DNA from: Calothrix sp. NIES-4101
Lineage (GTDB): Bacteria > Cyanobacteriota > Cyanobacteriia > Cyanobacteriales > Nostocaceae
DNA length: 64,000 nucleotides
Direction: 5' to 3'
Assembly: GCA_004296455.1 (NCBI GenBank)
Contig: AP018280.1
Span: forward strand, 4,836,001-4,900,000
The notes beneath the pieces are model-generated. The model made no database searches. It saw nothing but the letters and a program-made list of their open reading frames with translations, and was not told where the DNA came from. The position numbers and the translations under genes are program-made. Shown here in pieces: positions 1-64,000 of this stretch (position 1 is its first letter; each line of letters begins with the position of its first letter).

Positions 1-17
1 AAACGGGAGGTAAATCG

Positions 18-1370
18 ATGCGGATTTTCAAAAAATTAAGCGATCGCATCCAAAAAAATACCCGATTAATTTTTGCTATTACTCTAATAGCAGCTTTACT
101 ATTTATCTACATTTCTCCAGCCTTGTCAATTAATGCGATCGCCGAAAAACAAATCACTATCAGCGCTAACCAGGTAATTGATGATGACTTGTATTTATCT
201 GGCGAAATCTTAACCATTGATGGCACGATTAAAGGTGATGCCATACTCTCTGGTAGCAAAATTACCGTCAATGGTACAGTCGATGGTGACTTAATCGCTG
301 CCGGACAAACAATAACTATTAACGGTACCATCAGAGACGATGTTCGTATTGCTGGACAGGTTTTGAGAATCGATAGTCAAGCTAAAATCGCCGATGATTT
401 AATTGCTGCTGGTGCAAGTCTGGAAAATAAACTGGGTAGTAGTATTGGTGGTGATGTCAGCTTTTTTGGCGCTCAAGCTTTACTTGCTGGGACTGTAAAT
501 AAAAATGTTCTCGGCGCAATGAATTCTCTGCAATTGCGTGGTTCGGTTGGTCAAAATATGCGAGTCACAGTGATTGGAGACCCAAATCCTTTAAAAGCTC
601 CTTTTATACCCAAACCAGAAGTTACTATCCCAGATATACCTGAAGGTTTGACTATTTTAAACAATGCCAAAATCGGTGGCAAACTTACTTATAAATCCAC
701 CAAAGATGCACAAATAGAGCAAAAATCACAGATTATCGCTGGAATTACTCGCGAAGAATTACCGTATAAAGGACAACAGGGAACAGCCTCGAATCAATTT
801 ACACCAACTCCAGGGGAAATCTTGCTGGGACAATTGCAAAGGTTGCTGGCATTATTACTAATTGGTTGGTTATTACTGCGTTTTTTCCCAGGTTGGATAC
901 CAGGTTTGACAACAACCATACAAACAAAACCATTACCTAGTTTGGGATGGGGGTTAGTCACTTTTATTGGTGTTTGGATAGTAGTAACGCTTGTTCCTCT
1001 CATCTCTTTTTTACTCAGTGGGTTATTGGTGTTTACCCTACCTCACTTAATTCTTCCTGTAATTGGTATTGGTATTCTCTTCGCTCTCGGCATTAGCGTT
1101 GCATTTGCAATTTTTGCTACTTACATACCACAGATTATTATCAGTTTCCTGGGCGGAAGATGGTTGATGGAGCGTTTACAACCCAATAAATCAACGACAA
1201 GAATTATGTCATTATTAGCTGGGTTGGTAGTGTTTGTCGTACTTACTGCCATACCCTTATTGGGTGGTATTTTGGAGTTGATTATTATCCTCATGGGTTT
1301 AGGTGCATTTTGGTTGTGGGGACAGAGGGGAATACAAGATATTAGAGATCGACAATTAATATCTACATAA
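18..1370 (+). CDS. Membrane protein with bactofilin-like polymer-forming repeats
   Basis: The ATG at 18 follows a good ribosome binding site (GGGAGG, positions 5-10). The 450-aa product has one hydrophobic segment at about residues 15-40, then a beta-helix-like region to about residue 190 with repeated I-x-G-x-I-x-G-D steps, as in polymer-forming (bactofilin-type) domains. A linker leads to a C-terminal block (about 275-445) rich in hydrophobic stretches, probably four or more membrane helices. The layout suggests an extracytoplasmic repeat domain anchored in the membrane. No catalytic motif was seen and the role is unknown. It stands alone; a hairpin lies about 70 bp downstream. Confidence 0.75.
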   Translation: MRIFKKLSDRIQKNTRLIFAITLIAALLFIYISPALSINAIAEKQITISANQVIDDDLYLSGEILTIDGTIKGDAILSGSKITVNGTVDGDLIAAGQTITINGTIRDDVRIAGQVLRIDSQAKIADDLIAAGASLENKLGSSIGGDVSFFGAQALLAGTVNKNVLGAMNSLQLRGSVGQNMRVTVIGDPNPLKAPFIPKPEVTIPDIPEGLTILNNAKIGGKLTYKSTKDAQIEQKSQIIAGITREELPYKGQQGTASNQFTPTPGEILLGQLQRLLALLLIGWLLLRFFPGWIPGLTTTIQTKPLPSLGWGLVTFIGVWIVVTLVPLISFLLSGLLVFTLPHLILPVIGIGILFALGISVAFAIFATYIPQIIISFLGGRWLMERLQPNKSTTRIMSLLAGLVVFVVLTAIPLLGGILELIIILMGLGAFWLWGQRGIQDIRDRQLIST

Positions 1371-1439
1371 AAATCTCTGCCTTCCCCATCTCCACCTTGG
1401 TTTTATCCTAATTGTTAAGGACGAACCTGATATTAATTC

Positions 1440-1472
1440 ATATCCCCAATTTTTCACAAAAGTTGGGGATAT
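1440..1472 (+). terminator. Stem-loop downstream of the bactofilin-like gene
   Basis: A perfect 10-bp stem, ATATCCCCAA (1440-1449) with TTGGGGATAT (1463-1472), surrounds a 13-nt loop. No strong T-run follows, so it is either a weak terminator or an mRNA 3' end structure. Confidence 0.4.
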
Positions 1473-1503
1473 TGATTGATTAATTCGATATATCAAACTC
1501 AAC

Positions 1504-1704
1504 CTACAGCGTAGTAAATCTCACTCCCGATCGCTCCCGGAAATAATGTACCTCTTCATCGTTGATTTGGGAAAATCCTGCGTATCTCAATCCAAAATCA
1601 TCAAAAGTTTCTGGAGAGAACACACATCCAAGCTCATCTATCTCAGTCTGTAACTCTTGTTCAAGCTTGAATTGGTGCGACAAGAACGGTGATAAAAATC
1701 GAGT
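1504..1704 (-). pseudogene. Possible C-terminal remnant of a protein-coding gene
   Basis: The minus strand has an open stretch of 66 codons ending in TAG at 1504, with a protein-like composition: charged, with phrases such as ELGCVFSPETFDDFG and FSQINDEEVHYFRERSG. An in-frame TAA lies just upstream, and there is no ATG or ribosome binding site. It reads like the tail of a longer gene whose 5' part is gone. The family was not recognised. The rest of the 1371-2000 gap shows only AT-rich DNA and one GCGATCGC site. Confidence 0.3.
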
Positions 1705-2000
1705 TTAGTTTTTTCGATTGGATAATAGCGATCGCATGGTTTAATGTATCATTTGTAGCGTATAAATATAAGTAATTTACTTCTGGAACTAATTGGAAGC
1801 TAAATTGATCACAATATTCGGACTGGAGAGTAGCGCAAACCAGAAAATATATTATTTTTGAAAATTAGCAAACTATTTGTATACAATCAATACAGCCATT
1901 ATTGGCATCAAAAATATCAATCTGCAATTAGATTTTGTGCATCAAAAAATGTTATAAACTTCCTATGTAATGTGTGGATAATTTAGCCAAACATATTTTT

Positions 2001-2942
2001 ATGAAGGTTGATAACAGCAAATTGCTGACCAAGTTGGCTGGCATTGTGGGAGTAACGGGCATCGGTCTCTTGATTAACTTGCCTGCGGGGGCACAAGAGA
2101 AACTGAATCCAAACCCCAGTATTTTCTCGGAGGCTACCTACAGCCGGACTCAGCGTGTGCTGACAAACACACAGTATTTACCAAGCGAACCGGCGCTTGC
2201 TCAAGAAAAGCAAACTCCATCCAGTAAAAAGAAAAAGACTCAAACTGCTCAGACAACTACCACTGGTGGAAAGCTAAATCCTTCCCCTAGCATCAAAAAC
2301 GAGTGTCCTTACAACCGTGCAGCTTGTTCTGGCTCTGGTACATCTGCACCACCAAGTAAACCAGATGAACCAGGTGCAACTCCAACAAATCCTCCTACAT
2401 CTGGAACTGAAGTTACGCCGGCTCCAAGCGAACCGACAACAAAACCAAGCGAACCAGAGGTAAAACCAGAAGGAACAGACAAGCCTTCTACCAAACCCAG
2501 CGATAGCAGCAATGCCAGCAAAAACATAGTTGCTGTAGCTGAATCCAACGGTTCTTTTACAACCCTAACCAAACTATTGAAGTCAGCAGGATTAGTCGAA
2601 ACCTTGCAAGGTCCAGGGCCATTCACTGTTTTTGCACCTACTGATGCAGCATTTGCAGAATTAGAAAAAAAATCGCCAAATGTCATCAGAGACTTACTGA
2701 AGCCTGAAAATAAAGAAGTCTTGGTCAAGGTTTTAACCTACCACGTTGTCCAAGGTCAACTTCTCTCCAGTGACTTGAAGGCTGGCGAAGTCAAAACTGT
2801 TCAAGGTGGTCCACTCTCAGTTCAAGTAGACTCTTCCACAGGTGTCAAGGTTAATGATGCGAAAGTAGCTCAACCTGATGTGAAGGCTAGTAATGGTGTT
2901 ATTCATGCGATCGATAACATCCTTGTACCTCCCGATTTGTAA
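2001..2942 (+). CDS. Secreted fasciclin (FAS1) domain protein
   Basis: An upstream in-frame GTG at 1974 exists, but the ATG at 2001 puts a normal signal peptide at the N-terminus (MKVDNSKLL, then a hydrophobic core ending near PAGAQ), so 2001 is preferred. The mature part starts with a short repeated phrase, KLNPNPS/KLNPSPS, followed by a long Pro/Thr/Ser/Glu-rich linker. The last ~135 residues form a FAS1 domain with the typical H1-like TVFAPTDAAFAEL and a YHV box (LTYHVVQGQ), ending in GVIHAIDNILVPPDL. FAS1 domains mediate adhesion, so this is probably a periplasmic or cell-surface protein. Two terminator-like hairpins follow. Confidence 0.88.
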   Translation: MKVDNSKLLTKLAGIVGVTGIGLLINLPAGAQEKLNPNPSIFSEATYSRTQRVLTNTQYLPSEPALAQEKQTPSSKKKKTQTAQTTTTGGKLNPSPSIKNECPYNRAACSGSGTSAPPSKPDEPGATPTNPPTSGTEVTPAPSEPTTKPSEPEVKPEGTDKPSTKPSDSSNASKNIVAVAESNGSFTTLTKLLKSAGLVETLQGPGPFTVFAPTDAAFAELEKKSPNVIRDLLKPENKEVLVKVLTYHVVQGQLLSSDLKAGEVKTVQGGPLSVQVDSSTGVKVNDAKVAQPDVKASNGVIHAIDNILVPPDL

Positions 2943-2995
2943 ATCAGATGTTTTGCATAATTTTGCAGAACTATAATGTGTTAAATCCTGAATAA

Positions 2996-3020
2996 CTTGT
3001 TGTTACCAACAAGCTTTTTT
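2996..3020 (+). terminator. Rho-independent terminator after the FAS1 gene
   Basis: A 7-bp stem, CTTGTTG (2996-3002) with CAACAAG (3007-3013), has a TTAC loop and is followed by C and six T. Confidence 0.7.
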
Positions 3021-3056
3021 GGAAATATCAAACAAGGTACTCTTTGTAATTTAAAC

Positions 3057-3091
3057 CCCGTTCAAATATTAATTTTGAACGGGATTTTTTG
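3057..3091 (+). terminator. Second strong hairpin with T-run
   Basis: A perfect 10-bp stem, CCCGTTCAAA (3057-3066) with TTTGAACGGG (3074-3083), is followed by ATTTTTT. It could be a back-up terminator for the FAS1 gene or a terminator for an unseen small transcript. Confidence 0.6.
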
Positions 3092-3186
3092 TAGATTGAT
3101 TTAATGGACGTGAAGGTATTCCCGACAAGATATAAAGCAGTTGGAGCAACAATTGAGATGATAAAATCAGTAAAATCTTGGGAGGA

Positions 3187-3303
3187 TTATTTGAATTTTT
3201 CCGGCATTGCTGAAGAATGATGCTCAACGATTAACAATTTATCGTTAATCTTGCGGTAAACAAATGTCAGTAAACCAAAAAGTTTTTTGGAAGCCTTGTA
3301 ACA
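3187..3303 (-). pseudogene. C-terminal fragment of a SnoaL/NTF2-like (CaMKII-association-type) protein
   Basis: The last ~38 codons of a minus-strand frame include TFVYRKIND and LLIVEHHSSAMPE, which resemble the C-terminal strand pair of SnoaL-like proteins of the calcium/calmodulin-dependent kinase II association-domain (SgcJ/EcaC) type. The usual ~100 N-terminal residues are absent; upstream the frame runs into the IS982-type transposase remnant. I infer a gene truncated by a transposon-related event. Its 5' part was not found beyond the IS982 remnant. Confidence 0.5.
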
Positions 3304-3322
3304 TGACGTGAGTTCGGCGGAA

Positions 3323-4282
3323 CTAAAACAGGGCAGGAGGTAGTGCAGGCAGGTCTTTGGGGTAAATATCAATAGACGGTTTGTTGGGTAAGTAGGTATA
3401 AGCAATCAAACCAGCTACCAAATTAACCAAAAAGTTCAATGGGCTACGATGTCTTGAGTGCTCTTCTTACAAACTTGGGCGGGACGGAAACCGACACCGC
3501 CCAGTTTGCGCAATTTGACATACATTTTTGAGATAGTCATTTACTGACTCAATCACTGCTCGCTTGCGTAATAAGATTTTATCAATCAGTTTAACCAAGC
3601 GATTTTTCATATTTTTTTTTGATTTGCTAATAAACTCCAAACCTCGTTCATATAGCTCTTCAAATATTTTTTGCGAAACATAACCTCTATCCCCGAAAAG
3701 TTTGCCAATTATGTCTTCAGTCATCTCTGGAACTGGTTTTCGGTCATCTACGTTAGCTGGAGTTAGTTTAAAAGCAAGTAATTCTCCTTTATCATTAATA
3801 ATTAAATGTAGCTTGAATCCATAATGCCAACCTACAGAATTCTTGCCCCATGCAACTAATCCTTTAAATACTTTATGAGAATGTGCTCGGCAATTGTGGC
3901 AAACATTTAATGGAGTTGAGTCGATAAAACTAATCCCTGTAATTTCGCCAGTCAGTGTGTTTAAAAAGCAACATAGTAACATTAAGCTCCAAGGCATCAA
4001 TTCTACAAATCTTGTATAGCTAACTAGATTGGGAAAAGCGTTACGCCAACCAGGCAGCACATGCAAAGTGTAAAAATCTTTAAAAGTCCGATAGCCACTA
4101 CCATGAAAGGCAATAACTATTGTCATCACTTCTGACAAGTGCATTCGGGAAGTGCAACGGCATTCTCCTGAAGTTGATGGTAGCTGCGGTATCTCTTGCC
4201 AGAAGCTTTCCCATCGCTTGTAGAAATCGTCGATATCGCAGAATATTTGGGTGATGTCCAGGCGGGATACAATGGTAGACAT
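3323..4282 (-). pseudogene. IS982-family transposase, interrupted by an in-frame stop
   Basis: The first 257 or so codons are a typical IS982 transposase: an N-terminal helical domain, then the DDE core with FIDSTPLNVCHNCR, GWHYGFKLHL and KLFGDRGY, and IESVNDYLKN near the end. After VCQI the frame enters a foreign stretch (AQTGRCRFPSRPSL) and stops at 3467-3469. Directly after, the same frame resumes family-like sequence ([14 protein letters not shown], then [10 protein letters not shown]) and ends at TAG, 3323-3325. Without the insert the protein would be about 303 aa, normal for the family. Terminal inverted repeats were not securely found; GTACTATTTTTACCC at about 4333-4347 may mark the upstream end. 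Confidence 0.85.
3464..3511 (-). repeat. ~48-bp palindromic insertion inside the IS982 transposase gene
   Basis: Removing 3464-3511 (boundaries uncertain by a few bases) restores a continuous transposase frame. On the plus strand the insert has arms CAAACTTGGGCGG (3470-3482) and CCGCCCAGTTTG (3497-3508), complementary except for one bulged base, around a 14-nt loop. Its length is a multiple of three, but it brings a TAA. It behaves like a small mobile palindromic repeat. Confidence 0.65.
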
Positions 4283-4704
4283 GGCTGAGATACTTATTTT
4301 TATTACATATTTTTTAGTCTCAGCTTTTTTTTGTACTATTTTTACCCATCCTCAATAATTCTTTGCGATTGTTCTATCCAATTACTCTGATTCCTTTCAT
4401 CGCAAGCTTTTTGCTTCTACGATCGCCGTCGAACTCACGTTAACATGGGCATCTCAGCTAAATGGTGGAATACCACACAATCACCTAATAGTCAGCGTTT
4501 CAGATGATCCCGCTAGTTACCTTAAGGCGATCGCTCTCAAGCGGATGCTGTTTTTCTCCTTGAACACGAAGGCTGAAACCCCTATTTTTTGGTTAGTTTC
4601 CAAAAGTTTGTGGTTTACTGAATGTATAATGCGCTCTGACTTTATTTACTCGCACAATTCACATAATTAATTCATGCACCTATTGATAATCACAATATTC
4701 GTCA
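4283..4704. other. Intergenic DNA between the IS982 remnant and the kinase fragment
   Basis: No gene is seen. Near 4425-4440 is CGCCGTCGAACTCACGT. An inverted, slightly shorter version (ACGTGAGTTCGGCG) lies near 3305-3318 on the other side of the IS982 remnant. The two may be copies of a dispersed repeat or old flanks of an insertion. Confidence 0.4.
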
Positions 4705-5190
4705 TTATTTAATCAATAGGGTTAGCAGAAATGTTGTTTGACTTAGTATTGCTGGTTCAATTATTAAATTACCATTGTGCGCCCGTGTAATCTCCCGTGC
4801 TAAACTCAGCCCTAATCCGATGCCTTCAATTTGACGCGATCGCACTTTATCTCCTCGATAAAAACGGTAGAATAAATATTCGCGATCGCTTGCGGGAATA
4901 TCTAGAGAAGCGTTGCTCACACGAATCACTACTGTTTTTTTCTCTTGGTAAGCTTGAATTTTAATCCAACCATTCGGTAAGTTGTATTTAATGGCATTAC
5001 TAATTAAATTTTGCAGCACCTGAGCTAATAAATCGCGATCGCCTTGGACTTTGAGATTCTCGGCAATGTTAGTTTCTAATCCTAAATTTGGGGCAAGTAG
5101 TTTAATATCTTCTGCCATTTCTCCCAGAAGTATTGACATATTTACTTCTTTTTTATAGATACTCATTTTCCCTGCATCTGCTAATGTATA
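4705..5190 (-). pseudogene. Sensor histidine kinase, C-terminal half (ATPase domain)
   Basis: This is the catalytic half of a kinase, without sensor or phospho-accepting histidine. The frame from about 5190 reads TLADAGKMSIYKKEVNMS, which matches the end of a HisKA domain, and continues into the HATPase domain with an N-box (NLISNAIKYN), an F-box-like LFYRFYRGD and a G2 box (GIGLGLSLAREI). An in-frame TAA sits just upstream, where the IS5-like element begins. The missing N-terminal half is on the same strand at 9617-10528. An internal ATG at 5166 could in principle start a 153-aa ATPase fragment, but there is no sign it is functional. Confidence 0.85.
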
Positions 5191-5249
5191 TTAGAGCTGT
5201 CTTTAAAATAAATTCCGTGAGAGAATAATCAGGACTAAGTAAAATTACG

Positions 5250-6754
5250 GTAAGGATTCAGGTGTGGGGTAGTTGACATGGGTAGGTGTAGTACGAGAAT
5301 ATCGACAGCATGAGTCAGAAAATGCCAGCGATTCAAAGGGATGAAGAATTATACCAATTGCCGAAAGAGGAATTGGTAAAAATCATCCAGGCATTGAGAA
5401 TAGAATTAGAAAGGCTCAAAGAAATAGTAAATAAAGACAGTAAAAGCTCATCAAAGCCACCATCACAGGACATAATCAAAAAATCAGAAAAAAAGAAATC
5501 AGAACAACAGGATTCAGAAGAAGGAGAAAAAAGAAAGCCAGGAGGGCAACCAGGACATGAAGGAAAAACCCGTAAAGGTTTTGGACGAGTAGATAGAATC
5601 GAAATGCTACGTCCAGAAAAATGCCCGTACTGTGGAGGAATTCACTTTCTTGAACTTGCAGATAAAATCGAAAAGCAAGTTGTGGCACAATTTGTAGCAA
5701 ATCCAATAGAAATAGTTGAATACCAACGAATTCATCAACAATGCAGTCACTGTGGAACAGTAAGTGCCGCAGATTGGAGCGACTCAATAGTACCGGGGCA
5801 AGATTTGGGTTTGCGCTTACAAGCATTAATCGGTTGGTTAGGAAATTATGCCCACATGCCGTATGAGAAAATTCGCGAGTTAATAGAAGAATTAGGGCAG
5901 ATAGATATTGGAGAAGGAACGTTAGTAGCAACCAATCAAAGAGTTGCACAAGCAATAGAAAAACCAGTAAAGGAATTGTCAGATTGGGTAAAAAGTGAGC
6001 AGCCAAATATCCATGTAGACGAAACACCCTGGACAGTAAAAGGGGTAAAAGAATGGCTATGGGTGTTTGCCAATAGAGGTTTTTGCTTGTTTAAAGCCGC
6101 AGATACACGTTCAAGAGATGAACTTGAATCGATATTAGGAAGCGAGTATACAGGGGTTTTGAGCAGCGATGATTTTAGTGTTTACAATGGCTACGCTGCG
6201 AATGCACAACAAAAATGTTTAGCGCACATGCGTCGGCATTTCAAGAATTTGAGCAAATCTCCGGTATTACATAATCATGAGATTGCTTTATGTTTTATCG
6301 AATTAATCGATGATGTGTTCAAGAATTATCAGCAGTTTCAAATTACTGGCTCCCTTGAAGCCTACAAACAATGGGCTTTTGACTTCAAATCCACTATTAA
6401 TAAAGCTTTCAAGGAATGGATACCACAAGCTGGTGCAACAGCGTTGAATTTGTTAACTAAATTGCGAGATAAATACGACCAATGGTGGTATTGTCTCGAC
6501 CATCCTGAAGTTCCTCCCGATAATAACCTCGCAGAACGTAACTTGAGATTAGCTGTCACTAAACGAAAAATTAGTGGTGGTTCGCGTTCGCTTGAAAGAT
6601 TTGGAGATACTGCAAATCTATTAACTGTTGTGCAAACTTGTAGGAGTCAGGGACGTTCTGTAATTGGCTTTTTTGCGAATGCAATACTAGCTCATACACA
6701 CAATCAAATTATTTTTCCTTCCCTCATTCCTTGCTCCGCGACCTGAATCCTTAC
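5250..6754 (+). mobile_element. IS66-family insertion sequence (single-ORF type)
   Basis: The ends are exact 14-bp inverted repeats, GTAAGGATTCAGGT (5250-5263) and ACCTGAATCCTTAC (6741-6754). They are flanked by the perfect 8-bp direct repeat AAATTACG (5242-5249 and 6755-6762), the duplication length known for IS66. The element is 1505 bp with one transposase gene and lacks the tnpA/tnpB accessory genes. It entered the leader of the IS5-like transposase gene. Confidence 0.93.
5310..6746 (+). CDS. IS66-family transposase
   Basis: This is a 478-aa complete transposase. The N-terminus is a charged helical segment (about 10-50), followed by a Lys/Pro-rich linker with PGGQPGHEGKTRKGF, a zinc-binding pair (CPYCGGIHF and HQQCSHCG, about 108-150), and the DDE core with HVDETPWTVKG, LSSDDFSVYNG and the C-terminal NNLAERNLRLAVTKRKISGG. 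The stop codon lies inside the right inverted repeat. The frame is intact, so the gene may be active; related elements usually also encode TnpA and TnpB, which are absent here. Confidence 0.93.
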   Translation: MSQKMPAIQRDEELYQLPKEELVKIIQALRIELERLKEIVNKDSKSSSKPPSQDIIKKSEKKKSEQQDSEEGEKRKPGGQPGHEGKTRKGFGRVDRIEMLRPEKCPYCGGIHFLELADKIEKQVVAQFVANPIEIVEYQRIHQQCSHCGTVSAADWSDSIVPGQDLGLRLQALIGWLGNYAHMPYEKIRELIEELGQIDIGEGTLVATNQRVAQAIEKPVKELSDWVKSEQPNIHVDETPWTVKGVKEWLWVFANRGFCLFKAADTRSRDELESILGSEYTGVLSSDDFSVYNGYAANAQQKCLAHMRRHFKNLSKSPVLHNHEIALCFIELIDDVFKNYQQFQITGSLEAYKQWAFDFKSTINKAFKEWIPQAGATALNLLTKLRDKYDQWWYCLDHPEVPPDNNLAERNLRLAVTKRKISGGSRSLERFGDTANLLTVVQTCRSQGRSVIGFFANAILAHTHNQIIFPSLIPCSAT

Positions 6755-6852
6755 AAATTACGCATACTACCAATGACAAGTCCTTTAGAGAGAATAGAGT
6801 CACACCCACAGGAAGCAAAGCGATTGATTGGGATTAGATATGAGGATTTTAT

Positions 6853-7013
6853 GGCTCTTCGGCAAGTTTTATGGAGCTTGAGGTTTTTTTGCAGTAAAAC
6901 CCTTACAAAACAATGATTACAAGCAACTATGATACTTTTTGAGGCTAAATTCCTATGTAATAAGGCTTTCAAGGATTTTTAGCTAAGTTTTCCATAAAAA
7001 GAACTGAAGAGCC
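6853..7013 (+). mobile_element. 161-bp ISL3-like MITE, copy 1
   Basis: The element runs from GGCTCTTCGG to CTGAAGAGCC. Its ends share GGCTCTTC and, a few bases in, TTTTATGGA. It is flanked by a perfect 8-bp duplication, GATTTTAT (6845-6852 and 7014-7021). Ends beginning GGCTCTT and an 8-bp duplication fit the ISL3 family. It encodes no protein, so it would need a transposase supplied from elsewhere. Confidence 0.92.
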
Positions 7014-7486
7014 GATTTTATTTCATTAGTAATGTTAGCAGAACAAAGGCACATAGAGAAACAAGCAGAAATTGAAAAAAACAAGATTCGTTTAATTGCT
7101 CCTGGAGGAGGAAGGAGCGCAGAAATGACAGTAAAACAAGGAATATGTCTTTGTTTAGTATATTTGAGACAAAAGCCGACATTTGAAATACTAGGATTAC
7201 TATTCAGCGTCTCAAGAAACAAAGCAAATAAGACATTTAATTATTGGGTGGAAATTCTCCCTTGAAATTTTACCTGCTTCTCAAATGGAAGAAGTAGAAA
7301 ATGATAGTGAAAAATACCAAGCACTCTGTGAAAAATTATGCGAGTATGAATTAATAGTAGACAGTGCAGAGCAAGCAATAGAGAGACCTGGTGATTATCA
7401 AGAGCAAAAAAAGTATTACTCAGGGAAGAAAAAAATGCACACAATTAAAAATCAGTTTATAGTGATGCCAGGAGGTAAAGATATTG

Positions 7487-7647
7487 GGCTCTTCAGTTCT
7501 TTTTATGGAAAACTTAGCTAAAAATCCTTGAAAGCCTTATTACATAGGAATTTAGCCTCAAAAAGTATCATAGTTGCTTGTAATCATTGTTTTGTAAGGG
7601 TTTTACTGCAAAAAAACCTCAAGCTCCATAAAACTTGCCGAAGAGCC
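7487..7647 (-). mobile_element. 161-bp ISL3-like MITE, copy 2 (inverted)
   Basis: This is the reverse complement of copy 1; I see no base difference over the 161 bp. It is flanked by its own perfect 8-bp duplication, AGATATTG (7479-7486 and 7648-7655), so it arrived by an independent transposition rather than as part of a local inversion. It interrupts the IS5-like transposase between KDI and VDI. Confidence 0.92.
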
Positions 7648-7695
7648 AGATATTGTTGATATTTGCATAGGGCATTTTGGCAAGATAAGTGATAT

Positions 7696-9084
7696 CTCAT
7701 ATCTTGCACCTAGCTGTGTAAACACGTAAAAGCGAATATAATGATGCAAAATCTTACAGGAAGCAAAGGCTTGTCGAAAGCAAAAAAAAGGTAATTAATA
7801 ATACTACAAGCTAACTAATACTACGGGTTCGGATGCCAAAATAACAGATGCTAAGATGCTGTACGTTTCAAAGGGGATGACCGCCATGAAATTGTCAGAT
7901 TTGCATTGGCAACCGAAAACATGAGAGAAAAGGCGTGAAATATCTGATTAAACAAAGCACTAAGAAAATGCTTGCTCACGCCCAAGATTTAGTGTACACC
8001 CTCAAAGAACTGATGCCGACGCAGTACCAAAAAGATAACCTAGAAGCGATGTTGGCGTTATTCTTAGAGGCACAAGGACACCCATTACCTGAACATAGTC
8101 AGACAAAATCCCCAAGCGCAATCAGTCGATTTTTAAATATCAATCCTTGGTCAACAAGGGAAATGATTCGGATAATTCGCTCTTCAGTATTACAAAAAGT
8201 TATCAATTCATTATCGTCATCAGGCAAAGGGCGCAGACCATTTTTACAAGTAATTATTGACCTGACGACTTTAGAAAAACGTGGCAAATTCCCAGAATTT
8301 AGTGATTTAATCAAAGTCTATAATGGTAAGCGTGGTCTCCATCTAGTCGTAGTTTATTTGGTAATAGGACAATGGCGCATTCCTTGGAGTTTTCGTGTTT
8401 GGCGAGGTAAGGGAACTCCTTCCCCTGCAATGCTTGGGCTCAAACTGGTTAAACGTTTACCTCTTTCTTTAACTCAACATTTTCAAACAATTATTTTAGC
8501 TGACACAGCCTTTGGCAGTGTAGAATTCCTTGAGGGTGTACGTCGGCTTAAATATCATGCTGTTACAGGTGTATCTAGTAGTCGTAAGTTGGCTGATGGC
8601 AGATTTTTAAGACGTTTACATCAACAGGGTCAACAGGTTTATTTATTTGGTTTAAATTTCCCCGTTACCGTTTCTTGGTATTACTTAAAACGCGATAATG
8701 GCAAACTAGAAAAACGCTTTGTTTTGTCTACTCGTCCAATTAAAGCTTCTACTCTTAAGTGGTGGGGCAAGCGTCGGTGGCAGATTGAGGGGTGGTTTAA
8801 AACTGCAAAGCATCGTTTTGGCTTACACCGTTTTGGGCAAGGGACTCTGCTGGGTATGTATCGCTGGCTTATCCTTTCACTGACTGCTTACCTCATTGCC
8901 CATTGGACTTATCTCCATTTTCAGGGCGCATCGCCACCTGATTGGGGTCAGGCTGCACAATCTGCCCTTGAATCTATTTTTCCACATATAATTGTGTATC
9001 TTCTTTTACTTGATATTCAACGGCTAACTCCCCTTGCACGTAGTCATGGTTTTGACATTCATATTTCCAGGTGCAAGATGTGAG
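7696..9084 (+). mobile_element. IS4-like insertion sequence
   Basis: The ends are 16-bp inverted repeats with one mismatch: CTCATATCTTGCACCT at 7696 and AGGTGCAAGATGTGAG ending at 9084. They are flanked by a 4-bp duplication, ATAT (7692-7695 and 9085-9088). Excision with one ATAT copy restores SDIKLF in the host transposase. About 240 bp of leader precede the transposase gene and hold no other gene. Confidence 0.87.
7935..9083 (+). CDS. IS4-superfamily DDE transposase
   Basis: The 382-aa intact frame starts at GTG 7935, preceded by a purine-rich stretch; ATG 7971 is an alternative. The core shows DLTTLEKRGKFP (first Asp), TIILADTAFGSVEFL (second Asp) and a C-terminal RRWQIEGWFKTAKHRFGLHR, which fits the R-x-x-x-E-x6-K signature of IS4-type enzymes. 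The TGA at 9081-9083 lies within the right inverted repeat, as in compact elements. The exact subgroup was not determined. The gene looks intact. Confidence 0.87.
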   Translation: MKYLIKQSTKKMLAHAQDLVYTLKELMPTQYQKDNLEAMLALFLEAQGHPLPEHSQTKSPSAISRFLNINPWSTREMIRIIRSSVLQKVINSLSSSGKGRRPFLQVIIDLTTLEKRGKFPEFSDLIKVYNGKRGLHLVVVYLVIGQWRIPWSFRVWRGKGTPSPAMLGLKLVKRLPLSLTQHFQTIILADTAFGSVEFLEGVRRLKYHAVTGVSSSRKLADGRFLRRLHQQGQQVYLFGLNFPVTVSWYYLKRDNGKLEKRFVLSTRPIKASTLKWWGKRRWQIEGWFKTAKHRFGLHRFGQGTLLGMYRWLILSLTAYLIAHWTYLHFQGASPPDWGQAAQSALESIFPHIIVYLLLLDIQRLTPLARSHGFDIHISRCKM

Positions 9085-9413
9085 ATATTAAATTATTTAG
9101 AAATCATCGAGATAAACTAGATAAAAGACAAAGATTTTTAGGAGATAAAGCTTACATTGGAGAAGAACTGATTACAACACCTCATAAGAAACCAAAAAAG
9201 GCAGAGCTTTGCGAAGCAAAAAAAGAGGAAAATAAACAGTTATCCTCCTTACGAATTGGTGTTGAGCATCTGATTTGTCGAGTTAAAACTTTTCACGTTG
9301 CTAGTGACAGATTTCGCCTAGCTAGACATCGTTACAACCACGTAATAATGGCAGTATGCGGTTTAGTTAGATTACATCTAAATTCTTCTTTGATCTTAAG
9401 TGATAATCTTTGA

Positions 9414-9616
9414 GCTTTATCCATCCACATTTACTTGAAAATAGAGCTATGTTTTTCCCAACTTTTAATATTTTTGTTTTTAAACCCCAGAAACCTCATT
9501 TTTAAGTTTGACACTCAAAACAGTACAAGTGTACCTTTGTATCTAAGAAGCTTTTACTGCAAGCACTTTATCTTTCGTAGATAAGTCTATTAGTAGTAGT
9601 TTTTGCGTTGTGACGC
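9414..9616. other. Junction between the IS5-like element and the kinase N-half
   Basis: The first ~35 bp belong to the IS5-like right end. The remaining ~168 bp (9449-9616) match neither the kinase nor the element as far as I can see. Roughly 8-12 kinase codons, from the end of HisKA, are missing. The stretch may be a further decayed insertion or deletion scar. Confidence 0.35.
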
Positions 9617-10528
9617 TTAAAGACTCACTTCATTTAGGAGGTTGCCCAGACTTTGCTGCATTGTCGAGCCAGGTTCCGCCTGTTGCAGCATTTGTTCCAA
9701 TTCTCCTTGCAAAATTGCTAGGGGGGTTTTGAGTTCGTGGGCTGCATCGCCACTGAAACGGGATGCTTGTTTGAAACTGCGTTCCAGGCGTTCGAGCATT
9801 TGGTTAAATACCTGGATGAGTTCGACAAATTCCATATCTGTTGCAGCTGTGGGAATACGTCGATCCAATCCTTGGGCTGTGACTTGACGAATGGCTGTAG
9901 TCATGCGGTGGACAGGAGTTAAAGCTTTCCCCGATAGCCACCATGCTCCCCCAGCAATCAGTAATAGGATTCCGGGAATGGAAACCAGAAAAATGTTACT
10001 CACTACCCTCATTTCTCGACCGATCGCCTGTAAATTGACAGCAATTGCTACCTGTTGTTCGGGTAAAGCGATCGCACCAATACGCCATACACCCATTGGA
10101 GTGCGTTGCGTAATCAGGCGTGGTTTGGGTGCTGGAAAATTTGGTGGTGGGGGGCGGAAACGCCAGTCTGGGTTTGGTGGTGGTGGTAACGACAAGGGTT
10201 GATACATAATTCTTGCCAGGAAACTAGTATCTAACTCCGTAGACCAATTGAGCGAGCGATATAAAGTCTCGCCATTTCTGCCTACAACCCAAAGTGCTAC
10301 CGGGGTATCCGCACCAGCCTCCAAATCACGGGCTAATATGGCTTCGTAGGTTTGCCATTGTTGTTGGTAGCGCATTGTCCGCACCAGTTGATTTTCGAGT
10401 TTGGCATCTAAACGACCGACTTTAGCGTTGCCAATCAGCCACCAAGAAGCAAAACCAAAGCCAATAAGGGCACTACCTGCGAGGGTAGTAGATAACAGAG
10501 CAATTCGTAGGCGAAAGGAGCGAAGTTT
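9617..10528 (-). pseudogene. Sensor histidine kinase, N-terminal half (sensor, HAMP, HisKA)
   Basis: ATG 10528 (MKLRSFRLRIALL) is preferred over an upstream TTG at 10588. The fragment has a first membrane helix near its start, an extracytoplasmic region with a Pro-rich stretch (LSLPPPPNPDWRFRPPPPN), a second helix (NIFLVSIPGILLLIAGGAWWL), a HAMP linker and a HisKA domain with the phospho-accepting His in AAHELKTPLAIL. It stops after LLNEVSL, at the insertion junction. The ATPase half lies at 4705-5190 on the same strand. The regulator gene ends 61 bp upstream, so this was a two-gene operon. A truncated kinase without an ATPase domain cannot autophosphorylate. Confidence 0.88.
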
Positions 10529-10588
10529 CATATCAAGTTTGTGGGCAGATGAATGCTGGAAACAACGCGGAGAATGGTTAAACTGCAA

Positions 10589-11266
10589 TTAAGACTCCAA
10601 TTTGCGAAAACGATAGCCCACACCGCGTACACTTTCAATTAAATCTCCTGCACCCATGCCATCAATTTTTTTGCGAATACGCTGAATGCATACATCCACC
10701 ACATTTGTATTCGGATTGAAATCATAACCCCAAACATGTTCCAAAATTTGGGTACGGGTAAAAACTCGTCCCGGCGATCGCATTAAATATTCCAACAAAT
10801 TAAACTCGCGAGTAGTGAGTTCAATCACCTGGTGATCGCAAGTTACTTCTCGCGTAATTCGGTCAAGTTTCAGTGAACCAATCACAATTTGATTTTGGCG
10901 ATCGCCAATACTACGACGCACTACAGCGAGAATCCGAGCCGCCAACTCCTCAACAAAAAAGGGTTTAGCAATGTAATCATCTGCGCCCAAATTTAATCCT
11001 TCCAGGCGATCGTCCAATTCATTGCGAGCAGTCAATAAAATTACAGGTACATTGTGTCCGGCTCGACGTAAACCTTTGAGAATCGCTAATCCATCTTTTC
11101 CCGGAACCATAATATCCAGGACAATGGCATCATATGCGTTTTCCATTGCCCGCAGATATCCCTCATCCCCATTGTCGCAATAATCGACAACAAACCCCTG
11201 TTCTTTCAATCCGGTTTGGACGAAGTTGGCAATTTTCGGCTCATCTTCAATAAACAGAATATTCAT
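10589..11266 (-). CDS. OmpR/PhoB-family response regulator
   Basis: This is a complete 225-aa regulator. The receiver domain (1-~120) has the acidic pair EDE, the phosphorylation site Asp in DAIVLDIMVPGKDG (about residue 51), the conserved Thr in LLTAR and the Lys in YIAKPF. A winged-helix DNA-binding domain follows (about 130-225), with ELTTREFNLLEYLMRSPGRVFTR and the recognition-helix region NVVDVCIQRIRKKI. It is upstream of, and co-oriented with, the broken kinase, so it is now probably an orphan regulator. The sequence resembles the CopR/CusR metal-response group, but the signal is not known. Confidence 0.93.
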   Translation of the reverse strand: MNILFIEDEPKIANFVQTGLKEQGFVVDYCDNGDEGYLRAMENAYDAIVLDIMVPGKDGLAILKGLRRAGHNVPVILLTARNELDDRLEGLNLGADDYIAKPFFVEELAARILAVVRRSIGDRQNQIVIGSLKLDRITREVTCDHQVIELTTREFNLLEYLMRSPGRVFTRTQILEHVWGYDFNPNTNVVDVCIQRIRKKIDGMGAGDLIESVRGVGYRFRKLES

Positions 11267-11437
11267 CTCCAGTCTGGCTCATCAGTGATCACGGGATTTT
11301 TCGGCGTTGCCTAATTGCGGGATGATTTGGGAATTGGCATCAAAAATAATCACCCTGTCGCCGCGTCTCCCCCGTCTCTCTATCTCCGTGTCAGTTTGTT
11401 TTTGTGGCTCTACTATAAACCGATTTATTATTCCCCA

Positions 11438-11480
11438 AAATTACAAAACTGTAATTTAAAGGTTATGAAAACTGTAATTT
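11438..11480. promoter_or_regulatory. Operator-like repeat cluster between the regulator and the secreted repeat protein
   Basis: Three copies of one half-site are present: an inverted copy AAATTAC (11438-11444), then GTAATTT (11451-11457) and GTAATTT (11474-11480). The last two lie in identical 13-mers, AAAACTGTAATTT, at 11445-11457 and 11468-11480, 23 bp apart. Direct repeats of about two helical turns suit an OmpR-type regulator. The cluster lies ~65-105 bp before the start at 11543. Confidence 0.5.
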
Positions 11481-11542
11481 TCGGGTGGCTTAATCAAAAC
11501 ATAGACAAAAAGCACTTCCGCAAGCAAAGAAAATTAACCATC

Positions 11543-12151
11543 ATGATCAATCGAAACACTCGAAACTTACTAACCGCCTTGACTGCTTCCCTTTTGATTG
11601 GGACTTTAGGAGTCGCTGTTGCCACTGAAGCGATCGCATTACCCAATCTCAACCTTATTGCCCAAAATTCTCCCCAAAAAAGACCACATCATCGTCGTCC
11701 AGATTTCGCCGCCGCCGCCAAGCAATTAGGAGTTAGCGAAGCTGAATTAATCAAGGCTTTGGGATTACCTGAAAAACCGCCAACTGACGTAAATGGTCGT
11801 CCTTCGGGACCTCCACCCAAACCAGATTTTGCCGCAGCAGCCAAAAAACTCGGCGTTACCGAAGAACAATTAATTAAAGTCTTGGGCATTCCACCTCACC
11901 GTCGCCCCGATTTTGCCGCCGCCGCTAAACAATTAGGAGTCAGTGAAAAGGATTTAATTGCGGCGTTGGGAGTCCCAGAAAAACCACCAACTGACGCAAA
12001 TGGTCGTCCTTCGGGGCCTCCACCCAAATCAGATTTTGCTACAGCAGCCAAAAAACTTGGTGTTACCGAAGAACTATTAATTAAAGCATTGGGAATACCA
12101 CCCCATCCCCCAGGCGATCGTCCAGCACCAGAGCAAGCACCTAATTCATAA
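11543..12151 (+). CDS. Secreted protein with tandem 69-residue repeats
   Basis: The open frame extends up to 11315, but ATG 11543 gives a clear signal peptide (MINRNTRNLLTALTASLLIG, processed after roughly EAIA). The ~202-aa product holds two tandem repeats with a DNA period of 207 bp (starting at 11693 and 11900). Each contains two copies of a ~23-aa helical unit like PDFAAAAKQLGVSEAELIKA, separated by a Pro/Gly linker (EKPPTDVNGRPSGPPPK). No enzymatic motif was seen and the function is unknown. It is divergent from the response regulator across the repeat cluster at 11438-11480, so it could be a target. A strong terminator follows. Confidence 0.8.
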   Translation: MINRNTRNLLTALTASLLIGTLGVAVATEAIALPNLNLIAQNSPQKRPHHRRPDFAAAAKQLGVSEAELIKALGLPEKPPTDVNGRPSGPPPKPDFAAAAKKLGVTEEQLIKVLGIPPHRRPDFAAAAKQLGVSEKDLIAALGVPEKPPTDANGRPSGPPPKSDFATAAKKLGVTEELLIKALGIPPHPPGDRPAPEQAPNS

Positions 12152-12194
12152 GTAATATATTTGCTGAAATATGGCTCCGTAATATAAATGCATC

Positions 12195-12225
12195 ATACCT
12201 GGAGGAATATCTCCAGGTATTTTTT
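12195..12225 (+). terminator. Rho-independent terminator
   Basis: A perfect 10-bp stem, ATACCTGGAG (12195-12204) with CTCCAGGTAT (12211-12220), is followed by five T. It closes the repeat-protein gene. Confidence 0.85.
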
Positions 12226-12345
12226 CGTAACTTCCCCAGCTATGGAAATCAAAACCAATATGTACTTTTCCCGTTATTAACTATAAACATACTGGCTTCA
12301 GTGCGATCGCTTATTGGATTCTCCATAAGGCGAGCATTTGGGAGT

Positions 12346-13887
12346 TCATTTTCTTGTATACCGATGTTTGACACCAACAGGAAAATATTCACTATCACCA
12401 TGCAATTTTAATGTCACCTGGGGAGTTTGATATTCCTTAGGAACATAATTGGCAAATTCGCTATTGAGTCGCTTTAATTGCACCAGAATTGAAGTTGTTA
12501 TTTCTTGTCTCTTTTCTTCGCTTGCCTCGACTCCCGGCGCTAATTCTACCGTCACTGTTAAAAATCGATTTTTGTCGCTGTTTTCAATCACTTGTAAGAC
12601 AAATTTACCTGTCACCCATTCTTTAATTCCCGACTGTTCCAATCCCACAGAGATATTTTCTGGGTATATATTGGCACCAAAATAGGAAACTGTAAAATTA
12701 GACCTGCCAAATACATAAACAAAGGGTAAATTTCTGATCCCTCTGCATGTCTCTTCTGTTTCGACATTTATGTTATTGTTAATACTTGAACTTAAAGCTG
12801 TAACTGGATTAAATCCCCAGTGTGAGAGAAATTCCAGCATCGCTTTGTAAGTAATGATCCCACCATTATCTAAAATATTATACCTAATTAAGGGAATGCC
12901 ATTATTCCCAGAAAATAATAATACACCGTCTTTGACTTCAAAAAAACGGCTGAGGGGGTCATACTGTACCAAAGTTGGTAAGCGCGATTCTCCAAATAAA
13001 GCTTTGGCAGCTTCAGGATTTTCGGCGAAGAAACGACGAATGCAAATGCTCAAAGGCGTTTCATTCCCCAATACCCCAGCATCCGCAGTTCCATACAAAG
13101 AAGCAAAATCGTAACAGGGATTTTGGGAACCGATTCTTTCCGCGACTAAACTTCGCCATTCTTCACTAAATACTTCCCCGGCGGTGACAAACTTGATGTT
13201 GTATTGTTGCCATGCCACACCTCTGGCAATTCCGGTATCAATGACATCTTTGAGAAATGGTGGATACCCCAGTAACACTACTTGCTCGAAGTTTGTGCCG
13301 AGTTCAGAGACAACACGTATAATTTCATCTTTATTGTTACCTGGAGTCACGATAGTTAGGGGATATCCTTTACTGGCAAGATATCGGCAACAATTACTTG
13401 TGAACATCCCACCTACCCAAGTTCCTAGGGTAAAACATATCACAGCTAGGGTAGGTTTTGTATCTGCAAAGAAGCTATCGTGAAAGACTTGCTCGAAGCG
13501 GGTAGCAATTTCCAGTTCATCGGTGAAAAATCGGCACCAAAATGTTGGTTTACCAGTGGAACCGGAGGATGCAGCAATGAAGTCACTACTGTGAATTTCC
13601 CCATTCCGAGATAGTTCAGCCAACGAAAAGCGTTGCAGGTAATTTTCCTTTGTTAATGGTGGTAAAGTTTGAAAATCCGTCGGAGTTTGGATACTGGCAG
13701 AATTAATACCATTTTCTGTGAGGAAATTCTTGTAGGCGGGAACATTTGCCACAACCTGATGAAATAGCTCTAATGTTGCTGTGGCTGGTTCTGTGTGCAA
13801 ATGCTGTTGAAGTTTTGTGTCGAGGGGAGTGTGTAAAAAGTGGGAAAATGTCTGTATGGCATACTGCCGTCTTTCTTCGGGATTCAT
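12346..13887 (-). CDS. Phenylacetate-CoA ligase (PaaK)-like adenylate-forming enzyme
   Basis: The frame opens at a TTG (13905) with no visible ribosome binding site; ATG 13887 (MNPEERRQYAIQTF) is taken as the start, giving about 513 aa. The phosphate-binding loop SSGSTGKPTFW and the adenylate motif FASLYGTADAGVLGNE are typical of PaaK-like members of the AMP-binding superfamily, which activate a carboxylate as an acyl-adenylate. The substrate cannot be read from the sequence. The expected C-terminal sub-domain is present. It stands alone, convergent with the repeat-protein gene. The neighbourhood lacks phenylacetate-catabolism genes, so a degradative role is not supported. Confidence 0.8.
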   Translation of the reverse strand: MNPEERRQYAIQTFSHFLHTPLDTKLQQHLHTEPATATLELFHQVVANVPAYKNFLTENGINSASIQTPTDFQTLPPLTKENYLQRFSLAELSRNGEIHSSDFIAASSGSTGKPTFWCRFFTDELEIATRFEQVFHDSFFADTKPTLAVICFTLGTWVGGMFTSNCCRYLASKGYPLTIVTPGNNKDEIIRVVSELGTNFEQVVLLGYPPFLKDVIDTGIARGVAWQQYNIKFVTAGEVFSEEWRSLVAERIGSQNPCYDFASLYGTADAGVLGNETPLSICIRRFFAENPEAAKALFGESRLPTLVQYDPLSRFFEVKDGVLLFSGNNGIPLIRYNILDNGGIITYKAMLEFLSHWGFNPVTALSSSINNNINVETEETCRGIRNLPFVYVFGRSNFTVSYFGANIYPENISVGLEQSGIKEWVTGKFVLQVIENSDKNRFLTVTVELAPGVEASEEKRQEITTSILVQLKRLNSEFANYVPKEYQTPQVTLKLHGDSEYFPVGVKHRYTRK

Positions 13888-14100
13888 TGCACTTGTCACT
13901 GTCAAAATTTGTTGTTATTAGTTAATGGTTAATTCAAAAGGGGAAGGTAGTCGAATAATCAACTTAATCTAGTGTTGCCTTTTTTTGTTTATGCACCACT
14001 CCTCGTCTTCCCCCTATCAATTCTGCTTATTTTCCGTAATAGTTACATTTTATTTTGTAGCAATTTAGTAAAAAATCCTTTAATTCGTCCCTTAAACACC

Positions 14101-15870
14101 ATGCAGGTTTATTGCAGTAAAAAACACGCAAATACAGATAGTAATCGCTTTTGTACTCAATGTGGTGAGGCTTTACCGTTACCACGGGGAAAAGTGATTG
14201 TTAGTCGTTATAAAATTTTACGTCAGTTGGGGCAAGGTGGTTTTGGACGTACTTATTTAGCTGAGGATTTAAAGCAGTCGCAGGAAAAGTGCGTGTTGAA
14301 GGAGTTTGCACCACAAGTTGAGAATCCCCAGGATGTACAAAAAGCGAAGGAGTTATTTGAGCGAGAAGCCAGCGTGTTAAAGGAGTTGCAGCATCCGCAA
14401 ATTCCCAAGTTGCACGATTCCTTCCAAACTCGATTTGGGACTCAGGATTTTTTCTTTTTGGTGCAGGATTTTGTTGAGGGTGACACCTATTGGGATTTGT
14501 TGGATAAACGTTTAAATCAGGGTGAGAAATTTAGTGAAGAAGAGGTGATTTCCTTATTACAAAAAATCTTGCCTGTATTAGTTTACATTCATGCAAAAGG
14601 TGCGATTCACCGTGATATCTCTCCAGATAACCTGATTTTGCGAAGTTCCGATAACTTACCAGTGTTGATTGACTTTGGTGGTGTGAAACAACTGCCAGCT
14701 TCTCAGGGTTTGTGGATGACGCAGTTGGGTGGAAATGTGACTTTGCTGGGGAAAAAAGGTTATGCACCTGAAGAACAGTTGCGTCAGGGTAAAGCTTTTC
14801 CTTGTAGTGATTTACATTCTTTAGCGGTGACGGCTTTAGTATTGTTGACGGGTAAAGAACCACAGGAACTTTACGACAGTTATCAAGGTAGTTGGAGATG
14901 GGGAACAGAAATTAAGGTTAGTCGCAGTTTAGAGGCGACTTTAAAGAAAATGGTCGCATATAAACCGAGCGATCGCTACCAAAGTGCTGAAATCGCAATT
15001 CAAGAGGTGCAAAAGCTTTCCAATCACAAGTTATCAAGTGCTTCTAGTTCTTCAATTTCTACTTCTGCTAGCTCTGCGATTGTCACCTCTGTAAATAAAA
15101 CAGTCAATCCTTTAATTACGAAAATGAAAACGATGATTGCTGCACCTGCAGCGCGTGTTGGTGCTAGCAAGTTACATAAAAAAACACAAATAGCTATCCA
15201 AAAATTACCTTTACCTATTTGGATGCGTCCATTTGCCATTACTTTTGTGGGAACAACAGTTGTGGTTTTGGTTTGCGCTGGAACTTGGGGTTTAGTGAAT
15301 GCTGTCGTTAAGGGTGTCTCGTCAATTTCCATACCAAGTATTTCGCTTCCGAGTCTTCCTAGCATTCCTGGTAGCAACCCTGAATCAAAAAGTGGCGATA
15401 ATAATCAAGGTTCTAACCGTAATAAAAATATTTTGGTTCGTCGTGATGAATTAAAAGTACCTGAAGGCTTTTTCAATCGCATGGTAAACGAGATATTTTA
15501 CACAAAACATCCAGAATTACAGGGGCGAAGTTTAACGGGGAATGCTGAAGACGAAGCTCTACGGAAAGAATGGGCAAGTATTGGACAAGATATATTGAAT
15601 AAATTAGAACAAGAAAAAATCAGTAGCCAAGTTCGTCAGAAACTAGGCAGCTATAGTGGCAAAGATTATGAGGATTGGCGTAAAAAAGCTGAAGCCGGTG
15701 ATTTGGGTGACTACACCATCGAAAAATTAAATACCGACACCAATCGTCAGTTTGACAAATTATTCCCCGGAGTGCGGCGTAGAGAAACAAAACTGAATCC
15801 ACAAACCTACGGACAAATTTGGTACGCGATCGCGGCAGAGAAAGTGAGTAAACTAGAGTCTGGGAAGTAG
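14101..15870 (+). CDS. Zinc-ribbon Ser/Thr protein kinase with membrane anchor
   Basis: The frame is open from 13972, but ATG 14101 (MQVYCSKKHANTDSNRFC) starts exactly at the zinc-ribbon motif conserved in its paralogues. The kinase domain follows: glycine loop LGQGGFGRTYLAED, catalytic Lys in CVLKEF, HRDISPDNLIL (instead of HRDLKPEN, usual in this cyanobacterial group) and DFGGVKQ. A membrane helix lies near PFAITFVGTTVVVLVCAG. The C-terminal ~135 residues (from GFFNRMVNEIF) are a domain shared only with the next gene. The substrate is unknown. It is tandem with, and clearly paralogous to, the kinase at 16059. Confidence 0.9.
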   Translation: MQVYCSKKHANTDSNRFCTQCGEALPLPRGKVIVSRYKILRQLGQGGFGRTYLAEDLKQSQEKCVLKEFAPQVENPQDVQKAKELFEREASVLKELQHPQIPKLHDSFQTRFGTQDFFFLVQDFVEGDTYWDLLDKRLNQGEKFSEEEVISLLQKILPVLVYIHAKGAIHRDISPDNLILRSSDNLPVLIDFGGVKQLPASQGLWMTQLGGNVTLLGKKGYAPEEQLRQGKAFPCSDLHSLAVTALVLLTGKEPQELYDSYQGSWRWGTEIKVSRSLEATLKKMVAYKPSDRYQSAEIAIQEVQKLSNHKLSSASSSSISTSASSAIVTSVNKTVNPLITKMKTMIAAPAARVGASKLHKKTQIAIQKLPLPIWMRPFAITFVGTTVVVLVCAGTWGLVNAVVKGVSSISIPSISLPSLPSIPGSNPESKSGDNNQGSNRNKNILVRRDELKVPEGFFNRMVNEIFYTKHPELQGRSLTGNAEDEALRKEWASIGQDILNKLEQEKISSQVRQKLGSYSGKDYEDWRKKAEAGDLGDYTIEKLNTDTNRQFDKLFPGVRRRETKLNPQTYGQIWYAIAAEKVSKLESGK

Positions 15871-15879
15871 AAGGGGGAA

Positions 15880-16058
15880 TGTGGGAATCATGAGAACGCA
15901 GGGACGCGGAGAAAAAGAGATATATAGAAAAATAGAAAATTTTATTTGTGTCTCCCCCTCTCTGTATCTCTCTCACTCTCCCCCTCCTCCCTCTGCTGAT
16001 TTCTACTAACTATTAACAACTAACTATTAACTTGAATTAAAGTATTTTAATCTTTTAT
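15880..16058. repeat. Low-complexity intergenic repeats
   Basis: This stretch contains a purine/pyrimidine-biased GGGACGCGGAGAAAAAGAG ... CTCCCCCTCTCTG segment, related in style to repeats near 20.2 and 22.5 kb, then heptamer-like AACTATTAAC units (16009-16032). No gene is seen. Confidence 0.5.
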
Positions 16059-18248
16059 ATGTATTGTTCCCAAGGACATGAAAACCCAGCCGGTAGTAAA
16101 TTTTGCCTTCATTGTGGCGAAAAAATTGAGAGTGAAAAAAATCAAGCCGCTATGTATCCAGGGATACAAGCTGGGATAACTTTGGGCGATCGCTATTTAA
16201 TTATCCGTCAATTGGGACAAGGTGGATTCGGTAAAACTTATCTAGCTGAAGATATTAACCGCTTTCGGGAGTTTTGCGTCATTAAAGAATTTTCTCCCCA
16301 AGTACAAACTGCTTATGTACTCCAAAAAGCTGAAGAATTATTTCAACGGGAAGCAACGGTTCTCTACAAACTCCAACATCCGCAGATTCCCCGGTTTCGC
16401 GAATTTTTCCGCAACAAATTAGGCGAAAAAGAATATTTATTTATTGTTCAAGATTACGTCGAAGGACAAACCTATCGTTCCCTGCTGGATATGCGCTTGA
16501 TGCAAGGGACGCGCTTTAGCGAAGCTGAAGTCAAGCAATTGTTACAGCAAATTTTGCCAGTTTTAGATTACATTCACTCAATGGGTGTAATTCATCGCGA
16601 TATTTCCCCCGATAACTTAATCTTACATAACCAGAAAGGATTACCCATCCTCATTGACTTTGGTGGAGTGAAACAGGTTGTCGCTGCTGTCGCTTCCCAA
16701 TTCTATGCGCCAGAAGCTGGAAAACCGTCCTCTCCGGCAACATTATTGGGTAAAATTGGCTACGCCCCACCCGAACAAATGCAAACGGGCAGTGTTGAAC
16801 CCCATAGTGATTTATATGCTTTGGCAGTCACGCTGTTAGTTTTACTGACAGGTAAACAACCACAAGAACTAATTAATACCTATAATCTCACCTGGCAATG
16901 GCGGCAGGAAGTTAATTTAAGTGACGATTTTGGGCGAATACTCGATACAATGCTATCACCCTTGCCCAGCGATCGCTATCAAACTGCCAAGCAAGTTTTA
17001 CAAGCCCTCAATTCCCCCAGCAGCTATCCACCAACTTTATATCCCTCCACCCAAGTACCACCAACAGAAGCACCCACCTCAGCCACAGTGGCGGTATCAC
17101 CTGCTGTTCCCCAACTAACTCCCAATACATCAGCAACACCCAAACATGTCGCCATTTCCCCTGTACCTAATTCCACGGCAGAGAAATCTTGGTGGACACC
17201 GGGAAAAATTGCGATCGCACTTATTGGGCTATCCTGTACTACAGCGATTACTGTTTGGGGTGCAAGAAGCTTGTTTGGTGACTCGGATATCAACGGCAAT
17301 GGCACGCAAATCACGGCAACCCCAAGTCCAACACCAAGCATCAACCAACCCACCGAACCCGAAACCAAGTTTTCACCGGAAGAACGGGCACGCAAAGAAC
17401 GCTTGAATACACGCCGCCAGGAATTAGGTATAAATTCGACTTTCTATGTGAATTTAATTAACCAAATATTTTGGGATGAAAATCCGAGTTTACGGGGAAA
17501 AGAATTGAGCGATCGCCCGGAGGATGCCGCACTGCGAACGAGGTGGGATAAAACAGCCGCAGAAGTTCTAGAAAAGTTGTCACCATTGACTTCTGAGTCA
17601 CGCCGTAAACTGGGAACCTATACAGCAGGAGAACGCGATCGCTGGAAAGCGGAAGTGAATAAAATTAATGTTGGGAGCTACTCGCTATACGACTTAGGAG
17701 ATGCAGAATTTTTCCGTAGATTCCCGGATAGAAGAGGTAAAAATTTCCTTGACCAACCCATCGGTCAAGTTTGGCATGGATATGTCAATGATAGACTCAG
17801 AGCAATTATTGCTGGTAGCGCCTTCCAAAGAATTAGCTTTGAGCCAGGTGCAACTAGTGCGACAACAAGCGGTACTCTCAAAGCTGGGGATGGTAAAGTT
17901 TTTATCGCTCAACTCTCGCAAGGACAAAAAATGGAACTCAAGCTTGATGCCAGTTCCAAAGTTTTGCTCTCAGTTTATTCCCCAAGTGGTAGCCAGCGTT
18001 TTCTCGAAGATTCTCTACAACGAAATCTCTCGTTGACGCTGCCGGAAGATGGATTTTACGAGTTTGTTGTTACTTCTTCCACAGAAGCTAGCTATACCCT
18101 GAATCTCACGGTAACTAATTTGGTATCACCAACACCAACACCCACAGATGCAGCAACACCAACACCGACTCCCACAGATACAGCAACACCAACACCCACA
18201 GATGCAGCAACACCAACACCAACTCCCACAGATGCAACAACACCGTAA
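16059..18248 (+). CDS. Zinc-ribbon Ser/Thr protein kinase with PPC-like C-terminal domain
   Basis: The 729-aa product begins with a zinc ribbon (MYCSQGHENPAGSKFCLHCG). The kinase domain shows LGQGGFGKTYLAED, the Lys in CVIKEF, HRDISPDNLIL and DFGGVKQV. A Pro/Thr-rich linker, one membrane helix (KIAIALIGLSCTTAITVWG) and the same C-terminal domain as the neighbouring kinase (FYVNLINQIFWDE...) follow. After that comes a beta-rich module like bacterial pre-peptidase C-terminal domains (VFIAQLSQGQKMELKLDA, ending ASYTLNLTV) and a TPTPTD tail encoded by near-perfect DNA repeats (18124-18245). The topology suggests an extracytoplasmic C-terminal part. It is 188 bp after its paralogue. Confidence 0.9.
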   Translation: MYCSQGHENPAGSKFCLHCGEKIESEKNQAAMYPGIQAGITLGDRYLIIRQLGQGGFGKTYLAEDINRFREFCVIKEFSPQVQTAYVLQKAEELFQREATVLYKLQHPQIPRFREFFRNKLGEKEYLFIVQDYVEGQTYRSLLDMRLMQGTRFSEAEVKQLLQQILPVLDYIHSMGVIHRDISPDNLILHNQKGLPILIDFGGVKQVVAAVASQFYAPEAGKPSSPATLLGKIGYAPPEQMQTGSVEPHSDLYALAVTLLVLLTGKQPQELINTYNLTWQWRQEVNLSDDFGRILDTMLSPLPSDRYQTAKQVLQALNSPSSYPPTLYPSTQVPPTEAPTSATVAVSPAVPQLTPNTSATPKHVAISPVPNSTAEKSWWTPGKIAIALIGLSCTTAITVWGARSLFGDSDINGNGTQITATPSPTPSINQPTEPETKFSPEERARKERLNTRRQELGINSTFYVNLINQIFWDENPSLRGKELSDRPEDAALRTRWDKTAAEVLEKLSPLTSESRRKLGTYTAGERDRWKAEVNKINVGSYSLYDLGDAEFFRRFPDRRGKNFLDQPIGQVWHGYVNDRLRAIIAGSAFQRISFEPGATSATTSGTLKAGDGKVFIAQLSQGQKMELKLDASSKVLLSVYSPSGSQRFLEDSLQRNLSLTLPEDGFYEFVVTSSTEASYTLNLTVTNLVSPTPTPTDAATPTPTPTDTATPTPTDAATPTPTPTDATTP

Positions 18249-18320
18249 TACGTGATATTGTCCAGAATCGACTTTAATAATTTTCCGAAATTGGCGTAAT
18301 TTTGTACTATTTTATATAGT

Positions 18321-20141
18321 ATGAGTATTCGCAAATTAAGTAACGCTCTTCGCCAATCGATCGCAGTTTTTCGTTATAGCGATCGCGCCGTAAAATTGGT
18401 ATGGACTACTAGTAGTCGGCTGACGGCAATTTTTGGGATATTAACTCTAGTTGCTGGTGTGTTGCCTGCTGCTGTTGCTTATATTGGCAAACTAATTGTT
18501 GATGCGGTAGTTTTCGCCACACAAACGGCTCCAAATCCCAATATTTCCTATGTACTAGGATTTGTCGGTTTAGAAGCATTAGCAGTTGCAATTTTAGCAG
18601 CTAGTCAACGCGGACAAAATATTTGTCAGTCATTATTACGCTTGCTGTTAGCACAAAGGGTTAACGAACTCATCTTAAATAAAGCCCTAACCTTAGAACT
18701 CACCCAATTTGAAGACTCGGAATTTTACGACAAGATGAGTAATGCTCGTCGCGAAGCCTCATCTCGCCCTTTATCGTTAGTAACTCGTACATTTGGGTTG
18801 GTGCAGAATGCTCTATCATTAATTGCCTACGGTGCATTATTAATTAAATTTTCAGCCTGGGCTGTATTAATTCTCGTTCTCGCATCTATACCCCCCTTCA
18901 TCTCAGAAACCAAATTTGCCGCCCAAGCCTTTCGTTTATTTAGTTGGCGTGCACCAGAAACAAGACAGCAACATTATTTAGAAATATTAGTAGCTCGCGA
19001 AGACTTCGCCAAAGAAGTCAAACTCTACCAGTTAGGAGAAATGCTGGTGCGACGCTACCGCAATATTTTTTATCAAATATACAATGAAGACCGAGATTTA
19101 ACCTTAAAACGGGGATTTTGGGGATATTTCTTGGGAATGTTGAGTACTGCAACCTTCTACATTACCTATGGTTGGATTGTCTGGGAGACAGTTGCAGGAA
19201 GAATTTCCTTGGGAGATATGACGATGTATATTACCGTCTTTCGCCAAGGGCAAGCGACATTTTCCAATACCCTCACGTCAATTGGGGGAATGTATGAAGA
19301 TAATCTATATCTTTCCAATCTTTATGACTTTCTCGAAGCAGAGGTTCCTGTTTCTCTGGGCAATGCCACTACAGGATTAAAACCGGATGATGGAATTAGG
19401 TTTGAGAATGTTAGTTTCACCTATCCAGGGAATACACAACCAGCATTGAGAAATATTTCACTACACCTCAAGCCAGGGGAAAAACTAGCAATTGTCGGCG
19501 AAAATGGTTCTGGCAAAACCACCCTCATTAAACTGCTCACCAGACTTTATAACCCAGATTCCGGGAGAATATTACTCGATGGCTTAGATTTGCAAGAGTG
19601 GGATATCGATGTACTCCGACAGCGCATCGGCGTAATTTTCCAGAACTTTGTGCGTTACCAGTTTACAGTCGGCGAAAATATTGGTGTTGGTGATGTCAAA
19701 CGCCTTGACGATGAAGAATTGTGGCAATTAGCTGCTGAAAAAGGCATGGCATTATCATTTATTGAAAAAATGCCCGCCCAATTTGGCACACAACTGGGGA
19801 AATGGTTCCAAAGTGGACAAGAATTATCGGGAGGACAATGGCAAAAAATCGCCCTAGCTCGTGCCTTTATGCGGAAAGACGCAGATATCCTAGTTTTAGA
19901 TGAACCCACCTCCGCTATTGACGCACAGGCAGAATATGAGATATTTGAAAGGTTGCGATCGCTTACTCAGCATCAAATGGTATTCTTAATATCCCATCGT
20001 TTTTCCACCGTACGCATGGCAAACAAGATTGTAGTTATCGAAGGTGGAGAAATTATCGAAGTCGGAACCCATGAAGAATTATTACAAGCACAAGGAAGAT
20101 ACGCAGAGTTGTTTTTATTACAAGCTGCTGGGTATCAGTAA
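18321..20141 (+). CDS. ABC exporter half-transporter (fused membrane and ATPase domains)
   Basis: The 606-aa protein has an N-terminal membrane domain of six predicted helices (to about residue 320) and a C-terminal ATPase domain with Walker A GENGSGKTT, signature LSGGQWQK, Walker B ILVLDEPTSAID and the H-loop in LISHRFSTV. It belongs to the exporter (ABC-B/MsbA-like) type and would act as a homo- or heterodimer in the cytoplasmic membrane. The cargo is unknown. It follows the kinase by 72 bp and may be co-transcribed with it. Confidence 0.9.
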   Translation: MSIRKLSNALRQSIAVFRYSDRAVKLVWTTSSRLTAIFGILTLVAGVLPAAVAYIGKLIVDAVVFATQTAPNPNISYVLGFVGLEALAVAILAASQRGQNICQSLLRLLLAQRVNELILNKALTLELTQFEDSEFYDKMSNARREASSRPLSLVTRTFGLVQNALSLIAYGALLIKFSAWAVLILVLASIPPFISETKFAAQAFRLFSWRAPETRQQHYLEILVAREDFAKEVKLYQLGEMLVRRYRNIFYQIYNEDRDLTLKRGFWGYFLGMLSTATFYITYGWIVWETVAGRISLGDMTMYITVFRQGQATFSNTLTSIGGMYEDNLYLSNLYDFLEAEVPVSLGNATTGLKPDDGIRFENVSFTYPGNTQPALRNISLHLKPGEKLAIVGENGSGKTTLIKLLTRLYNPDSGRILLDGLDLQEWDIDVLRQRIGVIFQNFVRYQFTVGENIGVGDVKRLDDEELWQLAAEKGMALSFIEKMPAQFGTQLGKWFQSGQELSGGQWQKIALARAFMRKDADILVLDEPTSAIDAQAEYEIFERLRSLTQHQMVFLISHRFSTVRMANKIVVIEGGEIIEVGTHEELLQAQGRYAELFLLQAAGYQ

Positions 20142-20188
20142 TAATCATGTTCACCTTAATAATTAGGGTAAAGCTGATGGGGAGATGC

Positions 20189-20236
20189 GGGGACGCGGTG
20201 ACAAAAAAGTAAAGAGATTGATTTTATTAATCTCCC
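20189..20236 (+). repeat. Dispersed intergenic repeat, copy A
   Basis: The core GGGGACGCGGTGACAAAAAAG followed by AAAGAGATTGATTTTATTAATCTCCC recurs as the reverse complement near 22540-22588 with one or two differences. Flanking GC-rich stretches (20240-20275) can fold back on it. Confidence 0.7.
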
Positions 20237-20327
20237 ACTCTCCGCGTCTTCCTCCCCCCTTTCCCCCAATTGCTATATTTAACTATATTTAGGTTTAGAT
20301 TAAATCTGGCAGGAAATGCTCTAATCA

Positions 20328-20879
20328 ATGCAAAATCGCTTTTACCTACCGCCTAATTTCTTCATCCGTCGCGCTCGTGCAAAAGATAAGTGGAAAATCA
20401 AAAAACTTTTGCTCACTTGGAACGATGGTGTTAATATCCTGCCAATTAATATATATTGGTTGGGATTAATAATTCTTTGTCTTTTATTCTTATTTATTCA
20501 TGTAATCGTTTTTGTAGCATTAATTGGAATGTATCTCCTCTACGAAGTTCAAGTTAGAGATTATTCTGGTTTTTGGGTAATAGATTACAACGGTGCTGCG
20601 GTGGGTTGCGCTGAACTACGTGTTTGTAACAAGTATTCCGTCGTCTTTAATCTTTGTATAAAGAAAATATATCGACATCAAAAATTAGGTTCCTGCATGG
20701 TAGAGCATCTCATCAACGAAGCAAAAAAGCCGATATACTTATCATGCGATCGCGAATTAATTCCTTTTTATACCCGCTTCGGTTTTGCTACTATTCATGC
20801 AGAAAATTTACCTAGGGAATTACCAATAGTACTGGGCTTAACACAAAGTTTATCAATTGTTCCTATGGTATTGGTTTGA
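20328..20879 (+). CDS. GNAT-like acetyltransferase with an internal membrane hairpin
   Basis: This is a 183-aa protein. The N-terminus (FIRRARAKDKWKIKKLLLTW) looks like the first strand and helix of a GNAT fold. A strongly hydrophobic block of about 35 residues (roughly 42-78) interrupts the fold. The GNAT core then resumes (GFWVIDYNGAAVGCAELRV, the CoA-loop-like KKIYRHQKLGSCMVEHLI, and FYTRFGFATIH near the end). The Gln/Arg-x-x-Gly-x-Gly/Ala motif is degenerate (RHQKLGSCM). It may be a membrane-bound N-acetyltransferase; the substrate is unknown. Confidence 0.72.
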   Translation: MQNRFYLPPNFFIRRARAKDKWKIKKLLLTWNDGVNILPINIYWLGLIILCLLFLFIHVIVFVALIGMYLLYEVQVRDYSGFWVIDYNGAAVGCAELRVCNKYSVVFNLCIKKIYRHQKLGSCMVEHLINEAKKPIYLSCDRELIPFYTRFGFATIHAENLPRELPIVLGLTQSLSIVPMVLV

Positions 20880-20883
20880 ATAA

Positions 20884-21450
20884 TTAACCCAGAAAATCAA
20901 AACAGAAAATTTCTGTGACTTTGCCATTTTTCATGGTAAAAATTAAACCAGCAGGGCTAGGTTTGTCAACACCATAATTTAAAGTAGTTTTATTTCCATC
21001 TTGGGATGCGGCAATTTTCCCATAGGTTTTCAACACTTGTGATTGTCTATCGCCGACTTTGATGCCATCAATGGTGGAATATTTAGAACTAGTTGCCTTA
21101 ATTTGATAAACAGAAAAACTGCCTGGTTTGGCATCTTCACCTAAGTCAACTGTGATACCTTGATATTTGAGAGTCCGTACCTTGCCAATAACACCCAAAA
21201 AACCATTTTCTACTTTTACAGGTTTACCCAATATTTTCCTTACCTGCGCCTCCGACATCGAAAGTTTTATCCCACCTACACCAATGCGGTTATAAGTCAT
21301 TCCTTGAGATTGTTTAGATTGATTGGCACTTTGAGAAATTTGATATCCACTTCTAGAGCCAATATTGCTATTCGCACTCACAGGACTATGAATATAACTA
21401 GCAAAGGGGATAGTAATTGCGATCGCTAAAGAAATTGCTTTGAAATTCAT
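20884..21450 (-). CDS. Secreted small protein with two related strand-helix units
   Basis: This 188-aa protein has a signal peptide (MNFKAISLAIAITIPFASYI, cleavage likely after PVSA). Two similar segments, GIKLSMSEAQVRKILGKP and GIKVGDRQSQVLKTYGK, suggest a duplicated fold of the SmpA/OmlA or BLIP-like kind (G-x-K-x-G-x-S/T-x-x-x-V). No catalytic motif. It is convergent with the GNAT gene, with 4 bp between stops, and no terminator was seen. The function is unknown. Confidence 0.75.
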   Translation of the reverse strand: MNFKAISLAIAITIPFASYIHSPVSANSNIGSRSGYQISQSANQSKQSQGMTYNRIGVGGIKLSMSEAQVRKILGKPVKVENGFLGVIGKVRTLKYQGITVDLGEDAKPGSFSVYQIKATSSKYSTIDGIKVGDRQSQVLKTYGKIAASQDGNKTTLNYGVDKPSPAGLIFTMKNGKVTEIFCFDFLG

Positions 21451-21624
21451 GATATGCTCGACTTTTGTTCTAATTTACGTGATTTATACATTCATAGGGT
21501 TATTTTTCCGGGAATATGCAATTTCCGATTGAGCGATCGCTTTTTCTAAGAATTAGTATTAAGTTCGACTAATATCCACTTTTCCGTCAGGGTATTTAGA
21601 CGAACCTAACATGAGAAACTAATA

Positions 21625-22482
21625 TCACTCACCTACCAACGCTTGAATCCTAGCTGGTGTCAAATCTTGCACATTACAAAATGCCACCTCAGCACCCGCA
21701 TCTATAAGTAATTCAGCGTAAGCATCACGTCGTGAAGGTAACTTCTGAACATGGGGAGGTAATACCCCAACACCCAGCCATTTACGTTTTGAATCCTGAC
21801 TTCGAGCTTTCTCCACCGTATACATATCCGCAACAGTATCCCCTACGTATAGCACAGTTGCTGAGTTGCTAATTTTACTATTATTTTCTTCGAGATGACG
21901 CACAGCAGCGAATAACCCCATTGGATCAGGTTTACCAGGCACGTCTTCCATCGCAATTAGAACTGGTGGTTTAATATTCAGCCTATTTTCTAAAACATAG
22001 GTGGCAGAAGCACGAGTCGCACCACTAAAAAATCCCCACGCGATTCCAGCATTTGTGAGATTTTTTAAGTATTGAGTTTGTAACAATAACGGCTCATCGC
22101 AGATATAACCATTCCAGTTATCAGGGTCTGTACCTCGATACCGAGATTGGAAAAAAGCGACGATTGTTTCATAATTAATTTGGTTCTGATGTCGAGATTG
22201 GCCTGTTTGCTCAAAATATCGATGGATTAATTCTTGCGATGCTTCCCAATCGTTATTCCAAATACCTTCAGATTTCAGATTATCAATATCTGTTGAAGTT
22301 GGACGATAGGCGTTATTGGTGAAATATTCGACAGTATCAGCTAATGCACGGCGATAAGAGCCACTCACATCGCGGATAACACCATCTATATCGAAAATAA
22401 TAATTGTCTGTGTTGATGATTGTGCGGTCATGGAATAATTTATAGGCTGAGCTAAATTCATAAGTTGAAGTTGGGCAAGCAT
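21625..22482 (-). CDS. HAD-superfamily hydrolase (TIGR01548-like)
   Basis: The nucleophile motif IIIFDIDGVIRDVSGSYRRA opens the HAD fold. A helical cap and the later motifs FFSGATRAS (motif II Ser), a Lys in GKPDP and the acidic YVGDTVADMYTVE (motif IV) follow. This matches the cyanobacterial/plant TIGR01548 group of unknown substrate. The ATG at 22482 gives 285 aa; the internal ATG at 22431 (MTAQSSTQTIIIFD) is equally plausible because the first ~17 residues are not part of the fold. It stands alone. Confidence 0.82.
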   Translation of the reverse strand: MLAQLQLMNLAQPINYSMTAQSSTQTIIIFDIDGVIRDVSGSYRRALADTVEYFTNNAYRPTSTDIDNLKSEGIWNNDWEASQELIHRYFEQTGQSRHQNQINYETIVAFFQSRYRGTDPDNWNGYICDEPLLLQTQYLKNLTNAGIAWGFFSGATRASATYVLENRLNIKPPVLIAMEDVPGKPDPMGLFAAVRHLEENNSKISNSATVLYVGDTVADMYTVEKARSQDSKRKWLGVGVLPPHVQKLPSRRDAYAELLIDAGAEVAFCNVQDLTPARIQALVGE

Positions 22483-22539
22483 TCTAGAAGATGTGGAGAG
22501 GGAGAGATATAGAGGGGGAGACGCGGAGAGGGAGAGAGG

Positions 22540-22594
22540 GGGAGATTAATAAAATCAATCTCTTTCTTTTTTGTCACCGCGTCCCCTCATCCCC
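22540..22594 (-). repeat. Dispersed intergenic repeat, copy B (inverted)
   Basis: Its reverse complement matches the repeat at 20181-20236 over about 50 bp with few differences. It lies in a GA- then CT-rich stretch (22495-22650) that can form hairpins. Together the two copies bracket the GNAT, secreted-protein and HAD genes in inverted orientation. Confidence 0.7.
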
Positions 22595-22811
22595 GCGTCA
22601 CCGCGTCCCCTCGTTCCCAAATCCCCACGTCTCCACGTCCCCTGAACTACTTTACCTTTTACTTTTTACAGTGGGTTGTGGCTGAATCCCCACAATGGTT
22701 TGGTAAGGTGGTAAAGAATTGGGTTAGAATAAGCGATCGCAGCAGCTAATCCCGCAAACCCAAGGATAGCTCAAGTAGTAAGTTAAACCCGGATATGTCC
22801 CGGAGGTGTGA

Positions 22812-23111
22812 TTGTCCAAGTTTATTTTGAAAATTCTCTGGTTAGATGAGAACGTCGCCCTAGCGGTGGATCAAGTTGTCGGTAAAGGTACTAGTCCTTT
22901 AACAAAGTACTTCTTTTGGCCCCGAAATGATGCCTGGGAAGAACTCAAAAAAGAGTTAGAGTCAAAACATTGGATTACAGATGTAGATCGAGTTGAACTA
23001 CTCAATAAAGCTACAGAAGTAATTAACTATTGGCAAGAAGAGGGCAAAAATCGCCCCATGCTTGAAGCCCAGTCTAAGTTTCCTGAAGTCACCTTCACGG
23101 GTAGCGCTTGA
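22812..23111 (+). CDS. 30S ribosomal protein PSRP-3 (Ycf65)
   Basis: This 99-aa protein is recognised from [37 protein letters not shown] and [25 protein letters not shown], which are highly conserved in cyanobacteria and plastids. The start is TTG at 22812, fixed by the strong ribosome binding site CGGAGGTG four to ten bases upstream and by the conserved N-terminus. PSRP-3 binds the small ribosomal subunit. It is monocistronic, with a large hairpin and T-run after it. Confidence 0.95.
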
Positions 23112-23151
23112 TGTTTTGTCTCGCCGACTTTGGCTGATAAAGCTGAAAAGT

Positions 23152-23229
23152 TTTAGGTTTTGGATTTTCAAAATCATGCCACTTCGCCCACGGGAGTGGC
23201 TCCAAAATCCTAAATTGTCCGTTTTTTTA
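23152..23229 (+). terminator. Long composite stem-loop and T-run after PSRP-3
   Basis: TTTAGGTTTTGGA (23152-23164) pairs imperfectly with TCCAAAATCCTAAA (23200-23213) and encloses a second stem, GCCACT/AGTGGC. Seven T follow (23222-23228). It serves as a terminator and resembles a mobile palindromic repeat. Confidence 0.65.
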
Positions 23230-23318
23230 TTGCATCTTTGACTAATCTAAAACATTACAAAATCAAAAATATGAATTATAAAGTGGATTAACACTACCAG
23301 TAATTACTTATTTTTGAA

Positions 23319-23876
23319 ATGGATTCTGCTATATTTGATACAGCGACGCGAAAACTCAGCATTGCGGCGATTACCGGATACCAAAAATACATATCACCAC
23401 ATAAAGGATTTGCCTGTGCCCATAGAATCCTCCATCAAGGGGAATCATGTTCGCAGTATATTAAAAGAATAGCGGCAGAAGAAGGTTTGAAAGCAGCTTT
23501 TAAAAAATCGCGATCGCGTTTTCAAGAATGTAAGCAAGCTCACCAAATTTTAAAAGAACGTAAATTACAAAAAATTAAATCCAAAGAACTTAAATTCAAT
23601 AACTATACTAATCTTTCTTCTAATCTATTTGCAGCAAATCTTGAAGATATTGAAGAGGAAAACGAAGAAAGTCATCAACCCCGTAAAGGCAAAAAACGAG
23701 CTTGGATTAATCATCAATGCTCTCAATGTAGCGGTTCTATAGATGTTCTGGAACTACCCTGTGAATGCGTTGACATGGGTTGTTTGGATACATCATGTGA
23801 TTCACTAGATTGTAGTGGTGCTGATTGTAGTGGCGCTGACTGTAATTTTCTAGACTGTGGTGGTTGTGGAAGTTAG
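23319..23876 (+). CDS. YidD-like protein with long cysteine-rich C-terminal extension
   Basis: The first ~75 residues match the YidD (DUF37) membrane-protein insertion efficiency factor: AITGYQKYISPHKGFACAHRIL, GESCSQYIKRIAAEEGL and FQECKQA. YidD is usually 70-100 aa; this protein is 185 aa. The extra part has a basic helical linker, an acidic patch (EDIEEENEE) and a tail with about 15 Cys in the last ~55 residues (CSQCSG, CECVDMGCLDTSC, then repeats like DCSGADC). The tail could bind metal or form disulfides; this is inference. It is monocistronic. Whether the protein still aids YidC is uncertain. Confidence 0.8.
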   Translation: MDSAIFDTATRKLSIAAITGYQKYISPHKGFACAHRILHQGESCSQYIKRIAAEEGLKAAFKKSRSRFQECKQAHQILKERKLQKIKSKELKFNNYTNLSSNLFAANLEDIEEENEESHQPRKGKKRAWINHQCSQCSGSIDVLELPCECVDMGCLDTSCDSLDCSGADCSGADCNFLDCGGCGS

Positions 23877-23907
23877 TTGTAGAGACGGGATAAATTTTCG
23901 TCTCTAC
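23877..23907. repeat. Palindromic repeat after the YidD-like gene
   Basis: The arms GTAGAGACG and CGTCTCTAC surround an 11-nt AT-rich loop. It has no T-run. It belongs to the 'AGAGACG' class of hairpins; a related one lies at 63862-63885. Confidence 0.6.
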
Positions 23908-24064
23908 GCGATCGCTTCTCAATTACACTCAATCATCGACGCAAAATTAGAGTTCAATACATTAGTAAAGTTTGGTAAAAATAAAACAACTATTTATTTT
24001 CCTAAAAGCTTTACAAAACATGAATTTTCAATTCTACATTCTGAATTCTGTATTCCACTTTAAT

Positions 24065-24436
24065 CTAACCAACAGTTACCTGTGAGGTATCAACCGCATC
24101 TGCACCATTAACGGCACGTGCAACCGAAACCATCTTGCTCAAAATATCTTGACTAGGGACTCGACCTTTAAGTACCACTGTACTGCCTGTTTGGGCAACC
24201 CAAAGAGTGTCAACATCATCGATTTGGGAATCTTGATCAAATGCCAGTGCAACCCGTTTTGCTAAACCACTTTGGTCATATTCTCCATTGAGTCCCATCC
24301 GTTCGGGAGTAATGGATTGAGTTGGTGATGTTGTCACTGCTTGCTGTGGCGACTGCTGCACTTGTTGTTGGGGAGTGGGATTAACTTGTGCATTTTGAGG
24401 CTCTTTCTGTCCAAACAATCTTTGTAACCAGCCCAT
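24065..24436 (-). CDS. BON-domain protein
   Basis: This 123-aa protein starts at an ATG with an excellent ribosome binding site (AGGAGG, 8 bp upstream on the minus strand). The N-terminus (MGWLQRLFGQKEPQ) is followed by a Gln/Pro/Thr-rich linker and a C-terminal BON domain (about 58-123) containing LAKRVALAFDQDSQIDDVDTL, VVLKGRVPSQDILSKMVSVA and the final valine-rich strand. BON domains bind phospholipid or potassium, as in OsmY and Kbp. There is no obvious signal peptide, so it may be cytoplasmic. It lies next to a potassium channel gene on the same strand, 247 bp away. Confidence 0.85.
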   Translation of the reverse strand: MGWLQRLFGQKEPQNAQVNPTPQQQVQQSPQQAVTTSPTQSITPERMGLNGEYDQSGLAKRVALAFDQDSQIDDVDTLWVAQTGSTVVLKGRVPSQDILSKMVSVARAVNGADAVDTSQVTVG

Positions 24437-24682
24437 AAGTTTTTCCTCCTGTGAGGATTAAGAATAGCCGCATCGTAGAAAATTAAATATGTAAAGCGCA
24501 TCTATCGAGAACAAGAAAAATGTTGCCCGAAAAACCTACTCTTAGAATGATTTCAAGTTAATGCAAAATTCCTAATTTTTGAAAATCAAGAACTTTGAGA
24601 GATCAGCAACTATTTTTCACAAATCAAAAAAACAAATAGAATTACTATATGAATTTAAAATTAATTACCAATTAATTACCAA

Positions 24683-25579
24683 TTAATCATCAAGTGAGAT
24701 TACATCATGAAAACGCGAATAATCAATACAGCGTCTACCATCACTTGTCTTCGATAAAATATCTACAAAACGCATATTCCAAGTGATTTCTTCGGCAAGA
24801 AATGAATGACGGGCATGAATTGTTTGCGATACTGTTTCATCAATTCCTGTTAGAGTGACAATAATTTCCATCTCATGATCAATCATTTCTTGAGGAGTGA
24901 CTCCATATAACGGGCTATCTTCGTTAATTTCGTGCATGATTAACCAAGAAAGTGCAAATAGAGGTGATTGACTGCGAACCAGGGGAATATCATAAAATCG
25001 TCGCATAAAATCACCTTCCTTAGTAAATTCACTCTTTACCAGACTGACGCGAACTTGCGCTTCTAAAATCCAATTTTGGCGCTTGTTAGCAACTCGAAAC
25101 ATCAAAGTTGGTAATCTATTGTGTGGTGCAATCAAAGCTATGCGACTAAATATCACCCTGGCTTTGGGTAACGAAAAACGAGCAAACATCAGCCCGCTTG
25201 CCATCGCCAAACCTAGTAACCCAAATAAAGCTTCAATTGTCACTAAAATATTGACATAGGGAGTTTTCGGATACATTGCGCCATAGCCAATTGATGCCAT
25301 TGTTTGCACGCTAAAAAAAAATGCATCCCAGAAGTTACCCGGACGAGCATTTTCAATCCCATCCCCACCGGCAAGATATGCAAACGCAAATAGAACATTC
25401 GCAATTATGTATCCCAAACTAATAAAGGCAATAAACTTAGCCCAACTCAGTTTTATGAGTACATGATATAAATCATAGTGCCAATGTGAGTATGATAATC
25501 CCTTACGGACAACGTTAAAGCTCCCATCCCGATTAATCATCCGATTTTGTGGGGAGACTTGGCGATGATTTTTAGTCAT
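24683..25579 (-). CDS. Inward-rectifier (KirBac-type) potassium channel
   Basis: The frame extends upstream to 25780, but ATG 25579 (MTKNHRQVSPQNRMINRDG) gives a ~298-aa protein, the usual KirBac length; longer versions would overlap the next gene. The first membrane helix (WAKFIAFISLGYIIANVLF), pore helix and selectivity filter SIGYGAMYP, and second helix (LVTIEALFGLLGLAMASGL) are followed by the cytoplasmic Kir beta-domain (RVIFSRIALIAPHN, LMFRVANKRQNWILEAQVRV). It forms a tetrameric potassium channel in the cytoplasmic membrane. Residues just before the filter are MASIGYG rather than the common TIGYG. Confidence 0.92.
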   Translation of the reverse strand: MTKNHRQVSPQNRMINRDGSFNVVRKGLSYSHWHYDLYHVLIKLSWAKFIAFISLGYIIANVLFAFAYLAGGDGIENARPGNFWDAFFFSVQTMASIGYGAMYPKTPYVNILVTIEALFGLLGLAMASGLMFARFSLPKARVIFSRIALIAPHNRLPTLMFRVANKRQNWILEAQVRVSLVKSEFTKEGDFMRRFYDIPLVRSQSPLFALSWLIMHEINEDSPLYGVTPQEMIDHEMEIIVTLTGIDETVSQTIHARHSFLAEEITWNMRFVDILSKTSDGRRCIDYSRFHDVISLDD

Positions 25580-25748
25580 AATTCGTAGTGTATTCACTGG
25601 TAGCGATACTCCTTGAGAGAATCGTACCCAGAAACTTAAAGGTAAGTATAGTCTCCTATTATCTAAATATATTGAGTAATAAAAAAAGAAACGATGCTTT
25701 CCAGCACCGCTCCGAAATTCATATTCAATGCATAAATAGACCAAAAAA

Positions 25749-26075
25749 TCAAGCTTCAACGCTAGAATTTTCGTTCCCATCGCTAGTTTCGCTCTTTTCT
25801 TCTGTTTCTTCTACAACAGCCTCAGATTCAACTTCTGGCTCAGTTTTAGCGACAACTGGGGGTTTTGGCTTTGGTGGACGTGCAAAGGCTGGGTTAACAG
25901 GAGGTTTGGATTCTTCCGAGTCAAATGACTTTTTGCCTCTACCCTCACGTTTATTGCCCCTGGGGGCACGATCGCTGCGATCGCGATTTGATTTTACAGG
26001 CTTGGCATCCGAATTATCAGAACCACCGTCAGGATTTGGCTGGCGGTCTGATTTCTTGATTGGCTTTTCTACCAT
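25749..26075 (-). CDS. Small charged, probably disordered protein
   Basis: This is a 108-aa protein. The first half is basic (KKSDRQPNPD, SNRDRSDRAPRGNKREGRGK), the middle proline-rich (NPAFARPPKPKPPV) and the end acidic (EVESEAVVEETEEKSE). No fold or motif was recognised. Its frame ends about 170 bp upstream of the chosen channel start. It may be real, because the frame is open with sensible codon use and lacks a competing gene, but low complexity makes it uncertain. Confidence 0.6.
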   Translation of the reverse strand: MVEKPIKKSDRQPNPDGGSDNSDAKPVKSNRDRSDRAPRGNKREGRGKKSFDSEESKPPVNPAFARPPKPKPPVVAKTEPEVESEAVVEETEEKSETSDGNENSSVEA

Positions 26076-26231
26076 CGTGAATTTATATTAAATCATTTCG
26101 TATGATACACCGCTTTCGTTTGGTGGGAAAGAGGAAGCGGTTTCTCGATAATTCCAGATGAATTTGCCCAAGGGAGAAAATCCCAGGATTACCTCTCCCT
26201 GTTTTCTCAAATGCCCAAGCCCAAGCCAAAA

Positions 26232-27811
<1,580 letters not shown>

Positions 27812-28516
27812 CTATCCATTGGGGAAGAGACGAGCAATCTCCGAATCTTCTTCAAATCCATTAGTTCCAAACTCTTCCCCTAACATCATTTCGCTATCTA
27901 CGTCGCCTGTTTTGGCTTGTGATTCTTCACCCCAAACATCCATCAACACTTCGTTAAAAGCATTTTCTTCATCGGGTGTGTTGATATCTTCGAGGGCGTT
28001 ATATTCCATTTTTGTGGCGGCAGCTTCCGTCTCAAAGGAAATATCCCCACCAAAGTCATCCTTTGTTTCCGCAACTGGGATAAATCCAGAAACCTCTGGT
28101 TCCGAAATACTTGCCATGTCTTCCAATCCAGCCGCAGCCGTAAAGCCACTAATGACAGCATCTTCTGCGGTTTCAGTATTACCACTGATTTCTATATCTG
28201 AGATATCTGAGTCTTCTTCGGCTTTTGGCATGGCGGAGTTACCAAGAGCCATATCTGGGTCAAAATGCAAGCCTAATACTTCGATGAGGGTATCCGCATC
28301 TGGGTTCAATTTTGAGAAAGGTAGCATCAACTGCGACAATTTTGGCTCTAGAGCATTTGCCACCCCTAAAATCAGGTAAGAAGGTGGACGCTTGCCTCCA
28401 TCCGGTGTGTAAACCGATTCTACCTGCATGTGTAGGAGAATCCAATCGCGGTTAACCTGGAAAAATTGCAACCACTTTTGCTTCAGAGATTCCGTAAAAC
28501 TGTAAAAGAATGCCAT
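27812..28516 (-). CDS. DUF5331-type protein encoded between chlL and chlN
   Basis: ATG 28516 (MAFFYSFTESLKQKWLQFFQ) is preferred to 28528 because GGATGGGGG then acts as the ribosome binding site. The N-terminal ~90 residues (VNRDWILLHMQVESVYTPDG, LILGVANALEPKLSQLM) are the conserved domain. The remainder is long, acidic and low-complexity, rich in Glu, Asp and Ala, ending ARLFPNG. The gene sits between chlL and chlN, with 34 bp to chlL, so a link to protochlorophyllide reduction or its regulation is suggested by context only. Confidence 0.85.
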   Translation of the reverse strand: MAFFYSFTESLKQKWLQFFQVNRDWILLHMQVESVYTPDGGKRPPSYLILGVANALEPKLSQLMLPFSKLNPDADTLIEVLGLHFDPDMALGNSAMPKAEEDSDISDIEISGNTETAEDAVISGFTAAAGLEDMASISEPEVSGFIPVAETKDDFGGDISFETEAAATKMEYNALEDINTPDEENAFNEVLMDVWGEESQAKTGDVDSEMMLGEEFGTNGFEEDSEIARLFPNG

Positions 28517-28549
28517 ATATACCCCCATCCTTCAGAGAGAATTAATGAT

Positions 28550-29416
28550 TTATACAATCATCAAGTCTAATTCCTCTTCCGGATTAGGAACTGCGGGTTT
28601 ACCCGGATTTAAGTAAAAATCGGATAACAAAGCGAACAATTCCCGATCTGGGGAATCGTTAGGAACTACACCTTCAGGACGCGCTAAAATTTGGTCGGCG
28701 ATGCTGAGATAGTAGTCACAGACAAAGTTGAGTGATGGTTCATGCTCTGCCATCTCAAAAAGTGTTTTTCCTTTAACACGGGAAACACGAATGTCTTCGA
28801 TTAATGGCAGTACTTCTAACACAGGCATGGGAACTGATTCGACGTATTTATCGATCAGATCACGTTTTGAGGTGCGATTTCCAATTAACCCTGCCAAGCG
28901 CAAGGGGTGGGTGCGAGCTTTTTCGCGTACCGATGCGGCAATCCGATTGGCAGCAAATAGGGCATCGAAACCGTTATCGGTGACAATCATGCAGTAGTCG
29001 GCATAGTTGAGAGGTGCAGCAAAACCGCCACACACAACGTCACCGAGTACATCAAACAGTATTACATCGTACTCATCAAAAGCATTAAGTTCCTTCAGTA
29101 ATTTCACTGTTTCGCCGACTACGTAACCGCCACATCCTGCACCCGCAGGTGGACCACCGGCTTCTACACAATCAACACCACCGTAGCCTTTGTAAATTAC
29201 GTCTTCTGACCAAACATCTTCGTAGTGATAGTTTTTTTCTTGTAATGTATCAATAATCGTGGGAATCAAAAATCCAGTCAGGGTGAAGGTACTGTCATGT
29301 TTGGGATCACATCCAATTTGCAATACTCGTTTACCCCTTTTGGCTAGGGCAACAGAGATATTACAGCTAGTTGTGGATTTGCCGATTCCACCTTTTCCAT
29401 AAACTGCTAGTTTCAC
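28550..29416 (-). CDS. chlL: Light-independent protochlorophyllide reductase iron-sulfur ATP-binding protein
   Basis: This 288-aa NifH-like protein has the P-loop [13 protein letters not shown], switch motifs [10 protein letters not shown] and [11 protein letters not shown], and cysteines in GAGCGGYV and DVVCGGF suited to bridging a [4Fe-4S] cluster in the homodimer. It hydrolyses ATP to pass electrons to ChlN-ChlB for reduction of protochlorophyllide without light. It is first in the chlL - DUF5331 - chlN group. The 618-bp upstream gap should contain its promoter. Confidence 0.98.
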
Positions 29417-30034
29417 TTGCGATCGCCTCTTAATCTAGGGAGTTGGAAGTTAAAAATTGTGCTTCTACGAGTATTGCGAGTTAGCAATCTCTGTAAAGCC
29501 ATTATTGTGCAGATGCTTTGTTAAATAAAGGGGGTGTTTATTTATAAAGAGGCGAAATCAAGATTAATTAAGTCTATTAATCTGCCTGAATCTACAAATA
29601 CCGCATTAATTCTCTTTTAAAACTGAAAAAACATTATTTTTAATCTTTGTATAATTAAATTTATAAAATTAGTAACAATAAACAAAAAAATTAGAACTGA
29701 TGTTTTGTCTCGATAAATCAGCTTTTGAGGTGGAATAGCCTGATATGAAGATGCACCTGTAGGAATTTGAGAATTACTCCTCTAGGTATGTATGCCCCAC
29801 ATCACAGGGGAAATGTTTTCACGTTGGAATGCACCGAAGGGACTGAAAACGCAATCAAGTAGGTATTTATTACAAGCTGATTTATGGGAGTTTATCAAAT
29901 ATTATTACAATTGCCAATTGTCAGGAGATAATGTCTTTGTTTGCTGGAAATTGGGAAATCGGGACAAAAATCAATCACAAATTTTGCTGGAAGCATAAAT
30001 CTCCCAGCAATTCCTCTTCAGAACATCATAATGA
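29417..30034. other. Intergenic region upstream of chlL
   Basis: Very AT-rich around 29590-29690. A plus-strand open frame of 68 codons (29792-29998, starting MPHITGEMFSRWNAPKG) has no ribosome binding site and no recognised family and is not called. No convincing promoter motif or hairpin was identified. Confidence 0.4.
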
Positions 30035-30250
30035 CTAAGCTTGAGGTTTAATATAAGCGATCGCCTGCTTCCACACAGTCGTTTTTTGACCATTTTGATC
30101 GGCAATTGCTACACACTGCGGGTCTTGCCATAAAATTTTGCCTGTGAGAATATCACCAGTCAGCAGCTTTAACTCTACAGTTGCAGTCTCTTTAATCAAA
30201 TTCTGGACTTGGCGGATGCTGGGCAAAGAAGTATCGAAATCTGTAAGCAT
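30035..30250 (-). CDS. hfq: Cyanobacterial Hfq homologue
   Basis: This 71-aa protein has an Sm-like core (VELKLLTGDILTGKILWQDPQCVAIADQNGQKTTVWKQAI, quoted in parts: Sm1 about 26-50, Sm2 about 55-69) typical of the short cyanobacterial Hfq. The Sm2 motif reads TTVWKQAIAYI instead of the enterobacterial YKHAIS, as known for cyanobacteria, where RNA binding is altered and the protein works with the type IV pilus machinery. It is divergent from dapF, a conserved cyanobacterial arrangement. Confidence 0.92.
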   Translation of the reverse strand: MLTDFDTSLPSIRQVQNLIKETATVELKLLTGDILTGKILWQDPQCVAIADQNGQKTTVWKQAIAYIKPQA

Positions 30251-30397
30251 TTTGAGTAGATATGATTGGTTAATGGTTAATAGATAATGGTTAATAGGTA
30301 ATCAGCAAGAGTTATAAGTCAATGGATGCTTGACAACTAAACACTGACAATTAACCATTAAGCACTAACCATCTTTGATAATTCATCTTTAAGGCAA
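30251..30397. repeat. Short degenerate repeats between hfq and dapF
   Basis: TTAATGGTTAA-type units recur at 30269-30299, with the complementary AATTAACCATTAA at about 30350-30362. They probably overlap the divergent promoters. Confidence 0.5.
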
Positions 30398-31237
30398 ATG
30401 GCAATCGAATTTACTAAGTATCACGGTCTGGGTAACGATTTTATTTTGATTGATAATCGCTCAAGCTCAACACCTGCAATTACTCCAGAGAAAGCGATCG
30501 CCATCTGCGATCGGCATTTTGGTATCGGTGCTAATGGTGTTATTTTTGCCCTTCCTGGTGAAGATGGTACTGATTACACAATGCGAATTTTTAATTCCGA
30601 TGGTTCGGAACCGGAAATGTGTGGAAATGGGATTCGCTGTCTGGCGGCATTTTTAGCTGATTTAGAGGGTATATCTCGTCAAAGCGATCAATACCGCATC
30701 CACACCCTCGCCGGGGTGATGATACCTCAACTTACCCCCGATGGACAAATCAAAGTCGATATGGGTGAACCTCGGTTACTAGCTGGCGAAATTCCCACTA
30801 CTCTTAGTGCGTCTGAAGAAAAGGTTGTCGAACAACCAATTGAAGTCGCTGGCAAAACTTGGGATGTCACCTGCGTCAGTATGGGCAACCCCCACTGCAT
30901 TACCTTTGTTGATGATGTCGCAGCCATTAAACTCGAAGAAATTGGACCTCAATTTGAACACCATCCTAAATTTCCCCAAAGAACAAACACCGAATTTATT
31001 CAAGTAGTCAGTCGCGATTATGTGAAAATGCGTGTTTGGGAACGAGGTGCGGGGATTACATTAGCCTGCGGAACAGGTGCATGTGCTTCTTTAGTGGCAG
31101 CTGTATTAACTGGAAGATGCGATCGCATTGCGACTGTAGAACTTCCAGGTGGCTCTCTAGAAATCGAATGGTCAGATATTGACCAACGAGTTTACATGAC
31201 AGGACCCGCAGAACGAGTATTTACTGGCAAATTTTAG
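30398..31237 (+). CDS. dapF: Diaminopimelate epimerase
   Basis: This 279-aa enzyme interconverts LL- and meso-diaminopimelate for lysine and peptidoglycan synthesis. The two catalytic cysteines are visible: Cys75 in [11 protein letters not shown] and Cys224 in [21 protein letters not shown] at the N-terminus and GNPHCITFV in the middle are also family hallmarks. It is cytoplasmic and complete. It is divergent from hfq, with 147 bp between the starts. Confidence 0.97.
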
Positions 31238-31325
31238 GTAAATTTTCGTTACTGTTTAGGTAGGGAAATGGGAAATAGGGAGAAGGAATATATCCTGTCC
31301 CCCATATCCCTCTATCTTCGCATCG

Positions 31326-31928
31326 TTATTTTTTCTGTTCTTGGATGTCCTCTGTGCGTAACTCAGTAGCACAAACGCTACCAGTGGCATTATCCAGTTT
31401 AAACTTGTCACATTCGCGTTTCTGTGGGCGTTGCAATGACCATCCGTAGGGCTTATCTGCTGTCACAACGCTTGTAGGCATTGTGGTTAAGCGAAAAAAT
31501 GCGCCGCGAAAATTGGTCATCATTATATTTGCGCCTTTGAGGTTTGTTGCCTCTAAATTGGTACTCATAAAACTGGCAAAAGCTAAATTGGCGTTTTCTA
31601 ACGATGCTGATTTCATCAGTGCGCCTGTTAAAGAAGCAGCAGTAAGATTGGCATTATTTAATATTGCTCCCTCTAGGTTCGCACCAGTTAAATCAGCACC
31701 CCTCAAGTCAGACTGCGAAAAGTTTGCTCCTTTGAGGTTAGCGTCGCGCAAAATAACTCTGGATAAATTAGCCCCGCTTAAATCAGCCCCACTCAAATCG
31801 CACCGAGGACAACTACCTGTGGTTTTGAACTGTTCTAAATCTTGTTGGTTAAGTGCTTTGGCTTGTTGAGCTAGTCCCAAGCAAGCCAATACGGATACAG
31901 TGAGAGTAGCAAAAATTGCTTGTTTCAT
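31326..31928 (-). CDS. Secreted pentapeptide-repeat protein
   Basis: This 200-aa protein has a signal peptide (MKQAIFATLTVSVLACLGLA, cleaved near QQAKA) and about 18 pentapeptide repeats of the A(D/N)LxG type (SGADLSGANLS, KGANFSQSDLRGADLTGANL), giving a right-handed quadrilateral beta-helix. CPRCDL just before the repeats is a common start of this cyanobacterial group. The ~45-residue C-terminus is non-repetitive with three Cys. It is probably periplasmic or lumenal. No partner is evident. Confidence 0.88.
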   Translation of the reverse strand: MKQAIFATLTVSVLACLGLAQQAKALNQQDLEQFKTTGSCPRCDLSGADLSGANLSRVILRDANLKGANFSQSDLRGADLTGANLEGAILNNANLTAASLTGALMKSASLENANLAFASFMSTNLEATNLKGANIMMTNFRGAFFRLTTMPTSVVTADKPYGWSLQRPQKRECDKFKLDNATGSVCATELRTEDIQEQKK

Positions 31929-32467
31929 ATTTTTACAGCTATTACCTAAGTGCGTACAGATATACTTACATATACGACTTTTTTTGGAAATAATAGGAAT
32001 AAAATAGAGATAAAGAAGCTGTGAAGTAATTATAAAATATAGCTATTGGGGAATAAAAAGATTATTTACAGTTAAATATTTAATGATTCAGACGGGCATA
32101 GTTACCCAGATGCTATGTATAAAGTAAACCTGAAAACTAAAGAAATTTGCTTTCTGGGATTAATTCGCGAGCATCATCTGAACTTTTTGATGAGAAACCG
32201 GGTTTCTCCCAGCACGACTAGAATCTGTGGATAATACAGTCTTTTGCAAATAAAGAATTTATGAACTACCTGTGAAAATACGATAAAATTATGTGTTTAA
32301 AGTACTGATTTTTGTACTGAGCGACTAGAATAGGACTACGAACTATACAGAAACTCTATAGCCAAGCTTTATGTAATCCCCCAGTCAAATATGGCTGGGG
32401 GAAATTATTTTAGGGATTATTGTGAGATATATCTTCCAGGAGAAGGAAGACAGAAGGAAGATGTCAA
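31929..32467. other. Intergenic region with two palindromes
   Basis: No gene is seen. GAGAAACCGGGTTTCTC (32192-32208) is a near-perfect palindrome of a type often dispersed in cyanobacteria. CCCCCAG (32378-32384) and CTGGGGG (32395-32401) form a stem followed by AAATTATTTT. With no plus-strand gene upstream, the second could end a small RNA or be a repeat. Confidence 0.4.
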
Positions 32468-34255
32468 TCAATTCCATCCCAACAGACGCAGCCAGGGAAC
32501 AATTAAATAATGGCTAACCGCTAAGTAAAAACTGAGGCAAATACCGACGCTGCTAAAAAAGACAACTTTAAGTGGTAATTCCGAGCCAATAGATACAAGT
32601 TGAGCGTTGAAGATATCAGGGGAAAATAGATTAAAACCAATTAATAAAGCAAAGGTGATAGCAGTTCCAAAAGCCGTAATCACTGAGTGGACAAGATGAT
32701 GACTGCGAAGTCCGATGCCCAGTGTGAGAAAGAAGACGGCAATGAGTATTAATCCCATTAATGCTTCGCCAATGCTTTTAGGTGCTATTGTTTGCAAAAC
32801 TATCCAACCTAAGCCGTAGCCAATAATACTTGCCAAAGAAGCAATTATGTAGCGCCTTTTTTGACCAAAAACCCCAGTTGTGGTCAATCCCCAGGCAGTT
32901 CCTAAGCCAGCGATCGCAAACACAATTATCCCCGCACCAGAACTATTTTCTGTATTGGGTAATACTCCAGGTAGTTGATTGGAGACGAATAATGATAGTT
33001 GATTCCCCCAATTGGTTTGATTTGCCAGCAAAAATCCGATAATTGTGCCAATGCTAGCGCCGATACCAGTTAGCAGCATTGCCCAAATGGTACTCAAGCA
33101 GGCAAAGATAATGCTAATGAATGTTTTGGCGGTAAAGATTATAGTTTTTGAGGTAGCTTGCGCTAGTGAAGTTGTAACTTGTTTGAAGACTTGTTTGGAT
33201 TGGAGGAAAAAGTTGAGTGTCGGGGAAGGTTGAGCTTGACTAACCTGTTGAGAAATTTTACTGATAGTCTGTTGGACATTTTGCTGAACTTGCGAAAATA
33301 CCGATATTGCCGGTGATGCTTGGGAAATTTGGGTCAGTCGTTTTTGAATATTTGTGGCAGAAGCAGGACGCGATCGCGAATCCGACTTGATCATCTCATC
33401 GAGCAAATCGGCTAATTTGGGTTTGATATTGACCAAATGTCTCCAGCGCAATTCCCCTGTGGCTGAATCTTCTAAATCCGTCGGATTTTTTCCTGTAAGT
33501 AACTCAATCATAGTTCGACCCAGGGCATAAAAATCAGCTTGAGGCCCGACATTACTGCCCAAAAGTTGTTCGGGAGGACTGTAACCCGATGAAAATAACC
33601 GCGTGGAACGATTAGGAAAGCGTAACATTGCTGTACTCACTTGCTTAACCCCCCCAAAATCAATTAAAACTAATTGATCCCCCCGCGCCCCACCCCGTGA
33701 GAAAGCCGCCGATCGCAGCATAATATTAGAAGGCTTAATATCGCGGTGAATGATTTTACGCTGGTGCAGATGGTTGAGAATATCAATTGCTTGCATCAGC
33801 CAATTTAATACCAACGCTGGCGGACATCCTTGGGGGTAATGCTTTTGAATTTCCTCCAAAGTCAAGCCGTTGATTTTCTCCATGACTAAACAAGTCAATT
33901 TTCTCGGCTTGGGATAGGATAATTCAACCTGAAAAGAACCGCAAAGATCGACCTCCGGGACACCAGGATGTTCTAAGTGACATAAAATATCAGCTTCTTG
34001 GATAAATAACTCCAAGGCTTTTGGCGAATCTTCTATCAGTACCTTGAGAACTTTGTCTGTTTCTGTTATGACATCCCAAACCGTATAGATTTGGGCAAAT
34101 CCACCAGAACCCAAGGGTTGTAGGGGAACATAACGCTCCAGTAGCTGTAGGGAAGCACCACAGCTATTGCAAAATTTATTACCCCAAGGTTGCGGATAGG
34201 GACGCGAACATTCAGGGTTTATACAATGAATCGCACTCTTATTAACCTGGGACAC
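32468..34255 (-). CDS. Zinc-ribbon Ser/Thr protein kinase with multi-helix membrane domain
   Basis: This 595-aa protein has a zinc ribbon at the N-terminus (CINPECSRPYP, NKFCNSCGASL), then a kinase domain with LGSGGFAQIYTVWD, the Lys in VLKVLIE, HRDIKPSNIML, DFGGVKQV and an APE-like SPPEQLL. After about residue 370 come roughly six hydrophobic segments (IIFACLSTIWAMLLTGIG and IIASLASIIGYGLGWIVLQ, for example). It differs from the two tandem kinases near 14-18 kb, which have a single helix and an extra C-terminal domain. The substrate is unknown. It is monocistronic. Confidence 0.9.
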   Translation of the reverse strand: MSQVNKSAIHCINPECSRPYPQPWGNKFCNSCGASLQLLERYVPLQPLGSGGFAQIYTVWDVITETDKVLKVLIEDSPKALELFIQEADILCHLEHPGVPEVDLCGSFQVELSYPKPRKLTCLVMEKINGLTLEEIQKHYPQGCPPALVLNWLMQAIDILNHLHQRKIIHRDIKPSNIMLRSAAFSRGGARGDQLVLIDFGGVKQVSTAMLRFPNRSTRLFSSGYSPPEQLLGSNVGPQADFYALGRTMIELLTGKNPTDLEDSATGELRWRHLVNIKPKLADLLDEMIKSDSRSRPASATNIQKRLTQISQASPAISVFSQVQQNVQQTISKISQQVSQAQPSPTLNFFLQSKQVFKQVTTSLAQATSKTIIFTAKTFISIIFACLSTIWAMLLTGIGASIGTIIGFLLANQTNWGNQLSLFVSNQLPGVLPNTENSSGAGIIVFAIAGLGTAWGLTTTGVFGQKRRYIIASLASIIGYGLGWIVLQTIAPKSIGEALMGLILIAVFFLTLGIGLRSHHLVHSVITAFGTAITFALLIGFNLFSPDIFNAQLVSIGSELPLKVVFFSSVGICLSFYLAVSHYLIVPWLRLLGWN

Positions 34256-34471
34256 AACCGCTCTCTGACACTGGCTTTAGTTGATTGTACTAAAGACAGG
34301 GTAACGCGAACTGTCATTGATTAACCATTATTAAGCCGATAATAGCTAGGAATGGGATTGCACCAAGAAATAAATGCTCAAGTTCATTAAATACGTAGTG
34401 ACAATCAAAACCAATGAAAGAGAGTGTAGTGCCCACTATTGAGGTTTTATGTTTAATTAAACCTACCTATA

Positions 34472-35194
34472 TTACCAATCAAAAGGTAAACCAAAACTCT
34501 CTAAAGTTTCTGGCTCTTTTAAAAGTGACTGCATTTTGGTATCAATCACAATTTTTCCCTCTGATAAAACTAATGCTCTTTGTGTGACTTTTCCCAACCA
34601 ATGTAAGTCATGGGAAGCAATGAGTACAACTTTTCCTTGCCAATTTAATAATACCTGTGCAAGTTTCCGCCGCCAACCAGGGTCTAGTCCTGTCGTGGGT
34701 TCATCGAGGATGAGTATATCGGGTTCAAGGGCGAGGATTGTGGCGAGGGCTACGAGTCGGCGCTGTCCACCCGATAATTCATGTGCAGAACGATGGGCAA
34801 AAGCTTCTAAACCAAATTCAGCTAATAATTCCCGTGCTTTGTCTATTGCGACTGCTTTGGGTACTCCATAATTTCGGGGTCCAAAGGTAATATCCTCTAA
34901 AATGGTGGGCATAAATAATTGGTCGTTGACATCTTGAAAGCCAAAGCCAATAAAACGCCGAATTTGGGCTAAATTCTGCGGTTCTACATGTATATTATTT
35001 ATCACTATTTTCCCAGCCTGTGGCTCTTTAATGCCGATAATATTTTCGAGCAACGTACTCTTACCCGAACCTGTTGCACCCATGAGAGCCACGCGGTCGC
35101 CGGAGATTAAATCAAACGTAATTCCACTTAATACTGTTTGACTTTTCGTGTATGTATATACTAAGTCTTGCACTAATAAGACTGATTGTGACAT
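34472..35194 (-). CDS. cbiO: ECF cobalt/nickel transporter ATPase (CbiO-type), system 1
   Basis: ATG 35194 (MSQSVLLVQDLVYTYTKSQT) is preferred; the longer frame to 35257 overlaps the upstream gene. The ~240-aa ATPase has Walker A GATGSGKST, Q-loop GFGFQDVNDQLF, signature LSGGQRR, Walker B ILILDEPTTGLDP and H-loop ASHDLHWLG. It powers uptake by the adjacent CbiQ-like and NikM/CbiM-like subunits. It is last of three genes on the minus strand (35933-36868, 35248-35892, this one). Confidence 0.9.
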   Translation of the reverse strand: MSQSVLLVQDLVYTYTKSQTVLSGITFDLISGDRVALMGATGSGKSTLLENIIGIKEPQAGKIVINNIHVEPQNLAQIRRFIGFGFQDVNDQLFMPTILEDITFGPRNYGVPKAVAIDKARELLAEFGLEAFAHRSAHELSGGQRRLVALATILALEPDILILDEPTTGLDPGWRRKLAQVLLNWQGKVVLIASHDLHWLGKVTQRALVLSEGKIVIDTKMQSLLKEPETLESFGLPFDW

Positions 35195-35247
35195 TTTGAT
35201 TGGGGAAAAGGAAAAGGTAATTTTAGTAACTCCTAATTCAGCGCTGT

Positions 35248-35892
35248 TTAAATCCAAGAAGACACAGTTAAACTCAGTGCTAAGCCGATAATTGCGGCAG
35301 TTGCAAAAATTTCTCCAGATCGTAATTCCATATCTACGGGCATTTCTCCAGTGTAACCGCGTACAATCATCGCGGCATATACTCGTTCGGCGCGTTCTAA
35401 GCTACGAATATACAAGGCTCCAATCATTGATGCGCTGACATAGCGAAACCAGTTAACAGTGCCGTTGAGTCCTCGTAATTGGGCACTGCGTTGCATTCTT
35501 TGGACTTCGTCGAGCAAAATTTCTAGATATTGTCCGGCTAATAATAGGTTTTGTTTAAATGCATTGGGGAGAGGCAAAGATTTGAGGGCGATACCAAAAC
35601 TATGGGGTGGCAAAGTTAACAAGAAACTATTCATTGTTAACAAGCAAACTAAAGAACGTACCAGCAAAAAGCTAGCGCGTTCCCAGCCTAGAGGTAATGC
35701 CACAAACGATAAAAATACCAATTCTGTACCAATTAAAGCTGCCAACTTGGAAATTTTGACATGCAAAAAAAATGCCCAAAAAATTGCGATCGCGCCATAT
35801 ACACTCAGAATATGCCAAGAATTTTGCTTGAGAAATGCACATCCAATAACTATTACTAGAGAAATATGTAAACGCAAATTTAAGTTAGGCAT
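35248..35892 (-). CDS. cbiQ: ECF transporter transmembrane coupling protein (CbiQ/EcfT), system 1
   Basis: This 214-aa membrane protein has several helices and the two Arg-Gly coupling motifs of EcfT proteins: MQRSAQLRGLNG and YAAMIVRGYTG, which contact the ATPase. It is slightly short for the family, but both motifs are present. It follows the NikM/CbiM gene by 40 bp and precedes the ATPase gene. Confidence 0.87.
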   Translation of the reverse strand: MPNLNLRLHISLVIVIGCAFLKQNSWHILSVYGAIAIFWAFFLHVKISKLAALIGTELVFLSFVALPLGWERASFLLVRSLVCLLTMNSFLLTLPPHSFGIALKSLPLPNAFKQNLLLAGQYLEILLDEVQRMQRSAQLRGLNGTVNWFRYVSASMIGALYIRSLERAERVYAAMIVRGYTGEMPVDMELRSGEIFATAAIIGLALSLTVSSWI

Positions 35893-35932
35893 AAGGAAGT
35901 GCTGAGTGTTGGGTGCTAAATGTGTGAGTCAG

Positions 35933-36868
35933 TTAGGAATTATGAACTTCTCTTTTTCTTCTCATGATGTTGGCTAGTCCAAATGCAATTCCAAAACAAA
36001 TTAAGGAACCCAAAAGTCCGGCAATACTTGTTCCTATCTTGCCTAACCCTGTCACTTGATAGTCTGCGAATGGTGTTGGTATGGAAACCCTGACATTTTC
36101 TGCTAGTTGCTCAAATCCTGTTTGTTGTGCAACCCAATCCAAACCATCGGGAAATGAGGAGGCAAATAAAGAACATACTCCTGATACCAGTAATACACTG
36201 ACTACAGGTACTAACCAGCCTTTAAATTCACCCTGTTCTTCTGGAAGTAAATCTGGTCTGGCATTGGCAAGATAAGTGAGGACTCCACCTGTGATTAATC
36301 CTTCACCAACTCCAATCAAAATATGAATCCCTACCATTGCTGGTAAAACAATATTCAGTGGTGAAGTTCCAGACAGTGCTAATTCTATGGCTGCAAAAAT
36401 CGCTGCCACAACAACGCTGATACCGGCAGCAATTCCAGATGCTAAAGGTAAACGACCTTTTGAACCACCAAATAGCCTCTGCAATGTCTGAGTCAGTATC
36501 CAACCAACCCAAACCCCAACTAATCCCATGTTCAAAATATTTGCACCTAAGGCTGTAATTCCTCCATCTGCAAATAGCACGGCTTGAATAATTAACACAG
36601 TTGCAATACACAACATTCCCGCCCAAGGGCTTCCTAAAATAATTGCAGCCAGAGTTCCTCCTAATAAATGTCCACTCGTTCCACCAGCCACGGGGAAATT
36701 AACCATTTGGGCGGCAAAAATGAACGCGGTTGTTAATCCTAAAACCGGGGCACGACGAATGCCAAAAGCTTCTTCAGAGCGTCCCAGTGCTATGCCCAAT
36801 GCAGCTACACTCGTTACTCCTGCGATCGCAGCTACCGATGGTGATACGAAGCCATCAGGGATATGCAT
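35933..36868 (-). CDS. NikM/CbiM-type substrate-binding membrane protein with C-terminal CbiN-like part, system 1
   Basis: This 311-aa protein begins MHIPDGFVSPSVAAIAG. The N-terminal Met-His places the amino group and His2 for Ni/Co binding, as in CbiM/NikM. Further family features are FPVAGGTSGHLLGGTLAA, QAVLFADGGITALGANILNMG and HILIGVGEGLITGG. The C-terminal extension has a helix, a soluble stretch with PDGLDWVAQQTGFE and a final helix, resembling a fused NikN/CbiN-type ('PDGLE') module. Co or Ni as substrate is known for the family; which metal cannot be told here. Confidence 0.88.
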   Translation of the reverse strand: MHIPDGFVSPSVAAIAGVTSVAALGIALGRSEEAFGIRRAPVLGLTTAFIFAAQMVNFPVAGGTSGHLLGGTLAAIILGSPWAGMLCIATVLIIQAVLFADGGITALGANILNMGLVGVWVGWILTQTLQRLFGGSKGRLPLASGIAAGISVVVAAIFAAIELALSGTSPLNIVLPAMVGIHILIGVGEGLITGGVLTYLANARPDLLPEEQGEFKGWLVPVVSVLLVSGVCSLFASSFPDGLDWVAQQTGFEQLAENVRVSIPTPFADYQVTGLGKIGTSIAGLLGSLICFGIAFGLANIMRRKREVHNS

Positions 36869-37401
36869 AATTTTTATCCACTTATAATTTTATACTCAAT
36901 ATCACGAAGTTATTGGTATCTCCAATTAAGAAAAACAAAAATTATCGATTATTTGCAATCCCCTTATGGGGGATTTTTTATATTTCTCAAGGTGAATTGA
37001 CAATAAGATTATTAGCGACTTTATATTTTTTATCTTCTAAGTGTAAACTTTTGTTGTGAACTATTTCGGATGGTATTTATTTAAGTGGGTGTGATGCTTT
37101 CTTTTTAGAAGATAAAGCTCGTTTCTCAGAAAAAATCTCGCCTTCAAAACAACTTTAGTAGACATCTTAGTAATTAAGTTTTAATGAATAAAGTACGATA
37201 TCTTAATTGCAAGAAGAGACTTAAAAAGTCGTATTTTCTCTTTTAATTCCTCATCTCCTGACTACTTTTCCTAGTAGCGAAAGCTTTGGAATTAAGTTAT
37301 ATCAAACTCATCTTAAAATCATCTTAAAATCATATAAAAGATATAGTGATGCTACATCTCTAGATTATTTTTCACAGCTATATCTAGCTTATATGTCTAT
37401 C
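36869..37401. other. Intergenic region between the two ECF operons
   Basis: No gene is seen. AATCCCC/GGGGATT (36957-36975) forms a hairpin followed on the plus strand by six T, about 100 bp upstream of the system-1 start, with no plus gene before it. CATCTTAAAAT occurs twice in tandem at about 37312-37332. AT-rich throughout. No cobalamin riboswitch was recognised. Confidence 0.4.
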
Positions 37402-38235
37402 TTAAAATTTTCTTAAATTCAAGATACGCTTCTGCAAACGCTCTAAAAAAATTTGTTCTTCTTGACTGACTTCAGTAGAATATATTTCATGAATTAAGGG
37501 AACATCGAGTTGTAATTCTGCTAATAACTCGCGCTGATTAAATATATACTCTGGAGTCCCTTCAATGATTAATTTACCTTCATCCATGACAAAAACCCAA
37601 TCAGCCCAACGATATACTAAATCGAAATCGTGAGTAGCCATTAAGATTGTTTTCCCAGAACTGTGAATATTAATGAGGGTTTTGATTAAATTACGGGTAT
37701 GTAAGCGATCTAAATAAGCTGTGGGTTCATCTAATAAAATTAATTCTGGCTCTAAAACCATAACATCAGCAATTGAAACTCGCTTTTTTTGACCTAAACT
37801 CAAATGATGAACAGGTTTTTGGGCAAGTTCAGTCAATCCAAATTCTAACAAAATAGCTGCTACTCGCTGGGCAATTTCTAGATGGGGTAATCCTAAATTA
37901 CATAAACCATAAGATATATCTTCTTCGACTGTGGCGGCAACAAGTTGCTGTTCAGGATCTTGAAAAACTAGCCCTACTTGTTGCCGCAATTTTTGTAGGG
38001 AACTAGAGTCATATTTTACAGACTTGCCGCGCCATGATATGTTACCTTTTTGCGGTTTATAGAGAGCATTTGATAACAAAAAAAATGTTGTTTTCCCACA
38101 ACCATTTTGACCAATTAAAGCTGATTTTTTGTGCTTAGGAATTTTTAAATTTAGACCATTTAACGCTGCTTTTTTAGCACCAACATAAGTGTAATAAACA
38201 TCTTCAAATTCTAGTAAATATTCTTCCATTTTCAA
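37402..38235 (-). CDS. cbiO: ECF cobalt/nickel transporter ATPase (CbiO), system 2
   Basis: This is a 277-aa ATPase with Walker A GQNGCGKTT, Q-loop LVFQDPEQQLVAATVEED, signature LSLGQKKRV (Leu replaces the first Gly of LSGGQ), Walker B LILLDEPTAYLD and H-loop MATHDFDLV. The start overlaps the upstream cbiQ by 32 bp, showing translational coupling. It is last in the operon cbiM - CDF - cbiN - cbiQ - cbiO. It is only distantly similar to the CbiO of system 1, so this is not a recent duplication. Confidence 0.92.
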   Translation of the reverse strand: MKMEEYLLEFEDVYYTYVGAKKAALNGLNLKIPKHKKSALIGQNGCGKTTFFLLSNALYKPQKGNISWRGKSVKYDSSSLQKLRQQVGLVFQDPEQQLVAATVEEDISYGLCNLGLPHLEIAQRVAAILLEFGLTELAQKPVHHLSLGQKKRVSIADVMVLEPELILLDEPTAYLDRLHTRNLIKTLINIHSSGKTILMATHDFDLVYRWADWVFVMDEGKLIIEGTPEYIFNQRELLAELQLDVPLIHEIYSTEVSQEEQIFLERLQKRILNLRKF

Positions 38236-39016
38236 AAAAATCTAATATAATTAGAGAAATACAGCCGATAGTTGCTTCAATTAAATAACGATAAGATTGG
38301 CGATAGGAATAAGAATGCCAAACTTGTAGTTCTCCGGTAAAACCTCGCGATCGCAAACTCAATAATACTTGATGATAACTGTCAAAAGTGCGTTTGAGTA
38401 GTTGTCCAATTAATAGCGCTAAACTTTTCATACTTGTACTAAAATTACTGTATCCACCCCGTACTGTTTGAGCAATCCAGATTTCATTTGCCGTATTTAG
38501 TAGCACAAAGGTAAAGCGATACATTAATAATAAAATTTCTGTGATTAATAACGGACAACCAATGCGTCTGAGAGTTTGTAAAATTTCGCTAAATGGGACT
38601 GTCAGCATGAGGAAATATAAACATGACAGCGATGCTAAAGCCCTTGTAAAAATGCTGGCGGCTTGGAAAATGCCATGATGACTTAGATATAGATAGTATG
38701 AGCCAATACTCAAACCTGCGATCGCATCTTTTTGAATTAAATTATAGCTAATTAATTCTGTGATATTAATCACCAAAGCTGGTAAACTGGTTAACCAGAA
38801 AAAAATAGCAGCGTAAACTAATTTAAAATATGTTCTGGCTGGAATTCCTGCATAAATCACAGTCCAGATACTCATCCAAATGGCAATTAAAACTTGTACC
38901 AAAGGATGAGCAATAGCAGAGAGAATAAATAGTATACTAGCAAAAGAAAGCTTTTGTCCTGGTGGTAGCGATCGCAAACGATTTGTATAGGCTAATGAGT
39001 CAATTTGTACTTTCAT
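38204..39016 (-). CDS. cbiQ: ECF transporter transmembrane coupling protein (CbiQ), system 2
   Basis: This 270-aa membrane protein has about six hydrophobic segments and two coupling motifs, WIAQTVRGGYSN and LLSLRSRGFTG. The N-terminus, LRSLPPGQKLSFASILFILSA, is typical of CbiQ. The end overlaps cbiO. It links CbiM/CbiN to the ATPase in the cytoplasmic membrane. Confidence 0.9.
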   Translation of the reverse strand: MKVQIDSLAYTNRLRSLPPGQKLSFASILFILSAIAHPLVQVLIAIWMSIWTVIYAGIPARTYFKLVYAAIFFWLTSLPALVINITELISYNLIQKDAIAGLSIGSYYLYLSHHGIFQAASIFTRALASLSCLYFLMLTVPFSEILQTLRRIGCPLLITEILLLMYRFTFVLLNTANEIWIAQTVRGGYSNFSTSMKSLALLIGQLLKRTFDSYHQVLLSLRSRGFTGELQVWHSYSYRQSYRYLIEATIGCISLIILDFFENGRIFTRI

Positions 39017-39026
39017 TGCGATTGAT

Positions 39027-39356
39027 TTATTCTAACTCCTGACTCCTAACTTCTAAATTCTGTTTGATTTTACTTTCACTACGCCCTTTATAAAGTCCAA
39101 TGACATAGCCAATCACACCTGCACCCATTGCTGCTTGTACTGCAAACAATAAACTTTGAACTTCTGAACTTTCAATTTCAATAATGGGATTGAACCACGG
39201 CTTATACTGAGGATGGATTTCTTGAATTACTTCTTGGGCTTTGCCATCAGCACCCGTAAATTCTGCATTTTTTAAGAAAATCAATGGGGCTACAGCTAAA
39301 GCCACTACAGAAAAAACTAATAACCAATTATTGGATTTATTTTTCGGTTGATTCAT
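39027..39356 (-). CDS. cbiN: Cobalt transport protein CbiN
   Basis: ATG 39356 (MNQPKNKSNNWLLVFSVVAL) follows the ribosome binding site AAGGA and is preferred to a GTG at 39380 that overlaps the exporter gene. The ~109-aa protein has two membrane helices flanking an outside loop with FTGADGKAQEVIQEIHPQYKPWFNPI, the CbiN hallmark. CbiN assists metal insertion into CbiM. There are 10 bp to cbiQ. Confidence 0.92.
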   Translation of the reverse strand: MNQPKNKSNNWLLVFSVVALAVAPLIFLKNAEFTGADGKAQEVIQEIHPQYKPWFNPIIEIESSEVQSLLFAVQAAMGAGVIGYVIGLYKGRSESKIKQNLEVRSQELE

Positions 39357-39366
39357 GTGGATGTCC

Positions 39367-40284
39367 TTATTCTGATTCACAACAAAATTTTTGATTACAA
39401 GGCAGTAAAAAATTACCAGTTTCCACCTGAATAGTGGTGTGTTCTATGCCAAATTTATCGTGTAATTCCATACTAATACGCGCTAAAAAAGCATCACCTG
39501 GATTTCCAGCCAGCATGACTAAATGTGCTGTTAAAGCTGTTTCAGTAGTACTCATTGCCCAAACATGCAAGTCATGAAGCGCAACTACACCTGGTAATTC
39601 TGTCAAATAGATACGCACTGCGGGTAAATCTATCCCTCTGGGCACAGCATCCAGAACTAAATCGATAGACTCGCGCAATAGATTCCAAGTGCCAATACCA
39701 ATGACACAGATTATCATCAGACTAATTACTGGGTCAAACCACAGCCACCCAGTCAGAGAAATAGCAATACCAGCGAGAACCACACCTGCTGACACTAAAG
39801 CATCAGCGAGCATATGCAAAAATGCGCCTTTAATATTTAAATCGTGCTTACTTCCCGACGCAAATAACCAAGCAGTAAAGCCATTAACAGCAATTCCAAT
39901 TAAAGCAACAACAATAATTGTCGTCCCCGGAACAGATACAGGCGTGTGGATACGTTCAACTGCTTCTAATGCGATCGCACCTAATACTAGAAATAGAATA
40001 CAAGCATTGAGTAATACCGCCAAGATCGACGAGCGTCGTAAACCATAAGTGTATCGTTTTCCCGGACGACGACGTGCTAGCCAAGTCGCACCCCATGCCA
40101 AAACAAGTCCGAATACATCACTCAGATTATGACTTGCATCCGCCAGCAAAGCTACAGAATTTGTCAAAAACCCAAATATCGCTTCTACACAAACAAACCC
40201 CACATTCATCCCAATCCCAAGTAAAAAAGCCCGGTTATAAGTTGGTGTATGGTGATGGTTGTGATGGTGGTGGTGAACTGACAT
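39367..40284 (-). CDS. Cation diffusion facilitator (zinc/cobalt-type exporter)
   Basis: This 305-aa protein has a His-rich N-terminus (HHHHHNHHH), six predicted helices and the transport-site residues in ADASHNLSDVFG and HMLADALVSAG (HxxxD in helices 2 and 5), the zinc/cobalt-type pattern. The C-terminal cytoplasmic domain contains HDLHVWAMS and a final Cys pair (FCCESE). CDF proteins exchange metal for protons outward. Its position between cbiM and cbiN inside an uptake operon is unusual and suggests balanced control of the same metal. Confidence 0.92.
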   Translation of the reverse strand: MSVHHHHHNHHHTPTYNRAFLLGIGMNVGFVCVEAIFGFLTNSVALLADASHNLSDVFGLVLAWGATWLARRRPGKRYTYGLRRSSILAVLLNACILFLVLGAIALEAVERIHTPVSVPGTTIIVVALIGIAVNGFTAWLFASGSKHDLNIKGAFLHMLADALVSAGVVLAGIAISLTGWLWFDPVISLMIICVIGIGTWNLLRESIDLVLDAVPRGIDLPAVRIYLTELPGVVALHDLHVWAMSTTETALTAHLVMLAGNPGDAFLARISMELHDKFGIEHTTIQVETGNFLLPCNQKFCCESE

Positions 40285-40385
40285 AAATTGCCAAACTAGT
40301 ATTTTTTACTTTATGTTTTAAGCTAACAAAATTACCCAACACATGTTGCCAGATAAATCCATCTTAAAATTCCCCTCCCATCTCC

Positions 40386-41168
40386 CTATCTCTCCTGTTT
40401 AATTAACTGCAAAGCTTCTAGTTCCTGACTACCGTAATTAGATAGCCAATTCCACACCAGTACCGTTAATAAACCTTCACTAATGGCTAATGGTACTTGA
40501 GTCAGGGCAAAAATACTGGCAAATTTCCCGAAAGAAGCCATAACACCCCCCGTTGCCGCCGGAAAAGCTAAAGCTAATTGCACAGAAGTCACTACATAAG
40601 TCGTTAAATCGGCGATACTAGCAGCTAAAAAAATTGCTAATCTTTGTTTACCAGTTGGTATAATTAAGCGGTATAGCCAATAAGCTACAATTGGCCCCAC
40701 TATTGCCATTGAAAAGGCATTTGCACCCAGGGTAGTTAAACCACCATGCGCCAGTAATAAAGCTTGAAATAGTAAAACTAAAGTTCCCAATACTGACATT
40801 GCCAAAGGACCAAATAATACTGCACCTAAGCCCGTACCCGTGGGATGGGAGCAACTCCCTGTCACCGATGGAATTTTCAATGCCGACAAGACAAATGTAA
40901 ATGCACCTGCCAGCCCCAAAAGTAGCTTGAGTTCGGGATTTTCTGTCGTAATGCGATGTAAACGCCGCAATCCCAAAGCAAAAAACGGCAAAGCAACTAT
41001 CCACCAGAAAATAGCCCATTGTGGAGGTAGAAAACCTTCCATAATATGCATTGCATAGGCTGGTTGCGCTAAAGTGACAATGAAATAGCAACTGAGTATT
41101 CCTATTGCCAAAAACCAGCGATATTTATGTTGAATTTTATACTTGAGATGGGGAATAATTCTTGACAT
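40386..41168 (-). CDS. cbiM: Cobalt/nickel substrate-binding membrane protein CbiM, system 2
   Basis: This 260-aa protein has an N-terminal hydrophobic signal ending in PAYA just before [13 protein letters not shown]. Cleavage there would expose the Met-His metal site that defines CbiM. Other features are [34 protein letters not shown] and the terminal helix with [11 protein letters not shown]. It is first gene of the five-gene operon. No riboswitch was recognised in the ~90 bp before the next gene. Confidence 0.93.
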
Positions 41169-41259
41169 ACTTTTTTAATTAGATGCAATAGTAATAGATA
41201 TTAGTTGATTTTTTGCAGATGCGATCGCTCAAGATTAGTATTAACCCTTCTCCTCGAAG

Positions 41260-42261
41260 TCATACTCCCTTATATTCAACTAATTTTGGCTGACGTTTGA
41301 GTAAACGTGTGAGTAAAAATTGGATTTGTCCTTGTAACTGGGGAAACTTACAAAATACGCAGTGGCATGAGAAAAGCGCTGCATCTGCGAATGTCAAACC
41401 ACTTCCCAAAGAATATGTATAGATTTTATAGCCCAACCAACTGTAAGCCATTGGTATTAACAGCAAGCTGAAACCAGAAGTGAGCCGCAACGTAGCAACA
41501 GTCAGCAAAATTAAGCCCAAACTCCAAAACCAAATACTCAAAGATTCCTTCACCCAGTGACGTTCAGGAGTGTTACCATGTAGCCAAGCACCCTCAGCAT
41601 AAGCATGTCCAGCACGCTGCGATCGCTTCCACCACTGTGATAAATGAGTCATTCTTGCATCATGCCATGTCATATCCCCATCAATACGCATAATTTTGCC
41701 GCCGATTTGGCGCAAACGCAGGCATAATTCCGGTTCTTCCCCTGCTATCAAGACTGGATTAAAGCCACCAACTTTTTTGAAGGCACTCACCCGCATCATA
41801 GAATCACCTCCGCAGGCTTTAGCTTCCCCCACTGGTGTGTTCCATTCGATATCACACAAGCGGTTATAAATCGAATCGCCAGCAAATTCTTCTCTTCTGC
41901 GCCCGCAAACAACTACAACATCTGGATTTGCAGTCAACTCACTCACTGCACTTTGTAGCCATCCTGTTGCCAGACGACAATCACCATCAATAAATTGAAC
42001 CCATTCAAGATTGGGCACAATAGTAAGTAGATAGTCAAAACCCGCATTTCTGGCACGAGCAGCAGTAAATGGGATGGTTAAATCGAGTTCGATGACATGT
42101 ACACCCACAGAGTGGGCAAAAGCGACACTGTCATCCGTCGAGCCAGAATCAACATAAACAATAATTACACCTTCTGACTGCAATGATAAGAGACACTGAC
42201 GGAGGCGATTTCCTTCATTCCGCCCAATTGCAACCACACCAAACATTTCTAATTTCGACAT
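41260..42261 (-). CDS. Glycosyltransferase family 2 with C-terminal membrane segments
   Basis: This 333-aa protein has the GT-A nucleotide-sugar site in VVAIGRNEGNRLRQCL, YVDSGSTDDSVAFA and FIDGDCRLATGW, with the acceptor-side GEEPELCLRLRQIGG and MTWHDARMTH. Two or three hydrophobic helices near the end (SIWFWSLGLILLTVATLRL) anchor it in the membrane. It is last gene of the exopolysaccharide cluster, 240 bp after the preceding gene. The sugar and acceptor are unknown. Confidence 0.88.
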   Translation of the reverse strand: MSKLEMFGVVAIGRNEGNRLRQCLLSLQSEGVIIVYVDSGSTDDSVAFAHSVGVHVIELDLTIPFTAARARNAGFDYLLTIVPNLEWVQFIDGDCRLATGWLQSAVSELTANPDVVVVCGRRREEFAGDSIYNRLCDIEWNTPVGEAKACGGDSMMRVSAFKKVGGFNPVLIAGEEPELCLRLRQIGGKIMRIDGDMTWHDARMTHLSQWWKRSQRAGHAYAEGAWLHGNTPERHWVKESLSIWFWSLGLILLTVATLRLTSGFSLLLIPMAYSWLGYKIYTYSLGSGLTFADAALFSCHCVFCKFPQLQGQIQFLLTRLLKRQPKLVEYKGV

Positions 42262-42500
42262 GACTTTCCCTGGAAGTGCAAATTGGTTTTTTCCTTGCTC
42301 TCAAACTCAAACTTCAACTTAAAGATTCGTGTAAAAATAAATTGAACAAGTAGTGTAGGCTGCTTTCGATGGTTCCTGAGCCTTGTCAAAGGGGTAGCGC
42401 CCACGCGGCTCAATTGAGCCTCGCCGAACCTCCGAAGTCTTACCCACCTTTGGGAAATAGCAAGCGAGACGCTTGCACTTAATTATTCTTAGATGATTCC
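42262..42500. repeat. Palindrome-rich spacer in the exopolysaccharide cluster
   Basis: Contains GGCTCAATTGAGCC (42407-42420, perfect palindrome), GCAAGCG-AGA-CGCTTGC (42460-42476) and GGTTCCTGAGCCTTGTCAAAG. These are GC-rich compared with the flanks and look like dispersed palindromic repeats; they may also attenuate transcription into the last gene. Confidence 0.5.
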
Positions 42501-43493
42501 TTACACAATCCGACAGGATTTTATGTAAATGGTTTCTTGTTGTTTATAAACTTGCTCAAGTAATTTTTTCACTACCCGCCATTGCATTGGCGCATTATTT
42601 TTCATTGCACCAAGAGGTTTTAGCCAGTCAGCAACGTCCGGATGAGTTTTATTCAAACAATCAATAAACACATCCCAAAACCAAGCCCACATTGCATCAT
42701 GGTAATGAATAACCTTTGCCGCACGCAAATTTTCCTCGCAATACCACTGAGCGAATGTTTTGCTGCCAAAGCTGTAATTATGGGACTCATCCAAACCACG
42801 CCACCGTAAACCTCCACGTACCATTGCTAATCCTAGCGATACTTGGTCATTAAAAAACATTCCCGACACACGAGAAATTAACTGCGAATCAAACAAACAC
42901 AAACAAGTATCCAAATATTCCCGTGCAAAATTAGTACTACGACGGTATGCAAAGATACCACTATTCCAATACAAGCGAATTCGATCGCGATCGCGTTCTG
43001 TTACAATCCAAGGTAAAGATTCAATTTCTAAACCCACAACTTGACAGATATTTTGCCAATAGGGTTCATTAATATCATCGACTCCAGTTGTACCAATATT
43101 TCGGTCAGAAGCACAGGCAACAAAATCCTCGTCATCATTCAATATCAACTGTTCTGGTTCGCCTACAAATAACAAATCACTATCCAGCCAAACAATATAT
43201 TCGCTGGAAAAATAATCCTCAGCCGCAGCAATCGCATAGGGTTTATTCAAAAACTTCGCCCAACCATAGCGATCGCGAGTCTTTAAATGCATATAATCAA
43301 CCTGTAAAGGCTTAAAAGCATCTAATGTTTTCGATGCTAATGGCGCACCCATGCGTGGAGTCACAGCTAATATCGGCGCAGACGCAAATCTACCTCCCCA
43401 ACGTCGCAAACTCTCAATCATCCGTAATGTTTGTGATTCCAGCCATCCTGACTCGATACAGCATACAAAAGCATATTTTTTTGCTTCAATCAT
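42501..43493 (-). CDS. GT-A-type glycosyltransferase-like protein
   Basis: This 330-aa protein has AFVCCIESGWLESQTLRMIE at the start and a metal-binding DxD-like VWLDSDLLFVGEP at about residue 105. WNSGIFAYRR and FNDQVSLGLAM follow, as in GT8/GT-A transferases that handle glycans. No membrane segment. It probably adds a sugar during exopolysaccharide assembly. The exact family is not certain. Confidence 0.75.
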   Translation of the reverse strand: MIEAKKYAFVCCIESGWLESQTLRMIESLRRWGGRFASAPILAVTPRMGAPLASKTLDAFKPLQVDYMHLKTRDRYGWAKFLNKPYAIAAAEDYFSSEYIVWLDSDLLFVGEPEQLILNDDEDFVACASDRNIGTTGVDDINEPYWQNICQVVGLEIESLPWIVTERDRDRIRLYWNSGIFAYRRSTNFAREYLDTCLCLFDSQLISRVSGMFFNDQVSLGLAMVRGGLRWRGLDESHNYSFGSKTFAQWYCEENLRAAKVIHYHDAMWAWFWDVFIDCLNKTHPDVADWLKPLGAMKNNAPMQWRVVKKLLEQVYKQQETIYIKSCRIV

Positions 43494-43527
43494 CTGCTAA
43501 TAACCTTTATTAATTGTTACTTCTGAG

Positions 43528-44745
43528 CTATTGAATTTTGTATTCTATATATTTTTCTCTTCTTGCCAAAGTCCAGGCAATCACCAGGTACAAAGTCCAA
43601 TAAATATTAGTTTTGTACAGCAAAAAACTCTCAGTAAGATTATTCATCACCAGAAAAATTAAAAAAGCTAAATACCATAAATTTTCTGGTTCTTGTGTCG
43701 CATAAGCTAGTTTCAGAGCGCGAAAATAGGAGATTAAAAAACTAATTGTAAACAGTGAAATACCAACTAAACCCACATCCAACGCCATATCAATAAAACC
43801 ATTATGTCCATGAGGAGGAACAAAACCCTCTGTGAGAGCCAAACCAACATCTTTTGCATACTGACTTCCTGGTGCCCAAAAAGCACTACGCCCAAAACCA
43901 AATAATGGTCTTTCCATTAATTTAGTTAATGCAGCACCCCACATTGGTGTTCGTCCAGTTAAAGTTGGATCTCGCCCTATCGCTGTCAATATTTCTGACC
44001 AACTACCGATAAAAATAGTCGCAGCAGCACCAAAAATCAGAATCAAAATATCAACATAAACAACAGTGACTTTTCCCTGCCAACGATATTTACTGTAGAA
44101 AAACAAAATTAGTAACAATACAATCGAAATTACTAGGGATGTTTTGGATGTTGACTGCACAATTAATAATGTCGCTAAAGCCAATCCAATCCATTTATAA
44201 AATTGATAAAATATTCCATAATTATTATTTTCATTTTTTGGTAAAAAACAAGATGTAAATGCACTAATTATCATCATACTGCCAAGGTTATTTTTATAAC
44301 CAAAAACCCCTTTCCAGGCTCCAGGATGGTCTTTTAAGTGAATACCAATTTCTGGAACTGCCAAAACAACAATCAAACTCATCACAGCACCAATAAAAAA
44401 TACTGCTGCAATTATTTGCACCTGTTCTTTAATCTCAAATCGCGAAGCAAAATATAATCCAAATACTGTCATTTGTATGATTTCACGACTATCCTTCAAG
44501 GTAAGAATGGAGACATCTGACCAAATAAAAGAACTGAGAATAATGATTGTCAGTAGCAACAGGTATTTATCTGTCAGTGCCGTCTTAATTGTTTTTTTCC
44601 AGCGCAGAAATAATAAAATAGTAGCAATTCCCCAAACAAAATATCGCAGTAAGGAAATAGGCGCTCCTGCCATGATTTGAGAAAACGCACCTGTAAAAAA
44701 GAGTAATCCAATTAGGGAAAATAGCTTTTCAAATATAACAATCAC
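43528..44745 (-). CDS. O-antigen ligase / Wzy-type polymerase
   Basis: This 405-aa protein is very hydrophobic, with about 10-12 helices. The large outside loop holds GVFGYKNNLGSMMIISAF, GRTPMWGAALTKLMERPLFGFG and the family's PPHGHNGFIDMALDVGLVG. It belongs to the O-antigen ligase/polymerase superfamily, which joins or polymerises lipid-linked repeat units in the periplasm. In this cluster, with a Wzc-like kinase, a polymerase role fits best. Confidence 0.88.
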   Translation of the reverse strand: MIVIFEKLFSLIGLLFFTGAFSQIMAGAPISLLRYFVWGIATILLFLRWKKTIKTALTDKYLLLLTIIILSSFIWSDVSILTLKDSREIIQMTVFGLYFASRFEIKEQVQIIAAVFFIGAVMSLIVVLAVPEIGIHLKDHPGAWKGVFGYKNNLGSMMIISAFTSCFLPKNENNNYGIFYQFYKWIGLALATLLIVQSTSKTSLVISIVLLLILFFYSKYRWQGKVTVVYVDILILIFGAAATIFIGSWSEILTAIGRDPTLTGRTPMWGAALTKLMERPLFGFGRSAFWAPGSQYAKDVGLALTEGFVPPHGHNGFIDMALDVGLVGISLFTISFLISYFRALKLAYATQEPENLWYLAFLIFLVMNNLTESFLLYKTNIYWTLYLVIAWTLARREKYIEYKIQ

Positions 44746-44832
44746 GGTTGTAAAAGTGAGTTAAAAAACAATTCATTGAATTATGGAGAGGCAATTTATG
44801 AACTAAATGTTTAGACCAAAAACCATTCGTCT

Positions 44833-46020
44833 TTATTCTATTTCTAATAAGATAGACTTGAGGACAAAATACCAACTATTCTTAATATCATATAATTGCT
44901 CTTGTAATGTTAAACAAGCCTGTCGTTTTTGTTCGTAAAGCTGATAATTATTAGATAGACTCAGCAACGCATTCCCATATGCCATCACATCATCAGGAGG
45001 AACTTCAAGAATCCCCTCTTGCAAGTAGAATACCGCCGGACAAACAGCAGAAGTAACCACCGGACGACCAGACAAAATGCTTTCGGCAACAACTCGATTG
45101 AAACCTTCAACAAAATCACTTCTAGTTGGAACTATCACAACATGCGAGTTACAAAACATTGTTTTCATTTTTGCCTTTTTACAGTACCCATGACAAAGAA
45201 AAATTGTCTCGACTCCTGACTCTTGAACAGCCAAACGTAAAGCTTCTAAAGCCGAACCATTACCACAAATATCAAACACGATATCTCTTCTACCTTCAGC
45301 AGCAAAACGCTTGGCAATTTCTAGCAAATCAAATACACCCTTGCTATACTCAATCCTACCAGCATACAAAACCCGAAATGGGATAGATGCATTTACGTTG
45401 GGTGTAATATCGGCAAAATCGGCGCGGTTGAAACTCGGCAAAAACTCGAAAATTTTTGCATGACGACCTTTTGTTAACTGCGATATCTGCTCACTAATTT
45501 CATGAGAAACAACAGTAATAGCTTGAGAATGACTCGAAAATAAATTTTGACTAAGTTTCAAGATTATTTTTTCGCCGAAAGTCTGTTTCCCGTACTTTCG
45601 CCACAGTGTACAATGCAACGACGGAATAACTTTCATTCCCAACCAGTGAAACAGCGACAACACAAACCAGTAGGTTGTACCACTATCTGCGATGACGACA
45701 TTAGCCTGAAAGCGATAAGCTGAGACTAATAAACTTAGTCCAAACAAAATTTGCTGTAAGTGATAAAAAATACCTTGTGCATTAGGGAACGAAATTGGAC
45801 GGTGTTCAATTATAAATTTTTCATCCCTGACAATTTGATGTTCTTGAGCTTGAGCGATTACGTAAGCTGTTGCATTTACTGTTTTGCAAGCTTCGTAGAA
45901 TTGACTAGAATAGGTAATAGATACCTGTATAGAATTATTCTCGCCTTCTAGCCAGCATTTATAAGACTCAATTACATTTTCTGGTCCAACAGCGTACAAA
46001 ATCCGAAGTGGTTTAGGCAT
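44833..46020 (-). CDS. Glycosyltransferase family 4 (GT-B fold)
   Basis: ATG 46020 (MPKPLRILYAVGPENVIES) is preferred to the frame start at 46059. The ~395-aa enzyme has RVLYAGRIEYSKGVFDLLEIA at the start of the donor domain and the GT4 E-x7-E region in EGFNRVVAESILSGRPVV. Donor and acceptor sugars are unknown. Cytoplasmic or membrane-associated. Confidence 0.87.
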   Translation of the reverse strand: MPKPLRILYAVGPENVIESYKCWLEGENNSIQVSITYSSQFYEACKTVNATAYVIAQAQEHQIVRDEKFIIEHRPISFPNAQGIFYHLQQILFGLSLLVSAYRFQANVVIADSGTTYWFVLSLFHWLGMKVIPSLHCTLWRKYGKQTFGEKIILKLSQNLFSSHSQAITVVSHEISEQISQLTKGRHAKIFEFLPSFNRADFADITPNVNASIPFRVLYAGRIEYSKGVFDLLEIAKRFAAEGRRDIVFDICGNGSALEALRLAVQESGVETIFLCHGYCKKAKMKTMFCNSHVVIVPTRSDFVEGFNRVVAESILSGRPVVTSAVCPAVFYLQEGILEVPPDDVMAYGNALLSLSNNYQLYEQKRQACLTLQEQLYDIKNSWYFVLKSILLEIE

Positions 46021-46059
46021 TTTGATTCTTGGATTTCGATTAGTAATAATGATACACAA

Positions 46060-46299
46060 TTAGACTGTAAAAATAGATAAAATAAAAGTGTATACACTAA
46101 ATGTATAAGTTTCACCTTATTCCCAATATTTATAGTGTAACTATCAATTTTTTACAATCTTTTAAAAAATTTATTGCTTCTAATGATAATATTTTTATTC
46201 TCCAAAAATATATTGATAATGTTAATGAAATAGAGTTGATTATGGGCAAAGTTTCTGATATCAAGTTACAGCACCAATCTGACTATCAAAATTGTTAAC
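46060..46299. other. AT-rich spacer, uncertain small frame
   Basis: A plus-strand 65-codon frame (46101-46298, MYKFHLIPNIYSVTINFLQS) lies opposite to all neighbours and lacks a ribosome binding site. The region is over 70% A+T, so the frame is probably chance. Confidence 0.3.
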
Positions 46300-47175
46300 T
46301 TATTGAAAATTGCTGTGGAACTTCTTGACCAAATTCTCGTATTTTTGGACTCCAATCTTTGCTTTTGCTGATATCATGACAGCAATCTCTTCAGGAATAT
46401 GACTAGCAAAAAAATCCTGTAAAGCCTCATCAGACATTTCTTCAGTCAGCCAGTATTCATGACAAATAGGTTTCGAGTCATAATAATGCCCACAATTTTC
46501 TTGGAGAATATGCTCGACAAAAATACCATAAAGAATATACTCCGATAAATGCCAATGACGACAAACAGTCTCAATCCATCCACGTCTCGCAACAGTTTCA
46601 ATATGATTATATAATTTCAATAAATTATCTCGTTGCCAACTGATAATTTGACCAATATAACCAGGAAGAGGAGGATTAATTTCAGGTAATCCTAGTAAAT
46701 GATGTGCAGTTTGATGCCATTTTTCACCTATTCTTTGTTGTGTGGCAATATGTGCGGGTACTCGGAATAGTCTAACTTTGCTATTACTAACAAAATTGTT
46801 CAAATCAAAAGGACGAATAAAAGCAACATCAGAATCTGCAAAAATAAAAATATCTTCCCTCAAAAATTCAGCAGTAGACAGCTTAATAATCTGTTGAATT
46901 ATCCAACCACGCACTAAAACATGCTTGAAACTCAACCACCAACCTTTTAGTAAAGGTAAACGTTGAATCCAAGCAGGTAAAATCGACTCAACAGTAATAA
47001 TTTCAGTATTTCGTTGCTTTATTTGTCGAAAGAGAGATAAATCCCTCTGGGGAACGATGATGTAATGTTTAACTGAAGCGGGTGCAAATGCTTCAAGACT
47101 CCAAGCAAGTAATCTACACCTTTCAAAGTCAGGTGCATAACTAGGAGTAACAATACAAAAATCTAGTGGTTGCAT
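46300..47175 (-). CDS. DUF6492-type protein, probable glycosyltransferase
   Basis: ATG 47175 (MQPLDFCIVTPSYAPDFERC) is preferred to a GTG at 47223 that overlaps the previous gene. Features are YIIVPQRDLSLFRQI, a DxD-like IFADSDVAFIRPFDL, YIGQIISWQRDNL and LSEYILYGIFVEHIL, which match the DUF6492 family seen in polysaccharide clusters. No membrane segment. A sugar-transfer role is inferred from the DxD-like motif and context. Confidence 0.75.
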   Translation of the reverse strand: MQPLDFCIVTPSYAPDFERCRLLAWSLEAFAPASVKHYIIVPQRDLSLFRQIKQRNTEIITVESILPAWIQRLPLLKGWWLSFKHVLVRGWIIQQIIKLSTAEFLREDIFIFADSDVAFIRPFDLNNFVSNSKVRLFRVPAHIATQQRIGEKWHQTAHHLLGLPEINPPLPGYIGQIISWQRDNLLKLYNHIETVARRGWIETVCRHWHLSEYILYGIFVEHILQENCGHYYDSKPICHEYWLTEEMSDEALQDFFASHIPEEIAVMISAKAKIGVQKYENLVKKFHSNFQ

Positions 47176-47215
47176 ATAAAAAATAGGGGATAGGGAGATA
47201 GTGTTTGACTTCGCA

Positions 47216-48424
47216 CTAATCACGTTCAGTACGAATCCAAGTTTTCTGAGGTTGAATTAAGAATTTGAGGTATAGGGGAATCTTCCAGAGAATATAAATT
47301 GGCACAGCCAGAAGTTCTCGCAGTGGTAAGTCGGAACTAGCAAATTTTTTCCAAGAGATCAGAATAGCAGTCAAAATAAGGAAGCCAGTCAGACCTGTAA
47401 CTGCTAAGGGTATCCACATAGATGAAATCGCAAAAAAAAGTAGTGTAATCAACATCATTGATATCCACATGACAACCAAGAGTGATAGTGGTGGAATACA
47501 CAAATCCAGGGCACTCACAAATAATTTAAAACGCTTTTGTTTTAACCCTGCCAGGAATAATTTCGGGACGTAGGTAAGTATAGTTTGCAGATGACCATGT
47601 TCCCATCTTGTACGTTGGTTGTGAGCTGCTTGGGTATTTTGGGGTAGATTGCCAATAACACACGCATTAGGGCAAAAAATCGGCGGATAACCGACAATAC
47701 TTAAATCTAATCCCAGTTTCATATCTTCAACAATATCCGCACTAGCAGTATTAATCGAACTTATTACCGACCAAGGGAATGCCATCCCGGTTCCAGCTAA
47801 CAGACAAGGTAAACCCAAACGGGTCATTCCTTGGGAACGAACGAGGTTTTTGACTTTGAAGGCGAATGCAGAAATCGAGTCTTTGGGACTATGTTGGCTG
47901 GGCTTTGTCATCAAATAGTTTGCTTGGACTGGTTTTCCAGTAATTATCGCCATTTCGCTGAGAATTGCGATCGCATTTGGCTCTACTTGGCAATCGGCAT
48001 CAATAAATACAACTACATCAGGTGCTGAATCTGCCAGATATTGCAATCCATAATCGAGTGCGTATCCTTTCCCCAAACGCTGAGAGTCTTGTCTTTCTAT
48101 AACTATAGCTCCAGTATTCCGGGCGATTGTTGCAGTGCGATCGCTACAATTATCCGCAATCACCACAAGCTCATGCTGATGTTCAAACGTAGACATTAAA
48201 TTTGACAAAGTATTATTGATAACATTCTCTTCATTATGGGCGGGGACTAGAATCGCAACTTTCGGATTGGGTAAATTGCCCTGATGATTAACTGTTTGTT
48301 TGACAACAGGAAAAATTGCAGCAATACACTCAACCAGCAATACCAAACCCAAGATAAATAGCCCAGATACCCCGATTGAAAGAAATATCTCAATAGATAG
48401 ATGCACTAACTGAATAATAGACAT
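47216..48424 (-). CDS. Processive-type glycosyltransferase family 2
   Basis: This 402-aa protein has one N-terminal helix, then VAILVPAHNEENVINNTLSN, FIDADCQVEPNAI, EDMKLGLDLS and QRTRWEHGHL (the Q-x-x-R-W motif of membrane-embedded processive GT2 enzymes such as cellulose or poly-GlcNAc synthases). Three or four helices follow. It may polymerise or elongate the glycan at the inner membrane. Confidence 0.88.
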   Translation of the reverse strand: MSIIQLVHLSIEIFLSIGVSGLFILGLVLLVECIAAIFPVVKQTVNHQGNLPNPKVAILVPAHNEENVINNTLSNLMSTFEHQHELVVIADNCSDRTATIARNTGAIVIERQDSQRLGKGYALDYGLQYLADSAPDVVVFIDADCQVEPNAIAILSEMAIITGKPVQANYLMTKPSQHSPKDSISAFAFKVKNLVRSQGMTRLGLPCLLAGTGMAFPWSVISSINTASADIVEDMKLGLDLSIVGYPPIFCPNACVIGNLPQNTQAAHNQRTRWEHGHLQTILTYVPKLFLAGLKQKRFKLFVSALDLCIPPLSLLVVMWISMMLITLLFFAISSMWIPLAVTGLTGFLILTAILISWKKFASSDLPLRELLAVPIYILWKIPLYLKFLIQPQKTWIRTERD

Positions 48425-48540
48425 GTATGCAATCCAATTTTTTGACTTGGTAGGAAATGGATATTAAGTAATGTTCCGATAAATCACCAAGCCGATGTTT
48501 TCTATTCTGAGTTCTGACAACTGAGCCTTCTCAAATAGAT

Positions 48541-49110
48541 TTACTGTGATTTTTCAATAATTTTGGCAGGAATTCCCACTGCCGTTGCTCCTGGGGGAAC
48601 ATGATTCAAAACAACGGCGTTTGCTCCAATGTTAGCATTATCACCGATTGTCACATCTCCAAAAATTTTTGCCCCTGCACCCACATTGACGCGCTTGCCG
48701 AGTTTAGGGGCTTCTAGAGGTTTGTCCAAATAGCGATTTCCTAAAGTAACACCCTGACGAATAATACATTCATCGCCAATCGTACTGTAGCCATGAATAA
48801 CTATCGTTCCTTGATGCTCGATAACTACACGTCGCCCCAATTTCACTGTGAAAGGTAGTTCAATTCCGTAGCCATTCCGAATTTTACGATACAACATTCG
48901 ATATAAAATACTGAGAGGAGAACGTAAGAGTTTAGGTTGTACCTGCATTCGCCAAACTCCGAAGCGATATACTGCAACGGCTCGGAATCCCGGTTTTGTC
49001 CAATCACATCCATGAGCAATCCAATCTTCTCTGATTTGCTGCCAAAGAGTTAATTGAGTTGCTTCTTCTGTAGCATTATGATTCGTCAGCGATTCTGCGG
49101 GAACACCCAT
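48541..49110 (-). CDS. Serine-acetyltransferase-like hexapeptide acyltransferase
   Basis: This 189-aa protein has an N-terminal helical region (IREDWIAHGCDWTKPGFRAV) followed by hexapeptide repeats forming a left-handed beta-helix (VIEHQGTIVIHGYSTIGDEC, IFGDVTIGDNANIGANAVV) and the C-terminal VPPGATAVGIPAKII. It resembles serine O-acetyltransferases but sits in an exopolysaccharide operon, so sugar O-acetylation is more likely. Confidence 0.85.
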   Translation of the reverse strand: MGVPAESLTNHNATEEATQLTLWQQIREDWIAHGCDWTKPGFRAVAVYRFGVWRMQVQPKLLRSPLSILYRMLYRKIRNGYGIELPFTVKLGRRVVIEHQGTIVIHGYSTIGDECIIRQGVTLGNRYLDKPLEAPKLGKRVNVGAGAKIFGDVTIGDNANIGANAVVLNHVPPGATAVGIPAKIIEKSQ

Positions 49111-49160
49111 ACATTCTTATGTACCTTTATTACCTCTACTTTGACAATCTCAACTCAGCA

Positions 49161-51353
49161 CTACTGGCGGCTATTTGTAGTATTTTGGGCTACTAGTTGC
49201 TCACTGCTAACTTCAGTTCTATTACTGTTGTAATAGAAGTAATTATCGGGTTCGGATTTGACATTTACACCATTAGCAATGATTCCCAGCACATTTGCTT
49301 CAGAACGTAGCAATAAAGACTTAGCGGCTAAAGCACTAGCTGTATCTACAAGACCAGGACGGACTACAACTAACACACCATCTACCATTTTTCCTAGTAC
49401 TGCCGCATCAGCATTTCCCGCTAGAGGAGAAGTATCAAAGATAATATAGTCATAGCTTTCCGATAAGCTGTGAATCAAGGCATTCATACTTTCGGAACCA
49501 ATCAGAACTAGTGGATTTGGAGGAATGACTCCGGCAGTCAATACTGATAGATTTCGCGTTACCGATTGAATGCAACGACGAATCTGATTTTGACCCACGA
49601 TCGCATTACTCAAACCAGTTAAATTCATTACCCCCCACAGATGATGTTGCGAAGGATTACGCATATCTGCATCGATAAGTAATACCCTTTTCCCAGTCTG
49701 GGCAATGACAGCAGCTAAATTTGCCGATACTTCAGATTTGCCCTCTCCAGCAACTGAACTAGTGACAACAAGTGTACGTACTCGCTTGTGACTAATAAAG
49801 TTGAGGTTTGCCTCCAGCATTTGATATGCTTCATGGATAACCGATCGCGGTAAAGTACCAACAATCACTCTTGGGGATGCTCCTTCGATGGAAATTTGCT
49901 CGATGGCTGCATTGTTGGTGCTAAATTTGGGAATTAAACCCAGTAGGGTGTAACCAAATATATTCTGAGCTTCTTTGGTGGTTTTGATTGAGCGATCAAT
50001 AATATCAATTAGGAATGCTGCGGCAATACCAAGCATTAAGCCAACAAATATGCCTCCTGCGGCTAAATACAAGGTTAGTTTTGAGCTAACTGGTTGGTTG
50101 GGAACAACAGCCTCTTGAACGATGCGCGCGCTACCAACGTTCTGATTTTCGGCAACACGAACTTCTTGAAGACGGGTAAGCAGATTTTTGTAGCTCTCTT
50201 GAGCCACTTCCAACCGTCGTTCTAAGTCACCTTGCTTTTTCTCTAAATTCGGCAAAACATTGGCACGTCTTTTGTATATTTGGTGCAGATTTGTCAAGGT
50301 TTGGACTTTGTTTGCCAAGCCCAAGCGCTGTGCTTGGAGTCGAACAGATTCACCTACTAGTTGTTCTTTAAGTCCCCCTAGTTGCAAACTATTGGGGGAA
50401 ATTTTCACATTTGCACCAACTGATTGACTAGCTCGCTGTTGGAGTAGGGAGGCAAGTGCTTTTTCCTGTTCTTCGAGGTTGATAACTGAGGGGTGAGTGC
50501 TGTTATAGCGACTTTTTTCAGTGGCTAATTTGGTTTGTACCTTTTGTAGTTCGCTTAAAACTTCTTGTACTCCCGGAATCAAGCTTAATGATGCCACATC
50601 AACTGCTGTTTCGCTGGGAATTTTGACTTGAGAACGCAGTTCTTGATATTGGGAAATCACTTCTGCAAGCTGCCCCTGAGCTTCATTTAATTGTTTGTCG
50701 AGTTCACCAATTGTCTTAACTGTTTCGTTGGATTCTTCCTCGAGATTAATTATCTGGTTTCGTTCTTTAAAACGTCTCAAATCTTCAGTCGTTTTATCCA
50801 ATTCACCTTTAGCACGAGGTAATTGAGCTTCAATAAATTTACGTGCAGCTAAAGCTTCGGAACGATTATTTTTGATGTTGTTATCGACATACGATCGCAT
50901 CAACTGATTGACAATGGCTGCGGCTTCTTTGGGTTTGTCGGAGATGAAAGAAACGTTAAGTACATCAGTGCCAGCAACAGGCTCAACTTTAATAATCAGG
51001 GATTTTGGGTCTACCAGCTTTCCTGTGTCGTCCCGCAAATTGAGTCTTTCAATTACAGCTTGCAAAATTGGACGTGATTGCAAAATGACTGCCTGAGTCG
51101 AAAGTGGATTTGCTTCCCGTCTAATACTCTCCAAGTCCCGAAATTTTCCATCAACACCAGTGAGGGAATTAGTGCGATTTGCTTGAAACAGTATTTTTCC
51201 CTCTGCCTCATAATTAGCTTTTTGTAATGAAATCGCAAAACCAGATAGGGCAACCGATGTCAAGAAAATTCCTAAAGCGATCGGCCAACGTCGTTTGAGG
51301 ACTAACCAATAGTTTTGCAAATCTAACTCGTCGGGATAACTTTGCTTTTCCAT
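49161..51353 (-). CDS. Wzc-type polysaccharide co-polymerase and tyrosine autokinase
   Basis: This 730-aa protein has a Wzz/chain-length domain near the N-terminus (LQNYWLVLKRRWPIALGIFL membrane helix; IKVEPVAGTDVLNVSF), a long coiled-coil periplasmic part (about 165-410), a second helix (LYLAAGGIFVGLMLGIAAAF) and a cytoplasmic kinase domain. The kinase shows Walker A SSVAGEGKSEVSANLA, Walker A' LLIDADMRNPSQ and Walker B DYIIFDTSPLAG. The Tyr-rich end NYFYYNSNRT is the expected autophosphorylation site. It controls polymer length and export with the Wzy-like protein of this cluster. Confidence 0.93.
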   Translation of the reverse strand: MEKQSYPDELDLQNYWLVLKRRWPIALGIFLTSVALSGFAISLQKANYEAEGKILFQANRTNSLTGVDGKFRDLESIRREANPLSTQAVILQSRPILQAVIERLNLRDDTGKLVDPKSLIIKVEPVAGTDVLNVSFISDKPKEAAAIVNQLMRSYVDNNIKNNRSEALAARKFIEAQLPRAKGELDKTTEDLRRFKERNQIINLEEESNETVKTIGELDKQLNEAQGQLAEVISQYQELRSQVKIPSETAVDVASLSLIPGVQEVLSELQKVQTKLATEKSRYNSTHPSVINLEEQEKALASLLQQRASQSVGANVKISPNSLQLGGLKEQLVGESVRLQAQRLGLANKVQTLTNLHQIYKRRANVLPNLEKKQGDLERRLEVAQESYKNLLTRLQEVRVAENQNVGSARIVQEAVVPNQPVSSKLTLYLAAGGIFVGLMLGIAAAFLIDIIDRSIKTTKEAQNIFGYTLLGLIPKFSTNNAAIEQISIEGASPRVIVGTLPRSVIHEAYQMLEANLNFISHKRVRTLVVTSSVAGEGKSEVSANLAAVIAQTGKRVLLIDADMRNPSQHHLWGVMNLTGLSNAIVGQNQIRRCIQSVTRNLSVLTAGVIPPNPLVLIGSESMNALIHSLSESYDYIIFDTSPLAGNADAAVLGKMVDGVLVVVRPGLVDTASALAAKSLLLRSEANVLGIIANGVNVKSEPDNYFYYNSNRTEVSSEQLVAQNTTNSRQ

Positions 51354-51495
51354 ACTTTCCTATTTGTTCACAAAATAATTAAGTGTGATTTCGGCGAGAT
51401 AATTGCAAGATGAGTGGGAATGTCTCAAAATTTTTAATTTTGTAAAGGGGGTATCTTCTCCCCTCTATCATCAACGCAACAAGAAGATGCTTCCA

Positions 51496-52365
51496 CTACC
51501 TGATATTTTTTAGTGGGACACTTCTGTGATTAGTCGCTAAATTGGCACTACTACTATCATTTTTTTGATCATGAATACCAAATTCCTCGTTGTTTTTTAA
51601 TTCAATTGCTGACCAAGGATTTCGATATAATTGCAATCGCTGTTGTAAAATCAACCAAAAAAAAGGTACAGCACTCAGTATGTAACGACGCCACAAACGT
51701 TTGGGTTCATTGACAAGCCGATAAAACCACTCCAAACCGATTTCACTCATCCATTTTGGCGAACGTTGGATATTACCAGCCTCAAAATCTATAGTGGCTC
51801 CAATAGCTAAAAATACTTTAATATGCTTTAGTTGTTTGCGATACTTAGCAATCCATATTTCCTGTTTGGGTGCGCCGACTCCAATTGCCAAAACAGTTGC
51901 CTGAGAACGATTAATTAATTCAACTATTTTCTGACATTCTTGCTCGTCTTTTTCAAAGCCAAAGGAAGGGGAATGAGCCGCAACAACTATATTTCTCCCA
52001 ACTTTTGCATTCACATTTTTTTGTGCCTGCTTGACAACTTTTGTCTCTGAGCCTAGCAAAAATATTTTGATATTTTTATCATACTGATAATAATGGTAAA
52101 AAGCAGGAAATAGATCGGAACCAGAAATTTTCTCTTTTATTGGCGTTCCTAATAAATTAGAGACATGCATCAAAATTTTACTATCACAAACTCGATAGTC
52201 TGCCTCTTGATAAACACTATAAAATTCCCGATTGCGTTGTAACTTCATGACATGATCCACATTTGGAGTAAACACAACTCCACCACTCCGCAGACTTTCT
52301 AGAAGTTCCAACATTGTGATGCTATGGATAGCCACATTTAGTAAGTTTATTTGCCTCATTACCAC
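51496..52365 (-). CDS. WecG/TagA/CpsF-family glycosyltransferase
   Basis: This 289-aa protein has INLLNVAIHSITMLELLESL, VVFTPNVDHVMKLQRNREF, KISGSDLFPAFY, IFLLGSETKVVKQAQKNV, AIGVGAPKQEIWIAKYRKQL and the C-terminal EIGLEWFYRLVNEPKRLWRRY, all hallmarks of the WecG/TagA family, which adds an N-acetylmannosamine-type sugar to a lipid-linked acceptor. It is first gene of the exopolysaccharide cluster; ~1.1 kb of non-coding DNA precedes it. Confidence 0.93.
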   Translation of the reverse strand: MVMRQINLLNVAIHSITMLELLESLRSGGVVFTPNVDHVMKLQRNREFYSVYQEADYRVCDSKILMHVSNLLGTPIKEKISGSDLFPAFYHYYQYDKNIKIFLLGSETKVVKQAQKNVNAKVGRNIVVAAHSPSFGFEKDEQECQKIVELINRSQATVLAIGVGAPKQEIWIAKYRKQLKHIKVFLAIGATIDFEAGNIQRSPKWMSEIGLEWFYRLVNEPKRLWRRYILSAVPFFWLILQQRLQLYRNPWSAIELKNNEEFGIHDQKNDSSSANLATNHRSVPLKNIR

Positions 52366-53449
52366 TATGAAAACCAGCGATATTTAACAAGAAGGATGTA
52401 ACTGTGATTAGCCAATTTACAATTAGGAAAATACTTCAGGTGGAAAATTAGCAGCAAAACCTCAACCAGCTAAATACCACTAACTTGCCAGAGAGAATCG
52501 ACAATATATCATCCGAATTGGTATCAGTTAATCCTTTGATTTTTCGATAGTTCAAGATAATAAGCAAGCTAAAATTTAGCACGCTAAAATTTTAGTTATG
52601 GATAGATAAATTACTACAATTTTCACGCTATAGCCACTTCAAAAATTTTTCGTTCCTTATTCTTACCTCTTGATTTGCAAGGGCTTACACTCTTTGAGAC
52701 TGCAAAATTATCATAGAGGTAAAAACCATGTAAAACTAAATATCCACAACTATTATGAATGACTAACGAAAGATAGGTAATAACTCCCGTTCTATAGTAT
52801 CAGCAGAGCTTGACAATATAGAGTGGATAGTGACGCGAGTGAGTACGCATAGTTCCCAGTAGGATGCTAAAAATGTTTGCGCGATCGCAAGACATACGTT
52901 ACACAAAAATACATTTAGCATCTAGCCAAATAGGCTTAATCTAGGGTATTTGCAACAATACCTGAGAATCCACAGAGTACGGAAATGATTAAAGTTCAGA
53001 GTGATCGTATTAAAAGCTTACCGCGAGCAGCCAAGCTCACAAGGTTTTGCCATCAATACCATATTTACCCTGACAATATCCACTAAGTACAGATCATTAC
53101 CAGCAACTTTAATATATCTTTGATTTTAAGTAATTTCAAATAGCTACTGTAAAGTTAAGATGTAGAAAAGATGATTTTTCATAAAGATATTGTAAAGTTT
53201 CCGTTATTATCCGGCTGAATATAGTAACAATAAGAACATTACGAAGAGAAAGATGAGAATAATCTCTGTTCTCTAAAGCTGTGTGAATAAAGTAATGTAA
53301 ATTACTACCTGATTGAAATTGGAAATTGATTGAGCAACACTATTCTCTTATCTTGTGCTCAAAAATTGCTGCTGGGTGTTGAATTATAGCAAGTAGCATC
53401 CAGATACAGCAGTTAGCAAGTAGATGGAGTATGAGCTTAAAGGTTATGT
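52366..53449. other. Long leader region upstream of the exopolysaccharide cluster
   Basis: About 1.1 kb without a supported gene. AT-rich, with one GCGATCGC-like site near 52883. No clear hairpin, promoter motif or repeat was identified by eye. It probably holds the cluster's promoter and long 5' leader. Confidence 0.4.
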
Positions 53450-53496
53450 GTAAAAAATACAAGCATGATAAAGTACAATCTTCACCATGCTTGTAT
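53450..53496 (-). terminator. Rho-independent terminator of the lectin/FG-GAP gene
   Basis: On the minus strand, an 11-bp perfect stem, ATACAAGCATG (53486-53496) with CATGCTTGTAT (53457-53467), is followed by a T-run (six A on the plus strand at 53451-53457). Confidence 0.85.
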
Positions 53497-53544
53497 CTAT
53501 CATTCAGTATCAATTCAAAGAATAATCAGGGCTTGCTGAGCCAA

Positions 53545-55626
53545 CTACTCGAAGGGTAAGTCATTGTTTGGGCTAGGACCTTCAACTTCCCAACCTAAAT
53601 CGGTGACAGGAGTAATAAATGATGTTTTAGCTAAGTCGATCGCCAATTTACCACCTGTAATTTGCATACCCCAAATAGCGTTTTTACCTCTATCTGCACC
53701 AGTGCCGTAATAACGCCAAACAATATCTGGTGTTCCATCCTTGGTGTAGTCAGCAACGCCTTCCATTTCCCAATTAGTGTCGGGGACTGGAGTAATGAAA
53801 TCGGTCTTGGCAGCATTATAATCGCCTCCAGAGTTCATTACCCAAATAGCATTGTTACCCTTATCAGTCTTCGTACCATATTTACGCCAAAGGATATCGC
53901 CAATGCCATCCTTATCAAAATCGATCACATCTTCAATTTCCCAATCTGTGTCCGCAACTGTAGTAATAGAGTAATCATCCGTTGCGGGGTCAAAGTAGGG
54001 ATTGGTAGCAGCAGTTTTAGTGGCAGCATTCAACTTCCAAATCACATTTTCACCAGTATTGTAGTTGCGCCACACAATATCCGGTGTTCCATCTCCACTC
54101 ATGTCAGACCAACCTTCAATAGTCCAATTGGTATCCGGAGATGTAGTAATGAACTTGGTTTCTGTACTATCGAGAGTAAACAGTTCTGCGGGGTTTGTCG
54201 CATTGCTATTGTAAACAACTTCCCAAATCGCGTTTTCCCCAGTACGGTAGTTACGCCAGAGAAGATTCGCATTGCCATCTTTATCAACATCATTAACCCC
54301 TTCCAATTCCCAATCAGTATCAGCGACAGTTGTCAAGAAACCGCTCTTAGTTATGTCAACATCAATACCACTAGTAGGATCATTCTTCATAATCCAAACA
54401 GAGTTTTTACCTTGATCTGCACCTGTTCCGTAGTTGCGCCAGAAGATATCGGTAATACCATCTTGATTGACATCAAATAGTCCCTCAATTTCCCAGCCAG
54501 CTTCGGCGGCGGTGATAAACTTCGTTTTCGCATTATCAAGTGTGAACAGGTTAGCACCACCACCAGCATTGTAATTGAGGAACCACACAGAATTTTTGCC
54601 AGAGTCACCACCAGATTCTGTGTAGTTACGCCAGAGGAGTTCAGGATTACCATCATTGTTGAAGTCGGGGGTGGTAGTTGGGTTATTCAGACTAGCACCG
54701 CCAAAGTTAATGGTAACGTTCCCGGAAATTGTTAGGATGTTGTCCCCTAATAAGCCACCGTACTCGACAATGTAACCCTGGGGTTGAAAATCACCAGTTG
54801 TCCCACTATTAGGAAGGTCGTTCCATTTTCCAACAGTGCCCGCATTTGGGTTAGCAATGATATGGGCGTAATCTTCATTAGTATCGTTATCAGGTTCACC
54901 TGTTTGCCAGTTAGAATACCTACCGCTCTCAGGGACACCATTGCCTGTTCCCCTCCAGAATATGGTTCCGGTTTCTGGTCCTGTCACCCATTTCCATACA
55001 GTTTGCTCTCCAGAATCGCTAGCACCAATCCAACCATTGCCAACTAATTTTTGTTGGATGAAGTCCTGTTCTACTTGGCTGGTGATGGTTGCTAAGTAGC
55101 CTTGCCTGCCAAAGTATTTGTTATCAGTATTATCTGCTGCTGCGTCAGCATCAGTCCAAGAAATTCCTACTGATGATTTGAATTCGTAAAAGTGACCATT
55201 GTCAGGGTTCGACAGCAACTTCCCTAAGGAGAAGGTGATTGTCCGGGCATCTCCAGGGTTAGCAGTATCAACATTGGTGTATGTGACAGAACGTAGTACT
55301 GTTTGGTAATTAGCAACAGTATCACTACCATCTAAAGATAGAATCCCTTTGGTGTCATCGTAACTCCAGTTGATATTTCCGATTGTACCAGTAGTCCCAG
55401 TTTGTCCAGAAATTCCTAAATCATCCTTGGCGGAAACAAACCCACCAATTAATACTCTGGCTCCATCTAAATTACTAGTGCCAATGATAGCTACATTGGG
55501 GTCAACAATAATCGACGAACCAGTGTAATTTTTACTACTAGCGAACGTTGTCAGTGTTTGGTCGCCACCAACAGCCGCAGGCACTGGAGAAGTTGCGGAA
55601 ATCGGGTCTCTCAAATCATTAGACAC
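53545..55626 (-). CDS. Surface protein with C-type-lectin fold and FG-GAP/VCBS-like repeats
   Basis: This 693-aa protein has no classical signal peptide. Residues ~1-155 contain a cadherin/VCBS-like strand region (VDPNVAIIGTSNLDGARVL, YQTVLRSVTYTNVDTANPG). A C-type-lectin-like domain follows (~158-290) with GYLATITSQVEQDFIQ, WIGASDSGEQTVWKW and the calcium-site EPDNDTNEDYAHI ... WND pattern. The rest is about eight repeats of ~45 residues (W-E-(I/L)-E-G-V-x-D-x-(N/D)-x-D-G-x-x-D-I-x-W-R-x-Y), as in FG-GAP propellers. Probably a secreted adhesin or carbohydrate-binding protein. It has its own terminator before the exopolysaccharide genes. Confidence 0.85.
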   Translation of the reverse strand: MSNDLRDPISATSPVPAAVGGDQTLTTFASSKNYTGSSIIVDPNVAIIGTSNLDGARVLIGGFVSAKDDLGISGQTGTTGTIGNINWSYDDTKGILSLDGSDTVANYQTVLRSVTYTNVDTANPGDARTITFSLGKLLSNPDNGHFYEFKSSVGISWTDADAAADNTDNKYFGRQGYLATITSQVEQDFIQQKLVGNGWIGASDSGEQTVWKWVTGPETGTIFWRGTGNGVPESGRYSNWQTGEPDNDTNEDYAHIIANPNAGTVGKWNDLPNSGTTGDFQPQGYIVEYGGLLGDNILTISGNVTINFGGASLNNPTTTPDFNNDGNPELLWRNYTESGGDSGKNSVWFLNYNAGGGANLFTLDNAKTKFITAAEAGWEIEGLFDVNQDGITDIFWRNYGTGADQGKNSVWIMKNDPTSGIDVDITKSGFLTTVADTDWELEGVNDVDKDGNANLLWRNYRTGENAIWEVVYNSNATNPAELFTLDSTETKFITTSPDTNWTIEGWSDMSGDGTPDIVWRNYNTGENVIWKLNAATKTAATNPYFDPATDDYSITTVADTDWEIEDVIDFDKDGIGDILWRKYGTKTDKGNNAIWVMNSGGDYNAAKTDFITPVPDTNWEMEGVADYTKDGTPDIVWRYYGTGADRGKNAIWGMQITGGKLAIDLAKTSFITPVTDLGWEVEGPSPNNDLPFE

Positions 55627-56290
55627 AGGTGAATCCTCACAATTGATTTAAATACTTTTTTTTTCAACTGGTGTCAATATTGGGGCTTGTCTTGCAGAAC
55701 CCATATCCAGTCAAAAATGTAATAGAAGCCCCTGAAATTCACTAAAATCAAATACTTTTCAGGCACGGCTTTTGCAAGACACATTAAAAATCCTCTGTTA
55801 CGCCAAGCCAGTATAATTTGCTACGTTTGATTATGTACTGAAAGTAATCAGATCGTCAAATAACTACTTATCATGCCCAAAAAAGAAGGCAACTTTTACA
55901 TTTAATCACAATTTCAATTCAGTGTAGCAATTATGGCTAAAAAAATGTTTCTAAAGTTACAGAAAAAATATAGCAAAAAGTGACGAAAATCTGGATATTT
56001 GAGCAAAATAACGAGTATAAGGTGAATTATTGCATACTTGCCATTAAACGAAAAAAGTGAAATTTGTCATGCTAATCCTGCCTAGGATATCGTGTTGATA
56101 CATATCGTAGGGCATAACTTGCAGGCATATTTACTTGTGCAAAGTTATTCTACTGAGGATTTAAAATTACTAATAGATAAGGACTTACGCACTAACTACG
56201 CATTTAGGTGCAACATCAGGAAGCAATCCCAAGACTTGATTTCTCGCGCTGATCGCCTACATCCTATACACTTGAAAAATTTAGAATTAC
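55627..56290. other. Intergenic region upstream of the lectin gene
   Basis: A plus-strand 91-codon frame (56092-56367) without ATG context or known family is not called. AAGGACTTACGCAC (56179-56192) resembles a short dispersed repeat known from Nostocales. TTTTTTTTTCAACTG near the lectin start is a homopolymer-rich leader. Confidence 0.35.
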
Positions 56291-56321
56291 ATGAAAAATA
56301 CCCCTGTTTCCAGAGGTATTT
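56291..56321 (-). terminator. Terminator-like hairpin after the TerB-like gene
   Basis: AAATACCCCT (56296-56305) pairs with AGAGGTATTT (56312-56321) except one position. On the minus strand a T-run (TATTTTTC) follows. It lies about 90 bp after the stop at 56409. Confidence 0.55.
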
Positions 56322-56408
56322 AGTGAAAATAACTGATTTTAGATTGGTAGAAGTTGCACTCACATAGTTAACACTTAGTTGGCGAATTTACATAGCGAAT
56401 AAAGACCA

Positions 56409-56879
56409 TTATTCCTCTTCTTCGTCTTCTTCCTCTTCGTCTGCGCCAAACACAGCGTCTATTATCTCTTGTGCCCGCTCATTAGAAATATTTAGGGCTT
56501 CCTGAAGTTCAGAAATATAATCCTGTTCTTCTTCAGGGACTTCACCGTCAATCCCTACAACCACAATAGCTGTGGTGTATGCTGCTTCCCGATAACTTTT
56601 ATTGGGTAAAGATGCGATCGCCTGGGCTAGTACAGTTTCAGCATCTTCTTCATCTAACAAACTAAAAACTTTATCTGTTAATTCTTCGTAGTCTTCATCA
56701 GTGTAGTCTTCAAATTGGGAAACGCTGCCAAGCATTTCACTCAAAGCATATTCTTCTTTGAGGGTGATCCCTTCATCATCAGAGGCTGCGGAAAACAAGC
56801 CAATAACTGCGATCGCTACTTCTGGCTCGATTGCTACTGCATTGTTACTGCGATTTCTGATTGATTTGCTTTTAGACAT
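56409..56879 (-). CDS. TerB-like protein
   Basis: This 156-aa, all-helical, acidic protein has PEVAIAVIGLFSAASDDEGITLKEE, EDYTDEDYEELTDKVFSLL, SYREAAYTTAIVVVGIDGEVPEEE and a poly-Glu/Asp tail. The pattern D-G-x-x-x-x-E-E occurs twice, as in tellurite-resistance TerB domains. Cytoplasmic; no ter genes are nearby, so a tellurite role is not supported. Confidence 0.75.
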   Translation of the reverse strand: MSKSKSIRNRSNNAVAIEPEVAIAVIGLFSAASDDEGITLKEEYALSEMLGSVSQFEDYTDEDYEELTDKVFSLLDEEDAETVLAQAIASLPNKSYREAAYTTAIVVVGIDGEVPEEEQDYISELQEALNISNERAQEIIDAVFGADEEEEDEEEE

Positions 56880-57026
56880 AATAATCCTGTACTCATTAGG
56901 GAATTTTGATTAGGAAGGAATTCTCGGTAGCTTGGCTTGAAGATTAAACACATACAAAAGTTAACCTCAAAGGTAGAAAAGTTAAAAAACCTTTCCCTTC
57001 AAACTTTTTTTGAGTTTTATATCTCT
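56880..57026. other. Spacer between TerB-like gene and amidase terminator
   Basis: AT-rich with a run of T (57006-57011). No gene or hairpin. Confidence 0.35.
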
Positions 57027-57051
57027 TAAAAAGGCAGAAGTTTTTCTGCCT
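57027..57051 (-). terminator. Rho-independent terminator of the amidase gene
   Basis: AGGCAGAA (57032-57039) and TTCTGCCT (57044-57051) form a perfect 8-bp stem. On the minus strand it is followed by TTTTTAA. It lies about 250 bp after the amidase stop; the spacer (57052-57300) holds no gene. Confidence 0.7.
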
Positions 57052-57300
57052 ACAAACCAAGAGCTAAAATCATTTGCATTCAGCCAAAAATGCTACTTGC
57101 AACTTCCTAGTTTGATAATTCCCAAAAAAATCGCAAAAATATCAATTATCTGCCAATATTTTAGATTTTAAAAGTAACTCCAATCAATAGTTGAGAATAA
57201 AGTCAATAATTGACAGATTTACAAGTTACTGATTTTATTCTCAATCATCTCAAGCAGTTTTAGAAACTAATGGTACTTAGACACATAAAGGAAAGAGGGT

Positions 57301-59088
57301 TTAAATTCCATCGGAACGCTGATTTTGCTTGAACCACTCCACAATTCCATCTGCGATCGCATTTGCCAGTTTTTTCTGTTCCTTGGGGTCTGTCACCCAT
57401 TCAAACTCATTGGGGTTACTCATAAAACCCAATTCCATTAATACCGATGGTGCGCTTGTGGGACGGGTTAATGCGAGGTTGTTCCAAAATATGCCATAGG
57501 ATGGACGTTTCATCTTTGCAACTATATAGTTATGCAAAAATGCAGCGAGACTGTGTGCTTGGGGGTTGTACCAAAACATGCCTACCCCTTGGGTTTTTTC
57601 AGCATCGCCATTGTCGGGGAGGGAATTGTAATGTACTGATAGAGCAATTGCAGGTTCTTCGTTATCAATCAGTTTTTGCCGATCTGGTAGGGATAAATCT
57701 TTGTCATCTTCCCGCGACATCACCACATTGGCACCGCGTTTACTTAGTTCCTCACGTAATAATTGGGAAACCTTAAGGTTAACGTCCTTTTCCAAGGTTC
57801 CATTTGGTCCCGAAGCGCCGGATTCTTTACCCCCATGCCCCGGGTCAAGTAAAATTTTGATGCCAGATAATGGCTTTTGTTTTTTGCGAGAAAATTCTGG
57901 CGGATAGCGTAACGTCAAAACTAAACTTGTGCCTTCATAGCGAAGTTTATATCCCCACTGCTGGTTTTGTTTCAGATTGAAGATGTACTGAACTTGGTTG
58001 GGGTTAGGCTGTTGCCAATCCAGACGGGAAATTATGGGGTTGTTGTCGGTGCGGAAAGTGTCAGTTTGAGCGGTGGTATTATGCAGCGTCAGGATCAAAC
58101 TTTGGCTTCCTTGCTGAACAGTGACGGGTACAGGTACTTGTAGGGGGAAAATGACCTCTACTTTGTCTTTGGATTGGCGATAGCCAATACTGCGAATGAT
58201 TGAACGGGGAGCGATTGCACCTGGAATGGTACGAGTCTCTTTACTATTGATCCAACCGCCGTAATCCAAACGTAACCAGTCACCATCTTTTCCTGTAATC
58301 GCTGCCCTGGTACCTTTTGGCAGTGGTGTCAGTCGAGAATGATCTGTACTGGAACCTGTACGCGCCACTCCAGCGTCCACAGTCACTTCGGCAACTTCTA
58401 ATTGCGACGGAGCCAGTATCTGCACTTTACCCATAGCTGCTTGCGTGACTGTTTTGCCATTCAGTGTTAGTTGAAATTGGGGTTGCCCTAAATCGCCAGG
58501 AGTTTGTACAGTTGTACAACCTGCGTAATTACTAATTTGAGTTCGGGTAACTTGATTTTGGGATAATGGTTGATTTCGTCCTGTCAGTGCAGCTTTATTG
58601 TCGGGTAGTAAAGCAGAAATTGGTTGTGGAGCAAGAGCGATCGCATCTCCACCCAGTTTTACAGAAACATTAGCATTGGCAGCTGCGATCGCGCTCAAAC
58701 AAATTGGTTCACCTGGCATTCGAGCCATATCTACCGATGGGATGAGGGAATCTTTGACAAAAGCCAATCCCGGAGGATTTTCTGGTTGTAAGGAGTTACG
58801 CGTCACTTGAATTAACAATTCTTGATTTTCGTAACGAATCGTAAAGTTATTAGTTCCTACCTGTAAAGGCATACTTGGGGCAAAATGACCAGACTTACTA
58901 CGAACAATTGGTTTACCATTAATCGAAACTTGTCCGGTTGTTGGTGCTGTTCCAATGAAAAATATCCTATCGGCACTTGTTGTATGTTTGCTGGGAGGAT
59001 AAACAACTTTAAGAGTTTGTTTTTGAGCCAAAACAACGGAAGGAGTCAATATCGAGCCTAGCAGTATTAATCCTAATAAGGGTTTCAT
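57301..59088 (-). CDS. N-acetylmuramoyl-L-alanine amidase (AmiC-type) with AMIN domain
   Basis: ATG 59088 (MKPLLGLILLGSILTPSVVLAQK) gives a clean signal peptide; the frame start at 59115 would add a second hydrophobic stretch. A long N-terminal part (to ~310) includes SH3-like segments. The AMIN region is around VEVIFPLQVPVPVTV. The C-terminal amidase_3 domain has zinc ligands in LLDPGHGGKESGASG (His, then Glu in TLEKDVNL) and SVHYNSLP, and catalytic Glu in VLMELGFMSN. It cleaves the peptide from MurNAc in peptidoglycan; in filamentous cyanobacteria such enzymes drill septal pores or act in division. It is divergent from pyrG, ~87 bp apart. Confidence 0.92.
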   Translation of the reverse strand: MKPLLGLILLGSILTPSVVLAQKQTLKVVYPPSKHTTSADRIFFIGTAPTTGQVSINGKPIVRSKSGHFAPSMPLQVGTNNFTIRYENQELLIQVTRNSLQPENPPGLAFVKDSLIPSVDMARMPGEPICLSAIAAANANVSVKLGGDAIALAPQPISALLPDNKAALTGRNQPLSQNQVTRTQISNYAGCTTVQTPGDLGQPQFQLTLNGKTVTQAAMGKVQILAPSQLEVAEVTVDAGVARTGSSTDHSRLTPLPKGTRAAITGKDGDWLRLDYGGWINSKETRTIPGAIAPRSIIRSIGYRQSKDKVEVIFPLQVPVPVTVQQGSQSLILTLHNTTAQTDTFRTDNNPIISRLDWQQPNPNQVQYIFNLKQNQQWGYKLRYEGTSLVLTLRYPPEFSRKKQKPLSGIKILLDPGHGGKESGASGPNGTLEKDVNLKVSQLLREELSKRGANVVMSREDDKDLSLPDRQKLIDNEEPAIALSVHYNSLPDNGDAEKTQGVGMFWYNPQAHSLAAFLHNYIVAKMKRPSYGIFWNNLALTRPTSAPSVLMELGFMSNPNEFEWVTDPKEQKKLANAIADGIVEWFKQNQRSDGI

Positions 59089-59106
59089 GCCACTGAAAAT
59101 GAATAA

Positions 59107-60813
<1,707 letters not shown>

Positions 60814-61238
60814 ATAGTCATACTGCTTGGTTCAAGGAGAAAAGGTTAAAATGCTGATTAAGCCAGATTGTTATTTTTCAATTGATTTTTCAATTTTTAA
60901 TCTTTTTTCCTTAACTGTAGCTTGTACTCTAGTCGTCTAAGACAGTAATTTGGCAGGGGGAAAATTCTCCGCCTCTCTCCCCAAGTCAATCTCAACCCGC
61001 CAAGTTGAGCTTGGCGAACCACTAGGTAACGAGCCGGCAGTAACTTTATAGGTTTACGCCCTCTGAGAGTAATGAAACCCAAGCCTGATATCAAGCATTT
61101 AACAAGTATTGGGATAATTACACTCTAGCAAAAGGCATAATACATACCTGAGGTTATTTAGGGTTTGCGATTTACGTAAAATCAAGGCTATTATTATCCT
61201 CAAAATCGCGCGGTTTGCTACAAACTTGTTACTGAGTT
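60814..61238. other. Intergenic region after pyrG
   Basis: No supported gene. A GC-richer stretch (60950-61080) contains the palindrome CGCCAAG-TTGAG-CTTGGCG (60998-61016) and matches the style of the palindromic spacer at 42.4 kb (GGCGAACC shared). A minus frame of 65 codons (60897-61094) across it is rejected. Confidence 0.4.
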
Positions 61239-61685
61239 ATGACTAAATTGGGGTTTGAAGGAGAAAGTGTGGCTTACTGGGAGAAAATTATTTATGACAG
61301 AAAAGAATACATCGTTAATTTTGAGCGTGTTTCATCTTTTTGCCGCGAACCGAATAGTAGAGTAACATTTTGGTTACCGGATAACGCCATCCCGATTGTG
61401 ATTAATCCCCAAAGTAACCAAAAAGACTATCAAAAAATTATCGAGTACACCGCAAAAGTGACAAATTTGCGTGATAATACTTACTGGGTAAAAATTTTTT
61501 ATGAACGAAATGAATATATTATTAACCTCACCTGTATTAGTTCATTTTGTCGTGAACCTAATGGCAGAATTACTTTTTGGCTACCCGACAGCACCATCCC
61601 AATAATTATTAACCCTACAAGTAATCCAGAATCGTATCAAAAGGTTGTAGAGTACATCGAAAAAACTACAGGTTTCCATATTTGA
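61239..61685 (+). CDS. Small protein of two tandem ~66-residue units
   Basis: This is a 148-aa protein. Two similar units cover nearly the whole chain (about residues 13-75 and 82-144). Shared features are YW-x-KI-x-Y-(D/E)-R-x-EYI-(V/I)-N, the highly conserved SSFCREPN-(S/G)-R-(V/I)-TFWLPD, IPI-(V/I)-INP and YQK-(I/V)-(I/V)-EY. One Cys per unit is conserved. No signal peptide or membrane helix. No family was recognised. ATG 61239 has a purine-poor upstream region, so the ribosome binding site is weak. Confidence 0.7.
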   Translation: MTKLGFEGESVAYWEKIIYDRKEYIVNFERVSSFCREPNSRVTFWLPDNAIPIVINPQSNQKDYQKIIEYTAKVTNLRDNTYWVKIFYERNEYIINLTCISSFCREPNGRITFWLPDSTIPIIINPTSNPESYQKVVEYIEKTTGFHI

Positions 61686-62157
61686 CATTTCCAGGTTTTT
61701 CTCTTGTGAAGTCAAATGAGTAGCAAGCTAGGTGGTGCTATCCCCAAATATTTATGGCTTATGTGTCCTGAGCTAATCCTTAACAAGCGATCGCCAAATT
61801 TACCTCAACCTTGAGGATGATTTGATTTCGCTCAAAAACTTCTCCCCAATTCCCATCACATCGACAGCAGGGAATATTTTGTAGCACGAATTTCCAACCT
61901 TTGTAAAATCTCATACTTTGAAAAATAACGCGATCGGCTATCATTATGAGCATATGTGAAGGTTCATCTCAACTATTGGTTGTGCTGTTAACGATGTTAC
62001 AGATATTGATTTGTAAATACTTATTTGTTACCCTCGTAAACAACATCAGCTAACTGGCGATTTTTAAGTAACATATGGCTCAATTTAACCAGCTATCTGT
62101 TATTTTCGATCATGCAGTTGAACTCAATGCTTTTCGTTCAAATTTAACGCGATCCAC
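61686..62157. other. Leader region upstream of the RNA-binding protein gene
   Basis: No gene. Such genes in cyanobacteria often have a long cold-regulated 5' leader, and the ~470 bp here would fit. No hairpin or cold box was clearly identified. GCGATCGC occurs near 61786. Confidence 0.35.
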
Positions 62158-62448
62158 ATGACTATTTACGTTGGAAATCTCTCTTACCGCGCTACTGAAG
62201 CAGACCTAAGAGCAGTATTTGCAGACTACGGCGAGGTTAAACGAGTCGTACTACCTACTGACCGAGAAACAGGTCGGATGCGTGGCTTTGCCTTCGTTGA
62301 TATGGATGAAGATGCTCAAGAAGATGCAGCTATTACCGAACTAGATGGAGCTGAATGGATGGGGCGACAATTAAGAGTCAACAAAGCAAAACCGCGAGAA
62401 AATAATAACCGGAGAGGTGTTTACAATAAACAAGAAGCCTATGAATAA
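62158..62448 (+). CDS. RRM-domain RNA-binding protein (Rbp)
   Basis: This 96-aa protein has a single RRM with RNP2 IYVGNLSYRA and RNP1 RGFAFVDM, ending in a short basic tail (RENNNRRGVYNK). It belongs to the cyanobacterial Rbp group, often cold-induced or tied to mRNA localisation; this member lacks a Gly-rich tail. Confidence 0.95.
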   Translation: MTIYVGNLSYRATEADLRAVFADYGEVKRVVLPTDRETGRMRGFAFVDMDEDAQEDAAITELDGAEWMGRQLRVNKAKPRENNNRRGVYNKQEAYE

Positions 62449-62800
62449 TGGAACATCATGATAGCAAATTGTTTTCCTGTTATGCAAGCTGTTGCTCACA
62501 CTGGTGAACAGGAACAAAAGGATTAGATGTAATTATATATACACTAGACAACAGTCGTGATATTTTCGAATGTCACGGCTAGTTGCTTTGAGGATATTTA
62601 TTGATGGGGTATAAATTATTAAATTGTGACTATCGATTATTACAGATTAATTTCTTTATTTTCTCTAAAATCACACTTCAGTTTTGAGAATAGGTTTCTA
62701 AGATAGAGGCAGTAGTTTATTTTGAATCCTTTCCCATTTCCCTCAGTATTGCCAGAATCAACTCAAAAAAATTGCCAGTAGAACCGCGAGGACTTGAAAC
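62449..62800. other. Intergenic region before fbp
   Basis: No gene or clear terminator. GAGG about 15 bp before 62801 is a possible ribosome binding site for fbp. The promoter of fbp presumably lies here. Confidence 0.35.
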
Positions 62801-63853
62801 ATGGCTCAAGCTTCAGAATCATTGGATTTGTCAATTAATGATAATGTTACAGACCACGCCTTAGACCGTGATTGCACCACATTATCAAGACACGTCCTCC
62901 AACAGTTACAAAGTTTTTCCCCAGAAGCCCAAGATTTAAGCGCCTTGATGAATCGGATCGGGCTTGCTGGTAAATTAGTTGCCCGTCGTCTCAGTCGCGC
63001 AGGGTTGATGGAAGGTGTGTTGGGATTTACGGGAGAAGTTAATGTCCAAGGTGAATCCGTCAAAAAAATGGATGTCTATGCCAACGACGTGTTTATCTCA
63101 GTATTTAAGCAAAGCGGCTTGGTATGTCGGCTTGCTTCTGAGGAGATGGAAAAACCCTACTACATTCCCGAAAATTGTCCGATTGGTCGATATACTTTGC
63201 TTTATGACCCTATAGATGGTTCGTCAAATACAGATACAAACTTGAGTCTGGGGTCAATATTTTCGATTCGTAAGCAGGAAGGGGATGATGTCGATGGCAC
63301 TGCCAGTGACCTCTTTGCACCTGGACGCAACCAAATTGCGGCTGGATACATCCTTTATGGACCCAGTACTATGCTTGTCTACACTATCGGTAGAGGAGTT
63401 CATTCGTTTACACTCGACCCCAGTTTAGGAGAATTTATCCTCACGGAAGAAAATATCAAAATTCCTAACCACGGTTCGGTTTACAGTGTCAACGAGGGTA
63501 ATTTCTGGCAGTGGGACGAATCGATACGTGAGTACATTCGCTATGTCCATCGGACAGAGGGATATGTTGCCCGCTACAGTGGTGCGATGGTAAGTGATAT
63601 TCATCGAGTATTACTACAAGGTGGCGTGTTCCTTTACCCTGGAACCCGACAAAACCCTGAAGGAAAACTGCGTTTGCTTTATGAAACTGCCCCATTAGCC
63701 TTTGTAATCGAACAAGCTGGTGGTCGTGCAACTACGGGAAATATAGAAATTTTAGACGTGGTGGCAAAAAAATTACATCAACGTACTCCTTTGATTATTG
63801 GTAGCACGCAGGATGTGGCAAAAGTAGAGTCGTTTATTCAAAACGGACATTAA
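62801..63853 (+). CDS. fbp: Class I fructose-1,6-bisphosphatase
   Basis: This 350-aa enzyme has the metal-binding [20 protein letters not shown], the Glu in [18 protein letters not shown], and the substrate-site [18 protein letters not shown] and [20 protein letters not shown]. It removes phosphate from fructose-1,6-bisphosphate in the Calvin cycle and gluconeogenesis. This is the class I type rather than the dual F/SBPase that cyanobacteria also use. It is complete, with a hairpin just after the stop. Confidence 0.97.
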
Positions 63854-63861
63854 ACATTACT

Positions 63862-63885
63862 AGAGGCGCAATATATTGCGTCTCT
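63862..63885 (+). terminator. Hairpin after fbp
   Basis: AGAGGCGCAA (63862-63871) pairs with TTGCGTCTCT (63876-63885), with one G-T pair. No T-run follows. It belongs to the AGAGACGC class of dispersed palindromes (compare 23877-23907) and may act as a 3' end structure. Confidence 0.5.
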
Positions 63886-64000
63886 GTATCAATCCTGAGA
63901 AGATTGACATTCTCCTGATTTTAGGTGGCTACAGTATATGTATTCACACTTGAAAAGCTAATGATTAAGATTCCTGGTACAGAATCTAGGCTGCCCGCAG

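Follow-up and report, generated by a model that had tools for sequence, protein, structure and literature searches.

A histidine kinase gene split by nested insertion elements beside an intact response regulator in Calothrix sp. NIES-4101

Histidine kinase genes interrupted by insertion sequences are already known in cyanobacteria. In Synechocystis sp. PCC 6803 'Kazusa', Hik32 (sll1473/sll1475) is interrupted by the transposase sll1474, and in another Synechocystis strain it is whole, according to PMC7496141, which cites Okamoto et al. 1999. The locus described here resembles Hik32 in that a cyanobacterial histidine kinase gene has been cut in two by an insertion sequence (IS), but it differs in two ways from Hik32 as presented in that source: a single transposase is named there, whereas here one element holds four more, and Hik32 has phytochrome-like features, whereas the kinase here is CopS-like. 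Because IS-split kinases are known from Hik32, the event itself is ordinary, and the conserved module in which it took place is the more useful part. A literature search returned no title on this locus among the matches listed.

By family, the closest named relatives are the heavy-metal sensor kinases of the CopS/CusS type (TIGR01386) and the regulators of the CopR type (TIGR01387), which are the best NCBIfam matches of the orthologues tested and of the regulator, respectively. Both nevertheless fall below the curated cut-offs: the four whole orthologues tested, out of ten, all score between 238.6 and 254.0 bits with TIGR01386 (cut-off 292.55), and the regulator scores 241.6 bits with TIGR01387 (cut-off 279.2); with the RppA model NF041734 the regulator reaches 207.4 bits, below the cut-off of 250. 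We therefore describe the kinase as CopS-like and the regulator as CopR-like, by profile score, and do not count them as members of TIGR01386 or TIGR01387.

The window, by which we mean the whole 64,000-nucleotide stretch analysed (C1:4836001-4900000 of a 7.59-Mb genome), carries the two kinase fragments on its minus strand. The N-terminal one (9617-10531) comprises a membrane sensor, HAMP and the beginning of HisKA, including the motif HELKTPL; Pfam finds HAMP and HisKA, the latter over profile positions 3-46 of 66, and no HATPase domain at E≤0.001. The C-terminal one (4705-5190) comprises the last stretch of HisKA (LADAGKMS) together with HATPase_c, matched over positions 1-107 of 111. These are the two halves of one histidine kinase. 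A sequence-only reading of this DNA had proposed just such a pair, a fragment with sensor, HAMP and the HisKA histidine but without an ATPase domain and a second with the end of HisKA and the ATPase domain, split by a transposon block and preceded by a regulator; Pfam agrees with the content of both fragments, with 9617-10531 as the extent of the N-terminal one, and the split as a whole is borne out by the domain halves, the orthologues and the structure of the block. An IS982-family transposase gene (3467-4282, minus strand) also lies just downstream of the C half.

The block between the halves measures 4,396 bp (5193-9588) and is composed of one 1,152-bp element with four nested insertions and their duplications; the 4.3-kb transposon block proposed earlier is thus real, its size being 4,396 bp and its structure that of an outer element holding four others. 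The outer, IS5-type element (5193-9588, plus strand; 1,152 bp net) is flanked by the 3-bp target duplication ATT, with copies at 5190-5192 and 9589-9591. Inside it lie an IS66-family element (5250-6754, plus strand; 8-bp duplication AAATTACG), a 161-bp MITE (6853-7013, plus strand; ends GGCTCTTC/GAAGAGCC, 8-bp duplication GATTTTAT), a second 161-bp copy of this MITE in the opposite orientation (7487-7647, minus strand; 8-bp duplication AGATATTG), and an IS4/IS701-like DDE element (7696-9084, plus strand; 4-bp duplication ATAT). When the 3,244 bp of inner elements and their duplications (8, 8, 8 and 4 bp) are subtracted from 4,396 bp, exactly 1,152 bp remain. The genome has three more copies of the outer element that are whole, and each of these also measures 1,152 bp, with the duplications ATT, AAT and AAT. 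Since the four elements lie inside the outer one, the outer element inserted before the four others, an order read from the nesting alone. Identity to other copies was considered as a means of dating the outer element and rejected: its pieces are 98-100% identical to other copies, a range that does not separate outer from inner elements, the IS66 and IS4/IS701-like elements having three other copies each at 99.7-100% identity.

The family assignments of these elements differ in firmness. The transposase of the IS66 element scores 283.7 bits with NF033517, above the curated cut-off of 180, and AAATTACG flanks the element on both sides with the 8 bp that are the target duplication length of the IS66 family. 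For the outer element, part of the second of its two ORFs alone scores 62.5 bits with NF033581 (IS5) against a cut-off of 140, and the element scores 108.2 with Pfam DDE_Tnp_4 against a cut-off of 24.8. The element at 7696-9084 scores 54.3 bits with the IS701 model NF033540 (cut-off 150) and has a 4-bp duplication, and we do not assign it to IS701. The two oppositely oriented MITEs within one IS form a long inverted repeat, and all nine further MITE copies examined are 161 bp long with 8-bp duplications. MITE ends of this kind are linked to ISL3; as autonomous partner of this MITE, ISL3 was rejected, since GGCTCTTC ends occur in none of the six ISL3 stretches of the genome examined with their surrounding DNA (some of these six matches are apparently pieces of one element).

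That the two halves derive from a single ancestral gene is supported by searches with each of them. Relatives of the N half were found in 10 of 39 other genomes (E≤1e-20), and each of these ten loci encodes both kinase halves in a single open frame (478-628 aa). Of 42 loci from a broader search, two were non-cyanobacterial (L105 and L106) and left out; 36 of the 40 cyanobacterial loci have both halves in one frame, counting L102, where the contig begins within the N half, although the sets of 40 and 10 loci are not independent, L060/L077 and L061/L092 looking like the same records. The uninterrupted gene that was to be sought in relatives is thus present at most of the related loci. In three of the four exceptions (L067, L100 and L104) the kinase frame breaks without an insert, and in the fourth (L099) it breaks into transposase-like sequence. 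The C half was searched in eight genomes, six of which have an N-half match, and in all six the highest-ranking match to the C half sits next to that N-half match, within one gene and frame. Since kinases abound (at E≤0.001 the C half matches its own genome 57 times, itself included), one could envision the two fragments as debris of two different kinases, or an intact copy elsewhere that marks them as such. However, the best homologues of both halves are one and the same kinase in 6/6 genomes, where further C-half matches (E≤1e-20) are at most 37% identical; in the own genome the next matches after the halves themselves are 28% (N half) and 31% (C half) identical, and searches with both halves found no second intact copy there. 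The same-gene matches and the C-half search already refute descent from two kinases, which we regard as having practically no chance of being correct.

The state of the junction bears on how and when the gene was broken. When the flanks are joined at one ATT, the product is 1,428 nt long, which is divisible by three, and its spacing equals that in the orthologues; the 8-12 residues that had been expected to be missing between the fragments are therefore not missing. (Among orthologues, the 43 stretches fitting the search motif show an identical length, but as this length is set by the motif itself, the agreement is no independent test.) Apart from the junction the halves are nearly undecayed, which makes the break look recent: of the positions invariant in other sequences, none of 53 is changed in the N half (43 sequences, window included) and 1 of 32 in the C half (45 sequences, window included), the single deviating position lying beside the junction. 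The near-identity of the IS66 and IS4/IS701-like elements to their other copies (99.7-100%) likewise speaks for a recent date. The small lesions cluster at the insertion point, and the insertion may have struck an already damaged gene, or the lesions may be assembly errors. It is possible, although we consider it rather unlikely, that small indels had already made the kinase a pseudogene and that the transposon landed in dead DNA, because the joined site keeps the orthologue spacing and yet contains two TAA stops and a short stretch by the target that fits the orthologues only in another frame. On the other hand, these lesions adjoin the insertion point, and outside them both halves stay in frame and retain nearly all invariant residues, a placement that fits damage tied to the insertion or following soon after it. 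Assemblies do tend to fail at repeats of this kind, but matching target duplications lie where expected around all five elements, which a misjoin would hardly yield, making it most improbable that the block is an assembly artefact. Just as little credence is due to the idea that both fragments are still made and cooperate in trans as a split kinase. Both halves are open and little changed, and the separate acceptor and ATPase domains of EnvZ can cooperate in vitro; here, however, the cut falls inside HisKA (profile position 46 of 66), which leaves the acceptor domain itself incomplete, and a consensus scan of 4700-5400, which is not proof of absence, found three promoter-like sites, all on the other strand, as compared with 2.4 expected by chance.

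We thus favor, with a probability of about 0.93, the interpretation that a conserved regulator-kinase operon was recently inactivated by an IS5-type insertion that was followed by four nested insertions. Under this interpretation, the 1,152-bp IS5-type element would have inserted where the kinase gene encodes HisKA, and four more elements would then have jumped into the IS5-type element. The kinase is presumably non-functional, because the acceptor and ATPase regions lie on separate frames, HisKA is cut and the junction contains stops. The regulator would now depend on basal activity or on other phosphodonors at its predicted operator, and the lineage may be losing the module, kinase first.

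The OmpR-type response regulator (10589-11266, minus strand) lies directly upstream of the kinase. Its Response_reg and Trans_reg_C domains are complete by Pfam, and it differs at 1 of 108 positions invariant in other sequences (43 sequences, window included). A regulator is found within 0.5 kb upstream of the kinase on the same strand in 38 of the 40 cyanobacterial loci and in 9 of the 10 of the other set, and in the remaining three loci the kinase starts near a contig end. Both the domains and this common position agree with the earlier view of an intact cognate regulator immediately upstream; the accompanying claim that the regulator has been left without its kinase stands as far as its cognate kinase gene is concerned, although the regulator could still be phosphorylated by a different kinase or a small phosphodonor.

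Between the regulator and a divergent gene lies a predicted operator, ATTACA-N4-TGTAAT with a further TGTAAT (11440-11478, plus strand). Of 46 regulator upstream regions (≤450 bp, window included), 37 contain the exact dyad and nine lack it; the 527 kb that make up the 50 loci, with overlapping parts entering twice, contain 63 sites altogether. A regulator match was present in 47 of the 50 loci plus the window, 46 regions were kept after duplicate and short rows were dropped, and L056 and perhaps L098, with a partial regulator match, are misplaced among them. Because an operator matrix had been fitted to the very sequences on which it was then run, its result, 40 of 46 sequences above the best of 230 shuffles, was set aside in favour of the exact dyad count. 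In the whole of its own genome, the dyad with a further TGTMAT occurs once, at this position. From position and conservation we predict that the dyad is the regulator's operator. The divergent gene (11543-12151, plus strand) encodes a secreted-looking protein with repeats (DFAAAAKKLGV..). In 20 of 40 and 6 of 10 loci a relative of this protein (E≤1e-6) is present upstream of the regulator and on the strand opposite to it, sometimes several kb away; none was found at that threshold in the locus DNA examined of the other 24. The regulator, the predicted operator and the divergent repeat-protein gene are all intact. Conserved neighbours in 52 clustered loci were considered as a guide to function, but with 11 loci for a membrane-fusion (HlyD/MacA-like) gene and 17 for one resembling a dioxygenase, they are too few to point to one.

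Comparison with two congeners suggests that the kinase is old in the genus. Neither congener has a match to the kinase N half (E≤1e-20) or the repeat protein (E≤1e-6), or anything closer to the regulator than 47% identity, and one of them (G002) has no C-half match at E≤1e-20. The other (G001) holds a 183-bp relic of the ATPase part of the kinase, 82.5% identical (L114:8481-8663, G001:C667). The genes that flank the module give long matches of 73-84% identity in the congeners; the relic thus has the similarity expected of vertically inherited genes, and the kinase was probably present in the genus ancestor. The fasciclin gene and the gene at 12346-13905, which flank the module in the window (region 2944-12350), are adjacent in both congeners, 0.33 and 0.24 kb apart, with no module between them. 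The relic in G001 lies away from the window's neighbours, beside a gene with a relative elsewhere in the NIES-4101 genome (C1:1629295), so that by synteny the module may either have moved into its place in NIES-4101 or have been lost from there in the congeners.

A second case may exist in Trichocoleus sp. FACHB-40 (L099), where the kinase match ends at residue 254 and only 172 nt of contig remain (L099:6777-6949). The sequence beyond the break encodes, in the opposite direction, 50 residues that match the end of an IS630 transposase model (positions 268-297 of 299; E 0.00047), at 19.7 bits far below the cut-off of 100, and the stretch has no Pfam match; the regulator upstream of the broken kinase is whole, with 81% identity. 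A transposon thus seems to have broken this kinase gene a second time, independently and at another place, although the contig ends at the break and the evidence for a transposon there is weak. More broadly, and at somewhat less than even odds, the regulator, the kinase and the divergent repeat-protein gene, with the ATTACA-N4-TGTAAT operator between them, could constitute a dedicated cyanobacterial envelope-signalling module, to which none of the NCBIfam models scored in this analysis gives a name above its cut-off. Loss of this module would begin with the kinase and would have been started by transposition on more than one occasion, here and apparently also in Trichocoleus sp. FACHB-40, so that the regulator works without its partner.

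The locus shows cleanly how transposition can deprive a two-component system of its sensor while the regulator, its predicted operator and a likely target can still be read. It also points to a conserved module of regulator, kinase and repeat protein in cyanobacteria, with a specific predicted operator.
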